From Ruminococcus sp. (GTDB lineage Bacteria; Bacillota; Clostridia; Oscillospirales; Acutalibacteraceae), in contig JAFLSM010000004.1 of the NCBI GenBank assembly GCA_022510955.1, forward strand, positions 1 to 64,000: 64,000 nt of DNA, written 5' to 3'. The translations under genes were made by a program, and so were the position numbers. The notes under the pieces are model-generated. The model ran no database searches and had not been told where the DNA came from. It saw only the letters and a program-made list of their open reading frames with translations. Position 1 is the stretch's first letter; each line of letters opens with the position of its first letter. Shown piece by piece: positions 1-64,000 of the stretch.

Positions 1-118
1 TTTTGTGTCAGACGAGTGCCATACCGCAGAAAGGCTGACGCCTTTCGAGGACAGGACGCGATGTATGACGCGAAATTTGCCTGAAAGATACCACTTTTAA
101 TTGGTGTTTAGTATTATA
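1..118. repeat. Partial copy of a palindromic MITE-like repeat, left end outside the window
   Basis: Central hairpin aaaggc-tgac-gcctttc. The outer end (reverse complement TAATACTAAacacCAATtaAAAgtgGTATCTTTC) resembles the end of the element at ~27.1-27.3 kb. Confidence 0.6.
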
Positions 119-151
119 CAAAAAGCGGACAGATATGCTCTGTCCGCTTTG
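119..151 (-). terminator. Intrinsic terminator of rpsU
   Basis: AAAGCGGACAGA-TATGC-TCTGTCCGCTTT hairpin followed by a T run on the minus strand, just past the rpsU stop. Confidence 0.75.
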
Positions 152-156
152 TTTAA

Positions 157-333
157 TTACCTGTATTTGCGTTTGCGAGCTGCTTCGGATTTTTTCTTAC
201 GCTTTACAGAAGGCTTTTCATAAGCTTCTCTTTTGCGAACCTCAGCAATAACGCCAGCTCTGGCACACTGCTTTTTGAATCTTCTTAAAGCACTTTCAAG
301 TGATTCATTCTCTTTAAGTCTAATCTCTGCCAT
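157..333 (-). CDS. rpsU: 30S ribosomal protein S21
   Basis: Manual translation [58 protein letters not shown] (58 aa). Absent from the supplied ORF track, probably because of a length cutoff. Confidence 0.95.
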
Positions 334-462
334 CTATCTTCCCTCCCATCTGCCAAAGGGCATGGGTAATTTGCATATAATTGCAAAAATTATTATACAA
401 TATATGATTATTAAAGTCAATAGAAAAGTAGAATTTTAGAAAAATTTTATATTTTTTGTGGT

Positions 463-2874
463 TTATGGCCTAACAACAATGTTAACAAGCTTTTTGGGAA
501 CAACAATTTCTTTAATAATATTCATTCCTTCAAGCGCTTTTTTAACATTTTCGTCAGCCTTTGCAAGCTCAAGAACACTATCCTTGTCAGCATCAACAGG
601 AATATTGAGCTTAGCTTTAATCTTGCCGTTTATCTGAACAACAATCTCTATGCTTTCATCAATACATTTTGCTTCATCATACTTTGGCCATTCTGCCTCT
701 GCGACAATACCATTTCCGAGATTGCAAGCTTCATAAACCTCTTCTGTAACATGAGGAGCAAATGGATTGAGAAGGATTGAGAAAACTCTTAACTCTTCTT
801 TATTAATTGACTTAACATTGGAAATATCATTAATAAGAGCCATTAATGTTGCAATAGCTGTGTTGAACTTGATGTTTTCGATATCTTCGCCAACTTTTTT
901 GATAGCCTTGTTAAATACTCCCTCAAGTTCAGGGCGAATTGTATCTCCATCTATGAGAATATTCTGTAAGTTCCAGAATCTCTCAACGAATCTGCGACAT
1001 CCGCGAATACTTGACTGACTCCACGGAGCTGATTTTTCAAAATCGCCGATAAACATTTCATAAAGACGCATTGTATCTGCACCGTATTCTTCAACGATTT
1101 CATCAGGATTTACAACATTACCTCTTGACTTACTCATCTTCTCGCCGTTTTCACCGAGAATCATACCGTGTGAGGTACGCTTTGCATATGGCTCTGGAGT
1201 TGGAACTACACCTATGTCATAGAGGAACTTGTGCCAGAAACGACTATAAAGCAAGTGAAGCGTTGTATGCTCCATACCTCCATTGTACCAATCAACTGGT
1301 GCCCAATATTCAAGAGCCTCTTTTGATGCAAGTGCCTCATCATTGTGTGGATCCATATAACGGAGATAATACCATGATGAACCTGCCCACTGAGGCATTG
1401 TATCGGTTTCACGCTTTGCTTTACCGCCACAGCAAGGACAAGTTGTTTCAATCCAATCTGTCATCTTAGCAAGAGGTGACTCACCATTGTCAGTTGGTTC
1501 GTAGGACTCAACCATAGGAAGTTTTAGCGGAAGTTCACTTTCATCGATAGGAACATAACCGCACTTTTCGCAATGAACCATTGGAATAGGTTCACCCCAA
1601 TAACGCTGACGGGAGAACACCCAATCACGAAGCTTATAGTTAACCTTTGAATGACCTTTGCCCTCTTTTGTAAGCCAATCAATAATCGTCTTTTTGGCTT
1701 CATCAACTGAAAGACCGTCAAGCATACCCGAATTAACCATAATACCTGTTGCACAGTCGGTAAATGCTTCTTCTTGAACATTACCGCCCTTTACTACCTC
1801 GATAATAGGAAGATCAAACTTCTTTGCAAATTCCCAGTCACGAGTATCGTGAGCAGGAACAGCCATAATTGCACCCGTACCGTATGATACAAGTACATAG
1901 TCTGAAATAAAAATTGGAATTTCAGTATTATTTACAGGATTAATAGCTTTAACACCTTCAAGCTTAACGCCTGTCTTTTCCTTGGCAACCTCAGTTCTCT
2001 CAAAATCAGATTTTCTCGCAGCCGCAGCCTGATATTCACGGATAGCCTCCATATTCGAAAGCTTGTCTGCCCATTTTTCAATAAGCGGATGCTCAGGAGA
2101 GATTACCATATATGTAGCACCATAAAGGGTATCAGCTCTTGTTGTGTAAATAGTAAGAGTATCACCTGTAGTTGTTTTGAAATCAACCTCTGCGCCTGTA
2201 CTTCTGCCAATCCAGTTCTTCTGCTGTGCCTTAACTCTGTCAGGATAATTTACAAGTTCAAGGTCATTTATCAATCTGTCTGCATATTCAGTGATTTTTA
2301 ACATCCACTGTGACTTAACCTTGTGAACAACCTCACTGCCACAACGCTCACAAACACCGTTAACAACTTCTTCGTTTGCAAGAACGCACTTACAAGATGT
2401 ACACCAGTTTACATTCATTTCTTTCTTGTAAGCAAGACCTTTTTTGAAGAGCTGAATAAAAATCCACTGTGTCCACTTATAGTAGCTTGGGTCGGTTGTA
2501 TTAATTTCGCGACTCCAGTCAAAAGAAATACCTAATGACTGAATCTGCTTTTTAAATCGTTCAATATTTCTCTTTGTAACAATTTCAGGATGAATGTGAT
2601 TTTTAATAGCATAGTTTTCTGTTGGAAGTCCAAAAGCATCCCAACCGATAGGATAAAGAACATTATATCCCTCAAGTCTGCGTTTTCTCGCAACAGTGTC
2701 GAGTGCCGTGTATGGACGAGGATGACCTACATGAAGTCCCTGTCCGGATGGATAAGGGAATTCAATAAGGGCATAAAATTTTTCTTTATCTGTGTCCTCA
2801 CTTGCGTGGAACACACCCTTGTCTTCCCAAATTTTTTGCCATTTCTGTTCTACTGATATATGATTGTATTTCAA
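463..2874 (-). CDS. leuS: Leucine--tRNA ligase
   Basis: HVGH and KMSKS class I motifs, [14 protein letters not shown], editing domain and C-terminal anticodon-binding region. Confidence 0.96.
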
Positions 2875-2889
2875 TTCAAACCCTCCCGC

Positions 2890-3243
2890 TTAGTCAATTA
2901 TATTTGTTAAATCAACAGGTTTTCCGTCCTGCCACAATCTGTCAAGATCATAAAATTCTCTTGCTTCATCAGAAAAAACATTAACAATAACATCAATGTA
3001 GTCAAGCAATATCCAAGTATTTGAACGATATCCCTCAATATGGCTTACAGATAATCCTGCCTCATCAAGCTTGTATTCAACCTCATCAGCAAGGGCCTTT
3101 ACATGAGTGGTACTTGTACCTGTTGCAATTACCATATAATCGGCAAGAACAGAAACATCGCTGATTTCTATAACTTGAATGTCAAGTCCTTTTTTGCTAC
3201 TTAAAGCCTTGGCTATAAGTATTGATTGTTCATAAGAAGTCAT
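2890..3243 (-). CDS. rsfS: Ribosome silencing factor (RsfS/YbeB/Iojap family)
   Basis: Family-typical DYMVIATGTSTTHVKALADEV and SNTWILLDYIDVIVNVF; follows yqeK as is usual in Firmicutes. Confidence 0.93.
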   Translation of the reverse strand: MTSYEQSILIAKALSSKKGLDIQVIEISDVSVLADYMVIATGTSTTHVKALADEVEYKLDEAGLSVSHIEGYRSNTWILLDYIDVIVNVFSDEAREFYDLDRLWQDGKPVDLTNIID

Positions 3244-3827
3244 TTGTTATTTCCTTTCAATGATAAGTTACTCATTACAATTTCGTTATAGCATGCAAGC
3301 TCATCAGGATGAATTGCAAGTTCACGCTTTGAAAGGTCAGTAAATGTGAACTTAAAGCCATAGAGCATTGCTTCATCAAGACTTTTTCTTGACTTTTTAC
3401 GCATTGTTGAAACGCCCTTGTATGTACGCTCCTGGGATGTAAAATCTGCAACGAAAATAATTTTTTCAAGAAGGCTCATTCCTGCTCTTCCTGTTGTGTG
3501 ATAGCGAATTGCATTCAGAATATCTTCATCACAAATATTAAGATTATCTTTTACATACAAACTTCCGCTTATTCCGTGCCAAAGTTTTGGAGCGTTTTCT
3601 TGAACATCATCTAAAATTATACCACTGTCGGTTATAATTTTCAACTGCTCTTGCCTTGGTAATTCCTTTGTTATGTCGTGAAGCATCCCTGCAAGTTCCG
3701 CCTTTTCCTCATCAGCACCGTAAATCTTCGCGAGATTTTTGGCCTCTTTTGAAACATTCACACTATGGGTGAATCTGTATTCTCCCATTTTTGTCCTAAT
3801 CAACTTTTTATATTCATCTATAATCAA
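3240..3827 (-). CDS. yqeK: HD-domain bis(5'-nucleosyl)-tetraphosphatase YqeK
   Basis: HSVNVSKEAKNLAKIYG...AGMLHDITKE and RYHTTGRAGMSLLEKIIFVADF; nadD-yqeK-rsfS order. Confidence 0.92.
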   Translation of the reverse strand: MIIDEYKKLIRTKMGEYRFTHSVNVSKEAKNLAKIYGADEEKAELAGMLHDITKELPRQEQLKIITDSGIILDDVQENAPKLWHGISGSLYVKDNLNICDEDILNAIRYHTTGRAGMSLLEKIIFVADFTSQERTYKGVSTMRKKSRKSLDEAMLYGFKFTFTDLSKRELAIHPDELACYNEIVMSNLSLKGNNK

Positions 3828-3831
3828 AAAA

Positions 3832-4437
3832 TCACATCCGATATAAATTGTTTGCAGTTATATAATCATAAACCCTACTATCAATTAAATCTTTGACAAT
3901 ATTATAATTCTCAATATTTTCTCTTACATAAGTAGAAGAAACTTGCATAACTGAATTTTGCAAAATATGTGCCGTCGCACCCATTGGAGCAATCACATTT
4001 TTATAATAATATTCAAGCTCATTGACGCTTGAAATATCTCTCGGAACAGCAATTATCGATGCCTTTTGAAAAATAATCTCGGGATTTTTCCACTTGTCAA
4101 GCGATAAGAACATATCAGCACCCATCATAAAATATAAATCATCATTATGATATATTTCTTTTAAGGAAGTAAGAGTTTGATATGAATAACTTTTACCTTT
4201 TCGTCTTATTTCAATATCTAATACTTCAAATCCCTCAAGATTTTTGCACACAATTCTGCACATATTAAGTCTGTCGGTTTCATTTGCCAAATCAGCACTC
4301 ACCTTATGAGGCGGTGAATACGTTGGAATTAGTAACACCTTATCAAGGTCAAGCTCTTCCTTGCAATACTTAGCAAGCAAAACATGTCCGTTATGAATCG
4401 GATTAAATGTACCGCCGAAAATTCCTATTTTACTCAT
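3832..4437 (-). CDS. nadD: Nicotinate-nucleotide adenylyltransferase
   Basis: IGIFGGTFNPIHNGHVLLA nucleotidyltransferase motif and SSTYVRE. Confidence 0.95.
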   Translation of the reverse strand: MSKIGIFGGTFNPIHNGHVLLAKYCKEELDLDKVLLIPTYSPPHKVSADLANETDRLNMCRIVCKNLEGFEVLDIEIRRKGKSYSYQTLTSLKEIYHNDDLYFMMGADMFLSLDKWKNPEIIFQKASIIAVPRDISSVNELEYYYKNVIAPMGATAHILQNSVMQVSSTYVRENIENYNIVKDLIDSRVYDYITANNLYRM

Positions 4438-4739
4438 TTCTTCTTAGCTTTTGGCAAAACAATTACAGGTTTGTCCTCATTTCTCTTATATAAAACAAAC
4501 TTTGAACCAATCACCTGAACAACATCAGCCTTGCATTTTTCTGCAATCATACTTGCTACCTCTTTTGAAGAATAAGCACTGTTTTCAAGAACCTTTCCTT
4601 TGATAAGCTCACGTGCCTTAAGTGCATCAGTTGCCTGGGTTATAATATTATCCGTAATCTCGCCCTTGCCAACCATCAAAATAGTTTCGATTGAATTCGC
4701 AAGACCTCTAAGATACGCGCGTTGTTTACTTGTTAACAT
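4434..4739 (-). CDS. yhbY: YhbY-family RNA-binding protein (CRM domain)
   Basis: MLTSKQRAYLRGLANSIETILMVGKGEIT...VVQVIGSKFVLYK. Confidence 0.9.
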   Translation of the reverse strand: MLTSKQRAYLRGLANSIETILMVGKGEITDNIITQATDALKARELIKGKVLENSAYSSKEVASMIAEKCKADVVQVIGSKFVLYKRNEDKPVIVLPKAKKK

Positions 4740-4893
4740 ATATTTAGTCCTTTCAATATTAGACCTGCTCGGTATCCTACTGATACAGGTAGTCGTAAGA
4801 TTTTATAGCAAAACATAAGAAAATTTTTAAAGTGACACTGCCTTATTTCAAAAAAATTTAAAACATTACAAAGGTTATCGAACAAGTCTATTA

Positions 4894-5484
4894 TTAGTTT
4901 AAGTGTTTTTCAAGTTCTGCTTTAAGTTTTCTGAGGGAAACACCTCTATGGCTTATTGCATCCTTTTCCTCACCACTGAGCTCGGCATAGCATTTATCAC
5001 CGCAAATAAAAATCGGATCATATCCGAAACCACCTTTGCCATGCGGTTCAAAAGCTATTTTACCATTGCAAATTCCCTCAACATCAATTCGTGTACCATC
5101 TTCAAGAATACAGCAAATTGCACTTGTAAAGTGAGCGGTACGATTTTCGTCGTCAACATTTCTTAGTTCATCAAGCAACTTTGCATTCTTTTCAGAATCA
5201 GTTGCCCCCTCACCGCCATATCGAGCAGAATAAATTCCCGGTCTGCCGTCAAGTGCATCAACACAAAGTCCCGAATCATCAGCAACGGCAGGCATACCAG
5301 TCTTTTTAAAAGCAGCATTTGCCTTTAAAAAAGCATTTTCAGCAAAGGTTGTGCCTGTTTCCTCAACATCATCAAGGGTTATGCCTGCGTCCTTAGCAGA
5401 CACCACATCAATCCCGAGCGGAAGTAAAATTCTTGAAAGCTCAACGACTTTATGAGCGTTATTAGTAGCCATTATAAACTTCAT
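4894..5484 (-). CDS. rdgB: Non-canonical purine NTP pyrophosphatase (RdgB/HAM1 family)
   Basis: MATNNAHKVVEL, ADDSGLCVDALDGRPGIYSARY, GKGGFGYDPIF, SHRGVSLRKL. Confidence 0.94.
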   Translation of the reverse strand: MKFIMATNNAHKVVELSRILLPLGIDVVSAKDAGITLDDVEETGTTFAENAFLKANAAFKKTGMPAVADDSGLCVDALDGRPGIYSARYGGEGATDSEKNAKLLDELRNVDDENRTAHFTSAICCILEDGTRIDVEGICNGKIAFEPHGKGGFGYDPIFICGDKCYAELSGEEKDAISHRGVSLRKLKAELEKHLN

Positions 5485-5486
5485 AG

Positions 5487-6407
5487 TTATTCCTCACTGC
5501 TCTTTTCAAATAAAGCTCTCGCAAAAGCCTTGGCATCAAATGGCTGCAAGTCATCAATCTGCTCACCGACACCAATATATTTTACAGGTATACCAAGCCC
5601 CTCTTTGATAGCGAGTACAACTCCGCCCTTTGCAGTTCCGTCAAGCTTAGTAAGCACAATTCCTGTAATGCCCGTAGCCTGTCTAAACTGTTCTGCCTGA
5701 TTGACAGCATTCTGTCCTGTTGTAGCATCAAGCACCAGCAATTTTTCTTTTGCAGCATCAGGCAACTCTCTGTCAATAATTCTGTTGATTTTTGCAAGCT
5801 CGTCCATAAGGTGCTTTTTATTATGCAGACGACCTGCCGTATCACAGATAATTACATCTGCGTGTCTTGCCTTGGCAGCAGAAATAGCGTCAAAAATTAC
5901 AGCCGCAGGGTCACTGCCCTCATTTTGTTTTATGATTTCGCAGCCACTTCTCTGTGCCCAAATATCAAGCTGGTCAATAGCTGCAGCTCTGAATGTGTCC
6001 GCCGCAGCAAGTATAACCTTTTTTCCTTGCTTTGAAAGACTGTTTGCAAGCTTGCCTATTGTTGTAGTCTTACCAACACCGTTTACACCAATGACAAGAA
6101 TTATTGACGGTGATGTAGAGAGGTCAAGTTCTTCTCCACCGGAAAGCATCTCTGAAATAATTTCCTCAAGCAAAGTGTTAATCATTGCAGGATCTTTTAT
6201 GCCCTCTTTTTTTACTCTTTCCCTTAATTGATCACAAATTTTTTCGGCTGTCGCAACACCGACATCGCCCATAACCAAAAGCTCTTCGAGTTCTTCAAAA
6301 AGTTCCTCGTCAATTTTTGTAAAAGACTTTAGCATAGAGTCAATCTGACCCATAACCGCATTTCTTGTCTTTTTTAAACCCTCTTTGATTTTACTAAAAA
6401 GTCCCAT
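5487..6407 (-). CDS. ftsY: Signal recognition particle receptor FtsY
   Basis: GVNGVGKTTTIGKLA, DTFRAAAIDQL, DTAGRLH, TKLDGTAKGG GTPase motifs; immediately follows smc. Confidence 0.96.
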   Translation of the reverse strand: MGLFSKIKEGLKKTRNAVMGQIDSMLKSFTKIDEELFEELEELLVMGDVGVATAEKICDQLRERVKKEGIKDPAMINTLLEEIISEMLSGGEELDLSTSPSIILVIGVNGVGKTTTIGKLANSLSKQGKKVILAAADTFRAAAIDQLDIWAQRSGCEIIKQNEGSDPAAVIFDAISAAKARHADVIICDTAGRLHNKKHLMDELAKINRIIDRELPDAAKEKLLVLDATTGQNAVNQAEQFRQATGITGIVLTKLDGTAKGGVVLAIKEGLGIPVKYIGVGEQIDDLQPFDAKAFARALFEKSSEE

Positions 6408-6419
6408 AATATCAATCCT

Positions 6420-9400
6420 TTAATTTGTTTCAATGCCAAGTTTTGAGGCAATCTCAGTTGAGCGAAGTTCCAAAAGCTTTGAGATACCCTCATCCTGCAT
6501 TGTTACGCCGTATAATACATCAGCCTCTTCCATTGTACCTCTTCTGTGGGTAATAAGAATAAACTGTGTTTTATCAGTAAGTCTTCTCATATAATTTGCA
6601 AAGCGATATACATTGACATCATCAAGTGCCGCCTCAATCTCATCCATTACACAGAATGGTGCAGGTCTTACCTTCATAATTGCAAAGTAAAGAGCAATAG
6701 CAACAAGCGCCTTTTCGCCACCCGAAAGTGCATCAAGATGTACAACTATCTTACCCGGAGGATGAACAAGAATATCTATACCGCTTGTCAGGATATTCTC
6801 GGGGTCATTAAGTGAAAGGGAAGCTGTGCCACCACCGAAAAGCTCCTTGAATGTATAGGTAAAATTTTTGTTAATCTGATCAAAACTCTCAACAAAAACT
6901 TCCTTCATCTGCTTAGTAAGGTCATTAATAAGTTTCTCGATTTCTCGTTTTGACTTTTCTACATCATTAACCTGTGTACTCATAAATTCATATCGCTCTG
7001 AAACCTCTTTGTACTCCTCAATAGCAGATACATTTACATTACCAAGCGATTTGATTTTCTTTTTAAGTTCGTTAAGTCTTTTCTGAGCCTTTGAAGAATC
7101 TTCAATTTCTATAGCAATTTCCTCTGCCTCACGCTTTGTAAGTTCATACTCTTCCCAAAGCTTTGAAATAATCTCATCGTACTGCTTTTGAATATTAATT
7201 TTTCTTTCTTCAAGCCTTGCAAGTTCCTGACCCGATGTTTCACGCTCGTGAGTTTTGTCACGCTCAAAAGAACGGATTTCAACAGTACGCTTTTCGTATT
7301 CACTGCGCTTTTGAACAATCTTGTCAATATCGGCATTAAGCTCTGTCTGTTTTAAAGTGAGAACCTCAATGTCTTTATTATACTTTTCAATTTTTAAATT
7401 ACTTTCATTTATCCTTGCATTGATTTCTTCAATCTGAGCCTTTAAACCTGCCTTTCGCTCCTCATTATCAGAGCCGGAGTTCTGTGCAAAGACAATCTCG
7501 GAATTAAGTACATCAACATCCTTTTGTGAAGATACAATTTCAAGCCGAATGTTTTGAAGAAGTGCAGAAAGTTCTTCTCTCTTTTCTGTAAGCTCTGCTC
7601 TGTTACCTGTTACAGCATTGACCTTTTCTTCTGCTTGTGCAATTTTAATATTAAGATCAGCAAGCTGTTCTCTTGCCTGACTGCGACTATTATTAAGATC
7701 TGAAATTCTCTTCTGACAATCTGAAATTTCTTTATATGAATTTTCAAGTATCAGCTTTGAATTATTTAACTCATTTTCACAAGCACGCTTTTCAGCGAGA
7801 AGTCTTGCATGATCCTGCTGATTGTTAGAAATATCAGCCCTAACCCCCAGAAGTTCCGCTTCAAGAGCAGCACACTCCTGTGAAATACGCAAATTACTAT
7901 CCTCTGCATTCTTTGCCTTTTGTTGAAGTTTATCAGTTTGCTTTTTGAGTTCTTCAATCTCTGAAGCCCTGCTCAACAGACCTGTATTCCTATTTAGTGA
8001 ACCACCTGTAAGTGAACCGCCTGCATTGACAACCTGTCCGTCAAGAGTAACAATTTTAAATCTATATGAATACTTCTTTGCGATTGCAGTTGCACAGTTG
8101 AGGTCGTCGGCAATTACTATTCTTCCAAGAAGTGAATAAAGAATACCCTTATATTTTTGTTCACATGAGCAAAGCTCAGCAGCTATGCCCACAAAGCCGT
8201 AACAATCATCAAGACCGTTTTCTTTAAAATCTCGTGCCTTAATCGTATTAAGCGGTAAGAAGGTTGCACGACCTCCGTCAATAGATTTAAGATATCGGAT
8301 AGCTTGTTTTGCATCATCGTCTGTATTTGTAACGATGTTCTGCATTGCTGCACCTAATGCAGTTTCAATAGCAACGCCAAATTCAGACGGAACAGTAAGA
8401 ACTCTTGATACTGGTCCGCAAATTCCTCTTAACTTTCCATTTGTCGAGGCATTTACAACTGATTTTACACTTTTTGAGAAACCCTCAAGATTTCTCTCAA
8501 GATTTTCAAGAAAAGAAATTTTGCGTAAATGCTCTTTAACATCAAGAACCAATCTGTCACTTTCTTGCTTTAGTTCATCTCTTTTCTTTACTCTTGATGA
8601 CAGCTTTAACTGTATACCTTCTATTGAATTTTTTTGTGAATTTATATTTTCTTCTAAAGAAATAATATCGCTGTTATATTTATCAAGCATAGCAGTCATA
8701 TCGTTTATTTGACTGCTGTTTTCCTCATTTGCACTGTTTAGATTATCTATGCGTGAATTCAGCTCAGCAATAGTACTGTCTGCTGTCATATCAACAACAC
8801 GAGCGTCAGCCGATTTAGAGGTCAGCACAGATAATTCAGCAGTAAGCTCTTGCAGTAAATCACCGCTTTTGCTTGAATCCATATTAATTATGTTAAGCTG
8901 ATCGGAAACCTCGCTGTATCTCTTTTGCTTTTCGATGATATCAGCATCAAGCTGTGCAATCTCAATCTTTTTTTCAGCGATTGATTTTTCGAGGTCATCG
9001 GCACTTCTGTCAACTTGAAGAATTTCATTTTGAATTCTTTCTATATTCTCATTATTATGTAGAATATCATTTTCTGCAACCGATACAAGGGAACGGTTTT
9101 CTGCAACTTTACCCTCAATCTCGGAAATTTCTGTTCTTTTACCCTCAATTTCAGTTACAAGCTCGCCATTTTTTTTATAGATTTCTTCCGTTTCATTCTG
9201 AATATCCTGCAAAGCCTGCTCTGCTTCTTCATATTGAGAACGAGCTATAGAAATTTTCTCATCTTGCAATTTTAATTCGTTTTGCGAATTATCAAGTGTT
9301 AATAGCCACAATGCAATCTCAAGACCACGCTTCTCTTCTGAATATTCAAGGAATTGTTTTGCTTTATCAGACTGCTTGTGCAGGGGTTCAACGCGTTCTT

Positions 9401-9995
9401 CAAGTTCGGTTACAATATCACGAAGTCGCAAAAGGTTATCCTCGGTATTTTTTAGCTTGCGTTCAGCATCAATTTTTCTGTATCTGTAACGAGAAATACC
9501 TGCTGCTTCTTCAAAAATTTCTCGTCTGTCCTCACCCTTTGAAGAAACAATGCTGTCTATTCTACCTTGACCAATCATCGAATAACCGTCACGACCAAGT
9601 CCCGTATCCATAAACAACTCGTTAATATCTTTAAGCCTAACTGCCGCTTTGTTAATCAGATACTCACTTTCACCACTTCTGTAATAACGACGAGTGATAG
9701 CAACTTCATCACCATTAAAATCAAGTACTCTGTCCTTATTGTCAATATTGAGTGTAACCTCAGCATAACCCAGTCTTTTTCGTTTATCAGTGCCGTTAAA
9801 GACAACATCTTCCATTTTTGAACAACGAAGGCTCTTTGGTGATTGCTCACCCAACACCCAGCGAATAGCATCACTGATGTTACTCTTGCCTGAACCGTTT
9901 GGGCCGACAACAGAAGTTATGCCCTGCTCAAAGGATAATTTAGTTTTATCGGGAAATGTCTTAAATCCCTGAATTTCCAATGATTTTAAACGCAT
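6420..9995 (-). CDS. smc: Chromosome segregation protein SMC
   Basis: N-terminal Walker A GPNGSGKSNISDAIRWVLGEQSPKSLR, coiled coils and hinge, C-terminal LSGGEKALVAIAL signature. Confidence 0.97.
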   Translation of the reverse strand: MRLKSLEIQGFKTFPDKTKLSFEQGITSVVGPNGSGKSNISDAIRWVLGEQSPKSLRCSKMEDVVFNGTDKRKRLGYAEVTLNIDNKDRVLDFNGDEVAITRRYYRSGESEYLINKAAVRLKDINELFMDTGLGRDGYSMIGQGRIDSIVSSKGEDRREIFEEAAGISRYRYRKIDAERKLKNTEDNLLRLRDIVTELEERVEPLHKQSDKAKQFLEYSEEKRGLEIALWLLTLDNSQNELKLQDEKISIARSQYEEAEQALQDIQNETEEIYKKNGELVTEIEGKRTEISEIEGKVAENRSLVSVAENDILHNNENIERIQNEILQVDRSADDLEKSIAEKKIEIAQLDADIIEKQKRYSEVSDQLNIINMDSSKSGDLLQELTAELSVLTSKSADARVVDMTADSTIAELNSRIDNLNSANEENSSQINDMTAMLDKYNSDIISLEENINSQKNSIEGIQLKLSSRVKKRDELKQESDRLVLDVKEHLRKISFLENLERNLEGFSKSVKSVVNASTNGKLRGICGPVSRVLTVPSEFGVAIETALGAAMQNIVTNTDDDAKQAIRYLKSIDGGRATFLPLNTIKARDFKENGLDDCYGFVGIAAELCSCEQKYKGILYSLLGRIVIADDLNCATAIAKKYSYRFKIVTLDGQVVNAGGSLTGGSLNRNTGLLSRASEIEELKKQTDKLQQKAKNAEDSNLRISQECAALEAELLGVRADISNNQQDHARLLAEKRACENELNNSKLILENSYKEISDCQKRISDLNNSRSQAREQLADLNIKIAQAEEKVNAVTGNRAELTEKREELSALLQNIRLEIVSSQKDVDVLNSEIVFAQNSGSDNEERKAGLKAQIEEINARINESNLKIEKYNKDIEVLTLKQTELNADIDKIVQKRSEYEKRTVEIRSFERDKTHERETSGQELARLEERKINIQKQYDEIISKLWEEYELTKREAEEIAIEIEDSSKAQKRLNELKKKIKSLGNVNVSAIEEYKEVSERYEFMSTQVNDVEKSKREIEKLINDLTKQMKEVFVESFDQINKNFTYTFKELFGGGTASLSLNDPENILTSGIDILVHPPGKIVVHLDALSGGEKALVAIALYFAIMKVRPAPFCVMDEIEAALDDVNVYRFANYMRRLTDKTQFILITHRRGTMEEADVLYGVTMQDEGISKLLELRSTEIASKLGIETN

Positions 9996-10005
9996 TCAAA
10001 AACCC

Positions 10006-10998
10006 CTAATTAATATATAAATCGTACTTTTTCAGTGTATCATCAAACTCTATTTCAAACTTATAACCCATACTCAAAAAAGTATTATAATTACTCTTTT
10101 TTTGTCCCAAAAATTTTGATAAAGATTTACTGTTAATAAACACCTTAAAGTTTTCTTTAACAAAATCACTCTTATTAATATAATTGATAAATTTATCAAA
10201 AAAAATTTTGTTCTCGCAAAGTTCCTTAAATGCAGGATGATAATTATCACCATAGCTGTTGACAATAAGACTGTCGGAATAATGAAGTCCAAGCCTTATT
10301 ACAGCTATATCTGCCTCTTCAAACATAAGAATGAGCTTTGCACACAAATCAACTGACTTTTCTAATGTGTATGGAATATAATTGCTATTTAAATAATAAT
10401 TTGCAAGGTCGGTGTCTTTCATTATGACAGTAGGATAAATTCTTACCGTATCCGGCTTTAATGAAATAAAAGCCTTTGCAGTATAAATATCCTTCTGAAC
10501 ATCTGACATATAAAGACCCGTCATCATTTGTAGTCCCAGCGAGAACCCGTAATCTTTAATTAACTTTGATGATTTTACAACATCAAAGGAGGTATGCCCT
10601 CTGTTATTTGCATTCAGAATAACATCATCCATTGACTGAGCTCCAAGCTCAATCGAAGTTACGCCATAGCTCTTTAGAATTCCTAAAATCTCATTGTCAA
10701 TACAATCGGGACGAGTGGAAATTCTGATCCCTTTGAATTTGTCAATATAGCCTTTTGTTGCCTGCAAAAGAGAGAGCATATAGTCTCTGTCAATAGCAGT
10801 AAAGCTACCTCCAAAAAAAGCAATTTCAGCATTTCTTGATTTTTCTCCCAAGTCTGCAACTGACTTTTCAAGAATAGCCGTAACATCATCATAACTCGGC
10901 TGATGCAACTGACCCGTAATGTTTTTCTGATTACAAAAACTGCATTTGTGAGGACATCCGTTGTGCGGAATAAAAATTGAAATATTACTGTGCTTAAT
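10006..10998 (-). CDS. Radical SAM protein (Elp3-like fold), probable ATT start
   Basis: The ORF track starts at 10908 (TTG). Reading upstream in frame gives IKHSNISIFIPHNGCPHKCSFCNQKNITGQ with the CxxxCxxC cluster motif, so the real start is upstream. The only plausible codon is ATT at 10998, overlapping the rnc stop. Confidence 0.85.
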   Translation of the reverse strand: MKHSNISIFIPHNGCPHKCSFCNQKNITGQLHQPSYDDVTAILEKSVADLGEKSRNAEIAFFGGSFTAIDRDYMLSLLQATKGYIDKFKGIRISTRPDCIDNEILGILKSYGVTSIELGAQSMDDVILNANNRGHTSFDVVKSSKLIKDYGFSLGLQMMTGLYMSDVQKDIYTAKAFISLKPDTVRIYPTVIMKDTDLANYYLNSNYIPYTLEKSVDLCAKLILMFEEADIAVIRLGLHYSDSLIVNSYGDNYHPAFKELCENKIFFDKFINYINKSDFVKENFKVFINSKSLSKFLGQKKSNYNTFLSMGYKFEIEFDDTLKKYDLYIN

Positions 10999-11674
10999 AG
11001 CCCATCAACTCCAAAGCCTCTCGTGCAGCCTGCTGTTCTGCCTCTTTTTTACTTTTTCCTCCGCCTTTACCGATAACATTGCTGTTTAAGTGTACTTCAA
11101 CAACAAAATGCTTGTTATGGTCAGGTCCACTCTCGCCTACAAGAACATACTCAATCTGCTCACCCGGATTTTTCTGAATAATTTCCTGTAAGGTTGTTTT
11201 ATAGTCATTAATTCTCTTTTTCTTTGAATTTTTAATAGCAGGAATAATAAAATTGAGAATATGCTTTGATACAGGCTCAATTCCTCCGTCAATATAAATT
11301 GCGGCAATTAACGCCTCAAAGGCATCTGACAAGATTGATGGTCTGTCAGAGCCTCCGTTATTACGCTCGCCCTTGCTTAAAATTATATATTTGCCCAGAT
11401 TTATAGATTTAGCAAAAGCATAAAGAGATTTTTCACAAACAAGAGAAGCCCTTAGCTTTGTAAGCTCCCCCTCAGGAAGTTCAGGACAATGCTTGAAAAT
11501 ATAGTCAGAAACAACGATTGAAAGCACTGCATCTCCCAAAAATTCAAGTCTCTCATTATATTTAATATGCTTTGATTTATGCTCATTTGCATAAGATGAA
11601 TGTGTCAAAGCCTCTTTGAGCAAATCAAAATTGTTAAAATGATAACCAATTTTATTTTGTAACTCGTTCATCAT
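10994..11674 (-). CDS. rnc: Ribonuclease III
   Basis: NERLEFLGDAVLSIVVSDYIF and a C-terminal dsRBD (GKGGGKSKKEAEQQAAREAL). Confidence 0.96.
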   Translation of the reverse strand: MMNELQNKIGYHFNNFDLLKEALTHSSYANEHKSKHIKYNERLEFLGDAVLSIVVSDYIFKHCPELPEGELTKLRASLVCEKSLYAFAKSINLGKYIILSKGERNNGGSDRPSILSDAFEALIAAIYIDGGIEPVSKHILNFIIPAIKNSKKKRINDYKTTLQEIIQKNPGEQIEYVLVGESGPDHNKHFVVEVHLNSNVIGKGGGKSKKEAEQQAAREALELMGY

Positions 11675-11687
11675 AAACTCCTAAAAT

Positions 11688-12668
11688 TTACAAAGAAGAT
11701 GAAATCTCTCTGATAGTATCGGCACTTACATATTCCTTGCATAGCTTAATTGCATTGAAAATTGTTTTGGCATTTGAGTCACCGTGTGCCTTAAAAACAG
11801 GTTTTGATGTACCAAGAATTGCTGCGCCGCCATAGGAATTATAATCAAACCTTGTTTTAAATCCCTTCAAATCCTTCATAATAAGAGCAGCAGATAATTT
11901 GCCCTTAGCGCTACCATAAAAAAGATTTTTTATCTCTTTCATAAGCGCTATTGCAACACCTTCATATGTTTTGAGAATAAGATTTCCTGTAAATCCATCG
12001 CACACAACAACATCACAAACACCTTTCGGTATATCTCTGCCCTCAACATTTCCGATAAAATTCAAATTACTGTTTGACAACAGCTCATATGTATTCTGAT
12101 AAAGCTCTGTTCCCTTATGTTCTTCTGTGCCGACATTTGCAAGACCGATACGGGGTTTATCAATTCCCATAACCTTTTGCATATAAATTGATCCCATAAC
12201 TGCAAACTGATAAAGCATTTCGGGACGGCATTCAATATTTGCGCCTCCATCCATAAGCATAAAAAAGCCATTCACAGAAGGCATAATAGGAGCAAATGCA
12301 GGACGCTTGATACCCTTGATTCGTTTAATTCCAAGCGTTGCACCCATACACAGTGCACCGCTATTACCCGCACTGATGAAGGCATCACCCTTGCCCTCGT
12401 TGAGCAATTTAATTCCAACCGCCATTGAGCTGTCCTTTTTTGTCTTAAGAACAGCATCAGCAGTATCATCCATTGTGATGATTTCATTGCAATTCTCAAT
12501 CTCTATGCCATTAAGTGAAATTGAGTTCTCACTTGCAACCTGATTTATTATTTCTTGATTACCTGTTAAAATTATATTAACACCAAGCTGTTGGACAGCA
12601 TCAGCACAACCCTTGATTATTTCAAGAGGTGCATTATCACCGCCAAAAGCATCTACAATTATCTTCAT
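11688..12668 (-). CDS. plsX: Phosphate acyltransferase PlsX
   Basis: MKIIVDAFGGDNAPLEIIKG...GDAFISAGNSGALCMG. The ORF track extends to 12797, but the N-terminal ~40 aa come from intergenic hairpin sequence. Confidence 0.93.
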   Translation of the reverse strand: MKIIVDAFGGDNAPLEIIKGCADAVQQLGVNIILTGNQEIINQVASENSISLNGIEIENCNEIITMDDTADAVLKTKKDSSMAVGIKLLNEGKGDAFISAGNSGALCMGATLGIKRIKGIKRPAFAPIMPSVNGFFMLMDGGANIECRPEMLYQFAVMGSIYMQKVMGIDKPRIGLANVGTEEHKGTELYQNTYELLSNSNLNFIGNVEGRDIPKGVCDVVVCDGFTGNLILKTYEGVAIALMKEIKNLFYGSAKGKLSAALIMKDLKGFKTRFDYNSYGGAAILGTSKPVFKAHGDSNAKTIFNAIKLCKEYVSADTIREISSSL

Positions 12669-12822
12669 ATTAAATTCCATAGCCTTTCCGCCCACAAATA
12701 TCAGATAAAACTTCCTACAACCTTGCCGTGGGCGAATAAGGCGTAAATGGAATTTTAGCCATCGCTCGTTGCCGCTTGCGGCAAGCTGAGCAGGCAATAT
12801 AATTTGAGAATAGTGTGATTTT

Positions 12823-14145
12823 TCACACTATACCCCTTATTTTATCAGTGATAAACATATCCAAAGAATGTAATGCACGCTCTGCATAAGCAGCTGCCCT
12901 CTCGTGTTTATCTCTAGGTCTGTTCTCAAGTGACGGCAAAACACCCAAATTTGCACCCATTGGCTGAAATTTTTCAACTGTAGGGTCAGATATATATCCT
13001 GCCAAAGCACCCATCATAGTGTCTTTGGGAAGTACTAATGTTTCTTCATCATTTAAAACTCTGCACGCATTAATTCCTGCTAAAATTCCGGATGACGCAG
13101 ATTCCATATATCCCTCAACGCCCGTAATTTGACCTGCAAAGAAAATATTTTTATTTTCCTTTAAAGAATAATCCACATTTAACAGTTTAGGAGAACAAAT
13201 AAATGTATTTCTATGCATAACACCATATCTAACAAAATCTGCTTTATTAAGTGCCGGAATGAGCGAAAAAACACGCTTTTGCTCTCCAAATTTAAGATTT
13301 GTCTGAAATCCCACGAGGTTATACATTGAACCGGCTTCATTCTCCTTGCGTAACTGAAGAACAGCCCATGGTCTGTGACCCGTTTTGGGATTTATAAGTC
13401 CAACAGGCTTCATAGGACCAAAACGCAGTGTATCCTCGCCACGCTGTGCCATAACCTCAACCGGCATACATCCTTCATAAACCTTTGGATTATTCACATC
13501 AAAATCATGCAGCGGAGCACGCTCGGCGCTGATTAAAGCCTCATAAAAGGTTTCGTACTCATCTTTGTTCATTGGACAATTAATATAGTCATCCCCATCG
13601 CCCTTTCCGTAGCGTGATGCACAAAATGCATATTCCATATCAACACTTTCAGCAGTAACGATAGGTGCGGCGGCATCAAAAAATGAAAGAGAATCTCCAA
13701 ATCTGCGTTGAATTGAATCAGCAAGAGGGTCAGAAGTTAGCGGTCCTGACGCTATAATAGTAATTGCATCATTTGGAATTTGAGTAACTTCCTCTTCAAT
13801 AACCTCAATATACGGATTATTTCTTATGCTGTCAGTGACAAGCTGTGAAAAAATCTGTCTGTCAACAGCCAAAGCACCGCCTGCAGGAACTCTGCACCTG
13901 TCAGCACACTTCATTAAAAAAGAGTTAAGATGTCGCATCTCTTCTTTCAATAGTCCTGCGGCACTTTCAATTCTTGCTGCTTTCAACGAATTTGAACAGA
14001 CAAGTTCACCGAATAAATCAGACTGATGAGCAGGTGTTTTCTTTTTAGGTTTCATATCAAAAAGTCTTACATTGATTTTTCTTGATGCAATTTGCATTGC
14101 CGCCTCACACCCTGCAAGACCTGCTCCAATAACATTTATATACAT
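12823..14145 (-). CDS. trmFO: Methylenetetrahydrofolate-tRNA-(uracil-5-)-methyltransferase
   Basis: VIGAGLAGCEAAMQIA, LVCSNSLKA, FFAGQITGVEGYMESASSG; follows topA. Confidence 0.96.
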   Translation of the reverse strand: MYINVIGAGLAGCEAAMQIASRKINVRLFDMKPKKKTPAHQSDLFGELVCSNSLKAARIESAAGLLKEEMRHLNSFLMKCADRCRVPAGGALAVDRQIFSQLVTDSIRNNPYIEVIEEEVTQIPNDAITIIASGPLTSDPLADSIQRRFGDSLSFFDAAAPIVTAESVDMEYAFCASRYGKGDGDDYINCPMNKDEYETFYEALISAERAPLHDFDVNNPKVYEGCMPVEVMAQRGEDTLRFGPMKPVGLINPKTGHRPWAVLQLRKENEAGSMYNLVGFQTNLKFGEQKRVFSLIPALNKADFVRYGVMHRNTFICSPKLLNVDYSLKENKNIFFAGQITGVEGYMESASSGILAGINACRVLNDEETLVLPKDTMMGALAGYISDPTVEKFQPMGANLGVLPSLENRPRDKHERAAAYAERALHSLDMFITDKIRGIV

Positions 14146-16235
14146 TAGTTTTCTTCCTGAATATCTGTTTTAGTATAGCCACAACCTTCTTTTGCACAGA
14201 AAAGAGTTGGCTTTTTGCCTTTTTTCTTATAGAGCACTTCCCCACACTGCGGACATTTTTCGTTAGTAGGTTCATTCCAGCTAACAAAGTCGCAGTTAGG
14301 GTAGTTTGAGCATCCATAAAAAATACGCTTTGATTTTGTATGCTTGACGATTACATCGCCATCACATTTTGGACATTTTACTCCTGTTTTTTCGACAAAT
14401 TTCATAACATTTTTGCATTCCGGATAACCTGGACAAGCAATAAATTTGCCAAATCTGCCCATCTTAACAACCATATTTTTGCCACATTTATCACAGATGA
14501 TATCGGTCTCATCTTCTTTTAATTTTAGCTTGACACCATCCATTTCGGCTTTTGCAAACTTTAGTGTTTCCTCAAAATCTCCATAAAACTCGCTGAGCAC
14601 ATCAATCCACTTTTCATTGCCTTGCTCAACTGTATCAAGCTCTCCTTCCATCTGAGCTGTAAATTTAAGATTTACAATCTTTGGAAAACGCTCTTTCATC
14701 AGCTTTGTGATAACCTCACCAAGCTCCGTAGGAACCAAGCTTTTTGCTTCACGCTTAACATATTCACGGCTTGTAATTGTTGTTATGGTTGCCGCATAGG
14801 TTGAAGGTCTACCTATTCCGTATTCTTCAAGCGCTTTAATAAGAGATGCTTCGGTATATCGTGCAGGAGGTTGAGTAAAGTGCTGGTTCTTCTTTAACTC
14901 CTTGCACTTTGCCGGCATACCTTTTTCAAGCGGAGGAAGCTGTTTAGAACTCTCCTCTTCTTCATCTTTGCCCTCAACATATAACTTTGTGAAACCGTCA
15001 AAACTTACATAATAGCCTGATGCTTTAAATGTATATCCATTAGCCTCAATATCAGCCTGTGTTGTTTTGTGGACACATTCAGCCATTTGCGACGCAACGA
15101 ATCTGTTCCAGATTAGCTTATAAAGCTTATACTGGTCAGATGTTAAACTTCCTTTAATTTTATCAGGTGCAAGACTTGGCATTGATGGACGAATAGCTTC
15201 GTGACCATCTTGTGCGTTATTTCTTGATTTAAACACCCTTGGCTTTGCAGGCAAATATTCACTGCCAAATTCGCTGCCGATATACTGCGTTACCTCATCA
15301 ATAGCAACATTAGAAACTCTGAGTGAGTCAGTTCTCATATATGTTATAAGACCTGTTGCACCCATTCCCTCAACATCAACACCTTCATACAGTTCCTGCG
15401 CAACCTTCATGGTTCTGCGTGACTGAAATCCAAGTTTTCGGGATGCCTCCTGCTGTAAGGTTGATGTAATAAATGGTGGTGCAGGCTGTTTCTTTCGTGT
15501 TCCGTTACGCACCTTTGTGATTGTGTATTCAGCATCAAGCAAATCTTTTTCAATTTTATCTGCCTGCTCCTGATTTTCTATTTTAATCTTTCCGTTTTGG
15601 TCAGAGTAAAGTGTGGCAGAAAATTGCTTTCTGCTGCCTTTTGGAATAAACTTTGCATCGATTGACCAGTATTCCACCGGCTTAAACTTTCTAATCTCTT
15701 CTTCTCTGTCAACAATAATTCTTAATGCTACTGACTGCACACGGCCTGCGGAAAGTCCTCTTCTGATTTTTTGAGAAATAAACGGACTTAGCTTATAACC
15801 AACAAGCCTGTCAAGTATTCTTCGTGCTTGCTGTGCATTGACAAGGTCGATGTTGATTGAACGAGGATTGCTCATACCGTTTGTTACGCCGGTCTTTGTA
15901 ATTTCGTTAAACTCAACACGATTACAGTAATCCTCCGGCAAATCAAGAATATAAGCAAGATGCCATGAAATTGCTTCACCCTCTCTATCAGGGTCAGTTG
16001 CAAGATATATATTATCACTTTTAGATGCAAGGGATTTTAGCTCCTTAACAAGCTTTTCTTTTCCTTTGATAATATCATATTTAGGTGTAAAATTATTCTT
16101 TATATCAACACTTAAGCGTGCCTTTGGCAGGTCACGCACATGTCCCATAGAAGCAACAACCTCATAGTCGCTGCCAAGATATTTTTTTATTGTTTTAGCT
16201 TTTGCAGGTGACTCCACAATTACCAAATTAGACAT
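14145..16235 (-). CDS. topA: DNA topoisomerase I
   Basis: LVIVESPAKAKTIKKYLG Toprim, ITYMRTDSLRVS active site, C-terminal zinc-finger repeats. Confidence 0.97.
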   Translation of the reverse strand: MSNLVIVESPAKAKTIKKYLGSDYEVVASMGHVRDLPKARLSVDIKNNFTPKYDIIKGKEKLVKELKSLASKSDNIYLATDPDREGEAISWHLAYILDLPEDYCNRVEFNEITKTGVTNGMSNPRSINIDLVNAQQARRILDRLVGYKLSPFISQKIRRGLSAGRVQSVALRIIVDREEEIRKFKPVEYWSIDAKFIPKGSRKQFSATLYSDQNGKIKIENQEQADKIEKDLLDAEYTITKVRNGTRKKQPAPPFITSTLQQEASRKLGFQSRRTMKVAQELYEGVDVEGMGATGLITYMRTDSLRVSNVAIDEVTQYIGSEFGSEYLPAKPRVFKSRNNAQDGHEAIRPSMPSLAPDKIKGSLTSDQYKLYKLIWNRFVASQMAECVHKTTQADIEANGYTFKASGYYVSFDGFTKLYVEGKDEEEESSKQLPPLEKGMPAKCKELKKNQHFTQPPARYTEASLIKALEEYGIGRPSTYAATITTITSREYVKREAKSLVPTELGEVITKLMKERFPKIVNLKFTAQMEGELDTVEQGNEKWIDVLSEFYGDFEETLKFAKAEMDGVKLKLKEDETDIICDKCGKNMVVKMGRFGKFIACPGYPECKNVMKFVEKTGVKCPKCDGDVIVKHTKSKRIFYGCSNYPNCDFVSWNEPTNEKCPQCGEVLYKKKGKKPTLFCAKEGCGYTKTDIQEEN

Positions 16236-16253
16236 TTATTAATGTGCCTCCAT

Positions 16254-17504
16254 TTATTTTAAAATATATCTGCGTCCTTGAAGTGCCTGAACTAAGCCTT
16301 TCATTTCAAGCGTTGTAAGGGCTGCAAGCACCTTAAACACTGGAATATTCAAATCAGCAGCAATTTTATCTATATGAACAGGCTCGTTGTTTATATAATC
16401 ATATACAGATTGAGCTATTGTATTCAAGTTTACATTATCTTTGTGTTTTATTTCTATATTTAAATTATCATTTTTTGTTTTAGGATAATCTATATTATTA
16501 TTTTCATTTGATGAAGTTAAGTTCACCCTTGACTGCTTTACTCTCAATTTCGGCATACCCTTAACAGGAACAGCTTCAATATCTTCAAGCGACAGATTGT
16601 TAAAATCAACTTTATCGTTTGTTGCATACAGATTGTCAAAAGATGTTAAAATATCCATAAAATCCGTCACAGGAATTGCCGTACCGTCTTTTATTCGTTC
16701 ATTTGAACCCTCATTTTGAGGGCTGTTATTACCAAGAAGAGCATATACCTTTTTGCCCATTTCTCCGGCAAGATTTGCAGTAATCAACGAACCCGACTTT
16801 ACGCCTGACTCAATTATCAGTACGCCGTCGGAAAGTGCCGCAATAATCCTGTTGCGAGCAGGAAAATAATAGCTCCGAGGTGTTTCATCAGGTGGATATT
16901 CTGAAATAACTGCACCGCGCTTTGTAATAGCACTCCTCATTCCTGCATTCTCACTAAGATAACTTGCATTAATTCCGCAGCCTCGCACGCATATTGTCAC
17001 ACCATCTGCTGCAAGTGAGCCTCTGTGAGATGCACAATCAACTCCAAGAGCGCCACCACTGACAACAGCAACACCGTATTTCGAAAGAGCGTAGCCGAAC
17101 TTATATGAATTATCAATACCATACTTCGTCGCTCTGCGAGTACCGACTATACCTATTGTAAGTCTGTTGTCAACATCAGGAAAAGTTCCGCTAACATATA
17201 TTACAGCGGGCGGACATTCAATATTACGCAAGCACTGCGGATATTTTTCATCATCCAGTGCAATCACAGAATATTTTAGTTCATTACATCTTTCAATAAT
17301 TCTGTCAGCAACAGAAATATTTACAGATTTCAGCTTATTGATATCATTTTGTGAGAAAATTCCGCAAAAACGCCACTCTTGCTCACCACCATTATAAAAA
17401 TCAGAAACATCCGAGTATAATTCATATATTTTTCTGACTTTAGGGGTATTATAACCAAGAGTCTGCGTTATCCATATCCAAATTCGAGTATTAGAAGAAA
17501 TCAT
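16254..17504 (-). CDS. dprA: DNA-processing protein DprA
   Basis: Rossmann GIVGTRRATKYG, VVSGGALGVDCASHRGSL, C-terminal winged helix. ATG at 17504 overlaps the upstream TGA (ATGA), so it is preferred over the track start at 17519. Confidence 0.93.
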   Translation of the reverse strand: MISSNTRIWIWITQTLGYNTPKVRKIYELYSDVSDFYNGGEQEWRFCGIFSQNDINKLKSVNISVADRIIERCNELKYSVIALDDEKYPQCLRNIECPPAVIYVSGTFPDVDNRLTIGIVGTRRATKYGIDNSYKFGYALSKYGVAVVSGGALGVDCASHRGSLAADGVTICVRGCGINASYLSENAGMRSAITKRGAVISEYPPDETPRSYYFPARNRIIAALSDGVLIIESGVKSGSLITANLAGEMGKKVYALLGNNSPQNEGSNERIKDGTAIPVTDFMDILTSFDNLYATNDKVDFNNLSLEDIEAVPVKGMPKLRVKQSRVNLTSSNENNNIDYPKTKNDNLNIEIKHKDNVNLNTIAQSVYDYINNEPVHIDKIAADLNIPVFKVLAALTTLEMKGLVQALQGRRYILK

Positions 17505-18295
17505 TTTACCATTTCCCACATTATGATTGATGCAGCAGTTGAAGCATTTAAAGACTCAGCCCTGCCATTCATTGGAATAGTAATTTTCTCATTACACATT
17601 TCAATGGTTTCTGCCTTGAGTCCGTTGCCCTCATTGCCAATTACAGTAACACAGGGCAACTCAAACTTATTTTCTGTGATTTTTTTGGCATCCTGTGTTA
17701 CAACAGCAGCATAGGTATTAAGCTCGCTATGTTCAGATAAAAAACCACAGATAGAGTCACAAATTATAAAAGGCAACCTAAACACTGCACCCATACTGCC
17801 TCTTACAACCTTTGGACTAAAAAAGTCACAGCAGTCCGAAGACATTATTACTCCGTCAATACCCAAAGCCTCAGCGGTTCTAAGAACTGTACCAAGATTT
17901 GACGGATCCTGCATATTGTCAAGTGCTATAAATTTGCTATTCTTATTAATTGTATCAAACTCATTCGTTTTGTCAAGTGCTTTTATCACACACAAAAAAC
18001 CCTGCGGAGTTTCAGTATCGCTCAAAACTGCAAATATATCTTCTGTGACAAGAAAAGTTTTCTTAGCATAGTCGCTAATTTTTTTAAAGTAGTTAGGATA
18101 CTTATCTCTTGCCTTTTCGGTTGCTAAAAACAATTCTATTTCAGCGTTACTGCATAATGCATCATTACAAATTCTAACACCCTCAGCAATAAAATGTCCG
18201 TTTTTGCGTCTGTGCTTTGCACTGTTTTTTAACTTAAAAGTATTTTTGATATTTATATTATCTTTACTTGATAAAATTTGCATATCGTCCACCAA
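17501..18295 (-). CDS. TrmH/SpoU-family RNA 2'-O-methyltransferase
   Basis: FIALDNMQDPSNLGTVLRTAEALGI, VVRGSMGAVFRLPF, IGNEGNGL, IPMNGRAESLNASTAASI motifs. Confidence 0.92.
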   Translation of the reverse strand: MVDDMQILSSKDNINIKNTFKLKNSAKHRRKNGHFIAEGVRICNDALCSNAEIELFLATEKARDKYPNYFKKISDYAKKTFLVTEDIFAVLSDTETPQGFLCVIKALDKTNEFDTINKNSKFIALDNMQDPSNLGTVLRTAEALGIDGVIMSSDCCDFFSPKVVRGSMGAVFRLPFIICDSICGFLSEHSELNTYAAVVTQDAKKITENKFELPCVTVIGNEGNGLKAETIEMCNEKITIPMNGRAESLNASTAASIIMWEMVK

Positions 18296-18351
18296 GTCCC
18301 AAAAACAGCAAATGCGTTTGGAAAACCAAACGCAATTACAGTTATAATTAA

Positions 18352-18702
18352 TTAAGCATTTTTAGCCTGTTCAACAAGTGATGCAAAAGCAGCTGGGTCT
18401 GAAATAGCAATTTCAGAAAGCATCTTACGGTTAAGTGTGATGCCAGCCTTCTTAAGACCATTCATAAATGTTGAATAGTTAGTACCGTTTGCCTTGCAAG
18501 CTGCAGAAATACGAGTAATCCAAAGACGACGGAAGTCTCTCTTTCTCTGCTTACGACCAATGTATGCATAGTTGCCTGACTTCATAACGGCCTGTTTAGC
18601 CATTTTGAAATGTCTTGATTTAGAACCCCAATATCCTTTGGCAAGTTTTAATGTCTTTTTTCTTCTTTTGCGAGTCATCATCGCACCTTTTACACGTGCC
18701 AT
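18352..18702 (-). CDS. rplT: 50S ribosomal protein L20
   Basis: [62 protein letters not shown]. Confidence 0.98.
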
Positions 18703-18757
18703 ATATGTTACCTCCGATTATTTAGTGTAGTTAAATTTAAAAATTCCCGGTAAACGA

Positions 18758-18955
18758 TTATTTGTAAGGAATAAGACGCTTAACCTGAGCTGTATTTGTC
18801 TTGTCAGTAACAACTGTCTGACGAAGACCTCTTTTACGCTTTGTTGTCTTCTTGTTCAAGATATGACTTTTGTTAGCGTGAGCACGGATAACTTTACCGT
18901 TTTTAGAAAGTTTAAAACGCTTTTTGGCACCGCTGTGTGTTTTAATTTTAGGCAT
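18758..18955 (-). CDS. rpmI: 50S ribosomal protein L35
   Basis: [33 protein letters not shown]. Confidence 0.98.
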
Positions 18956-18978
18956 AATAATATCCTCCTTAGCTTTGA

Positions 18979-19503
18979 TTACTTATTGGACTTTGGCGCA
19001 AGAAACATAAGCATATTGCGACCCTCAAGCTTTGCAGGCTTTTCAATCACAGCAACTTCGCTGCAAGCATCTGCAAAACGCTTCATAGTGTCAAGACCGA
19101 TTTCAGGGTGACCCATTTCACGACCTCTAAACCTGATTGAAACTTTTACCTTATCACCATGCTTAATGAATTTTAGAGCATTATTAAGCTTTGTATTAAA
19201 ATCGTGTGTATCAATATTAAGTGAAAGTCTTACTTCCTTAATATCAACAACATGCTGATTTTTTCTTGCCTCTTTTTCTCTTTTTGCCTGCTCAAAGCGG
19301 TATTTGCCATAATCCATAATCTTGCATACAGGCGGTTTGCTCTGTGGAGCAATTTTAACCAGATCAAGATTTTGCTGATCAGCGAGATTAAGTGCTGCAC
19401 TTGCTGACATAATACCAAGCTGCTGACCGTCAGAGCTAATTACTCTAAGTTCTTTGTCGCGGATTTCTTCGTTAATCTGAACATTGTTCTCTTTCTTGCC
19501 GAT
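18979..19503 (-). CDS. infC: Translation initiation factor IF-3, probable ATC start
   Basis: [29 protein letters not shown]; infC-rpmI-rplT order. The first 44 aa of the track ORF (start 19635) translate the leader. A GGAGG precedes in-frame ATC at 19503 by 9 nt. Confidence 0.93.
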
Positions 19504-19680
19504 GGGTAAGCACCTCCAAAGTACCTTAAAAATAATAAATGCGGACAGAAATACATCCGTCCGCATAGCAATACATAGTAACAGTAAAACTGATTGTATT
19601 GACCCGTGCAGACGACACCCCACAGGTGAAAGCATTTCCGCTTTGCTTTATTTTACCTGACTATTATATTACAATTATAT
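19504..19680 (-). promoter_or_regulatory. Probable L20-type leader with attenuator upstream of infC-rpmI-rplT
   Basis: Structured ~170-nt leader on the minus strand, including a CACCTGTGGGG...CTGCACGGGTC segment, a CAATACA...TGTATTG hairpin, and a terminator-like ATGCGGAC...GTCCGCAT hairpin (19539-19566) followed by TTATTATTTTT. Confidence 0.7.
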
Positions 19681-19718
19681 TCTCTTGTCAAGAATAATTT
19701 TACTTTTTGAGAATATTT

Positions 19719-21566
19719 TTATTTTTTGTTAATTTCATAATCTGCATATTCACCAAGATCCATTTGAATTATATCGTGGCTTACATGACGCTGACTAACA
19801 GGTATCATCTCCATATAGTCACCATAGAGATATTTTAGATACTTGTCATATTCCTTTGGTATCGGAAGTTTTTCGTTTTCAAAATCAACATATATAATCT
19901 CTTGAAGCCACTGTTTAGGAAATTCTCCTCTTGTAATGTTGCGTCCCATACTGTCAAAAAGATATTTCGCATTTTTCTTATTCTTAAACTGTGACATAAG
20001 CGTATTTTGAATCTTTTCAAGAAAGGCAAGAGGAAAAATTGTTTTCAGCACATTAGCAACAAATGAAGAAAATCTTCCGTTGGCATTGACTTTGGTTCCT
20101 CTCCATTTATCAAGCACAAGCCACCTTGCACTGGCAGTTGCGTGCATATGGAGTTTTCTGATTAACTTATTATTTGAAGTCTGATCCTGAGCCAAAACAT
20201 CAAAGAAAATTCCGTTATGAATGTCACCGAAGCGAGATGAAAACTCTGTTGAAAACACGGTGTCATTTATTCTGATTTTTGTAAATGGGAAATGACTTGT
20301 TTTTTCGTTATTTTGTACAGTAAAGTTTGACGGCAATTCACTAGGCAAAACCCTCAAGAACTTATCATAATCCTCACGCAGCATCATAACATCGGCATCA
20401 TCATCCCACGGAATAAATCCTTTGTGTCGAACAGCTCCTAAAAGTGTTCCGCCTGCCAAAAAATATTTGATATTATGCTTTTTGCAAATTCTATCAATTT
20501 CAAGCAAAAAGCCGAGTAATATCTTTTGGATGGTTTCAAGCTTGCCATCGTAAGCATCAGGAAACATAAAAACTTCATCACTGTTTTTATATGCGTGAAC
20601 CGCAATCAAGAGTGCATCTTTAATATTGATACATGGAACAAATCCGAGCTGTTTCAGCTTTGTATTGCACACAGCACAACCGTCGGCAATCAAACCATCA
20701 TCAGTCGTTAAAAAATTCACACCATCAAATAGCTCATTAATTATAACTGCAAGTTCAATATTTGACACGGTTGCATCATCCGAACACGCATTATATACAG
20801 TGTTTTCACCATTTATAATTACATAAAAAAGTGCTGTAAGTAAATCATTAATATAAATGTATGAAACTTTCAGATTAGAATGTAGCAATTTAAGGTTCTG
20901 TTTCTTAGAAATAGCATTAACGATACTTTTTACAAAATCAGATTTTGAAAAATCACTGATAATTGTTGAGCATCTTAATACAGAAAGGTCAAATCCATAT
21001 TGTTTTGACGCTGATGAATACATATTTTCAACAGACTGCATAATCATTGTCTGCAAAAATTTTTCATCATAATTAATATAACCGTTTTCATTTTCAGAAA
21101 TCACAAAACCCTGTTTCAGCTCGCCATAAACCGAATTATCCGAAAGCAAAATCACTTTTGCAGGATTAATGTAAGAGATAATTTCTGTATTATTTGAGCA
21201 AGCATATAAAACATCTTTTGCTGTATCTGCGCTATTACAGAAGTTTTCAAGAAACAGAACTTCAATAAATAAATCTGAATTTGCAGGCAACAGTGACTTT
21301 GTATTACAAAGAACAAAGTCACTTCTGTTCCTCAATAAATCAAAAATACCATTACTCTCTTCCTTACAGAAAGCATAAATGGTATTGTTTGAATTCAGCT
21401 TATCGTTTACAGACAACAGCGAGATTACAACAGAACGTGCAATCTTGCTGTTGCCTGACACAATTATTGATTTGTTAATAAATTTTGATAAATCAAGATT
21501 TTTATCACGCAACGGAGCTTCTGCCCAATCACGCTCAAATTGATTCAGAACTGATTTAAGTAACAT
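19719..21566 (-). CDS. Fusion of NAD-dependent epimerase-like domain and LicD-family phosphotransferase
   Basis: N-terminal SDR/epimerase-like region (SNSKIARSVVISLL, YINDLLTALFYV); C-terminal LicD signature HNIKYFLAGGTLLGAVRHKGFIPWDDDADVMM. Confidence 0.85.
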   Translation of the reverse strand: MLLKSVLNQFERDWAEAPLRDKNLDLSKFINKSIIVSGNSKIARSVVISLLSVNDKLNSNNTIYAFCKEESNGIFDLLRNRSDFVLCNTKSLLPANSDLFIEVLFLENFCNSADTAKDVLYACSNNTEIISYINPAKVILLSDNSVYGELKQGFVISENENGYINYDEKFLQTMIMQSVENMYSSASKQYGFDLSVLRCSTIISDFSKSDFVKSIVNAISKKQNLKLLHSNLKVSYIYINDLLTALFYVIINGENTVYNACSDDATVSNIELAVIINELFDGVNFLTTDDGLIADGCAVCNTKLKQLGFVPCINIKDALLIAVHAYKNSDEVFMFPDAYDGKLETIQKILLGFLLEIDRICKKHNIKYFLAGGTLLGAVRHKGFIPWDDDADVMMLREDYDKFLRVLPSELPSNFTVQNNEKTSHFPFTKIRINDTVFSTEFSSRFGDIHNGIFFDVLAQDQTSNNKLIRKLHMHATASARWLVLDKWRGTKVNANGRFSSFVANVLKTIFPLAFLEKIQNTLMSQFKNKKNAKYLFDSMGRNITRGEFPKQWLQEIIYVDFENEKLPIPKEYDKYLKYLYGDYMEMIPVSQRHVSHDIIQMDLGEYADYEINKK

Positions 21567-21583
21567 ATTAAGCCGAAAAGGTC

Positions 21584-22663
21584 TTAATTCTCTTCAAGAA
21601 TATTAACCGACCTTCTAATTCCTTCCTTCAAATCGACAAGCGGTTTCCAGCCAAGGGATAAAAGCCTTGTGCTGTCCATAATTTCGGGAGTCGGAGCAAG
21701 CGGAGAAGCATCAATCTCAGGCTCCTTCTCATCCTCAGGATTTGCAAATGACAAAGAGATGTTTCTCTCAGGAAACACTTCACAGGCTGTCTTTGCAAAG
21801 CCTCTGATTGTAGTATCAGACTTTTCATAAGCAATATTATACGGAAGAGTATTTTCACCCTCAAGCAAGATAACAAGAAGTGCGGTGACTGTATCTGTAA
21901 CATAGCAGAATGAACGGTTAGCAGCACCGTTGCTCTTGAGCAAAATATCCTGCTTTCTGACAATATTTGCAATAAACTGTGCCCACACTCTGTCATCATC
22001 AAGACTGCTTGCACCGTAAATATAGCTTGGGCGGGCAATCTTAATATTCATACCATACTGCTTTGCATAGCTTGCAGCCAAAGTTTCCGATGCTCTCTTG
22101 CCCACCGCATAGCAATTCTTATATGAAGTAAAATCAAGATAACCTATATCATCCTCAGCAATACTCTGCTTGCCTGTGTGAAGTTTTCCATACACCTTAA
22201 GACTTGAAATAATCAGTGCAGCTTCGCTGTTTGATTTCTTTGCAAAATCAAGCACATTTGTTGTACCGATAAGGTTGGCATTAATTGTACCTACCGGGTC
22301 ATTTTCAAACTGAATATTACTTGCCTGACTTGCAGCGTGAATTACAAAATCAGCTCTTTCAGCCTTAATTTCATTCGATACATCCTGGACACAAAGAACA
22401 AAATCATCACGGTTTAATAGTTCACCATACTTTGCCTGTGCCTTTTGCTCATTTCTTACTAAAGCAATAACCTTGATGTTATCGTCGTAAACATCATTTC
22501 TGTTAAGAAAGCTCAAAACTAAAAATGAACCGATAAATCCGCCTGCACCTGTAATAAGGACGGTTTTATTTTTAAACCTGCTCCAATTAATATCAGTCGA
22601 AGTGATTTCCGTAATGTCTTTATAGACATTTTTCTTTACATTGTCTTTAACATTATAAGCCAT
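21584..22663 (-). CDS. NAD-dependent epimerase/dehydratase family protein
   Basis: TVLITGAGGFIGSFLVLSFLNR Rossmann motif, YAVGKRASETLAASYAKQYG active-site region, IARPSYIYG. Confidence 0.9.
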   Translation of the reverse strand: MAYNVKDNVKKNVYKDITEITSTDINWSRFKNKTVLITGAGGFIGSFLVLSFLNRNDVYDDNIKVIALVRNEQKAQAKYGELLNRDDFVLCVQDVSNEIKAERADFVIHAASQASNIQFENDPVGTINANLIGTTNVLDFAKKSNSEAALIISSLKVYGKLHTGKQSIAEDDIGYLDFTSYKNCYAVGKRASETLAASYAKQYGMNIKIARPSYIYGASSLDDDRVWAQFIANIVRKQDILLKSNGAANRSFCYVTDTVTALLVILLEGENTLPYNIAYEKSDTTIRGFAKTACEVFPERNISLSFANPEDEKEPEIDASPLAPTPEIMDSTRLLSLGWKPLVDLKEGIRRSVNILEEN

Positions 22664-23402
22664 ATTTCAATTCTTCCTTAGCAAACTGCTTGTAGTTGTT
22701 ATAATAGAACTGTGCACGCAAGGTAGTGAGATCTTCAGGAGTAGTAACCTTGATATTAAAGCGTTCTCCCGTAAAGATATGCACTTCTTCGCCAAGCTCA
22801 ATAAACAATTCGCTTGAAGATACAGGATTAGTAATTCCACGCTTATAAGCCTCATCATGTGCCCACAAAATTCTCTCCATAGTATAACCCTGAGGAGCCT
22901 GTGTTATATACATAGTACTTCTCTGATAGCTTTTACCGCAGGTTTCACCGTCAGTACTATAAAGCAAAGAATCAATACTCGGGGTAACAGGCACTGCTGT
23001 TTTGTACTTTTTTGTATCCTTAATACAATTTGTAATAAGTTCTTCAGACAACATTGGACGAACACCGTCACAAATCAGTATAATATCCTGCGGATCCTTT
23101 GAAAACTCTGCCGTAGCTACAACACCATTATGAATAGAATCAAAGCCGTTAGCTCCGCCGGGAACTATTGACTTTACCTTTTGTACATTAAACGCAGAGA
23201 TAAGCTCTTTAAGATAGCCAATCCAATCCTCTTTGCAGGCGATAACGATGTTATCGACCATAGGATGCTTTGCAAAATGCTCCATTGTGTGAATAATAAT
23301 AGGCTTGCCGCCTACCTCAAGAAACTGTTTCGGCATATCAGAATATTTCATTCTTGCACCAATACCGCCGGCAAATAACATAGCAGTAACCATACTATCC
23401 AT
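22653..23402 (-). CDS. IspD/TarI-like cytidylyltransferase
   Basis: AMLFAGGIGARMKYSDMPKQFLEVGGKPIIIHTMEHF and LICDGVRPMLSEELI; operonic with the epimerase and LicD genes, which favours a sugar-alcohol-phosphate substrate. Confidence 0.85.
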   Translation of the reverse strand: MDSMVTAMLFAGGIGARMKYSDMPKQFLEVGGKPIIIHTMEHFAKHPMVDNIVIACKEDWIGYLKELISAFNVQKVKSIVPGGANGFDSIHNGVVATAEFSKDPQDIILICDGVRPMLSEELITNCIKDTKKYKTAVPVTPSIDSLLYSTDGETCGKSYQRSTMYITQAPQGYTMERILWAHDEAYKRGITNPVSSSELFIELGEEVHIFTGERFNIKVTTPEDLTTLRAQFYYNNYKQFAKEELKYGL

Positions 23403-23533
23403 CCCTTCATACTAACTATTAGTATTTATATTCTATTATATAATATCATAGTTACTTAAATTTTGTCAACACACCAATAATATTGTCTTTTTCTTGAATT
23501 ATCACTTTTCTTATGTTAAAATGAAATTCGGAG

Positions 23534-24571
23534 TTGATTTACTTGAATAATAACAGACTTTATAATTACAATTATTCGCCCTTAGATAGTCAAAAGGAAT
23601 ATGAAATAAAAAAACTAAGAAAAACTTCCAATGGATTAGGATTATTTGTATTCAGCTACTTTATAATAATGATTGTTGTAACTTACTCATTAGTTGCTGT
23701 TCTTACGATAATATCACCTCGTACGAATTTGCTGAAAGAAAGCACCCCAATGTTTTTGCTTGATATTTTTATTTCTGCTTTTGCTGCATTTATTCCAAGC
23801 TTGTTTTATTTTTTATTTTCAGGTACAAGTATTTCTGATACAATAAAAGTAAAATGTGTTAAGCTAAAACTTCTTATACCTATTGTTTTCTTGGGACTTG
23901 GAGTAGCAATGTTTGCAAATACAGTGTCAAACATTATTGCAAACAACTTTTCAATATTTGGTCTTGAAAATAGCGTCGACTTTTCTCAGACAACAGATAG
24001 TATGCTTGAAAAAGTACTATATGTGATTGCAGTCTCATTAGTACCCGCGCTCGCAGAAGAATTTGCTTTTCGCGGTGTAGTTATGGGAACACTTCGTAAA
24101 TATGGTGATTCATTTGCAATCATATCGTCAGCAGTGCTGTTTGGTTTAATGCACGGTAACATATCTCAAATTCCGTTTGCTTTTATTCTTGGTTTAATTT
24201 TTGCTTTTGTTGACTGCAAAACAAATTCTATTCTTCCATCAATTATCATTCACTTTCTAAATAACTTCTATGCGGTTATGATGGATATTTTTCAGGAATC
24301 GTATGCAATAAGTAATAAAAGATTCTATATCATATACTTGTTGCTTGTAGCAATTTTATGTATTTTGGGAACTATATCATTCTTCATCTTATTAAAGAAT
24401 GATAAGAAATTTTTTAGCTTTAACTCAAATACGGGTGTAACATATACAAAGAATGATTTATTAAGCTTTAAAGATAAAAATAAAACCTTTTATATAAGCT
24501 TTGGTGTACTGCTGTGCATTATCCTCTTTGCAATAGAAACTGTTACGAATTTAGGTATAATAGATGTGTGA
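23534..24571 (+). CDS. CPBP-family intramembrane metalloprotease
   Basis: PALAEEFAFRGVVMGTL (EExxxR), FGLMHGN and IIHFLNN motifs in a multi-TM protein; TTG start. Confidence 0.88.
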   Translation: MIYLNNNRLYNYNYSPLDSQKEYEIKKLRKTSNGLGLFVFSYFIIMIVVTYSLVAVLTIISPRTNLLKESTPMFLLDIFISAFAAFIPSLFYFLFSGTSISDTIKVKCVKLKLLIPIVFLGLGVAMFANTVSNIIANNFSIFGLENSVDFSQTTDSMLEKVLYVIAVSLVPALAEEFAFRGVVMGTLRKYGDSFAIISSAVLFGLMHGNISQIPFAFILGLIFAFVDCKTNSILPSIIIHFLNNFYAVMMDIFQESYAISNKRFYIIYLLLVAILCILGTISFFILLKNDKKFFSFNSNTGVTYTKNDLLSFKDKNKTFYISFGVLLCIILFAIETVTNLGIIDV

Positions 24572-25013
24572 ATATAATTTGGATTTTATGAGAGCGGCAC
24601 TTGAAATGGCACAAGAGGCCTATGATGATGACGAAGTGCCAGTTGGAGCAGTTGTTGTAAGAAACAACGAAATAATCTCCCGTGGAAGAAACAGACGGGA
24701 AAAAGAAAAAAACGCCCTGCTACATGCAGAGATTGATGCAATAAACAAAGCATGTAATGCACTTGGAGGTTGGAGATTATGGAACTGTGAGCTGTATGTT
24801 ACACTTGAACCATGTCCTATGTGCGCAGGAGCAATAATAAATGCTCACATTCCAAAGGTTTACTTTGGTGCTTACGACTTTAAAAACGGCTCGTGCGGTA
24901 CAATTACCAACTTGTTTGAAATGCCATATAACTTTAAACCAAACTCAACAGGCGGAATTATGCAGAACGAATGCTCACAGCTTTTAAAGGATTTTTTTAA
25001 AAAATTAAGATAA
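24564..25013 (+). CDS. tadA: tRNA-specific adenosine deaminase
   Basis: LLHAEIDAINKAC and LEPCPMCAGAIINAHIPKVYFGAYD zinc-binding deaminase motifs. Confidence 0.94.
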   Translation: MCEYNLDFMRAALEMAQEAYDDDEVPVGAVVVRNNEIISRGRNRREKEKNALLHAEIDAINKACNALGGWRLWNCELYVTLEPCPMCAGAIINAHIPKVYFGAYDFKNGSCGTITNLFEMPYNFKPNSTGGIMQNECSQLLKDFFKKLR

Positions 25014-25047
25014 ATTAATTTTTACAACAATACCACCGAATTAAAAT

Positions 25048-25097
25048 AATCCGACCTCCTATAGTTAGATCAAAACTAACTTATAGGGGATCGGATT
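25048..25097. terminator. Bidirectional hairpin terminator between tadA and the ECF sigma gene
   Basis: AATCCGACCTCCTATAGTTAG / CTAACTTATAGGGGATCGGATT long imperfect inverted repeat with flanking A and T runs at a convergent junction. Confidence 0.8.
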
Positions 25098-25105
25098 TAT
25101 TTTTA

Positions 25106-25564
25106 CTATTCTAATTCAAACTTTAAAAGCTTTCTTCCCTTAGCAAGGCGACTCTTCACTGTACCTTCCGGAATATGCAGAATATCTTTTATTTCCTTTA
25201 CAGAAAATTGTTCTCCGTAATACAGCATAATAACAGTACGAATTTTGAGCGGAAGTTTTTCAAAGATTTCTTTAATTTCTATATTAGAATAATCATCATT
25301 CTCACCTATATCAATCATACTTTCTGACTGATATATTTTCTTTCGCTTTTTTATCTGTTTGATGCAAACATTAATCAATATTCTAATAAGCCATGTAGTA
25401 AAATAATCTTCATTTTTTAATGTACTCAGCCTTTCATATGCAATTAGAATGGCATCCTGAACAGCGTCCTCGCAGTCTTTTTCATTTTTAAGCATTGACA
25501 TTGATACTCTGTAAAGCGTTGTTTCGGCGTCAAGCACTTTGTTTGTAAACTTTTCTTTATTCAT
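25106..25564 (-). CDS. ECF-type sigma-70 family RNA polymerase sigma factor
   Basis: CEDAVQDAILIAYERLSTLK region 2 and FSVKEIKDILHIPEGTVKSRLAKGRKLLK region 4. Confidence 0.93.
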   Translation of the reverse strand: MNKEKFTNKVLDAETTLYRVSMSMLKNEKDCEDAVQDAILIAYERLSTLKNEDYFTTWLIRILINVCIKQIKKRKKIYQSESMIDIGENDDYSNIEIKEIFEKLPLKIRTVIMLYYGEQFSVKEIKDILHIPEGTVKSRLAKGRKLLKFELE

Positions 25565-25570
25565 AGTGCC

Positions 25571-26935
25571 TTACCTCTCAAACGGAAAACAAAAGATTTT
25601 TTCATTTTCGCTGTCATTATTTATATTGCGTGAAACAACTACAAAATACAAATCTTCAAGGTAGTCTTCATCAACAAAAAATCCAACTGAAACCTCTCGT
25701 GTTTCTCCCACATCAATGCAAAGTAAATTATTAGCTTTGTCAACACCGTTATTGTAAACCATTGTACCTGTATAATATTGAGTGTATTTAGGTGCCAGAC
25801 TATTGCTACCGTTGCGTCCCAAATTTGCAAGATGTAACTTTGTTAAATCAAAACCTATATTTTCCCATTCACTTATCGGTTCTAAACAAGTAACATCAAT
25901 ATTAACCAAGACAAAATGTCTCTTTGTATTAACACTTACACCCTTGTTAATACTGTTTATACCATCGCCGTATTCTGTATAAACACGAGTATAATCGGAA
26001 ATTATATCTCCATTTTCATCAAAATATGTACTAAACGGTTTCTCTCCATCATATTCCATAAAATTAAAGTTATCACGACTCAGATCAGAAACATTGTCGT
26101 GAAGTTCAAAAGACTTAACATTCACAGAGTAAGTCTTATTATTGCTATCAAAATCAGAATAATAAAATGAATGTCCGTAATCATTAAGTATAAAACTATT
26201 ATTACTCTGTTCTGGATAACCATATAAAACATGTGGTGGATTAGAACTTTGAGAAAGCTCAGATGCTAAGTCAACCGCCTCATAGTGGTCATCTTCTGTA
26301 CCCTCTGATACCTCCGCTCCTTCTATTATTTTTTCTATTTCTTTATCGCTTATTTCATTATCACACAAACCGACAAAAACTACTCCTAAGTCATCAAGAT
26401 ACTCATAGAATATTTTTTCAGCACCCAATTCTGTTTCATCAAATTGACGAGTATTAATAATTACCCTGTTGCCGTTAATAACTGTTTCTCTCGAATTAGT
26501 TATGAATTTATTTGTTACATTAAACTCGGAATCAAGTATAATAATCGAGAAATCACAACACATTTCTCGTCCCTCTCCATTCAAAGAAAACTTTTCTCCA
26601 TATTTACAGGGACTTTCACTTACACCTTCGGGCAAATAATTCAATTTAAGCTTTACATATTCCGGCAACTTTATATTTTCTTCTGGTACAATATTGACAT
26701 TCATACCGTAGTTGCTGATTTTTTCGCTAAAAATGCCGTAAATATTGCTTGTCGCCAACACTGAGGTTGTGCACAAGCAGGCAATTATAATACAAATTAT
26801 CACTACCTTTAATATTCTGTACCTTTTATAACGCCTCTGTGCCTTATCATTAAGTCTAACAAGCGAACAAAGCATTGCGTTATGAAAATCCTCTGTTGAA
26901 TTTGAATAGATATTTTTTAAATCATTCGGCAACAT
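25571..26935 (-). CDS. Membrane-anchored DUF4179-type putative anti-sigma factor
   Basis: Short N-terminal domain, one TM helix (VVIICIIIACLCTTSVLA), large extracytoplasmic domain, directly upstream of an ECF sigma gene. Start at 26935 has GGAG; the track ORF starts at 26962. Confidence 0.75.
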   Translation of the reverse strand: MLPNDLKNIYSNSTEDFHNAMLCSLVRLNDKAQRRYKRYRILKVVIICIIIACLCTTSVLATSNIYGIFSEKISNYGMNVNIVPEENIKLPEYVKLKLNYLPEGVSESPCKYGEKFSLNGEGREMCCDFSIIILDSEFNVTNKFITNSRETVINGNRVIINTRQFDETELGAEKIFYEYLDDLGVVFVGLCDNEISDKEIEKIIEGAEVSEGTEDDHYEAVDLASELSQSSNPPHVLYGYPEQSNNSFILNDYGHSFYYSDFDSNNKTYSVNVKSFELHDNVSDLSRDNFNFMEYDGEKPFSTYFDENGDIISDYTRVYTEYGDGINSINKGVSVNTKRHFVLVNIDVTCLEPISEWENIGFDLTKLHLANLGRNGSNSLAPKYTQYYTGTMVYNNGVDKANNLLCIDVGETREVSVGFFVDEDYLEDLYFVVVSRNINNDSENEKIFCFPFER

Positions 26936-27069
26936 AATTACATCTCCTTTTTGTTTGTTCACTTATTAGAGCATTGAAAAACAGATTTGGTTCATTTTAT
27001 TTTATAAAAACCCAAAATTTAAAGGTTAAAGTCGCAGCTTAATATAATTTTGAAGCATTGCCTTAAATT

Positions 27070-27105
27070 TTTATAAAAATATAAGGAGCTTACAAAAGCA
27101 AGCTC
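27070..27105 (-). terminator. Intrinsic terminator downstream of the methionine gamma-lyase-like gene
   Basis: GGAGCTT...AAGCTCC hairpin followed by ttatattttt on the minus strand. Confidence 0.65.
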
Positions 27106-27111
27106 CAAAGT

Positions 27112-27280
27112 TAATTATTAATACTAATTGCCAATAGAAGAGTAGAATAGATTTTCGAGCAGATTTTGTGCTGAACAAGGACGACGATGTCAGGCTAACG
27201 CCTGTCAAGGAGAAGGACGCAGTACAGTGCAAAATATGACGGAAAGATATCTATTATTTTATTGAAGATTAGTATTAGTT
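27112..27280. repeat. MITE-like palindromic repeat with imperfect terminal inverted repeats
   Basis: Left end AATACTAATtgCCAATAgaag.. matches the reverse complement of the right end AATACTAATctTCAATAaaa..; inner arms attttgtgctg/cagtgcaaaat; centre caggc-taac-gcctg. Confidence 0.65.
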
Positions 27281-28533
27281 AAATCTTTGAGAATTTTATC
27301 AGCTGCAAGCATAATTCCTAACTTACCACCATGGAAGTTAAGTCCGCCTTGCATCCAGACAGCATAAGGAGGTCTGATTGGCGCATCTGCCGAAAGTTCT
27401 ATTGATGAACCGAGCGTAAATGCACCTGCTGCCATAATAACCTTATTTTCATATCCCGGCATATCAGATGCAACCGGTACTACAAAGCTATCAACAGCAG
27501 ATCCGCTTTGAATTCCTCCGCAAAAGCTTTCAAGCTTTTGTTCATCTCCAAGCATAATAAGCTGAATAATGTCACCACGCTCATCGTTATACTTTGGGGT
27601 AGTTTCATAACCAAGAATTTCAAACAAAGCTGATGCAAATACTGCTGTTTTTAGGGCCTCGCCTGTAACATGAGGAGCGTGATAAGCTCCCATAAACATT
27701 TCACGGTTAACATCAAGAGTTGCGCCAATTTCCTTGCCTGTTCCCGGCGTTGTAAGTCTGTAAGCACACATTTCAACAAGATCTCTCTTACCTGCTATGT
27801 AACCACCTGTTGGAGAAATTCCGCCTCCGGGGTTCTTTATGAGTGAACCAGCCATAATATCAACACCTACAGACAACGGTTCTACCTTGTCAACAAACTC
27901 ACCATAGCAGTTGTCAAGCATAATAATTGACTTTGGTGATACCCTTTTTGAAATATCACAAATCTTCTTTATTTCTTTATATGTAAGTGAATTGCGAAGG
28001 CTGTAACCTCTTGAACGCTGAATATAAACCATTTTTGGCTGTTTTTCGGCGATTTGCTTTTCTACCTCTTCAAAATCCACAGTTCCGTCATCTTTAAGCT
28101 CAGTCATCTCAAAGTGAATATCAAAATCTTTGAGAGAACCGGGATATTCTCCCTCAATTCCTATTGCAGAGCGGATAGTGTCATATGGCATACCCGTAAC
28201 AGAAAGCATTGTATCATTAGGGCGTAACATTCCGAATAAAGCAACTGTCAAAGCATGTGTGCCGCTGACAAAATTGTGGCGAACAAGGGCGTCCTCGGCA
28301 TCAAAACAATAGGCATATACTCTGTCCAGAGCATCTCTGCCTGCATCATCATAGCCGTAGCCTGTTGAGCCTTTGAGGTGGCTTTCACGTACACCTGCCA
28401 GCTGAAATGCCTTTATCATCTTGCGTTGATTATATTCCTGAATTTCATCAATTTTCTTAAGTTCTTCAGAGCAAAGCTCCATAGCTTTATCAGCAGCATC
28501 AATTATTTTACGGTCAATATCAAAAAAATCCAC
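27259..28533 (-). CDS. Methionine gamma-lyase family / aluminum resistance-like PLP enzyme
   Basis: GSTGYGYDDAGRDALDRVYA, FVSGTHALTVALFGMLRPND, SLIKNPGGGISPTGGYIAGK PLP-lysine region. Confidence 0.9.
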   Translation of the reverse strand: MDFFDIDRKIIDAADKAMELCSEELKKIDEIQEYNQRKMIKAFQLAGVRESHLKGSTGYGYDDAGRDALDRVYAYCFDAEDALVRHNFVSGTHALTVALFGMLRPNDTMLSVTGMPYDTIRSAIGIEGEYPGSLKDFDIHFEMTELKDDGTVDFEEVEKQIAEKQPKMVYIQRSRGYSLRNSLTYKEIKKICDISKRVSPKSIIMLDNCYGEFVDKVEPLSVGVDIMAGSLIKNPGGGISPTGGYIAGKRDLVEMCAYRLTTPGTGKEIGATLDVNREMFMGAYHAPHVTGEALKTAVFASALFEILGYETTPKYNDERGDIIQLIMLGDEQKLESFCGGIQSGSAVDSFVVPVASDMPGYENKVIMAAGAFTLGSSIELSADAPIRPPYAVWMQGGLNFHGGKLGIMLAADKILKDLTNTNLQ

Positions 28534-28536
28534 TAA

Positions 28537-29319
28537 TTACCCTCCAAAATGGTATTCCTTCCATTTGCCAATCTCTTTAAATCCTAAATTGGAATAGAAA
28601 TTTACATTTGCATTCTCTGCCCTATGTAAATAAACAGTCTTCCCCTCATTAATCAGCATATTTGTAATATATCTGACAACGGCAGAGCCATAGCCATGCT
28701 GACGATAGTTAGGATCACAAGCTACTGCACCAAGGACTGCCGCTTTATTGCTTTCAGCAACAGTCATTGCAACGGAAGCCAAATTATAGTTTGAATTAAT
28801 TGCAGCTATGCGTATTGCGTTATGTCTTATTTTATGATTTACATCAACATAAAAATCCTCAAAGGCAGGAGGCGTAAAGTTATCGTCAGCACACTTTACA
28901 AGCAAATCATAAACAGATTTAATATCGGGTTCAATAAAGTTTACTTCATCATTTTCGTCTATAGGTTCATTTCTTTCAAGCACATATCCGCTGATTGAAG
29001 TTCCTCCATACAAATCAAGTTCAAATTTATCATCACACAACACGCTTGACGCTCCTGCAACACGAATGAACGCAGAAACTTCTTCAAGCAAGCTGTCATC
29101 AGCTAAAAATATTATAAAGTTTGTGCCGTTTCTGGCAATAGCGCCCTTGCATTCATTTGTTTTATCGGCATTTACAAGCCAATAATCAACGAATGCAAGA
29201 TTGGCATTATAGCTGTTGAACAATGAAATTATTCTGCAAGCAAACGGATCGTTATTTGCAACAGAGGACAAAATCCCTACAAAATCAACATCTTGTGTAG
29301 CTGAAACAATCATTAGCAC
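28537..29319 (-). CDS. GNAT-family N-acetyltransferase
   Basis: AVLGAVACDPNYRQHGYGSAVVRYITNMLI acetyl-CoA motif and YSNLGFKEIG. Confidence 0.88.
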   Translation of the reverse strand: MLMIVSATQDVDFVGILSSVANNDPFACRIISLFNSYNANLAFVDYWLVNADKTNECKGAIARNGTNFIIFLADDSLLEEVSAFIRVAGASSVLCDDKFELDLYGGTSISGYVLERNEPIDENDEVNFIEPDIKSVYDLLVKCADDNFTPPAFEDFYVDVNHKIRHNAIRIAAINSNYNLASVAMTVAESNKAAVLGAVACDPNYRQHGYGSAVVRYITNMLINEGKTVYLHRAENANVNFYSNLGFKEIGKWKEYHFGG

Positions 29320-30362
29320 ATTTCCTTTTCATCAAAATTTCCGCCTGCAATCAATTTTGCAAGCTCACACACAATCTTTAAAGTACTCTCACAATCAGAT
29401 ATATTTACAATGCAGGCAGGTGCGTGCAAATATCTGCAAGGCAGTGATACTGCCAAGGTACGCACTCCACCCCTGCTCTGGTGAATAACACCCGCATCAT
29501 TTCCCCCTGCAACTGCACGCTTATACTGTGCTCTTGCACCGCACTTTTCTGCAATTTCAAATGCAGTTTTTACAAGCTGTTTATCGTATATAGTACGTCT
29601 GTCCATAACAGAGATTACTGCACCCTGTGAAAGATTGCACACTTGCTTATTTTTATCGACCTCAGGGATATCAGCGGCAGTAGTAGTTTCAACTACAATA
29701 GCAAACTCAGGGTCAACTGTGTACGCAGCAACCTTTGCTCCACGAAGTCCTACCTCTTCCTGAACAGCGAAAACAAAGTGAGTATCGTATTCAAGCTCAC
29801 TCTTAATAAGCTCAATAAGGACATAACAGCCGAAACGGTCATCAAGAGCCTTAGACTTGATTGATATATCATTACGCTCAAAATCAGTCATGAAACTAAC
29901 GCTGTCACCAATGCAGACATATTTTTTCGCCTCATCAGCACTATCTGCACCGATATCAATATACATTTCACTAATTGCAGGCACAGAACTGCTTTCTCCG
30001 CCTTTTGTAAGATGAATAGGCTTAATACCGATAACGCCGTTTAACTTTTGCGTACCGGCTGTCACTTGTTTTCCAATCAATACTCGCTTGTCAATACCTC
30101 CGACCTCATCAAATTTAAGATAGCCATCAGAAGTGATGTCAGTAACCATAAGTCCGACCTCATCCATATGAGCAGATAACATCAACTTGTGCTTTGCTCT
30201 GCATTTTCCCTTTTTAAATACAATAAGATTGCCGAGATTGTCTGTTTTTATTTCATCAGCATAATTCTTTATTTCATTTATAATTAACTTGCGAATTTCA
30301 GACTCATCACCCGAAATACCGCTGCAAATACAAAGTTTTTCAAGCAAATCAAAGTTAATCAT
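29313..30362 (-). CDS. M42-family metallopeptidase
   Basis: LSAHMDEVGLMVT, LDDRFGCYVLIEL, AVQEEVGLRGAKVAAY; start assigned to MINFDLLEKL. Confidence 0.92.
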   Translation of the reverse strand: MINFDLLEKLCICSGISGDESEIRKLIINEIKNYADEIKTDNLGNLIVFKKGKCRAKHKLMLSAHMDEVGLMVTDITSDGYLKFDEVGGIDKRVLIGKQVTAGTQKLNGVIGIKPIHLTKGGESSSVPAISEMYIDIGADSADEAKKYVCIGDSVSFMTDFERNDISIKSKALDDRFGCYVLIELIKSELEYDTHFVFAVQEEVGLRGAKVAAYTVDPEFAIVVETTTAADIPEVDKNKQVCNLSQGAVISVMDRRTIYDKQLVKTAFEIAEKCGARAQYKRAVAGGNDAGVIHQSRGGVRTLAVSLPCRYLHAPACIVNISDCESTLKIVCELAKLIAGGNFDEKEMC

Positions 30363-31389
30363 ATACTGCACCTCCCGAAAGCACATAATCAGCAATTAAC
30401 TGTGCTGTATACTCAACATCTTTAATTGATATAACCTCGTTAGGAGTGTGCATATAACGCTGAGGAATTGAAATCACAGCAGTTTTTACTCCTGATTTAC
30501 ATACGGAAATACTGTCGGCATTTGTTCCTGTTGCAGATGAAATAGGTTCCAGCTGATACGGAATATTGTTTTGCTTTGCAAGTTCGATAAGAGAGTTTAC
30601 CATAGTTTTGTTGAGAATCGGAGAAATACAAATCATAGGTCCTTTTTGAAGTCCAATAGATGAATACTCTCCCGAAATATCAGGCTGTGACGCAAAGCTT
30701 ACATCAACTGCAATAGCTTCATCAGCTTCTACATTGAACGCACCTGTCTTTGCTCCCGTGCCAAAAGTTTCCTCCTGTGAACTCAAAAGAAATACAACCT
30801 TATAATCCAAATTATCTTTAGCATGAGACAAAATTTCTGCAACCTTTAAAAGAGCTGCAACACCGCATCTATCATCCAGACAAGCTGAGGCAATTTTGTC
30901 ACCGAGCAACATTCTCGGCTTACTCTTAAAAGTAAGAACATCACCCATTGAAATGTATTTGCTTATACTTTCTTTATCAAGTCCGAAATCAATCCAAGTT
31001 TTTGTAATCGGGGTAGACTTGTCCTCATTTCCGTCAGACAAATGTGGCGGCATACAGCACACAACACCTGTCAGAAACGGATAATTCTGAGGAAAAAACT
31101 CGGTATCCTGCAAGGTACGAACATCAATACCTCCGCACTTATCAACCTTTACAAAGCCATTATCATCAATTCCTGTCACCATAAGACCGATTCTGTCAAT
31201 ATGAGCATCCAGAAGTATAGTCTTGTTTGAGCTTTTACTATCTATAACAGCATAAACATTGCCGTTTGAGTCTAAAGAAACATCAGAGTACTGTTCAAAA
31301 TATTTTTTTACAACTTGGATTACAGGCCCTTCGCTTCCTGAAACACCGCCTACACTGCATAAATCAAAAATAATATCTTTAATTTCCAT
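30355..31389 (-). CDS. M42-family metallopeptidase, tandem paralog
   Basis: LDAHIDRIGLMVTG, CLDDRCGVAALLKVAEIL, LSSQEETFGTGAKTGAF; start assigned to MEIKDIIFDL. Confidence 0.9.
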   Translation of the reverse strand: MEIKDIIFDLCSVGGVSGSEGPVIQVVKKYFEQYSDVSLDSNGNVYAVIDSKSSNKTILLDAHIDRIGLMVTGIDDNGFVKVDKCGGIDVRTLQDTEFFPQNYPFLTGVVCCMPPHLSDGNEDKSTPITKTWIDFGLDKESISKYISMGDVLTFKSKPRMLLGDKIASACLDDRCGVAALLKVAEILSHAKDNLDYKVVFLLSSQEETFGTGAKTGAFNVEADEAIAVDVSFASQPDISGEYSSIGLQKGPMICISPILNKTMVNSLIELAKQNNIPYQLEPISSATGTNADSISVCKSGVKTAVISIPQRYMHTPNEVISIKDVEYTAQLIADYVLSGGAVYD

Positions 31390-31397
31390 AAATAAAA

Positions 31398-32789
31398 TCA
31401 CTTTAAATTATTAACGATTGACTTAAAGTGGTTACCTCTTTCTTCAAAATTCTTGTAAAGTCCAAAGCTTGCACTTGCAGGAGAAAGCGAAACTATATCG
31501 CCTTTTTCAGTCATTTTTACAGCCGCTTCAACGGCCTCTTCCATATTATTTACATTAACAATAGATATTGCGTTTTCGATGTAGTTATCGGAATTCTTAA
31601 CTGCCGCCTCAATCTTTGGAGCTGTATCACCCAAAAGAATTAACAGCTTAACCTTTTCATTAATTACAGGTCCGAGAGGCTCATACGGAATGTGCTTGTC
31701 ATATCCTCCTGCAATTATGGCAATTTTCTCATCATAAAGAGAAAGTGTTCCAAGCGCAGTGCGGGTAGGACTTGATGCGATTGAGTCATTATAGTATTTA
31801 ACACCTTTATATTCACGAACAAACTCTGCTCTGTGTGCAACACCGCCAAAAGTTCTGGCAACGCTGACGATTGTTTGAACATCAACGATACCCCAAACAG
31901 CAGAAATCGCCGCCAAGTAATTTTCTACATTATGCATACCCGGAATTTTGATATCCCTAATATTCATAATCTGAGTAACCTTGCCGTAGTCCGAATAGCA
32001 TATTGTTGTACCGTCAAGATAAGCGCCGTTATAAAGCTTTTCCTTAACACTGAACTTTGCAGTTTCACCTCTTACATCCACACTAAAGTCATCGGTGATA
32101 TCATTATCAAGGTTTAAAACAGCCTTTGAAAAAGCGTTTTGGTGCAGGATTATGTTTTTCTTTGAATCAATGTATTCCTGCATATCTTTGTGAATGTCAA
32201 GATGGTTTGGTACAAGATTTGTAACAACTGCGATATCGGGACTTTTACGCATAGAAATAAGCTGAAAACTTGACAGTTCAACAACTGCATAATCATCAGC
32301 AGAAATAGTTTCAATCTCAGGAAGAAGAGGCTTACCTATATTGCCGCCAAGATGAACATTTTTGCCTTCTGCCTTTAAAAATTCAGAAACAATGGTTGTA
32401 GTAGTTGTTTTGCCGTCAGAACCTGTGATTGCAATTGTATTGCAAGGACACAAATCAAAGAATACTTCCATTTCTGAAGTAAGTACTGTACCGTTTTCAC
32501 GAAGTTTTACAAGTTCTTCCTTATAAAAAGGTGTTCCCGGACTGCGAAAAACAATGTCTGCATCAATATTTGAAAGGTAATCATTACCCAAAATAAGCTC
32601 TGCTCCATATTCTTTTGCTTTAATTCCGTTCTCTCCGAGTGAAACAAAATCTTTTTTGTCGCAGGCAAGTACTGTTGCACCCTTATCTGCAAAAAGTTTT
32701 ATTAGAGGCAAATTGCTTGTACCAATTCCAATAAAAGCAATTCTTTTTCCTTTAATACTATTAAAAAATTTTTCAATCGAAATATTCAT
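31398..32789 (-). CDS. murD: UDP-N-acetylmuramoyl-L-alanine--D-glutamate ligase
   Basis: ITGSDGKTTTTTIVSEFL ATP-binding motif, NDSIASSPTRT, GGYDKHIPYEPL, LSPASASFGLYKNFEERG. Confidence 0.95.
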   Translation of the reverse strand: MNISIEKFFNSIKGKRIAFIGIGTSNLPLIKLFADKGATVLACDKKDFVSLGENGIKAKEYGAELILGNDYLSNIDADIVFRSPGTPFYKEELVKLRENGTVLTSEMEVFFDLCPCNTIAITGSDGKTTTTTIVSEFLKAEGKNVHLGGNIGKPLLPEIETISADDYAVVELSSFQLISMRKSPDIAVVTNLVPNHLDIHKDMQEYIDSKKNIILHQNAFSKAVLNLDNDITDDFSVDVRGETAKFSVKEKLYNGAYLDGTTICYSDYGKVTQIMNIRDIKIPGMHNVENYLAAISAVWGIVDVQTIVSVARTFGGVAHRAEFVREYKGVKYYNDSIASSPTRTALGTLSLYDEKIAIIAGGYDKHIPYEPLGPVINEKVKLLILLGDTAPKIEAAVKNSDNYIENAISIVNVNNMEEAVEAAVKMTEKGDIVSLSPASASFGLYKNFEERGNHFKSIVNNLK

Positions 32790-32926
32790 AATGTACCCCT
32801 TTACAAGATGATAATAATAAAAAACATATCTTAATAATTATACAAAGTATTGGAAAAAAATTCAACTACAAATGCAATTATTGCAATAATTATTCGTAAA
32901 TGATACAATAATTATGGTGATATAAA

Positions 32927-34285
32927 ATGCTGTATGATTTTATTATGATAGATAAGCACAAAAAAATACCGCTATACAGGCAGATTTATATGTCTGTACG
33001 AAACTCTATTGAAAACGGAAGTCTTGAAAAGGGTAGCAAACTACCGTCAATCAGACGACTAAGTGCTGACCTTGATGTATCAAAAATTACAATAACAACG
33101 GCATATGACCAACTGTGTTCTGAGGGATATATAAAAAATAAACCGCAAAGCGGATATTATGTTGAAGCAAATTTTAAAAACGCTCCTGCCTACATTGAAA
33201 ATCACAAAGAGAACAATGCACCGAATACAAATTATTTTGAATATGACTTTAGCGGCAAAAGTATTGACAAGAAAATTATTAATTTGAACGAATGGAAAAA
33301 GTGCGTTAAGGAGGTTATAAACCAAGACTATCACCTTACTTCCTACGGAAATGAGCAGGGCGAAGAAGCACTCAGAAATGCTCTGCAAAGCTATGCACTC
33401 GGTGTCAGAAGCGTCAACACAAGCTCCGATAATATTGTGGTAGGGGCCGGCACACAGCCACTCCTAAACATTATCTGTTCACTCGTCGGCACAAACAAAG
33501 TTGTTGCTGTTGCAGATTCAAGCTATGTTCAAGCGGAATATATATTCAAGAGTTACGGATATAAAATCGAATATTTTGAGAGTGACAACAGCGGTGCAAC
33601 GATAAGCTCAATGGAGCAAATAAAACCTAATATTATACTCATTAATCCGAATTTTGTTACAAGCAGTGGTGCAAGTATGCCTATAAACCGACGACTGGAA
33701 ATCATTGCATGGGCAAAGGAAAATAATACTTTAATCATTGAAGATGATTATAACGGAGAGCTCAGATACAGCACACACCCTACTCCGTGTATGCAAAACT
33801 ATGATACAGAAAATACAATTTATCTTGGTTCGTTTTCAAAAATATTGCTTCCGTCTGTAAGAATAAGCTATATGGTGCTTCCTAAAAATCTAATCTGCAA
33901 ATATCGGGAAATTAAAAGTTTTACAAATCAGACTGCATCAAAATCGGAACAGCTTGCACTGGCAAAATACATTTACAACGGTAAAATTGACATTCATCTG
34001 CGAAAAGCAAGGCGAGTTTATCTTGAAAAGAGCAAAATTATTTTAAACTCAATCAAAAGGAATTTTGACAACAATATCAAGATAATTTTTAATGAAACAT
34101 CGCTTTATGTTACCGTAAAACTTAATAATAATATTGATATGGATGGATTAATAAACAAACTAAAAGAAAACTCGGTAAATGTTATGTCTGCAAAAAGCAA
34201 TAATATACTTAATCTTAGTTTTTCCGGAATTGATGAGGAGAAAATTGACAAGGGTATTAGAATTATAAGAAAAGTGTTAAAATAA
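32927..34285 (+). CDS. MocR-type GntR/aminotransferase regulator
   Basis: N-terminal wHTH (PLYRQIYMSVRNSIENGSLEKGSKLPSIRRLSADLDVSKITITTAYDQL) fused to a PLP aminotransferase domain (IEDDYNGELRYS, YLGSFSKILLPSVRISYMVLP). Confidence 0.92.
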   Translation: MLYDFIMIDKHKKIPLYRQIYMSVRNSIENGSLEKGSKLPSIRRLSADLDVSKITITTAYDQLCSEGYIKNKPQSGYYVEANFKNAPAYIENHKENNAPNTNYFEYDFSGKSIDKKIINLNEWKKCVKEVINQDYHLTSYGNEQGEEALRNALQSYALGVRSVNTSSDNIVVGAGTQPLLNIICSLVGTNKVVAVADSSYVQAEYIFKSYGYKIEYFESDNSGATISSMEQIKPNIILINPNFVTSSGASMPINRRLEIIAWAKENNTLIIEDDYNGELRYSTHPTPCMQNYDTENTIYLGSFSKILLPSVRISYMVLPKNLICKYREIKSFTNQTASKSEQLALAKYIYNGKIDIHLRKARRVYLEKSKIILNSIKRNFDNNIKIIFNETSLYVTVKLNNNIDMDGLINKLKENSVNVMSAKSNNILNLSFSGIDEEKIDKGIRIIRKVLK

Positions 34286-34337
34286 AGCAATAGTTCACAA
34301 CCACAAAAAAATAAATATACTATATTTTTTCATTTAA

Positions 34338-34400
34338 AAATCCCCTTAGAGTAGTCTTGAAACATTTTTGTTATTTCAAATGTCTACTCTAAAGGGATTA
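34338..34400. terminator. Bidirectional hairpin terminator between the MocR-type gene and ispE
   Basis: AATCCCCTTAGAGTAGTCTTGAAA / TTTCAAATGTCTACTCTAAAGGGATT long inverted repeat at a convergent junction. Confidence 0.75.
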
Positions 34401-34436
34401 TATTATATAAAACTTAAAAACCTCAACGCAAGCATA

Positions 34437-35306
34437 TTATTCTACAGTGCAGCCGCACTTAATCGGCTTGCACAAAAAGACTTCGCTATATTCTTCTTTT
34501 AACTTTTCATAGCATTTTTTTGCTCTGCGAGTGGAAGTAAATACAGCAAAAACAGCAGAACCTGAGCCACTCATTCCAACGCCTCTTGCCTTTAACTTAA
34601 GCATTTTTCCTTTAAGGTCAATAACCTCAGGAATTTGAAGAGCAAGCTCGAAATCGTTGAAAATTGTAGTTGTAATGCGAAAAATATCACGACTGTAGAG
34701 TGATTTTACCATCTCATTTGTATATGACGGATGGGGATTTAAGGCGTCAACCTTGCGATAAGCATCAGCAGTTGATACGCTTACAGCGTTCGGCTTTGCA
34801 ATAACAATGTTTTCACATCTGAATGACGGTAACTTTTTAATATTAGTTCCTATTCCTGTGCAAAGCTGAGTACCGCCAACAAGACAAAACGGAACATCTG
34901 CACCGATTTTTTCACCTATTTCATGCATTTCCTTTTGTTTAAGCATTGTGCCAAACATTGCATTGAGTCCCATAATCACAGCAGCGCCGTCACTGCTACC
35001 GCCTGCAAGGCCTGCTTGTGTCGGAATTTTCTTGTTAATGTCAATGTGTACACCCTTAACATCCATTTTATTATAATCAAAAAAACGTTTTGCAGCCTTG
35101 TAACAAATATTGCTTTCATCACAAGGAACGCCGTCGTAATTGCAGGAAATTGTAATATTGCCGCTGTCATTATCGGTTATTGTGACTTCATCATATAAGT
35201 CAACAGCCTGCATTACGGTTTCGATATTATGATAGCCGTCAGGGCGTTTGCCCGTTACATCAAGCGAAAGATTAATCTTTGCAGGTGCAAGTACCTTAAT
35301 TTCCAT
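34437..35306 (-). CDS. ispE: 4-diphosphocytidyl-2-C-methyl-D-erythritol kinase
   Basis: APAKINLSLDVTGKRPDGYHNIETVMQ, IPTQAGLAGGSSDGAAVI, VGMSGSGSAVFAVF GHMP kinase motifs. Confidence 0.95.
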   Translation of the reverse strand: MEIKVLAPAKINLSLDVTGKRPDGYHNIETVMQAVDLYDEVTITDNDSGNITISCNYDGVPCDESNICYKAAKRFFDYNKMDVKGVHIDINKKIPTQAGLAGGSSDGAAVIMGLNAMFGTMLKQKEMHEIGEKIGADVPFCLVGGTQLCTGIGTNIKKLPSFRCENIVIAKPNAVSVSTADAYRKVDALNPHPSYTNEMVKSLYSRDIFRITTTIFNDFELALQIPEVIDLKGKMLKLKARGVGMSGSGSAVFAVFTSTRRAKKCYEKLKEEYSEVFLCKPIKCGCTVE

Positions 35307-36477
35307 TTTTTAATTCCTCAAGAAATTCACCAATGCGCTTAAGTGCAATTTTTAGGTGATTGATTGAATACGAATATGATACACGCACAAAACCTTCTCC
35401 GCACTTACCAAAGGCAGTTCCGGGAACAACCGCAATGTGCTTATCCATAATAAGTCGAGTACAAAATTCTTCTGATGTAAGTCCGGTGCTTTTGATACAA
35501 GGAAAAACATAGAAAGCACCAAGTGGTTCAAAGCAGGTAAGTCCCATTGAATTAAAGCTGTCAACAACAAAACGGCGACGCATATCATACTCGTCACGCA
35601 TTTTTTCAACATCTTTATCACCATTACGCAATGCCTCAATAGCAGCATACTGCGCTGTTGTAGGAGATGACATAATTCCGTACTGATGGAGCTTAAGCAT
35701 TTGCGAAATAATTGCCTCAGGACCAAGTGCATATCCAAGTCGCCAACCGGTCATTGCATATGATTTAGAAAAACCGTTTATAACAATAGTACGCTCACGC
35801 ATACCATCAATAGACGCAATGGAAACAGGAGTCAAACCTCCATATGTAAGCTCAGAGTAAATCTCATCCGACAGTACAAGCAAATCATTCTCAATGACAA
35901 TCTTTGCAATCTCCTCAAGGTCATGCTTTTCCATAATAGCACCTGTAGGATTATTAGGAAACGGCAACACCAAAAGCTTTGTTTTGTCGGTAATTGCAGC
36001 CTTTAAATCGTCAGCCTTAAGTCTGAAATTATCCTCATTTCGAGTGTTGATGATTACAGGAGTACCGCCTGCCATAACTGTCAGAGGCTCATAACATACA
36101 AAGGAAGGCTCAGGAATAATAACCTCATCACCCTTTTCAATTATACATCTGAAAGCAAGGTCAATAGCTTCGCTGCCGCCAACAGATACAAGCACTTCTG
36201 ACTTTGAGTCATATGAAACATTAAATCTTCTTTTGTAATATTTACAGATTTCAGAAGTAAGTTCTGCAAAACCACGGTTTGGAGAATACCATGTCTTGCC
36301 TTTTTCCAAAGTTCTTATTCCTTCATCTCGTATATGCCATGGGGTCTGAAAATCAGGTTCACCAACACTTAATGAGATTACATCATCCATTTCATTGGCA
36401 ATATCAAAAAACTTTCTGATTCCAGATGGCTTTATTGTAGTAATATTTTTATTCAGGTATTTTTCGTAGTCAATCAC
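35296..36477 (-). CDS. Class I/II PLP-dependent aminotransferase
   Basis: LPFPNNPTGAIM, LSDEIYSELTYGG, INGFSKSYAMTGWRLGY. Confidence 0.93.
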   Translation of the reverse strand: MIDYEKYLNKNITTIKPSGIRKFFDIANEMDDVISLSVGEPDFQTPWHIRDEGIRTLEKGKTWYSPNRGFAELTSEICKYYKRRFNVSYDSKSEVLVSVGGSEAIDLAFRCIIEKGDEVIIPEPSFVCYEPLTVMAGGTPVIINTRNEDNFRLKADDLKAAITDKTKLLVLPFPNNPTGAIMEKHDLEEIAKIVIENDLLVLSDEIYSELTYGGLTPVSIASIDGMRERTIVINGFSKSYAMTGWRLGYALGPEAIISQMLKLHQYGIMSSPTTAQYAAIEALRNGDKDVEKMRDEYDMRRRFVVDSFNSMGLTCFEPLGAFYVFPCIKSTGLTSEEFCTRLIMDKHIAVVPGTAFGKCGEGFVRVSYSYSINHLKIALKRIGEFLEELKNGN

Positions 36478-36956
36478 AGGATTAAATTCCTCCCGTCAGA
36501 GCACTCTTTGCAGTCTTTAAGATTCATTCCTCTGTCCTTATATCTGCGAAGGATAAAGTGCGTGCTTGTTGAAACAACACTTTCCATTGTAGAGAGCTTT
36601 TTGGCAACAAACATTGCAATTTCCTGCATTGTTTCACCTCTTACAATAAGCGCAAAATCATAAGCACCAGCCATAAGATAAACTGTTTCAACCTCTTCAA
36701 AGGCCATACATTGCTCTGCCATTTCATCAAAACCTGTTTCCTTCTTTGGGGTTACCTTGAGTTCAATCAGAGCTTCCACAAAGCTGTCCTCAACCTCTTC
36801 CCAATTTACAACGGCCTGATAGCCTTTGATGATACCCTTGTTTGTATATTCCTTGATTTGAGCCTTGATGTAATCCTCAGGCTCACCAAGCATTGTAGCC
36901 AACTCTGCTGTTGTAAACTCAGAATTGGTATTTAACAACTTTAGCAATTTATCCAT
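36474..36956 (-). CDS. Lrp/AsnC-family transcriptional regulator
   Basis: N-terminal HTH (LLKLLNTNSEFTTAELATMLGEPEDYIKAQIKEY), C-terminal RAM/ACT-like domain; overlaps the aminotransferase start. Confidence 0.87.
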   Translation of the reverse strand: MDKLLKLLNTNSEFTTAELATMLGEPEDYIKAQIKEYTNKGIIKGYQAVVNWEEVEDSFVEALIELKVTPKKETGFDEMAEQCMAFEEVETVYLMAGAYDFALIVRGETMQEIAMFVAKKLSTMESVVSTSTHFILRRYKDRGMNLKDCKECSDGRNLIL

Positions 36957-37022
36957 AAAATTTCCTCCCCTTGATGTCTGTAACAAATAATAAAAATTTG
37001 ACTGACATTGAAATTTATAATA

Positions 37023-37508
37023 TTATACCGCCTGCGTCGCACGATTGTCAACCGTGTTTATGAGGTTAATACATATGCATGTTGCAATAGATATAATTTC
37101 ATTTACATCATCAAATACATTAAGTTCATAGTCAGAACCTACTGTTTTGTGCGTTGCAATAACGGAATTGTCAACATCCATAATGCCAAAATTCTTTGAA
37201 ACTGCCTCACCTGCAATATGCCAATTCACTCCGTAAAATCGACATTTAATTTCAGACGAAACAGGCACGCACACAAATCTTACCATACGGCTTTTATCTT
37301 TGATTGAATAGGCGCTTACATTACATATTTGCATTTTTCGCACCTTACAGATTAAATCACCGTTGATTGAAGTCAGTTCAAAGCCTGAAAAACCTTTTTT
37401 CTTTTTAGGAATAATATAGTATTTTTCATAGCCTTGCTCATTAAAAATAACAAATGCTGTTTTGTCTGCTGATATATTACGCCTGATAAACAATTTCATA
37501 TGAATCAC
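37023..37508 (-). CDS. Hypothetical protein, possibly LURP-one/Tubby-like fold
   Basis: Beta-rich ~160 aa ORF with a family-like layout (KLFIRRNISADKTAFVIFNEQGYEKYYI...GVNWHIAGEAVSKNFGIMDVDNSVIATHKT). Confidence 0.55.
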   Translation of the reverse strand: MIHMKLFIRRNISADKTAFVIFNEQGYEKYYIIPKKKKGFSGFELTSINGDLICKVRKMQICNVSAYSIKDKSRMVRFVCVPVSSEIKCRFYGVNWHIAGEAVSKNFGIMDVDNSVIATHKTVGSDYELNVFDDVNEIISIATCICINLINTVDNRATQAV

Positions 37509-37534
37509 CGCATAATAAGTTTGATAGTAGTTAA

Positions 37535-39463
37535 TTAATCTTCATTTTCCAAATCTTTAAGCCACAATTTTACCGAGGCATCGCTCGGCATTCTCCAGTC
37601 CCCTCTTGGAGACAGAGTTACAGAACCAACCTTTGGACCGTCAGGCAAACAAGAGCGTTTGAACTGCTGTGTAAAAAAGCGTTTTACAAAGACTGTCAGC
37701 CATTCTTTTATGACAGCATTGTCATATTTGTCGGCAAATGAAAGCTTTGCAAGATAATATATTTTACTTGGAGCAAAACCAAATCGTACCAAATAATAAA
37801 GGAAAAAGTCATGCAATTCATAAGGACCGACTACATCCTCAGTTTTTTGAGCAATTTCACCGTTATTATCAGGCGGTAAAAGTTCGGGACTAACAGGAGT
37901 ATCAAGCACATCAAGCAATACATTTTTTAATATTCCGTCAGATTTTTCGGCTTCATATGCTGTAAGATAGCGCACAAGGGTTTTAGGAATTGATACATTG
38001 ACTGCATACATACTCATATGATCACCGTTATATGTTGCCCAACCGAGTGCAAGTTCCGAAAGGTCGCCCGTGCCGATTACAAGCCCGTTGTACTTATTTG
38101 ATAAATCCATAAGTATCTGAGTGCGTTCACGAGCCTGTGAATTTTCATATGTTATGTTTGTAATAGCTTCATCATGATTTATATCAGAAAAATGCTGACG
38201 GACAGCAAGAGTAATGTCAATATCCTCAAAAGATACACCATATGCCTCTGCAAGCAGTTGCGCATTCGACTTTGTACGCTTGGTCGTTCCAAAACAAGGC
38301 ATTGTTACTGCGTGTATGTTTTTGCGGTCGAGTGAAAGCATATCAAAAGCGTGAACACAAACTATAAGTGCTAATGTGCTGTCAAGACCGCCTGAAAGTC
38401 CGATAACAACATTTTTTATACCTGTGTGGGCAAGTCGTGTTGCAAGTCCTGTTGCCTGCATTGTGATAATTTCTTCACAGCGATTTGCAAGGTCAGTTTT
38501 ATCGGTAGGAACGAATGGTGTTTGAGCAAAGGTGCGTGAAAGCTTTGTTTGCTTAATATCCATATCAAATGCAGAGAAATAAATTTTATCGTCATTGTTG
38601 CAAGTGTAAGTGCTTATTCTTCTGCGCTCGGAAGAAAGTTTTTCAACATCTATGTCCGCATAAGTTATTCCTGTGGTAAAACGCTTGCTCTCGGCAAGAA
38701 TACTTGCATTTTCTGAAATTATATTTTGACCTGAAAAGACCATATCGGTCGTGCTTTCACCAAAGCCTGAATCAGAATATATATAACCGCAAACGAGCTT
38801 GCCACTCTGCATTTTGACTAAGTCCCGTCTGTATTGTGCCTTGCCTATAACATCGTCAGAGGTTGATAAATTACATATTATGTTTGCACCGGCAGTCGCA
38901 AGATATACCGAAGGTGAATTTGACACCCATAAATCCTCACAAATTTCAACAGCAAAGCTAAAGTCTGGCATTTGCTTAGACTTAAATATGATATTTGTCG
39001 AAAAGTCAACTTCACCGCATCCTGCATATTCAAAGAAAAATTCATCAGAATCTGCTCCGCTTGTAAAGTGACGGGCTTCGTAAAATTCACTGTAGTTTGG
39101 AATATTGATTTTTGGAACAATTCCAAGTATATCACCCTTAAAAATGACAACTGCACAGTTAAAAAGTGACTGTCTGTGTGGAATTGGAGTACCTACAACC
39201 GAAACTATATCGAGGTTATCGGTTGCCTTAACAATTTTTTCTATAGCATTTTCTGCTGCCTTTAGTAATGTTGACTGCAAAAACAAATCAGAACATGTAT
39301 AACCTGTTACACAAAGTTCAGGAAAAACAATCAATGAAGCTCCGTTTTTATGAGCCTCTTCGATCTGTGCAATTATTTGATTTGCGTTAAACTCACAATC
39401 GGCAACTCTGATTTGCGGTGTAGCCGCTGCAACCTTTACAAAACCATATTTCAAATTTATCAT
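37535..39463 (-). CDS. nadE: Glutamine-dependent NAD(+) synthase
   Basis: N-terminal nitrilase-type amidase domain (LIVFPELCVTGYTCSDLF, VEICEDLW) plus synthetase domain (VIGLSGGLDSTLALIV, GTGDLSELALGWATYNGDHMSMYAVN). Confidence 0.95.
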   Translation of the reverse strand: MINLKYGFVKVAAATPQIRVADCEFNANQIIAQIEEAHKNGASLIVFPELCVTGYTCSDLFLQSTLLKAAENAIEKIVKATDNLDIVSVVGTPIPHRQSLFNCAVVIFKGDILGIVPKINIPNYSEFYEARHFTSGADSDEFFFEYAGCGEVDFSTNIIFKSKQMPDFSFAVEICEDLWVSNSPSVYLATAGANIICNLSTSDDVIGKAQYRRDLVKMQSGKLVCGYIYSDSGFGESTTDMVFSGQNIISENASILAESKRFTTGITYADIDVEKLSSERRRISTYTCNNDDKIYFSAFDMDIKQTKLSRTFAQTPFVPTDKTDLANRCEEIITMQATGLATRLAHTGIKNVVIGLSGGLDSTLALIVCVHAFDMLSLDRKNIHAVTMPCFGTTKRTKSNAQLLAEAYGVSFEDIDITLAVRQHFSDINHDEAITNITYENSQARERTQILMDLSNKYNGLVIGTGDLSELALGWATYNGDHMSMYAVNVSIPKTLVRYLTAYEAEKSDGILKNVLLDVLDTPVSPELLPPDNNGEIAQKTEDVVGPYELHDFFLYYLVRFGFAPSKIYYLAKLSFADKYDNAVIKEWLTVFVKRFFTQQFKRSCLPDGPKVGSVTLSPRGDWRMPSDASVKLWLKDLENED

Positions 39464-39475
39464 TCCTTAAAATTA

Positions 39476-39518
39476 TAATAACCGCAGGATAAAATACACC
39501 TACGGTTATTATACATCA
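39476..39518 (-). terminator. Intrinsic terminator downstream of the dockerin gene
   Basis: ATAATAACCGCAGG...CCTACGGTTATTAT inverted repeat in the gap before nadE. Confidence 0.7.
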
Positions 39519-39579
39519 TTTAATTAAATTATACAAGATTTACGGATAATTAAAACATATGTCTACAAAATAAGAAATT

Positions 39580-42500
39580 TTATTTATTTGATAAGGATGA
39601 TGTAGCGGGGAAAGTATCAATTATACCTGCACAAAAGCGCTGAACTGTAGTAGCATCAAGAATTGAAACGGTTCCGTCTCCGTCTACATCGCTCAAAAGC
39701 ATTTCTTTATCAGAAGGATCAACTAAATCCACACAAATTTTCTGAATGTATGTTGCGTCACAAACATCTATGAATCCGTTTGAGTCGGAATCGCCTATTC
39801 TATATGATAAGTCTTCATAGAAGTTAATCATAGCAGCTGATGCAAAATCATTGATTGCACGTGAACCTACTACCTTCACATATTTTGCATAAACAGATTT
39901 GTCAAACAAGATAGTTTTTGTCGCCGCATTATCTGCCCAACCGGTTGCACTTGCCGCCAATTCCCAATTTTCACCGTCAAGGCTTGTGTAAACCTCACAA
40001 GCAGTAAATCTTCCGTTAGATCCGTCCTGACGGGGAACATAGTCAATTGCCGAAAGATATGTGCAATCGTCAAGCTCAAAAGTTATGTATCTTTCTGAAT
40101 CAGAATACCATGTCCAATTTGTGTGCCAATAAGTATTGATATTTCCGTCAATAGCATTATATGCATATTCGTTATGAGATGATGCCTCTGTTGAGCAATC
40201 TATAACCGACAATCTGTCGATAGAAATATAGGATTTGAATATATTCATATCGTCAGCAGTGAAATGAAGCTCAACTGCATCACTTGCAAGGGCTGTTCCT
40301 GATGTTGCATAGCGAACATAAACAGTCTTATTTCCTCTAAGATTCGGAGCCAACTCACCAAATGAAGTCCATTCAATCTTATCAAAGCTCCATTCCATTG
40401 TATCTGTTGTGCCTATTATCCTATTTTCAAGATCATTATTATACAGTTTTTGCGGCATAGCAGCCTTTGTAATATCAATTTTATAATACTTTTGCATTCC
40501 TTCAAGGCGAACTAAAATATCGTTGCTTTCACTGATTGACGAAATTTCTTGATCGCTTAAATGTACTGAAGTTCCATTTGCTGTTTTCCAGCTTTTTCCG
40601 CCGTCAATACTGTATTCCATCTTAGCTTTTTCGCTAAGTGCAGAGGTAAGTTGCAAACGTCCGGAATTTTCTCCGCTTAACGAAAATTCTGCCAAAGCAA
40701 GTGAATTTTTACTTAATAAACTGTTAGCCATTGCTTTGCAAGCATCAGGCTGTAGTGAATTTTCGGAAGTAATAGTCGTACCTTTTACAAGTGCATCGTA
40801 AGAGGTTATTATAAATTCTGCTGTAGCAACATCGGTGGTCAGTCCGTGATTTTTCTTGAGCAGAGTAATCAAATCCCACATTGGCAAAGGGAATCCATAC
40901 ATACTATCTGCAATGAGTTGTAAAACTTTGAAGCTTTCCTCTTGTGAACAGCCTTTTGTAGACAAAATGAGATTATAAAATGCGTCAAGATTAAAACTTT
41001 GAACATTAAGAGCAGCTAAACATATTTCCTCTGTTTCATCAGAAAAGACACTTGACATTGCTACAAGCTCCTCTGCAAGCTTATAGTTTTCAAAATCGTT
41101 GAGAGCCTCCTGTGAAAGCAAAGCATAGCTTGCACAATAACCGCTTGTTCTCCAGCTGTTGTTACCCCAACCGCATGGCATACGACTATCGCCCTCTCGA
41201 TGAGATTCTGTCCATCCTGAAATATTGTTGCCTATATATAGGATGGAGTTGTTATCAGTATATCTGTAATCAAGCCATGCACAGTGACCCGGCTGAAATA
41301 CTGTAGCTCCCGGAACACCGAATACTTCTCTTATATTAACGCTTGACTTTGAAATACCGCCACAGACAGCACCTTGATCGAATATATCAAATATTGACGG
41401 ATGTTCCGGATAATGGTAATCAAAGGTATAAGTTATGTAGTTGTAGCCATTGATATTACACCAATTTTTATATGTAAATTCCGATAAAGAATTATGCTCG
41501 CGAACATAGGTATTTAATGCCTTTATTTCGTCATCATTAATCTGAGCATGCATTACCCATCGCATTTCTTCAACAGACAGGTTTTCAAAAACATCATTCC
41601 ACAGAAGTCCATCAGTGTGCAAATCCTTATAAATTTCATAACGATAAACCGCATTTGATACCTGTGTAACATCTGCCCAGAAATATACTGTTGCTGAATG
41701 AGTCAGAGACAGGGTAATCATCATTTTAAGATAAAGATCTCCGTATTCACTGTCCTCTATATCTTCCCCGTGTTCTGTATACAGGTCATAAAGAACATCC
41801 AAAGACTTCTGATATGATCCGCTTGGCTTTCCGCCAATGACATAAAGAGACAGCGCCTCATAATTATTCAAAAGCCACTCAAGAATCTGAGAATACTTTT
41901 CATCTCGTTCACAAAGCAACTTTAAGGTTTTATATCCTGCATTATACACAAATGTGCGTTGCAGAAGCATTTGTTCAAATTCTCTATTTTCAAGAAGTTC
42001 AGTGTAGTTTGTTACATCGTTTCTGTATTCTGCAAGCAAAGCATCATATTCCTCTACAGTTTTCAATCCATTACAAACAAACTGCTGATCATCAGGATTT
42101 GTAACAAGTTTTGCGTCTGCAAAGACAGAATGATCATTGCCGTTGCCACCATTCTGGTCAGTGTACAGCTTGAGATAATTAGCCTTAGAAATATCAACAG
42201 ATACAAATTCAGATTCGCTGCTTGCAGTCAACTCATTGCTGACATACACTTCTGTCCAATTACTTCCGTCTGTTGATGTATATATATGAAAAATTACATT
42301 TCCTTTGTTTCCCTGTGAAGCATCAATACCTATGTAGGATGTAAAATAATTATATTGTTTATAATCAGTGAGATTATAAACAATCGTTGATGTCGCATGT
42401 GCAGTTATGCCCTTATCAAAATAAATACGATTTCCTTCAACTAACAGCGAAATCTTCTCATCATTCATATTGCCGTCACGATGAATAACACCCCAACCGA

Positions 42501-42660
42501 TTTTAGCACTAACATAATTAATATCAGAAAGATAAACAAATGAATTTGCTGTGTTATCTGATTCAGCAATTTCATCTGTAGCTATAACAGTTGGAATCAT
42601 ACCTAAACAGATAAGCATAGTCAGGATAATTGAAAGCGCACTTTTTAAAATCCTTTTCAT
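39580..42660 (-). CDS. Secreted NPCBM / putative transglutaminase-like / F5-8 type C / dockerin protein
   Basis: Signal peptide; NPCBM-like region (INYVSAKIGWGVIHRDGNMNDEKISLLVEGNRIYFDKGITAHATSTIVYNL); Cys/His core (GAVCGGISKSSVN...FQPGHCAWLDYRY); discoidin-like region; two C-terminal Ca-binding dockerin repeats (GDSDSNGFIDVCDATYIQKICV, SDVDGDGTVSILDATTVQRFCAG). Confidence 0.85.
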   Translation of the reverse strand: MKRILKSALSIILTMLICLGMIPTVIATDEIAESDNTANSFVYLSDINYVSAKIGWGVIHRDGNMNDEKISLLVEGNRIYFDKGITAHATSTIVYNLTDYKQYNYFTSYIGIDASQGNKGNVIFHIYTSTDGSNWTEVYVSNELTASSESEFVSVDISKANYLKLYTDQNGGNGNDHSVFADAKLVTNPDDQQFVCNGLKTVEEYDALLAEYRNDVTNYTELLENREFEQMLLQRTFVYNAGYKTLKLLCERDEKYSQILEWLLNNYEALSLYVIGGKPSGSYQKSLDVLYDLYTEHGEDIEDSEYGDLYLKMMITLSLTHSATVYFWADVTQVSNAVYRYEIYKDLHTDGLLWNDVFENLSVEEMRWVMHAQINDDEIKALNTYVREHNSLSEFTYKNWCNINGYNYITYTFDYHYPEHPSIFDIFDQGAVCGGISKSSVNIREVFGVPGATVFQPGHCAWLDYRYTDNNSILYIGNNISGWTESHREGDSRMPCGWGNNSWRTSGYCASYALLSQEALNDFENYKLAEELVAMSSVFSDETEEICLAALNVQSFNLDAFYNLILSTKGCSQEESFKVLQLIADSMYGFPLPMWDLITLLKKNHGLTTDVATAEFIITSYDALVKGTTITSENSLQPDACKAMANSLLSKNSLALAEFSLSGENSGRLQLTSALSEKAKMEYSIDGGKSWKTANGTSVHLSDQEISSISESNDILVRLEGMQKYYKIDITKAAMPQKLYNNDLENRIIGTTDTMEWSFDKIEWTSFGELAPNLRGNKTVYVRYATSGTALASDAVELHFTADDMNIFKSYISIDRLSVIDCSTEASSHNEYAYNAIDGNINTYWHTNWTWYSDSERYITFELDDCTYLSAIDYVPRQDGSNGRFTACEVYTSLDGENWELAASATGWADNAATKTILFDKSVYAKYVKVVGSRAINDFASAAMINFYEDLSYRIGDSDSNGFIDVCDATYIQKICVDLVDPSDKEMLLSDVDGDGTVSILDATTVQRFCAGIIDTFPATSSLSNK

Positions 42661-42773
42661 AAAAATACATCTCCAAACTTAAAATGTAAAGAATAATATT
42701 CATCTTAAATATAATGATTTTTCCTGCATTTGTCAATAAAATATAGGATATAAATTAAAGAATATATGTATGA

Positions 42774-44255
42774 TTAAAGCATATGTCTGCCAATGCGTTT
42801 TCTATGGAACAAATACTGTGTTTCAAGCATTGTTTCAAACTTTGCAATATAGCAGCTTGTATATCCCATACACAACCAAAACCACATTACCATAAATGAT
42901 AGGTCATATAACAGTGCCTTTTCAAAGAGTGCATACATCAAATATGCAAACAAAAAAGAAAAGAGACACGGGTAAATGTCATCCCTAAATGTATGTTTTT
43001 GCAAAAAAAGATGCTGTGCAGAATGTTTGGCAAATCTAAACCCAAAAATACCAAATACCATAAATCCGATTATTCCTGTTGAAACAAGTAAGGTCAAGTA
43101 ACCATTATGCAAATCATTGTTATGATAAGTATAATTAAGTGCACCATCTGAATATTGCTCACTATAAAATACAATATTGCCGTTTGAGATGCCGATTATC
43201 GGGGAAAGCTTAAAAAGATTAACAGATTCTTTCCAGAGCTTGAATCGACCACTGTCAGCATTCTTGTTTTTGTGATTGAAAGTAACAGTATTGGTTTCAG
43301 GCAGAACAACTTTAGTACCGTCATCTATGATGATTGTATCCGTATCCCCCACTAAAAGGCTGATAAACGAATTTGTTTTTGATACAACAACTGAAAAACC
43401 GGCTTTGCAAATTTCACGAAACATTAACGCAGAGCTTATAAGAAAAGTACCTACAAGCAAAAGTGCAATAATTTTGAGAAAAATTTTTGACTTTGAAATA
43501 GGTTTGTCAGGTTTTGCAATGCCCGTTTTATCAGCAAAAAAGATATACACTACATACACAACTGCATACCCCAAAGCAAGAACCATTGAGGCATTTGAGT
43601 CACATAAAATAAGTGAAAACAGGTTTGTGCATACACAAGAAATAATCCAGATTTTGCTGACTCTTTGCTGTGTTACTGCTTCCATAAAGTTCTTTTTATA
43701 GAGCATATGACAGCATACAATCGACACAACAGATACAAAACCCAAGTTATTAGGATTAATATATACGCCTGTAAAGCGATTTTCATAGATTGTAAACTTA
43801 ATCCAATACCATTCAAAGCTAAAACCAAGCATCAGGCAGGTAATACCGATTATATTAGCAATGGTTGTTATATATACAATTATTTTTGCTATTGTATAAA
43901 GTTCTTCTTTAAAATTAAAGTTCGACTCAGTGTGCATTCCGTAAAATATAAAAAAACACACAAAAACATGCAAAAGCATGATAAAACTATAAATAATTGT
44001 AATTGAAAAGTTTATAAGCATTGTAAGGGTTGAAAATGCAAGAAATGTTCCAACCCACAAGCCAAAACGCATTTTAAAGAAAGTGTTATTCTGTTTCTGA
44101 TTATTTATAACAAGATATGTGCCCCAAATAAACAAAAAAACTAAAAGTACATATGCAGGTATCTGCAAAAAAGAAACATAGCAAAAGAACAAATCAATTA
44201 TGTAGATTTTTCTGAATAGAGAAGCATCCTTTATATTAGCCTTTAAAGCAGTCAT
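42774..44255 (-). CDS. O-antigen ligase/Wzy-like polytopic membrane protein
   Basis: Multiple TM helices; GVYINPNNLGFVSVVSIV and DSGRFKLWKESVNLFKLSPIIGISNG...HNDLHNGYLTLLVSTGIIG Wzy_C-type motifs. Confidence 0.87.
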   Translation of the reverse strand: MTALKANIKDASLFRKIYIIDLFFCYVSFLQIPAYVLLVFLFIWGTYLVINNQKQNNTFFKMRFGLWVGTFLAFSTLTMLINFSITIIYSFIMLLHVFVCFFIFYGMHTESNFNFKEELYTIAKIIVYITTIANIIGITCLMLGFSFEWYWIKFTIYENRFTGVYINPNNLGFVSVVSIVCCHMLYKKNFMEAVTQQRVSKIWIISCVCTNLFSLILCDSNASMVLALGYAVVYVVYIFFADKTGIAKPDKPISKSKIFLKIIALLLVGTFLISSALMFREICKAGFSVVVSKTNSFISLLVGDTDTIIIDDGTKVVLPETNTVTFNHKNKNADSGRFKLWKESVNLFKLSPIIGISNGNIVFYSEQYSDGALNYTYHNNDLHNGYLTLLVSTGIIGFMVFGIFGFRFAKHSAQHLFLQKHTFRDDIYPCLFSFLFAYLMYALFEKALLYDLSFMVMWFWLCMGYTSCYIAKFETMLETQYLFHRKRIGRHML

Positions 44256-44272
44256 AGCAATACCTCAACTGA

Positions 44273-44953
44273 TTAACTGAAAACTTCTTTAACGGTTTTG
44301 AACATTAGCTTTATATCTGAACGAAAACCAAAGTTACGCAAGTATTTTAGATTATATGCCATCTTATCAGGCAAAATCTTTTCAATATACACACTATCAA
44401 CATCTTTTTCATTTGATAGAAGTTTTTCCTCATCTTTATACATAATGGACGCCAATGATGTAATTCCGGCAGGCATTAAAAGAGTTGCAAGGTATTCGTT
44501 TTTGTAGGAATCTACATACTTAGGCACCTCAGGACGAGCACCTACAACACTCATCTTTCCGGAAAGGACATTAAACACCTGAGGAATTTCATCAAGACGA
44601 TACTTACGCAAAAACCTACCTATCTGAGTTACTCTACTGTCACCGTCAATAGTTACAAGCGATCCTATTTTATCAGCACCGACAACCATCGTTCTGAATT
44701 TTAGGATTTTAAAATGTTTGCCATATGTTGTTACTCTAACCTGTTTATAAAATACAGGCCCTTTAGAGGTACATTTGACAGCAATCGAAATTATAATAAT
44801 CGGTATAATCAAAAAAACAAGCATAACAAGTGCTAAAATAATGTCAGAAACTCGCTTTAATATTATGCTTGACTTCTTATTAGAAAGAATGTCATAATAT
44901 TCTCTGACCTCGTCACACTGAAACTTCTGCGGTAATTTATCAAACGAAAGCAT
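44273..44953 (-). CDS. Undecaprenyl-phosphate sugar phosphotransferase (bacterial sugar transferase)
   Basis: KRVSDIILALVMLVFLIIPIIIISIAVKCTSKGPVFYKQVR...KFRTMV...RKYRLDEIPQVFNVLSGKMSVVGARPEVP. Confidence 0.93.
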   Translation of the reverse strand: MLSFDKLPQKFQCDEVREYYDILSNKKSSIILKRVSDIILALVMLVFLIIPIIIISIAVKCTSKGPVFYKQVRVTTYGKHFKILKFRTMVVGADKIGSLVTIDGDSRVTQIGRFLRKYRLDEIPQVFNVLSGKMSVVGARPEVPKYVDSYKNEYLATLLMPAGITSLASIMYKDEEKLLSNEKDVDSVYIEKILPDKMAYNLKYLRNFGFRSDIKLMFKTVKEVFS

Positions 44954-45100
44954 AGATTAACTCCTATACATAATTAATAATTGAACAGATTTACAAATTG
45001 AATACAGTCTATCTGCATTTATTCAGTAAGCATTATATTACTTTTAACATTGATTTTCAAGAATTATTAAAAATCTGCAACAAAATAAAGCATAAAGTAA

Positions 45101-45132
45101 AAACCGACAGCCCATTGCTGTCGGTTTTTAGG
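45101..45132. terminator. Hairpin with terminator character, orientation uncertain
   Basis: AAAAACCGACAGC-CCATT-GCTGTCGGTTTTT; lies upstream of the minus-strand sugar transferase and before a plus-strand gene. Confidence 0.55.
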
Positions 45133-45353
45133 TAATTTTATGGAGTAATCAAACACATAGAAAGGAAGTCATTATATCTTATCATCTCTCTGTTACAATT
45201 AAACTATATCATACCTTTTGTTAATTGTCAACACTTTTTTTTGACTTTTTTAATAATTTGTATATTTTTTATTCAATTACACTTTCCTGCATAATTCTCT
45301 TGACTTAATGAATAAAAAAATGTAAAATTAGATTAGCAAAGGAGGTTAAAAAT

Positions 45354-45659
45354 ATGGCAAATGAATATACTCCGGATCTTGTAACTCTGATTAGCGAAGA
45401 AGGCGAAGAAATTGAGTTTGAGATTCTTGATATAATCGAAAATGAAGACGGCAAGTTTTATGTGCTGTATCCTTATTACGAAAATCCTGCTGATGCAGTG
45501 AATGACCCGGGTGAATACTACATCTTTGAGGTTCAGGAGGTTGACGGCGAAGAAGAACTTGCTGAAATCGAAAACGATGAATTGCTTGATAAGCTTGCTG
45601 ACGAATTTGAAAAAAGATATAATGAAAGTTTTTTTGATGACGAAGAAAGCAAAGAGTAA
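45354..45659 (+). CDS. DUF1292 domain-containing protein
   Basis: Acidic small protein: LVTLISEEGEEIEFEILDIIENEDGKFYVLYPYYEN...YYIFEVQEVDGEEELAEIEND. Confidence 0.88.
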   Translation: MANEYTPDLVTLISEEGEEIEFEILDIIENEDGKFYVLYPYYENPADAVNDPGEYYIFEVQEVDGEEELAEIENDELLDKLADEFEKRYNESFFDDEESKE

Positions 45660-45690
45660 TTTTTAAATTTTTAACACATAATATTTTTAG

Positions 45691-45886
45691 ACAGCTTTAC
45701 CCTGCCTAATTCGCGAATGATTTTTAAATAACCCTACAACATTTAAATCGGGAGCCGGACTCTATTAAGCGGTGTGCAGACCTCCCGTTTTCGGAAGAAG
45801 GGAGCCTGATGCTTAAAGGTTGGCACCCACCTGCTACTTCGTAGGCAGGTTATTATCAAAATCATACGGTTAGGCGGGGCTTTATT
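45691..45886 (+). ncRNA. ssrS: Probable 6S RNA
   Basis: ~195-nt intergenic segment. Terminal stem pairs cCCTGCCTAA with TTAGGCGGGG; internal GTGCAGACCTCCCG...GGGAGCC and CACCCACCTGC...GCAGGTTATTATCAAAATCATACGG resemble Firmicute 6S sequences as remembered. Not run through Infernal. Confidence 0.72.
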
Positions 45887-45921
45887 ATGACTTATACAAA
45901 TTTACATATTTTAGGTGAACT

Positions 45922-46884
45922 ATGAAAATTTCTGTTTTAGGATGCGGTCGCTGGGGTAGCTGTATTGCATGGTATCTTGACAAAATTGGTCACGATGTAA
46001 TGTCTTGCGGTCTTGCGGATGCCCCCGAATTTATTCAGCTTGAGAAAACACATAAAAATGATTATCTTGAATTTCCAATGTCGATTGAAGTTTCTTCAAA
46101 CCTTAAAAATGCTGTTGACAGAGCTGAGGTTATTGTAATCTCTATTTCTTCTCAGCATTTGCGTTCATATATTGCACAAATTTCCGAGCATAATCTTGAC
46201 GGTAAAATAATTATTCTTTGTATGAAGGGTGTTGAAGCAACAACAGGTAAGCGTTTGAGCGAAGTTGTCGGAGAATTTGTTGATGAGAGCAAAACTCCGA
46301 TTGCCGTTTGGGTTGGCCCCGGACATCCCCAGGATTATGTTAAAGGCATTCCAAACTGTATGGTAATTGACAGCAATAATCAGGAAGTCAAGGAAAAGCT
46401 TGTAAATGAGTTTACAAGTGAGCTTATAAGGTTTTATCTTGGTACTGACCTTATAGGCAGCGAAATTGGTGCTGCTGCAAAGAATGTTGTTGGAATTGCT
46501 GCGGGTATGCTTGACGGACTTGGATACACCTCGCTTAAAGGTGCACTTATGGCAAGAGGCACAAGGGAAATTTCAAGACTTATTAAGGCTCTTGGCGGCA
46601 ATGAAATGAGTGCATACGGACTTTGCCACTTGGGAGACTATGAGGCTACCCTATTCTCCCCTTGGAGTCACAACAGAAAATACGGTGAAGAATTCGTTAA
46701 GAGCAACCAATTTGAAAAGCTTGCAGAGGGTGTTATGACTTCAAAGGCACTTTATAAGCTTGGCAAAGAATTTAATGTTGAACTTCCGATTGTTGATGCA
46801 ATTTACAGCGTTTTATTTGAGGAAGAAGATATTAATACTGCTCTTTCAAAACTATTTGTGCGTACAGTAAAAAAAGAGTTTTAA
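45922..46884 (+). CDS. gpsA: NAD(P)H-dependent glycerol-3-phosphate dehydrogenase
   Basis: ISVLGCGRWGSCIAWYL, GPGHPQDYVKGIPN, EIGAAAKNVVGIAAGMLDGLG. Confidence 0.9.
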   Translation: MKISVLGCGRWGSCIAWYLDKIGHDVMSCGLADAPEFIQLEKTHKNDYLEFPMSIEVSSNLKNAVDRAEVIVISISSQHLRSYIAQISEHNLDGKIIILCMKGVEATTGKRLSEVVGEFVDESKTPIAVWVGPGHPQDYVKGIPNCMVIDSNNQEVKEKLVNEFTSELIRFYLGTDLIGSEIGAAAKNVVGIAAGMLDGLGYTSLKGALMARGTREISRLIKALGGNEMSAYGLCHLGDYEATLFSPWSHNRKYGEEFVKSNQFEKLAEGVMTSKALYKLGKEFNVELPIVDAIYSVLFEEEDINTALSKLFVRTVKKEF

Positions 46885-46900
46885 GTGTAGGAATTAAAAA

Positions 46901-48556
46901 ATGAGTAAAAGTAAAAAAACTGATGTAAAAAAACATAAGACAATTAATACTGTTAAGCTTGGTAAACAAACTGAAAGTATTGTTGTAAACATAATATGTC
47001 TGCTTGTATTTATAGCCTTTGGTTATCTTTCCGTAATGAGCATATTACAAACAAGCAAAATTGACCCGACAAAATACGGCAGTGAAGTTATATTGTATGA
47101 AACAGATAATATTGCATTAAATATACTGTTTATGTCCATCTTCTTCGTATTTTTATTTGCAATGAAAAAACGATATGACTTTTTTCAAAAAGTCAATATT
47201 AAGGTTCTTGAAATAGCATTGCCGTGTTATGTTGCATCCTTAGGTCTTATATGGGTTTTATCAGCTCAATCAGTGCCTGCTGCTGACAGCCAAAATATTT
47301 TTGAGGCTGCCACAAACGCAACACAAGGCAACTATCAGTCTATGTATAACGGCGGAAATTTTTATAACAAAGATTTTTACAGCGGATATTCATATTTCAA
47401 TTTTTATCCGTTCCAGCTCGGTTTTGTATTTTTAAGTGAAATTGTTTACAGAATTTTCGGAATCGAAACTGCAATGCCGATTGAAATTATAAATGTGTTG
47501 TGCGTAGCTGCGGCTTATCTTGCAATTACTAAAATTTGCAAAATAATATTCAAAAAACGCTCAATAGAGTTTTTTACAATTATTCTTCTTGCAGGTTGTT
47601 TTCAGCCTATTTTATTCTGCACATTTGTTTATGGCAACATAATCGGAATGTGCTGTGCATTGTGGGCAAGCTACTTACTTATAAAGTATTTTCAGACATC
47701 AAAATATGTTTTACTTATCCCCTGTGCAGTATTGCTTACACTATCAACGCTTGCAAAATACAACAATATGATTTATGTTGTGGCTTTCGTTATAATGCTG
47801 ATTGTTCATACAATTAAGCAGAAAAAGTGGCAAAGCGTTGCTTTTGCATTAGCCATCTGCATTTTATCTGTAGGTACAAGCAATCTTGTGATAATGAGCT
47901 ATGAAAACCGTGCAAACACAACATTCGAAAGCGGTGTTTCACAGACACTGTACCTTGATATGGGACTTAACGAAAGTGGTATGGCTCCCGGATGGTATAA
48001 CGATATTGCAAAGAGCACCTATATTAATAATGGTCTCAACAATGAAATGGCAGACAAGGCTGCAAAAGCTGACATTGACAATCGAATGAAGTACAGCTTT
48101 TCAAATGTTAACTACACTGTTGACTTCTTTGGAAAGAAAATCTTAAGTCAGTGGAACGAGCCCACATTTGAAAGCATTTGGATTAGCAAGGTAAAAGGAC
48201 ATTACGGTGATTTAAACGGTTTGGCAAAGGGAATTTATAACGGAAGCACCGGACAGTTCTTTGAATTATGGTTTAATCTGTATGCTCAAATTCTGTATCT
48301 ACTATTTGCTGTCGGACTGTACTGTATGTTCTTAAACAAGAAGAACAGTATTGAAACTGTACTGCTACCTCTGATTATACTCGGTGGATTTGGTTATCAT
48401 TTACTGTTCGAGGGAAAATCACAATATGTTTTAACTTATATTCCGTTGCTTATTCCCGTAGCATCATACGGAATATCCTGTATACTGAACGGAAAATATA
48501 CCAAAATAAAAGAAATTGTCGGAAAACTAAAATACATTCCGGAAAAAAGCAATTAA
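46901..48556 (+). CDS. GT-C-like (GT39/PMT-type) multi-spanning glycosyltransferase-like membrane protein
   Basis: Many TM helices with a large loop; YNFYPFQLGFVFLSEIVYRIFG and LAKYNNMIYVVAFVIMLIVH features. Confidence 0.7.
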   Translation: MSKSKKTDVKKHKTINTVKLGKQTESIVVNIICLLVFIAFGYLSVMSILQTSKIDPTKYGSEVILYETDNIALNILFMSIFFVFLFAMKKRYDFFQKVNIKVLEIALPCYVASLGLIWVLSAQSVPAADSQNIFEAATNATQGNYQSMYNGGNFYNKDFYSGYSYFNFYPFQLGFVFLSEIVYRIFGIETAMPIEIINVLCVAAAYLAITKICKIIFKKRSIEFFTIILLAGCFQPILFCTFVYGNIIGMCCALWASYLLIKYFQTSKYVLLIPCAVLLTLSTLAKYNNMIYVVAFVIMLIVHTIKQKKWQSVAFALAICILSVGTSNLVIMSYENRANTTFESGVSQTLYLDMGLNESGMAPGWYNDIAKSTYINNGLNNEMADKAAKADIDNRMKYSFSNVNYTVDFFGKKILSQWNEPTFESIWISKVKGHYGDLNGLAKGIYNGSTGQFFELWFNLYAQILYLLFAVGLYCMFLNKKNSIETVLLPLIILGGFGYHLLFEGKSQYVLTYIPLLIPVASYGISCILNGKYTKIKEIVGKLKYIPEKSN

Positions 48557-48560
48557 TAAA

Positions 48561-48623
48561 AAGGGGCTACTCCTAAATGACGGTTAGGTCTTGACTCAAC
48601 CGTTATTTAGGGGTAGTCCCTCT
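48561..48623. terminator. Long bidirectional hairpin terminator
   Basis: GGGGCTACTCCTAAATGACGGTT / AACCGTTATTTAGGGGTAGTCCC, about 23-nt arms with few mismatches at a convergent junction. Confidence 0.8.
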
Positions 48624-48665
48624 TCTATAACATTATAATAATCAGAGATTAGTATACATATATTC

Positions 48666-49151
48666 TTAATCAGACTTTTTTCTTTTATCTAACAATTTAT
48701 TTGCTTTTCTTGAACCAAATCTAAAAGCTCGTCTTAGGAATCTTGTATAAATCCAAAAGTTCACATAAAGACGATAACTAAATGACTGCTTGGTGTAACT
48801 TTTTCCTTTGCGAAAAAAAGCAGTCATTACAGCAATTATTTGGTCGTTGCGGATACCGTGTTCCAAAGCAAACTGATTGTCCCCGCACATAACATAGCAA
48901 CCGTCCGGATCAAGATTATATACCCTGTGCAGTACATAATGTCCATCATCACGCTTATAAAAGGCAACATCAGATACACGAATTCTGCCCTGTGGCTTTT
49001 CAAGTATTACTACATCCTGACCGTCACGAAGCATTGGTAACATACTTGTTCCTTTAGGAGTAAAAGTAACCTTTCCACCTGCATCAAGCTTTTCTATCAT
49101 TAAACCTATGACATCATCAACAGAAACCAGCTTACTCAAGGATATCAGCAT
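48666..49151 (-). CDS. S24/S26-family signal peptidase-like protein
   Basis: VTFTPKGTSMLPMLRDGQDVVIL catalytic Ser region, DVAFYKRDDGHYVLHRVYNLDPDGCYVMCGDN. Confidence 0.83.
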   Translation of the reverse strand: MLISLSKLVSVDDVIGLMIEKLDAGGKVTFTPKGTSMLPMLRDGQDVVILEKPQGRIRVSDVAFYKRDDGHYVLHRVYNLDPDGCYVMCGDNQFALEHGIRNDQIIAVMTAFFRKGKSYTKQSFSYRLYVNFWIYTRFLRRAFRFGSRKANKLLDKRKKSD

Positions 49152-49395
49152 CCTTTACTTTTTGGATAAAAATATCAATGTCTTCTGATGCTTTTTTCTG
49201 CGGTACATCATACTCTTCAAGCATTTTATCAAGTAATTCTTCTTTTGTTGCACCCTTTTGCAAAAGTTCAAAAAGGAACGCTCCTGTTTCGTTAAGATTG
49301 ATAATTCCATTAAAGTCGAGTGTCATACTGTTTACAGGCACTACAACATAGGTATCTGCAACCTTACGAAGAATGAAATCATCTTTTATCTTCAT
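49132..49395 (-). CDS. PqqD-family protein (RiPP recognition element-like fold)
   Basis: FILRKVADTYVVVPVNSMTLDFNGIINLNETGAFLFELLQKGATKEELLDKMLEEYDVPQKKASEDIDIFIQKVKDADIL matches the PqqD-like pattern; stop overlaps the start of the S26-like gene. Confidence 0.85.
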   Translation of the reverse strand: MKIKDDFILRKVADTYVVVPVNSMTLDFNGIINLNETGAFLFELLQKGATKEELLDKMLEEYDVPQKKASEDIDIFIQKVKDADILE

Positions 49396-49460
49396 AATAC
49401 CACCTACTGTGTTTATTTTTGCAATATGGTATTATTATAATATATAAATAAACAAAAAGC

Positions 49461-49490
49461 AAGGGTATTGCCGTGTGACAATACCCTATC
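49461..49490 (-). terminator. Intrinsic terminator of groES-groEL
   Basis: GGGTATTGTCACACGGCAATACCC followed by TTGCTTTTTGTTT on the minus strand. Confidence 0.8.
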
Positions 49491-49507
49491 TATATTTTTT
49501 ATATTTA

Positions 49508-51154
<1,647 letters not shown>

Positions 51155-51157
51155 TTA

Positions 51158-51442
51158 TTAGTCAACTGTTGCAAGTATGTCCGACTGGCGAACGATTGTG
51201 TATTCCTCACCGTCAATCTTAACATCTGTTCCTGCATATTTACTTGCGATTACCTTGTCGCCTACTTTAACATACATCTTAACCTCATTGCCGTCAACGA
51301 TTCCGCCCGGACCTACTGCAACAACTGTTGCAAACTGTGGCTTTTCCTGTGCGGCAGATGAAAGAATGATACCACTCTTTGTTTTTTCTTCTGCTTCCTG
51401 AACTTGAAGAACAACTCTGTCAAGTAATGGTTTAATACTCAT
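51158..51442 (-). CDS. groS: Co-chaperonin GroES
   Basis: MSIKPLLDRVVLQVQEAEEKTKSGIILSSAAQEKPQFATVVAVGPG. Confidence 0.97.
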   Translation of the reverse strand: MSIKPLLDRVVLQVQEAEEKTKSGIILSSAAQEKPQFATVVAVGPGGIVDGNEVKMYVKVGDKVIASKYAGTDVKIDGEEYTIVRQSDILATVD

Positions 51443-51477
51443 AATACAGCCTCCTGTAAAATATTGATAACTTTAGT

Positions 51478-51504
51478 TTAGCACTCTCGCTTTTGGAGTG
51501 CTAA
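51478..51504. promoter_or_regulatory. CIRCE element (HrcA operator)
   Basis: Perfect TTAGCACTC-N9-GAGTGCTAA upstream of groES. Confidence 0.97.
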
Positions 51505-51508
51505 TTAT

Positions 51509-51536
51509 ATTTTATACCATTTTTTAGAAATGTCAA
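51509..51536 (-). promoter_or_regulatory. SigA-type promoter of groES-groEL
   Basis: TTGACA-16 nt-TAAAAT on the minus strand, immediately upstream of CIRCE. Confidence 0.75.
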
Positions 51537-51686
51537 GAGAAATTTGACTATTTTTGACCTTTATTTTTTATATACAAAAAAATTTATATGTATATCAGAT
51601 TTATTTATATGGGCAATTAAATAAATATTAGTATAAACTATAATTTAAAATGTATCCTTGCCATTTCTTATAAAGCAAAAAATCGG

Positions 51687-51714
51687 CTGCACTATGCAAC
51701 CGATTTTTTAATTA
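51687..51714 (-). terminator. Intrinsic terminator of the ABC transporter operon
   Basis: AAAATCGG-ctgcactatgcaa-CCGATTTTTT. Confidence 0.7.
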
Positions 51715-51716
51715 TT

Positions 51717-52517
51717 TTAATCTTTGCTTAAAAGCATTCTGTCATTTTCAAGCTTTGAACCACTGGCTTTCTCAAACTTCTTTAAAAGCTCATCAACTGT
51801 AAGATTTTTCTTCTCTTCACCGGAAATATTGAGGATTACCTTACCGTCACTGAGCATAATAAGGCGATTGCCGTGTGTAATGGCATCTCTCATATTATGA
51901 GTTACCATAAGTGCAGTAAGATTATTTTCAGCTATAATCTTGTCACTGAGTTCAAGTACCTTTGCGGCTGTCTTTGGGTCAAGGGCAGCTGTATGTTCAT
52001 CAAGTAACAATAGCTTTGGCTTTTGAATTGTTGCCATCAAAAGCGTTATAGCCTGACGCTGACCTCCTGACAAAAGACCCACTTTTGTGGTCATCCTGTT
52101 TTCAAGTCCAAGGTCAAATTCTGCAAGGAGCTTTTGATACTTCTCCTTTTCCCCCTTTTTTACGCCCCAGGAAAGTCCGCGTTTTTTGCCTCTGCGAGCC
52201 GCAATAGCAAGATTTTCAATGATTTCCATATCGGCAACTGTTCCTGTCATCGGATCCTGAAAAACTCTACCAAGATATGGTGCACGCTTATGCTCAGGTA
52301 AAGCGGAAACATCAACACCATCAATCAAAATTGCACCGCTGTCCACAGGCCAAACACCTGCAATAGCATTAAGCATTGTTGACTTACCTGCACCGTTACC
52401 GCCGATTACCGTACAAAAATCACCATCGTTTAAAACAAGGTCAATTCCATTTAATGCACGCTTTTCGTTAACTGTGCCTTTGTTAAAGGTTTTATATACA
52501 TTCTTAATCTCAAGCAT
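51717..52517 (-). CDS. ABC transporter ATP-binding protein (TrpXYZ-like importer)
   Basis: GGNGAGKSTMLNAIAG, LSGGQRQAITLLMA, LLLLDEHTAALDPKTA; start assigned to MLEIKNVYKTF. Confidence 0.93.
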   Translation of the reverse strand: MLEIKNVYKTFNKGTVNEKRALNGIDLVLNDGDFCTVIGGNGAGKSTMLNAIAGVWPVDSGAILIDGVDVSALPEHKRAPYLGRVFQDPMTGTVADMEIIENLAIAARRGKKRGLSWGVKKGEKEKYQKLLAEFDLGLENRMTTKVGLLSGGQRQAITLLMATIQKPKLLLLDEHTAALDPKTAAKVLELSDKIIAENNLTALMVTHNMRDAITHGNRLIMLSDGKVILNISGEEKKNLTVDELLKKFEKASGSKLENDRMLLSKD

Positions 52518-52527
52518 TTTATCCACC

Positions 52528-53484
52528 TCACTGTGCATTTTTCGCATTTTGCTTTGCAACCTTTTTAAAGGATGTCTTAGCTTTATTACGAAGATATGGT
52601 GCTGCAAGGAAGATTGCAACAATTACTGCTGTAAACAGCTTTGTGTCATCTGTAGGCATCTTAAGCCACAGTACAATACCCATTGCTATGTAGTAAAGTA
52701 TACCGCCGACAATAACTGAAACCATTCTTACAATGAAATTTGAATGTCTTTTAAGGAAAGCATCAGCAAGAACCTCACCTATAATTACAGCAGCAAGACC
52801 GATTACGATTGCTCCTCTTCCCATATTGATGTCTGCAAAGCCCTGATACTGAGCAAAAAGTGCACCTGAGAATGCGACAATTCCATTTGAAAGGGATAGA
52901 GCAATTACTTTGGCAACATTGATATTAATACCCTGCGCTTTACTCATTGCAGGGTTACTGCCTGTTGAACGAATTGTTGAGCCTTGCTCTGTACCAAAGT
53001 ACCAATACATTGCCGCAATGATTATTGCAGCTATAACAAGTCCGATTATAATAGCCATATTAATATTACTTGCAGATATAACAAGAGAATAATTTCTATA
53101 GCTGATAGGAAGATTCGACTTGCCCATAATATTTAAGTTAATTGAATAAAGTGCAATTTGCGTGAGAATTCCTGCCAAAATATCAGGAATACCAAGCAAA
53201 GTATGCAAAAGACCTGTCACAAGTCCCGCAAGTAAACCTGCAATTATTGCAACAATAAGAGCGAGCCATATCGGCTGACCGTTTAACAGCATTATTGCAG
53301 TTACTGCACCGCCTGTTGCAAATGAGCCGTCAACGCTCAAATCTGCAAAGTTGAGCAGTTTATAAGTTAAAAATACGCCAAGTCCCATTAATCCCCAAAT
53401 TATTCCCTGGGCAATATTACCAGGCAGAGCCGAAAAAAAGTTCGTAGGATTAAGGGATGAAAAGTATGATAGAATAGCATCCAT
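52528..53484 (-). CDS. ABC transporter permease
   Basis: Polytopic BPD-type permease: GIIWGLMGLGVFLTYKLLNFADLSVDGSFATGGAVTAIML, SNGIVAFSGALFAQYQGFADINMGRG. Confidence 0.92.
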   Translation of the reverse strand: MDAILSYFSSLNPTNFFSALPGNIAQGIIWGLMGLGVFLTYKLLNFADLSVDGSFATGGAVTAIMLLNGQPIWLALIVAIIAGLLAGLVTGLLHTLLGIPDILAGILTQIALYSINLNIMGKSNLPISYRNYSLVISASNINMAIIIGLVIAAIIIAAMYWYFGTEQGSTIRSTGSNPAMSKAQGININVAKVIALSLSNGIVAFSGALFAQYQGFADINMGRGAIVIGLAAVIIGEVLADAFLKRHSNFIVRMVSVIVGGILYYIAMGIVLWLKMPTDDTKLFTAVIVAIFLAAPYLRNKAKTSFKKVAKQNAKNAQ

Positions 53485-53510
53485 TATTATCACCATTTAC
53501 ATAAAATATT

Positions 53511-53534
53511 GGGGTGTCGCAAATACGGCACCCC
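53511..53534 (-). terminator. Intra-operon hairpin between substrate-binding and permease genes
   Basis: GGGGTG-ccgtatttgcga-CACCCC on the minus strand followed by a weak T-containing tail. Confidence 0.5.
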
Positions 53535-53544
53535 ATTAAACCGA

Positions 53545-53666
53545 TAAGGCATACTTCACAATTATAGTGCGCGGATTACGAATCAGATTTTTGGGACAAT
53601 CCGTCGAGAATATTCAAGTAAGCCAAACGCTGAGCCTATAAGTGGTAATTGTGCGCTGTTGCCTTA
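53545..53666. repeat. Candidate short inverted-repeat (MITE-like) element
   Basis: Imperfect ends AAGGCAtACttCACAATTA... and ...TAATTGTGcGctGTTGCCTT bound ~120 nt of intergenic DNA. Confidence 0.4.
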
Positions 53667-53672
53667 AATTTT

Positions 53673-54683
53673 TTATTCAGCAGAGATTGCCTCGTAGCCT
53701 TCAGGAATCTGAATACCCAAAGCCTCGCATCTTTCTGCATCGTACTTCTTTGTTACATTTGGAGCAAAGGCAATTTCCATCTTGGAAACATCTGCACCAT
53801 TTACAAGAATATCATAAGCCATTTCACCTGTCTTCTGACCAAGTTCATAGTAGCTGATTGAAAGTGTTGCTACACCGCAACCAGCGCAGATACCCTCTTC
53901 TCCTGTGATGATTGGTGTTTTTGAAGGCAGTGCAATATTATCGATAATACCTGTATTTGAGGCAGCTGTGTTATCAGTAGGAATGTAAAGAACATCACTT
54001 TCATCACAAGCTGTCTGTGTAACGGCAGCAACATCGTTTGAATCAGAAAAAGTATATGTTTTAACTGTATAACCTGCATCCTCAAAGAAAGGGGTTATTG
54101 TGTCAGCCTGAAACTTTGAGTTAGCCTCTGCTGAGCAGTAAACAATTCCGACATTCTTAACATCAGGGAAAAGTTCATTAAGCATCTTAGCCTGATCCTC
54201 AAGCGGAGCAAGGTCTGAAGTACCTGAAACATTTGTTTCTGTATAGCCCTTCCAATCTGTAATATCAAGAGCTGTACCGTAATGAGTGATTGAAGTACCG
54301 AGAACCGGGATATCCTGTGTGCCTGTGTAAGCTGCCTGAAGTGCAGCAGTACCGTTGCCAAGAATTAAATCATAGTTTGATGTAATAAAAGAATTGCAGA
54401 TTGTGGTGCAATTTGCTGAATCACCCTGTGCATTCTGTTCATCAAACTTAACATTGTCTTTGCCAAGCTTTTCTTCAAGTGTATCTCTGAAACCCTTTGT
54501 TGCAGCATCAAGAGCATCGTGCTGAACAAGCTGACAAATACCGATATTGTAAACCTTGCCTTCTGCTGAATTGTTGCCTGAACCACCCTCTGTTGTTGAA
54601 GATGAGCCACCGCAACCTGCTAAACCTACAGACATTGTAAGGGCCGCAAGTCCCAAGGCAATTACCTTTTTTGTTGTTTTCAT
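53673..54683 (-). CDS. ABC transporter substrate-binding lipoprotein (TrpX-like, PF04392 type)
   Basis: Lipobox MKTTKKVIALGLAALTMSVGLAGCGG; QLVQHDALDAATKGFRDTLEE, LGTSITHYGTALDI. Confidence 0.92.
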   Translation of the reverse strand: MKTTKKVIALGLAALTMSVGLAGCGGSSSTTEGGSGNNSAEGKVYNIGICQLVQHDALDAATKGFRDTLEEKLGKDNVKFDEQNAQGDSANCTTICNSFITSNYDLILGNGTAALQAAYTGTQDIPVLGTSITHYGTALDITDWKGYTETNVSGTSDLAPLEDQAKMLNELFPDVKNVGIVYCSAEANSKFQADTITPFFEDAGYTVKTYTFSDSNDVAAVTQTACDESDVLYIPTDNTAASNTGIIDNIALPSKTPIITGEEGICAGCGVATLSISYYELGQKTGEMAYDILVNGADVSKMEIAFAPNVTKKYDAERCEALGIQIPEGYEAISAE

Positions 54684-54739
54684 AATAATTCCTCCTCTTA
54701 CTTTTGCACTTTTAAGTGCTAAAGTAACATATTGCAATT

Positions 54740-54768
54740 ATTATACAACATACTTTTACTATTTTCAA
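54740..54768 (-). promoter_or_regulatory. SigA-type promoter of the ABC transporter operon
   Basis: TTGAAA-17 nt-TATAAT on the minus strand. Confidence 0.8.
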
Positions 54769-54820
54769 TAGTTTTTCGAATATTTATATTATTTTTATAA
54801 GTGCGTGTATGAATTTTTGG

Positions 54821-57800
54821 TTATTTTGCTATCACGTTACCTTCTCCAAGTTGATTTCTAAGTTCTTTAATCATTACATCATTAAGACTAACCCACATTG
54901 AAGAAGGCGCTTTGACCTGCCGTTTTGAATTAGAAAGATAAAAAATAACCGGTGTATTGCCTTCAAAAATATCAAGCACACGCTTTGCTCTGTTATATTG
55001 GTCTGTGTTTAAATCATCAATCTTTATATAGAGAGCGGTAAAATGTGTTTTGTTTGAATTATTTTGACGGTTATAAGTTGTATTATTTTGAACACCGCCA
55101 CTTAGTGACTGATTAACAAGCTCCATGTTTTTACATTCATCATTTGTGCGTGCCTTATCAACGGAGTCGCAGAGTATCTTAGCCTCTTCGTTCTCTTTAA
55201 AATTGAGTGACCCACGTATAATTACAGCATTGCCCTCATTAAGGAACATTCCGTATTTTTCGTAAACATTTGGAAAAACAACAATTTCAAGCGAACCGTA
55301 TCTATCCTCAACCGTGGCAAAAGCCATCATCTTGTTAGTTTTTGTTAGCTGTGTTTTTATTTTTGAGATAACACAAACAATCGAAACATTTTTTCCGTCA
55401 AAGTACAGATTACCGTCATTATTTAATATATCACCGATTCTGTCAGCCTTTGAAAGAGAAGCAAACTTTGTGTATTCATCCATTGGATGACCGCTTAAAT
55501 ACATTCCTGCAATCTCGTTTTCCATATGCAGAAGTTCCTCACGGGAAAACTCTTCAAGAGGCGGAATCTGAGGTTTCGAGGAGCGTTGCTCCTCCTCCGT
55601 TCCAAAATCAAAGAATGACATCTGTCCTCCGACATTATGTCTTGATTCGTATTCAAGGTCATCAAGTACTGTCTTAGAGACAGCGAGCAACTGACGGCGA
55701 TTTGCACCAAGTCCGTCAAATGCACCGCATTTTATAAGACTTTCTATTGCACGGCTGTTCATGTTTCTTCCGTAAAGCCGTTTGCAGAAATCATAAAAAG
55801 AGCTGTATGGTTTAAGCATCCGTTCCTTGATAATTTGGTCAATAAACTGCCTGCCAAGATTTTTGATTGCAAGTAAGCCGTAACGGATATTATTTCCGCT
55901 TACAGTAAAGCCAAGATTACTCTCGTTTACATTAGGTGGCAAAACGCTTATTCCCATTCGCTGACATTCGGCAATATAAACTGCCATTTTATTTTGATTA
56001 TCAAGCACGCTTGAAAGCAAAGCCGCCATATACTCATGCGGATAGTAGCATTTCAGCCATGCCGTTTTATAGGAAACAGTTGCATATGCAGCCGCATGAG
56101 ATTTGTTGAACGCATAAGAAGCAAAGCTTTCCATTTCGTCATAAATAGAATTTGCTGTCTTTTCATCAACTCCACGGCGTACACATCCGTCAACAATAAC
56201 CTCACCGCTTTCATCGACAAGTCCGTTAATAAAAATCTGTCGTTCCTGCTCCATTACAGAATGCTTTTTCTTGCTCATTGCACGACGAACAATATCTGCT
56301 CGTCCAAGGCTATAACCTGCAAGCGTTCTGAAAATCTGCATTACCTGCTCCTGATATACAATACATCCATAAGTTACATCAAGAATATCCTTCAAAAGCG
56401 GGTGCTTATAGCGTATGTGCGAAGGATTGTGACGGCAGTCGATATATGTCGGTATACTGTCCATTGGACCCGGACGATACAATGAAAGTACCGCCACTAA
56501 GTCCTCAATGCCCTCAGGTTTAAGCTGAGTAAGAACATTACGCATACCCTGACTTTCAAATTGAAACACACCTTCGGTGTTGCCCTTTGAAATCATATCA
56601 AATACCTTTTGATCATTCTCTTTAACATTTTCAGGATTATATTCAGGATGATTTCTGCGGATAATCTGCTCTGCATCCTCAATTACCGTGAGGTTGCGAA
56701 GTCCGAGAAAATCCATTTTAAGTAATCCAAGCTCTTCAAGAGTGGTCATTGTAAACTGCGTTACCACATTGTCGTCATTTTTTGAAAGCGGAACATAGTC
56801 ATACACAGGCTTGTCCGTAATTACAACGCCTGCGGCGTGCATTGTGGCATGACGAGGCATTCCCTCTATGCTCATAGCAATGTCCAAAAGCTGTTTTGTC
56901 TGTTCATCTTCGTTATATCTTTTGTTTAGCTCAGAACTGATTTTGAGTGCCTTTTCAATGGTAATATTAAGCTCCATCGGAACAAGCTTTGCTACAACAT
57001 CAACAGCAGCATACGGAATTGCAAGCGCTCTGCCCACATCACGAATTGCTCCTCTTGCCGCCATAGTACCGAAAGAAATTATCTGAGCAACATGATCAAA
57101 ACCATATTTACTGACAACATAATCAATGACTTCTCCTCGCCTATCCTTACAAAAGTCAATATCAAAGTCAGGCATACTGACACGCTCGGGATTCAAGAAA
57201 CGCTCAAAGAGCAAATTGTATTTTATAGGGTCAATGTCTGTTATTCCAATGCAGTAGGCGCAAAGTGAACCTGCACCCGAACCTCTGCCAGGGCCTACGG
57301 GAATTCCGTTTGACTTTGCATACTGCACGAAATCATTTACAATTAAATAATAATCAACAAATCCCATTGATGAAATTACATCAATTTCGTATTCAAGGCG
57401 GTCAATTAGACTTTTATCGGGATTTTCTCCGTAATGCTTATATAAGCCCTGATAGCAATTTCTTCTGAAATAGTCAAGGTGATCTTCATTGTTAGGAACA
57501 TCAAAACGAGGGAGCTTGCGAACACCAAATTCAAAGTCCACATTACATCTGTCAGCAATTATTTGAGTATTCTCATAAGCCTGCGGTAAAGTAGGAAAAA
57601 GCTGACGCATTTCCTGCTCGGTTTTCAGATAAAACTCGTTTGTCTGAAACTCCATTCTGTCATTATCATTTATTGTTCTGTTTGTCTGAACACAAAGCAA
57701 AATATTGTGGATGTTATGGTCATCCTTTTCAATGTAATGACAGTCATTTGTTGCAACCAAACCTACCCCGACTTCATCTGCAATTTTTATAAGGTTTGGA

Positions 57801-58354
57801 ATTATCCTTTTTTGCTCATCTATTCCATGGTCCTGAAGTTCAATGAAAAAATTTTCTTTGCCAAAAATATCACGATAGTAAACTGCCTTTTCCTTGGCTG
57901 AATTATAGTCGCCGTTAAGTAGTTTCTGTGGAATCTCACCTGCAAGACAAGCAGAAAGACAAATTAATCCCTCGTGATATTTTTCAAGCAGTTCATCATC
58001 AATTCTCGGTTTCGAATAAAAACCCTCTGTAAACCCGAGTGAAACGAGCTTGATAAGATTTTGATATCCTGTATTGTTTTCACAAAGCAGCACCATATGA
58101 TAGTAACGCTCATATGATGATGTTTTGTCAAAACGAGAATTAGGTGCAACATACACCTCACAGCCGATTACAGGCTTTATCCCCTCTTTTTTACAGGCTC
58201 TGTAAAAGTCGATTACACCGTACATTACACCGTGGTCCGTGATAGCAAGAGAGTTCATTCCCTTTTCTTTTGCAGCACGAGCAAGCCTGCCGATACGGCA
58301 TGCACCGTCAAGCAGGCTGAATTCAGTATGCAAATGTAAATGTGTAAACGCCAT
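54821..58354 (-). CDS. dnaE: DNA polymerase III subunit alpha
   Basis: PHP domain (FTHLHLHTEFSLLDGACRI), VGPGRGSGAGSLCAYCIGIT, MPDFDIDFCKDRRGEVIDYV, C-terminal OB domain. Confidence 0.97.
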   Translation of the reverse strand: MAFTHLHLHTEFSLLDGACRIGRLARAAKEKGMNSLAITDHGVMYGVIDFYRACKKEGIKPVIGCEVYVAPNSRFDKTSSYERYYHMVLLCENNTGYQNLIKLVSLGFTEGFYSKPRIDDELLEKYHEGLICLSACLAGEIPQKLLNGDYNSAKEKAVYYRDIFGKENFFIELQDHGIDEQKRIIPNLIKIADEVGVGLVATNDCHYIEKDDHNIHNILLCVQTNRTINDNDRMEFQTNEFYLKTEQEMRQLFPTLPQAYENTQIIADRCNVDFEFGVRKLPRFDVPNNEDHLDYFRRNCYQGLYKHYGENPDKSLIDRLEYEIDVISSMGFVDYYLIVNDFVQYAKSNGIPVGPGRGSGAGSLCAYCIGITDIDPIKYNLLFERFLNPERVSMPDFDIDFCKDRRGEVIDYVVSKYGFDHVAQIISFGTMAARGAIRDVGRALAIPYAAVDVVAKLVPMELNITIEKALKISSELNKRYNEDEQTKQLLDIAMSIEGMPRHATMHAAGVVITDKPVYDYVPLSKNDDNVVTQFTMTTLEELGLLKMDFLGLRNLTVIEDAEQIIRRNHPEYNPENVKENDQKVFDMISKGNTEGVFQFESQGMRNVLTQLKPEGIEDLVAVLSLYRPGPMDSIPTYIDCRHNPSHIRYKHPLLKDILDVTYGCIVYQEQVMQIFRTLAGYSLGRADIVRRAMSKKKHSVMEQERQIFINGLVDESGEVIVDGCVRRGVDEKTANSIYDEMESFASYAFNKSHAAAYATVSYKTAWLKCYYPHEYMAALLSSVLDNQNKMAVYIAECQRMGISVLPPNVNESNLGFTVSGNNIRYGLLAIKNLGRQFIDQIIKERMLKPYSSFYDFCKRLYGRNMNSRAIESLIKCGAFDGLGANRRQLLAVSKTVLDDLEYESRHNVGGQMSFFDFGTEEEQRSSKPQIPPLEEFSREELLHMENEIAGMYLSGHPMDEYTKFASLSKADRIGDILNNDGNLYFDGKNVSIVCVISKIKTQLTKTNKMMAFATVEDRYGSLEIVVFPNVYEKYGMFLNEGNAVIIRGSLNFKENEEAKILCDSVDKARTNDECKNMELVNQSLSGGVQNNTTYNRQNNSNKTHFTALYIKIDDLNTDQYNRAKRVLDIFEGNTPVIFYLSNSKRQVKAPSSMWVSLNDVMIKELRNQLGEGNVIAK

Positions 58355-58378
58355 TTTTACTCACCTGATATTTATTAT

Positions 58379-59164
58379 TTAATCATTTAATAACTTATTT
58401 ACATAGTCCGTACTTTTTGCTGTAATCTCAACCCAAGCAGGATAGAAACCGCATTTTATTGCATTTTTGACTGATTTTATGTTGGACCATGCCGCGCAAT
58501 AAAACGGGACTTTGCCCATTTTTAAAATCTCTAATGCAAGCCGGCTTGTCAGAGCAGATGCAATTCCATTTCTCCTGTATTCGGGCAGGACATCAACACC
58601 AATCTGATACATTGATTCACAGTCATCTGAGCAAGCAGCAAGTCCTATAAGTTTTCCGTCTTTATATGCACCTACTCCGAGAACATCGTGTTCGCTATTT
58701 TTACTTGTGAGTGCATTGCTCCAACTTGGTGAATAAACGTCGATTAAATCAGTGCTATGTAATACTCGTGTCTCATAATTACAAGGAAGTGCCTTTAATT
58801 TTTCAACATCAGGCAGGAAATATTCCGCCATATGACAAACACGAAAATTAAATTTTTGCAGTTCGTTATTGAGTTCAAGTAAATTAGGTGTCTCAAAGCA
58901 ACGATATGCCGAGTATTTTTCTATATATTTACTCACAACTTCTTTAAACTCATCACTAACAGATGCAACAATATTATTTCCGTATGAGACTAAATCACAA
59001 TCAAATGGCAGAGCAAATTCAAGGTATCGTCTTGCCTTATCATTTTTCTTTGATATAACTATTATATTATCACTCTTCAAAAAGTCATCAGGACTGCAAT
59101 TACAATCAAGAGCCGACTGTTTTAACGCAATATCAAAGATTTCCTTATTAGTCATCAGTTCCAC
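58379..59164 (-). CDS. GNAT-family N-acetyltransferase
   Basis: YQIGVDVLPEYRRNGIASALTSRLALEIL and AIKCGFYPAWVE. Confidence 0.88.
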   Translation of the reverse strand: MELMTNKEIFDIALKQSALDCNCSPDDFLKSDNIIVISKKNDKARRYLEFALPFDCDLVSYGNNIVASVSDEFKEVVSKYIEKYSAYRCFETPNLLELNNELQKFNFRVCHMAEYFLPDVEKLKALPCNYETRVLHSTDLIDVYSPSWSNALTSKNSEHDVLGVGAYKDGKLIGLAACSDDCESMYQIGVDVLPEYRRNGIASALTSRLALEILKMGKVPFYCAAWSNIKSVKNAIKCGFYPAWVEITAKSTDYVNKLLND

Positions 59165-59166
59165 TC

Positions 59167-60387
59167 CTAATTAAAGTCACCAATATATTTAGCTATAATT
59201 TTTCCGTCTGAAAATTCAATCAAAAATTCATCATCTATCGAAAGCTGATTTTTTGAGGAAACAACTTGTCCGTCTTTCTGTGCAATAGCATATCCCCTTG
59301 AAAGTACTGAAATCGGATTGATAGCCTCAAGCTTTGCAGCAGTAGCTTTTATACTGCTGTCTGCTTTATTGATTTTATCGGTTACAAAGCTTTCTACTTT
59401 ATTGCTAAGCACATCAAATTTCCGCTCATATTCATCAATTTTGCTTTGCGGAGACACAAGTGACAATCTTCTACGGAAGTCAATTATTAAATTGCTGTAA
59501 TTTTTCAATTTGACATCTGCAAGTGAAGAAATATACTGTAGTTGTGAATTATAGAACGACATAAGTTCGTCTTTGTCAGGCACTGCAAGCTCTGCACCCG
59601 CTGACGGAGTCGGAGCACGCAAATCAGCAACAAAATCACATATTGTAAAGTCTGTTTCATGACCGACAGCAGAGATTACCGGAATTTTACATTCATATAT
59701 AGCATAAGCAAGTTCTTCGCTGTTAAATGCCCACAAATCCTCGATTGAGCCGCCGCCTCTGCCAATTATAATGACATCACAGGCATTGTATTCATCAAGC
59801 CTTTTTACAGCATCAACAAGCTGACTCGGCGCACTTTCACCCTGCACCAAAACGGGACACATAACAATATCTGCGCATGGATAGCGTCGTGACAAAATGT
59901 TGCGAATATCCTGAACAGCCGCACCGGTAGGCGAAGTGATAACGCCTATTGTTTTAGGAAATTTCGGAATAGGCTTTTTATGAGCATTATCAAAAAGTCC
60001 CTTTTCGGCAAGTGAACTTTTTAGCTGTTCAAAAGCTATTGTCAGCGCACCAACACCGTCAGGCTGCATATCTTCAATATACAGTTGATACTGACCGCTT
60101 GGCTCGTAAACCGCTATCCTGCCACGACATATAACCTTCATTCCGTCCTGCGGCTGGAATCGAAGTGTTCTTGCATTGCCAGCAAACATTACAGCACGAA
60201 TTACGGATTTTTCATCCTTTAAAGAAAGGTAAATATGACCACTGCGATAGTGATTGGTGAGGTTTGAAATTTCGCCCGTTATGAAAACAATATTTAGTCT
60301 TGGGTCGTTTTCTATAATAGATTTAATATAAAAATTCAGTTGTGAAATATTTAAAACCTTAGGTTTTGCAAATTCAGGTGTGTACAT
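59167..60387 (-). CDS. xseA: Exodeoxyribonuclease VII large subunit
   Basis: YIKSIIENDPRLNIVFITGEISN OB fold, GVITSPTGAAVQDIRNILSRRYP, RGGGSIEDLWAFNSEELAYAI, VGHETDFTICDFVADLRAPTPSAGAE; start assigned to MYTPEFAKP. Confidence 0.94.
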   Translation of the reverse strand: MYTPEFAKPKVLNISQLNFYIKSIIENDPRLNIVFITGEISNLTNHYRSGHIYLSLKDEKSVIRAVMFAGNARTLRFQPQDGMKVICRGRIAVYEPSGQYQLYIEDMQPDGVGALTIAFEQLKSSLAEKGLFDNAHKKPIPKFPKTIGVITSPTGAAVQDIRNILSRRYPCADIVMCPVLVQGESAPSQLVDAVKRLDEYNACDVIIIGRGGGSIEDLWAFNSEELAYAIYECKIPVISAVGHETDFTICDFVADLRAPTPSAGAELAVPDKDELMSFYNSQLQYISSLADVKLKNYSNLIIDFRRRLSLVSPQSKIDEYERKFDVLSNKVESFVTDKINKADSSIKATAAKLEAINPISVLSRGYAIAQKDGQVVSSKNQLSIDDEFLIEFSDGKIIAKYIGDFN

Positions 60388-61318
60388 TGATAAACTTCCT
60401 GTATGCAAGATATGCTATACCCGCTGCATTATCAGTTGAAAAAGCAGGAGCAGCAAAAATTGCATTGTATTTTTGTGTAAAAGTTTTGTTTATAATTGAG
60501 TTTGACATTACTCCGCCTGCATAAAGTAACGGAAGATTACCGTAATTTTCAAGCAATTTGTCGGTTACTGCTGCAAGCGACTGTTCAATATACTTTATGC
60601 AGTAGGCTGCAACATATTCAGGGGATTTGCCGCTGTCAATCAGCTTTTTACATTGATTTTCAACTCCGCTTAAACAGCAGTCAACTCCCTTTAATGTAGG
60701 ATGCACCTTAATTTTCTCGGTATTTTTAAGAGCAAGTTTTTCAAGCTCTGCACCACACGGAAAAGAAAGTCCAAGCATCAGACCTACTCGGTCAACGGCT
60801 TGTCCTGCATGCAAATCAAGTGACTTTGCAACAAGTTCCAAATCAAAACCGTTGTCTTTACCATTTACAAGTACAGCTTCGGTTGTTCCGCCGCTTATAT
60901 GAAAGGCAATAAAGTCCTTTGTAAACATGTCATCACGCTTTGCAGAAAAAAGTGCCGCTGAAATATGGCCCTCTTGATGCGAAAACCGAGCAAGCGGTAC
61001 TTTTAGAGCAGAAGATAAAATATCAGCCGTGTTCTCTCCAACAGTGAAACACGGCATATAGGAGCCATTAACAGGACGAGGTTTTACTGATACTCCTATC
61101 ATTTTAAGCTCTTTTAAATCTATATTTTTTACAAGTTGTGAAAACAACTGATGAAGCTGCTGGGTGTGGTGAAACACCGCATCACTCTGGCGAAGTCCAA
61201 GCTGACCATCCTTTACGGGCAAAAGCTTTTTTTGCTGGAGCATAACACCTGTACTGCTGTCATATAATGCAGTTGATGTTGTATAGTTTGAGGTATCAAT
61301 TCCAAGAAAAAGACTCAT
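60374..61318 (-). CDS. TsaD/Gcp-like (M22) ASKHA-fold protein, probably a divergent paralog
   Basis: LFLGIDTSNYTTSTALYD, HQEGHISAALFSA metal-binding-like HxxxH, FHISGGTTEAVLV, YAGGVMSNSIIN; 314 aa with divergent surrounding sequence. Confidence 0.82.
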   Translation of the reverse strand: MSLFLGIDTSNYTTSTALYDSSTGVMLQQKKLLPVKDGQLGLRQSDAVFHHTQQLHQLFSQLVKNIDLKELKMIGVSVKPRPVNGSYMPCFTVGENTADILSSALKVPLARFSHQEGHISAALFSAKRDDMFTKDFIAFHISGGTTEAVLVNGKDNGFDLELVAKSLDLHAGQAVDRVGLMLGLSFPCGAELEKLALKNTEKIKVHPTLKGVDCCLSGVENQCKKLIDSGKSPEYVAAYCIKYIEQSLAAVTDKLLENYGNLPLLYAGGVMSNSIINKTFTQKYNAIFAAPAFSTDNAAGIAYLAYRKFINVHT

Positions 61319-61758
61319 TCTTTTTCCCCTGCCTCAATATCACGCACAAATGCTCCTAAAACGCCGTTAACGAACTTACTTTCATCTATTGAATATTTCT
61401 TTGAAAGTTCAACAGCTTCGTTGATTGACACGCCTTGAGGCACGCTTTCAACATATTTTATCTCATATATAGCAAGACGAAGAATAGCAAGAGAGGTCTT
61501 TGAAATTCTTGAAATTGACCAGTCTTTTCTAAGATATTTTGCAATAATATCATCAATTTCGCTCTGCTTGCCCTCAACGGCTGTTACAACAGCCTGAGCA
61601 TAGCCACAAATACCGCCCTTGTAAAGCTCGGCATTATCCTCGATTGTTTCTTCAAAGGGTTCGTCATCAAAGGATTTTGAAAACAAAAGCATAAACGCCT
61701 GCTCTCTTGCTTCACTTCGTGTTAATTTAACATTTTCTTTGTTCTGTTCATTGCACAT
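61315..61758 (-). CDS. nusB: Transcription antitermination factor NusB
   Basis: TRSEAREQAFMLLFS, LRLAIYEIKYVESVPQGVSINEAVELSKKYS...FVNGVLGAFVRD. Confidence 0.95.
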   Translation of the reverse strand: MCNEQNKENVKLTRSEAREQAFMLLFSKSFDDEPFEETIEDNAELYKGGICGYAQAVVTAVEGKQSEIDDIIAKYLRKDWSISRISKTSLAILRLAIYEIKYVESVPQGVSINEAVELSKKYSIDESKFVNGVLGAFVRDIEAGEKE

Positions 61759-61827
61759 AATTATACCAACTTTTCAAAGTATTAACAGAATAATTATAGC
61801 ACAGCACATTGAAAATGTAAATAAATA

Positions 61828-62376
61828 TTATGCTCCTACAATAGAAATATTGTCGTAGTCAACTTTATAATGAGAAACAACAGCATCATCAATTACAAGA
61901 GCTGCCGTGTCGTTGAGCTCTTTGTCAGGCACAATTACAGTGACGCCCTCATCACTTATGTAGCACAAGCACTCTGAAAATCCCTTGGCTTTTATAATAC
62001 TTTCAATACTGTCCTGAATGATAAAGTTGCGAATCATAGTTTCTACGCTTTTTTGAGCATCACTTTTCTCCTCATCGCTTGCATTTTCAAGGTCAAACAC
62101 CTTTTCTGCATCATCAATTATGGTATCCTGTGTTTCCTTACGCTTATTGCGCTCATCTGCAAAATAACTTTGCTGTTCCTTTGACAATGCCATAGTCTGC
62201 ACAGCTTCGTCATCACTTGAAGTGCTGCCAACTGTTGCACTTACATATGATGCCGCACCAAGCTCCTTACTTGTTACTCCTGTGCCGGTACTGCCAAACT
62301 GCCAATTTACATACACAGCTGCACCAAGCGCCAAAACCAATGCTGCCAATACAATATACTTTTTTTGAAATTTCAT
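61828..62376 (-). CDS. spoIIIAH: Stage III sporulation protein AH
   Basis: Single N-terminal TM (KKYIVLAALVLALGAAVYVNWQF) and C-terminal ring-building-like domain; last gene of the spoIIIA cluster. Confidence 0.87.
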   Translation of the reverse strand: MKFQKKYIVLAALVLALGAAVYVNWQFGSTGTGVTSKELGAASYVSATVGSTSSDDEAVQTMALSKEQQSYFADERNKRKETQDTIIDDAEKVFDLENASDEEKSDAQKSVETMIRNFIIQDSIESIIKAKGFSECLCYISDEGVTVIVPDKELNDTAALVIDDAVVSHYKVDYDNISIVGA

Positions 62377-62390
62377 AATACTACCGACCT

Positions 62391-62837
62391 TTATTCTGAT
62401 AATTTTGTAATACATACTTTTGCTGTTGAAATGTCAAGCGACTTTGTGACTGCCTCACTGATTCGCTCGACCACAACCGGATCGTCACCGCCTTCGCACA
62501 CAACAAGAACACCCCTGATGTGCGGCTCAATTTCCTTTGTTTTTGTGGTACTGTCGTTAAGATATACATACTCAACGGAATTTTCCATTGTCAACAAAAT
62601 CTTTGTCTTACCTGCACCTTCAATTTGTGATATGACGCCCTGAAGATCGCTTTCAATCTTTGTGCTATATGTTGTGACCGAAAACTCCTCCTCAGGTTTT
62701 GCGCTTCCGACATCAAAATCAACATAGGTTGACAGGAATATTAAAGCAATACCAACAATGCCTGCAATTATAATCATCCTCCTGACCTTATCATTTGAAA
62801 TCATTTGTTTTAACTTATCAGTTGCTTTATTCTCCAT
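62391..62837 (-). CDS. spoIIIAG: Stage III sporulation protein AG
   Basis: TM segment then YSTKIESDLQGVISQIEGAGKTKILLTMENSVEYVY...RGVLVVCEGGDDPVVVERISEAVTKSLDI. Confidence 0.92.
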   Translation of the reverse strand: MENKATDKLKQMISNDKVRRMIIIAGIVGIALIFLSTYVDFDVGSAKPEEEFSVTTYSTKIESDLQGVISQIEGAGKTKILLTMENSVEYVYLNDSTTKTKEIEPHIRGVLVVCEGGDDPVVVERISEAVTKSLDISTAKVCITKLSE

Positions 62838-62840
62838 ATT

Positions 62841-63314
62841 TTACTCCGTCATTATGTTTGGATTTATTCCAAAATTATCTTTTATTATTTCCTTTATAGA
62901 CTGACTATGCTCTGCGTTGTCTTTACTAATATATATGCTGATTGATGAAATGATTATGCGGTTCTCGTCCTCTTTTGCAAGAATTATTTTGCAGGAATTT
63001 ATATTAATTCCGTTTTGTAGAAGAATATCATTTGCACTGTTTTCAAGATTTGTCTGCGTCTGCTTTATAATCTCATTGCTGTATGCCTCATCATTGCTTG
63101 ATATTATGCTTTCTGTTGTGGCATATCCTGATAAATTGATATCAACAGACGAGAACGCCGATATAATAGGAGAAATAAGCGAGCAGACAATAAATGCTCC
63201 GAGTACCAAATTGATAATCTTTTTGGTACTGCCATCTGTTATAAATGTTGAAACAAGCGTACATATAAGAGATGCCGCACATACAACAATCACAACTGTA
63301 AATAAGCCTTTCAT
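62841..63314 (-). CDS. spoIIIAF: Stage III sporulation protein AF
   Basis: Two N-terminal TM segments; position between spoIIIAE and spoIIIAG; start assigned to MKGLFTVVIVV. Confidence 0.87.
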   Translation of the reverse strand: MKGLFTVVIVVCAASLICTLVSTFITDGSTKKIINLVLGAFIVCSLISPIISAFSSVDINLSGYATTESIISSNDEAYSNEIIKQTQTNLENSANDILLQNGININSCKIILAKEDENRIIISSISIYISKDNAEHSQSIKEIIKDNFGINPNIMTE

Positions 63315-64000
63315 CCTGTTCCCTTTCCTGCAATAAGCACAATAGCAGTTGATATGATGTATATTGACATTATGCATAGCAAAATTGCAAGCATTGTTGA
63401 AAATACAACATTAATTGCTTCAAGCAACTTTGCAGGCTGAGGGAGTCCCAATACTTCGGCAGTTGACTTGCCAATCCATAGGGTAAATATCCACATTATG
63501 CTTTGAAGTATAACAGGCAAAAACACAACGGCAACAGACAATATAACAAATACGCCGATTCCTGACTTTAAAAGTCCGACACTGCCAAGCACGGTTTTGT
63601 ATGCATCCGACAAAGCAGAGCCTACTATCGGGATAAATGAATTAAGTGTAAATCGCACTGCACGAGTTGACACATCATCAAGTGAAGATGTGATTAACTG
63701 CTTTAGCGCAAGAACAGCAGTAAAAATTGTCATTCCAAACCCGAGTATCCACTTTATAGACTTTGAAAACATATTGATAAACCCTGAAAGGTTGATATCA
63801 GGCGATACGCTTGATGTTATGCTTAAACCTAAAAACATATTGAGAAGCGGAACAATTACTTTTGTTGAAAGCTGACCGACTCCCTCACCTGCAGCTAACA
63901 TCATTGAATAGTAAGATGCACCGCTGACAGCGTGTCCAGATGTTGCCATTATAACAACCATAATCGGTATATAGGCTATCATAAGATTTGACGATATTGA
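63311..64000 (-). CDS. spoIIIAE: Stage III sporulation protein AE, partial at the window edge
   Basis: Polytopic: GEGVGQLSTKVIVPLLNMFLGLSI...GSALSDAYKTVLGSVGLLKSGIGVFV; the frame stays open to position 64000. Confidence 0.92.
   Translation of the reverse strand, partial: SISSNLMIAYIPIMVVIMATSGHAVSGASYYSMMLAAGEGVGQLSTKVIVPLLNMFLGLSITSSVSPDINLSGFINMFSKSIKWILGFGMTIFTAVLALKQLITSSLDDVSTRAVRFTLNSFIPIVGSALSDAYKTVLGSVGLLKSGIGVFVILSVAVVFLPVILQSIMWIFTLWIGKSTAEVLGLPQPAKLLEAINVVFSTMLAILLCIMSIYIISTAIVLIAGKGTG

Follow-up and report, generated by a model that had tools for sequence, protein, structure and literature searches.

Two overlapping genes near groEL in a Ruminococcus sp. contig encode a PqqD-like protein and a signal-peptidase-like protein, raising the question of which pathway the two serve and which peptide they could process together. 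We analysed these genes within a 64,000-nt stretch of DNA (the window) and compared them with relatives in genomes that are mostly draft assemblies, using gene calls from a simple ORF procedure. Both open reading frames and their overlap of about 20 nt, as given in the original prediction, proved exact (Table 1), and the two genes are likely to be translationally coupled. A further proposal, that the pair has its own upstream TATAAT-like sequence, holds for the hexamer but not for a promoter: no −35/−10 pair passes on the minus strand and the DNA is AT-rich, so the promoter claim is weak. The terminator-like hairpin sits after groEL and sets the pair apart from it, and an Rfam scan of the pair returned no match. 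As had been reported from the letters of the sequence, no maturase, cyclase or transporter gene adjoins the pair and no obvious precursor peptide is adjacent; a precursor is likewise missing from the entire window (best HMM E = 3).

Table 1. Positions of the gene pair and nearby signals in the window
Feature	Position	Strand	Product or role	Evidence
RRE (PqqD family, LppB-like)	49132-49395	−	87 aa, predicted leader-peptide binding	PF05402, RRE fold, contact residues, dN/dS
S26B/SipW-type Ser-His peptidase (LppS-like)	48666-49151	−	161 aa, predicted leader peptidase	TIGR02228, fold, residues, dN/dS
20-nt overlap of RRE and S26 genes	49132-49151	−		Coordinates; recurs in relatives
TATAAT hexamer, possible −10 box	49434-49439	−		No matching −35
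Terminator-like hairpin between groEL and the RRE-S26 pair	49462-49487	−		

A discrete RRE and a Ser-His peptidase

The first gene of the pair encodes a protein of the proposed PqqD/RRE identity. It matches Pfam PF05402 with E 4.9e-16, above the curated cut-off, and its AlphaFold model (mean pLDDT 84.7) has the RRE layout of three strands and three helices. Foldseek confirms the fold, with the lasso RRE TbiB1–leader complex 5v1u as top match (E 1.4e-5, TM 0.75). Elsewhere in the window genome, only one PqqD-type match exceeds the cut-off; it lies within an ORF of 468 aa on contig C78 that is probably a fused-RRE maturase.

The partner protein matches Pfam weakly (S24, E 0.027) and the archaeal-type signal peptidase model TIGR02228 with E 2.4e-7, below that model's cut-off. 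Its predicted structure (mean pLDDT 82.8) resembles signal peptidase and LexA/UmuD folds (best E 2.2e-3, probability 1.00), in agreement with the S26-like fold first suggested; the Ser/Lys active site expected with that fold did not hold up. Catalytic residues have not been lost among 71 homologs, with Ser36 kept in 69/71, His75 in 71/71 and Gly90-Asp91 in 71/71. Because of this conservation we assign the protein to the S26B (SipW/Sec11) Ser-His enzymes; a Ser/Lys signal peptidase was dropped from consideration given the invariant His. SxMxP, HR and GD motifs and the fold are shared with SipW/archaeal-type signal peptidases but, unlike these, the window-type S26 protein is short, is coupled to an RRE and has no convincing membrane anchor by hydropathy across 72 homologs (median highest 19-residue value 0.8). 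The window protein reaches 1.65 in a stretch that contains two Asp, and its model places a helix at residues 11–23.

Nucleotidyltransferase, kinase, exporter and precursor genes are all absent beside the pair, as they might be for a non-functional relic of a lost operon. Selection and gene content make this reading extremely improbable. Measured against the nearest ortholog with the overlap region excluded, dN/dS is 0.06 for the RRE and 0.11 for S26; both genes are under strong purifying selection and therefore not decaying, the catalytic residues are intact, and a precursor and a kinase are retained elsewhere in the window genome.

Complete operons in relatives and likeness to LPP RiPPs

The S26 protein is present in 35/35 same-genus genomes examined, in 8 of 23 genomes sampled elsewhere in the order, one from each family, and in 44/59 genomes overall, the window's own counted; a class-wide sample has it in 103 of 391 genomes and 66 of 223 genera. 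The pairing on which the original prediction depended is conserved: of 70 evaluable relatives, 57 have a PqqD gene immediately ahead of S26. Spacing shows this order in 53 loci; in the other four (L071, L074, L100 and L104) an over-long S26 start masks the PqqD neighbour. Exceptions include one locus with the order reversed and two with PqqD elsewhere in the locus. Most pairs overlap by 4–29 nt, 11 of the 53 with measured spacing by exactly 20 nt.

We surveyed the gene neighbourhoods of 72 S26 homologs, complemented by family searches. Four kinds of partner recur. The HprK-like kinase (about 240 aa) has no Pfam match and resembles ScmC/HprK_rel_B only weakly; the ABC exporter is MsbA-like and about 570 aa long; the nucleotidyltransferase (NTP_transf_5, about 400 aa) sits beside S26 or is fused to it; and the fourth kind comprises LRR or mini proteins that bear a dockerin domain. 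Upstream of the pairs lie small ORFs that share the leader MKKxYxxPE[FI]E...[ED]DVIxxS; a search for small conserved ORFs had been proposed in the original prediction. Complete relatives have the core order precursor, HprK-like kinase, RRE, S26, MsbA-like exporter and nucleotidyltransferase, and the fullest operons run from a large secreted-type protein through precursor, LRR-dockerin protein, in some cases the kinase, PqqD, S26 and exporter to the nucleotidyltransferase. Such a one-cluster layout is present in L040 and L063–L067, and S26 and nucleotidyltransferase are fused in a single frame of 484–510 aa in L105:2448-3902, L106:1390-2853 and L112:3697-5148. In the S26 tree, groEL-linked pairs, the window's included, share a weakly supported part with complete operons.

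Two further arrangements were seen. L116 (G048:C11) is a variant cluster of PqqD, an 82-aa Cys-containing YxxP peptide, HprK-like kinase, radical SAM protein, ABC exporter and S26. Wherever a second HprK-like kinase occurs (L151 (G000:C33:2577-4324), L158, L160, L164, L165, L168 and L169), a gene for a YjeF_N-domain protein follows it, and in L078, L079, L087 and L095 PqqD-S26 lies between these two genes.

Co-occurrence was tested in the 23 order-level genomes, one per family, leaving out same-genus genomes as non-independent. S26 and the HprK-like kinase are jointly present in 8/8 and jointly absent in 15/15 (p 2e-6), and S26 also co-occurs with the precursor (p 3e-5) and the nucleotidyltransferase (p 0.003). 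The perfect co-occurrence with the kinase, the YxxP-leader peptides upstream and the hydropathy of the family all argue against a repurposed SipW-type signal peptidase that uses an RRE adaptor to process Sec-exported proteins outside RiPP pathways. We consider this reading very unlikely, although the top named match of the S26 protein is an archaeal-type signal peptidase and its neighbours often encode secreted proteins.

The same parts make up the linear polyphosphorylated peptide (LPP) RiPPs, described for lppAKBSDN of Paenibacillus alginolyticus (Nat Commun, 20 May 2026; PMC13381572), in which the LppA precursor, LppK HprK-like kinase, LppB RRE, LppS SipW-like peptidase, LppD exporter and LppN NTP transferase are encoded in the order A-K-B-S-D-N. 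LppK phosphorylates core Ser3, and the phospho-Ser of LppA lies 18 residues past the leader Tyr; LppB, whose N33, Y60, D70 and F74 grip the leader Tyr and Pro, is required for cleavage by LppS, which is dead as an S29A, H68A or D93A mutant; and LPP RREs bind a YxxP-type motif for linear peptides, within the leader motif YxxPxVLxHQxIxFETxxS (PMC13381572). The systems studied here share with LPP a discrete RRE, a SipW-type Ser/His leader peptidase, an HprK-like kinase, an NTP transferase, a YxxP leader and a linear character (no lasso B2), and complete relatives also have the MsbA-like exporter and the gene order. N35, Y62, D72 and F76 of the window RRE are the equivalents of the four LppB contact residues, with the numbering offset derived by hand, and are invariant in the RRE alignment (A5); Ser and His are 39 residues apart in both the window S26 protein and LppS (S29/H68). 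The pair matches LppB plus LppS, and by analogy the system would work like LPP, with the window RRE, as a discrete RRE of the kind that LPP pathways use for a YxxP leader, predicted from sequence and model to bind such a leader.

Several features set these systems apart from LPP. RRE and S26 lie away from precursor and kinase in the window genome; the relatives have many precursors at dispersed sites, immediately after large secreted-protein genes and close to dockerin proteins; the leader end reads FED or DVIxxS where LPP has FETxxS; S26 can be fused to the nucleotidyltransferase; and the hosts are Ruminococcus and other Clostridia, unnamed in the text of the LPP paper, in which Clostridi-, Ruminococc- and dockerin are absent (PMC13381572). 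The window genome holds an RRE, a Ser-His leader peptidase, an HprK-like kinase and an NTP transferase, not gathered in one cluster. Because this layout and the strict leader motif are lacking, we regard the pair as an LPP variant rather than a plain member. The suggestion that the pair belongs to an undescribed system has thus been overtaken by the LPP family. New with respect to PMC13381572 are the trans arrangement, the dispersed precursors behind secreted-protein genes, the S26-nucleotidyltransferase fusions and the wide occurrence in the class. In the literature searched, RRE plus SipW-type RiPPs are described only in PMC13381572; we found there neither a split layout nor a surface-protein link for an LPP-type pathway, nothing joining PqqD with dockerin, or R. 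bromii, dockerin and RiPP, and nothing for SynChlorMet. Exopolysaccharide-type genes lie near the pair (window positions 42774–48556: O-antigen ligase-like (Wzy_C), bacterial sugar transferase and a PMT_2 protein), and published LPP clusters likewise lie in capsule loci.

Two other known systems bear a resemblance. SynChlorMet (ScmC/ScmD) and HPr-rel-A cassettes (NCBIfam) have a PqqD-like partner, and ScmC is the best NCBIfam match of the HprK-like proteins, but scores are far below cut-off and radical SAM partners are absent save at the distant locus L116. Lasso systems of the paeninodin/pseudomycoidin type also combine a discrete RRE, HprK-like kinase, nucleotidyltransferase, ABC exporter and [Y/W]xxP leader, whereas here an S26 peptidase replaces the B2 protease and the motif residue is Tyr, not Trp. 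The best matches of the RRE are lasso B1 proteins and the leader is of YxxP type, as membership of a lasso peptide pathway would have it; yet this motif is also bound by LPP RREs, whose peptides are linear, and the B2 protease family PF13471 has no match in the window genome and none above cut-off in the genus. We rejected lasso membership for lack of B2, and its probability is negligible.

Candidate partners elsewhere in the window genome

LPP-type parts of the window genome are spread over contigs C34, C17, C33 and C2, with RRE and S26 by groEL and the precursor and one kinase on a different contig, C17. A precursor model made without the window genome has a single match in that genome, the C17 peptide (E 4.7e-5), which is again the sole match of a wider model that includes it. 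This 44-aa peptide, MKKIYENPLFEVTKFSFEDRVNSSEVVPEETIPVEGSEFPEEDE, has a YxxP leader (YENP) with Ser 18–19 residues past the Tyr (SS); HQxIxFET is unmatched, with FED instead, and AGGGAGG precedes its ATG. On one side of it is a protein of 1557 aa whose start resembles a secretion signal, and on the other an LRR-dockerin protein of 287 aa (PF13306, PF00404). The LRR-dockerin gene is followed by an HprK-like kinase, two genes downstream of the precursor. A remote locus of this type also occurs in G001, G002, G029, G032 and G034, each with a split RRE-S26 pair, and the large proteins of these loci are homologous to each other, directly or via one another.

The remaining components are also distant from the pair. 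Neither of the two HprK-like kinases of the genome (C17 and C33) adjoins it, and the C33 copy adjoins a YjeF_N protein. The one nucleotidyltransferase gene, of PF14907 type and diverged, lies on C2 and not adjacent to the pair; sister loci have this gene beside S26, and it is missing at the window locus. An MsbA-like exporter is present in complete relatives, whereas no dedicated exporter was recognised in the window genome, where the best matches of an LppD-like profile are generic exporters and one of C39 type encoded next to an AgrB-like gene; none of them was assigned to the pathway. The locus with the C39-type exporter, G000:C4 (L197:112-3240), has an AgrB-like gene and then a C39-peptidase ABC exporter and is probably a separate autoinducer-peptide locus.

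We consider it probable that the RRE-S26 pair provides the leader-recognition protein and leader peptidase of a genome-split LPP-type RiPP pathway. The C17 YxxP precursor and kinase, together with the single-operon relatives, support the split pathway with a remote precursor put forward in the original prediction; with pair and precursor on different contigs, the link between them is drawn from genome content, homology and comparison. We infer the following course. The RRE would bind the YxxP motif near the precursor N terminus, most likely that of the C17 peptide, and present the peptide to an HprK-like kinase, probably the C17 copy, which would phosphorylate the Ser just behind the leader. 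The RRE would also present the peptide to the S26 peptidase for removal of the leader, the phosphate may be modified further by the nucleotidyltransferase encoded elsewhere, and export of the linear phosphopeptide would fall to an ABC exporter.

The pair could instead be an RRE-dependent leader peptidase with a substrate other than the C17 peptide, either a precursor that escaped recognition or secreted proteins cut at their tails. Near PqqD-S26 pairs in L093, L105, L109, L110 and L114, the lipoprotein-like and mini-dockerin proteins of a locus, in some cases with the precursor, carry common short C-terminal tails (ELPFIPN, IDFSDLE and GYYxxIVKP types), and one split-pair genome that is 84% complete, G030, has no recognised precursor. 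Set against these points, the kinase, YxxP peptide and LRR-dockerin order on C17 is that of complete pair-bearing operons, and the C17 peptide is the sole precursor match in the genome, making another substrate unlikely.

Precursors next to secreted-protein genes

A hand-picked precursor set was used (A6). Among 29 precursors, YxxP is present in 24 after hand correction of one row, and a Ser lies 17–20 residues past the leader Tyr in 25 (26/29 after the same correction); some close relatives keep the Ser spacing less strictly. Of 62 distinct precursors, a biased set in part recovered near the RRE-S26 pair, 54 have an ORF of 120 aa or more on the same strand within 400 nt upstream. For about 38 of those 54 precursors, counted by hand, the upstream ORF is within 30 nt. 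Many of these ORFs are long, and those scanned include some with BspA-LRR or beta-helix matches and others with no Pfam family. Near-identical precursors stand in a row in L161 and L162 (G015) and L163 (G012), and each immediately follows a large secreted-type protein (LRR or other) that ends in a GCCASY/GCVTNY/GCYTNY-type motif.

These arrangements suggest, as a lead rather than a result given the biased set and the missing random-gene null, that LPP-type peptides of Ruminococcus and related Clostridia may be companions of large secreted surface or dockerin-associated proteins and not free-standing natural products. We advance this idea tentatively, with odds somewhat short of even. One or a few central RRE-S26 pairs would then act in trans to mature the many precursors, up to about 15 matches per genome, each right behind such a gene, and the resulting phosphopeptide would serve assembly, anchoring or signalling of the surface protein.

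LPP peptides were described as recently as 2026 (PMC13381572), and a simple leader model is now available for finding the substrates of RRE-S26 pairs. In the Ruminococcus bromii group the genes of a processing pair can lie far from that of its substrate, and local gene-cluster mining overlooks such split pathways. The likely substrates there are linked to large secreted proteins and to dockerin-bearing ones. This points to a function at the cell surface that can be tested, possibly in amylosome or cellulosome biology, rather than to an antibiotic.
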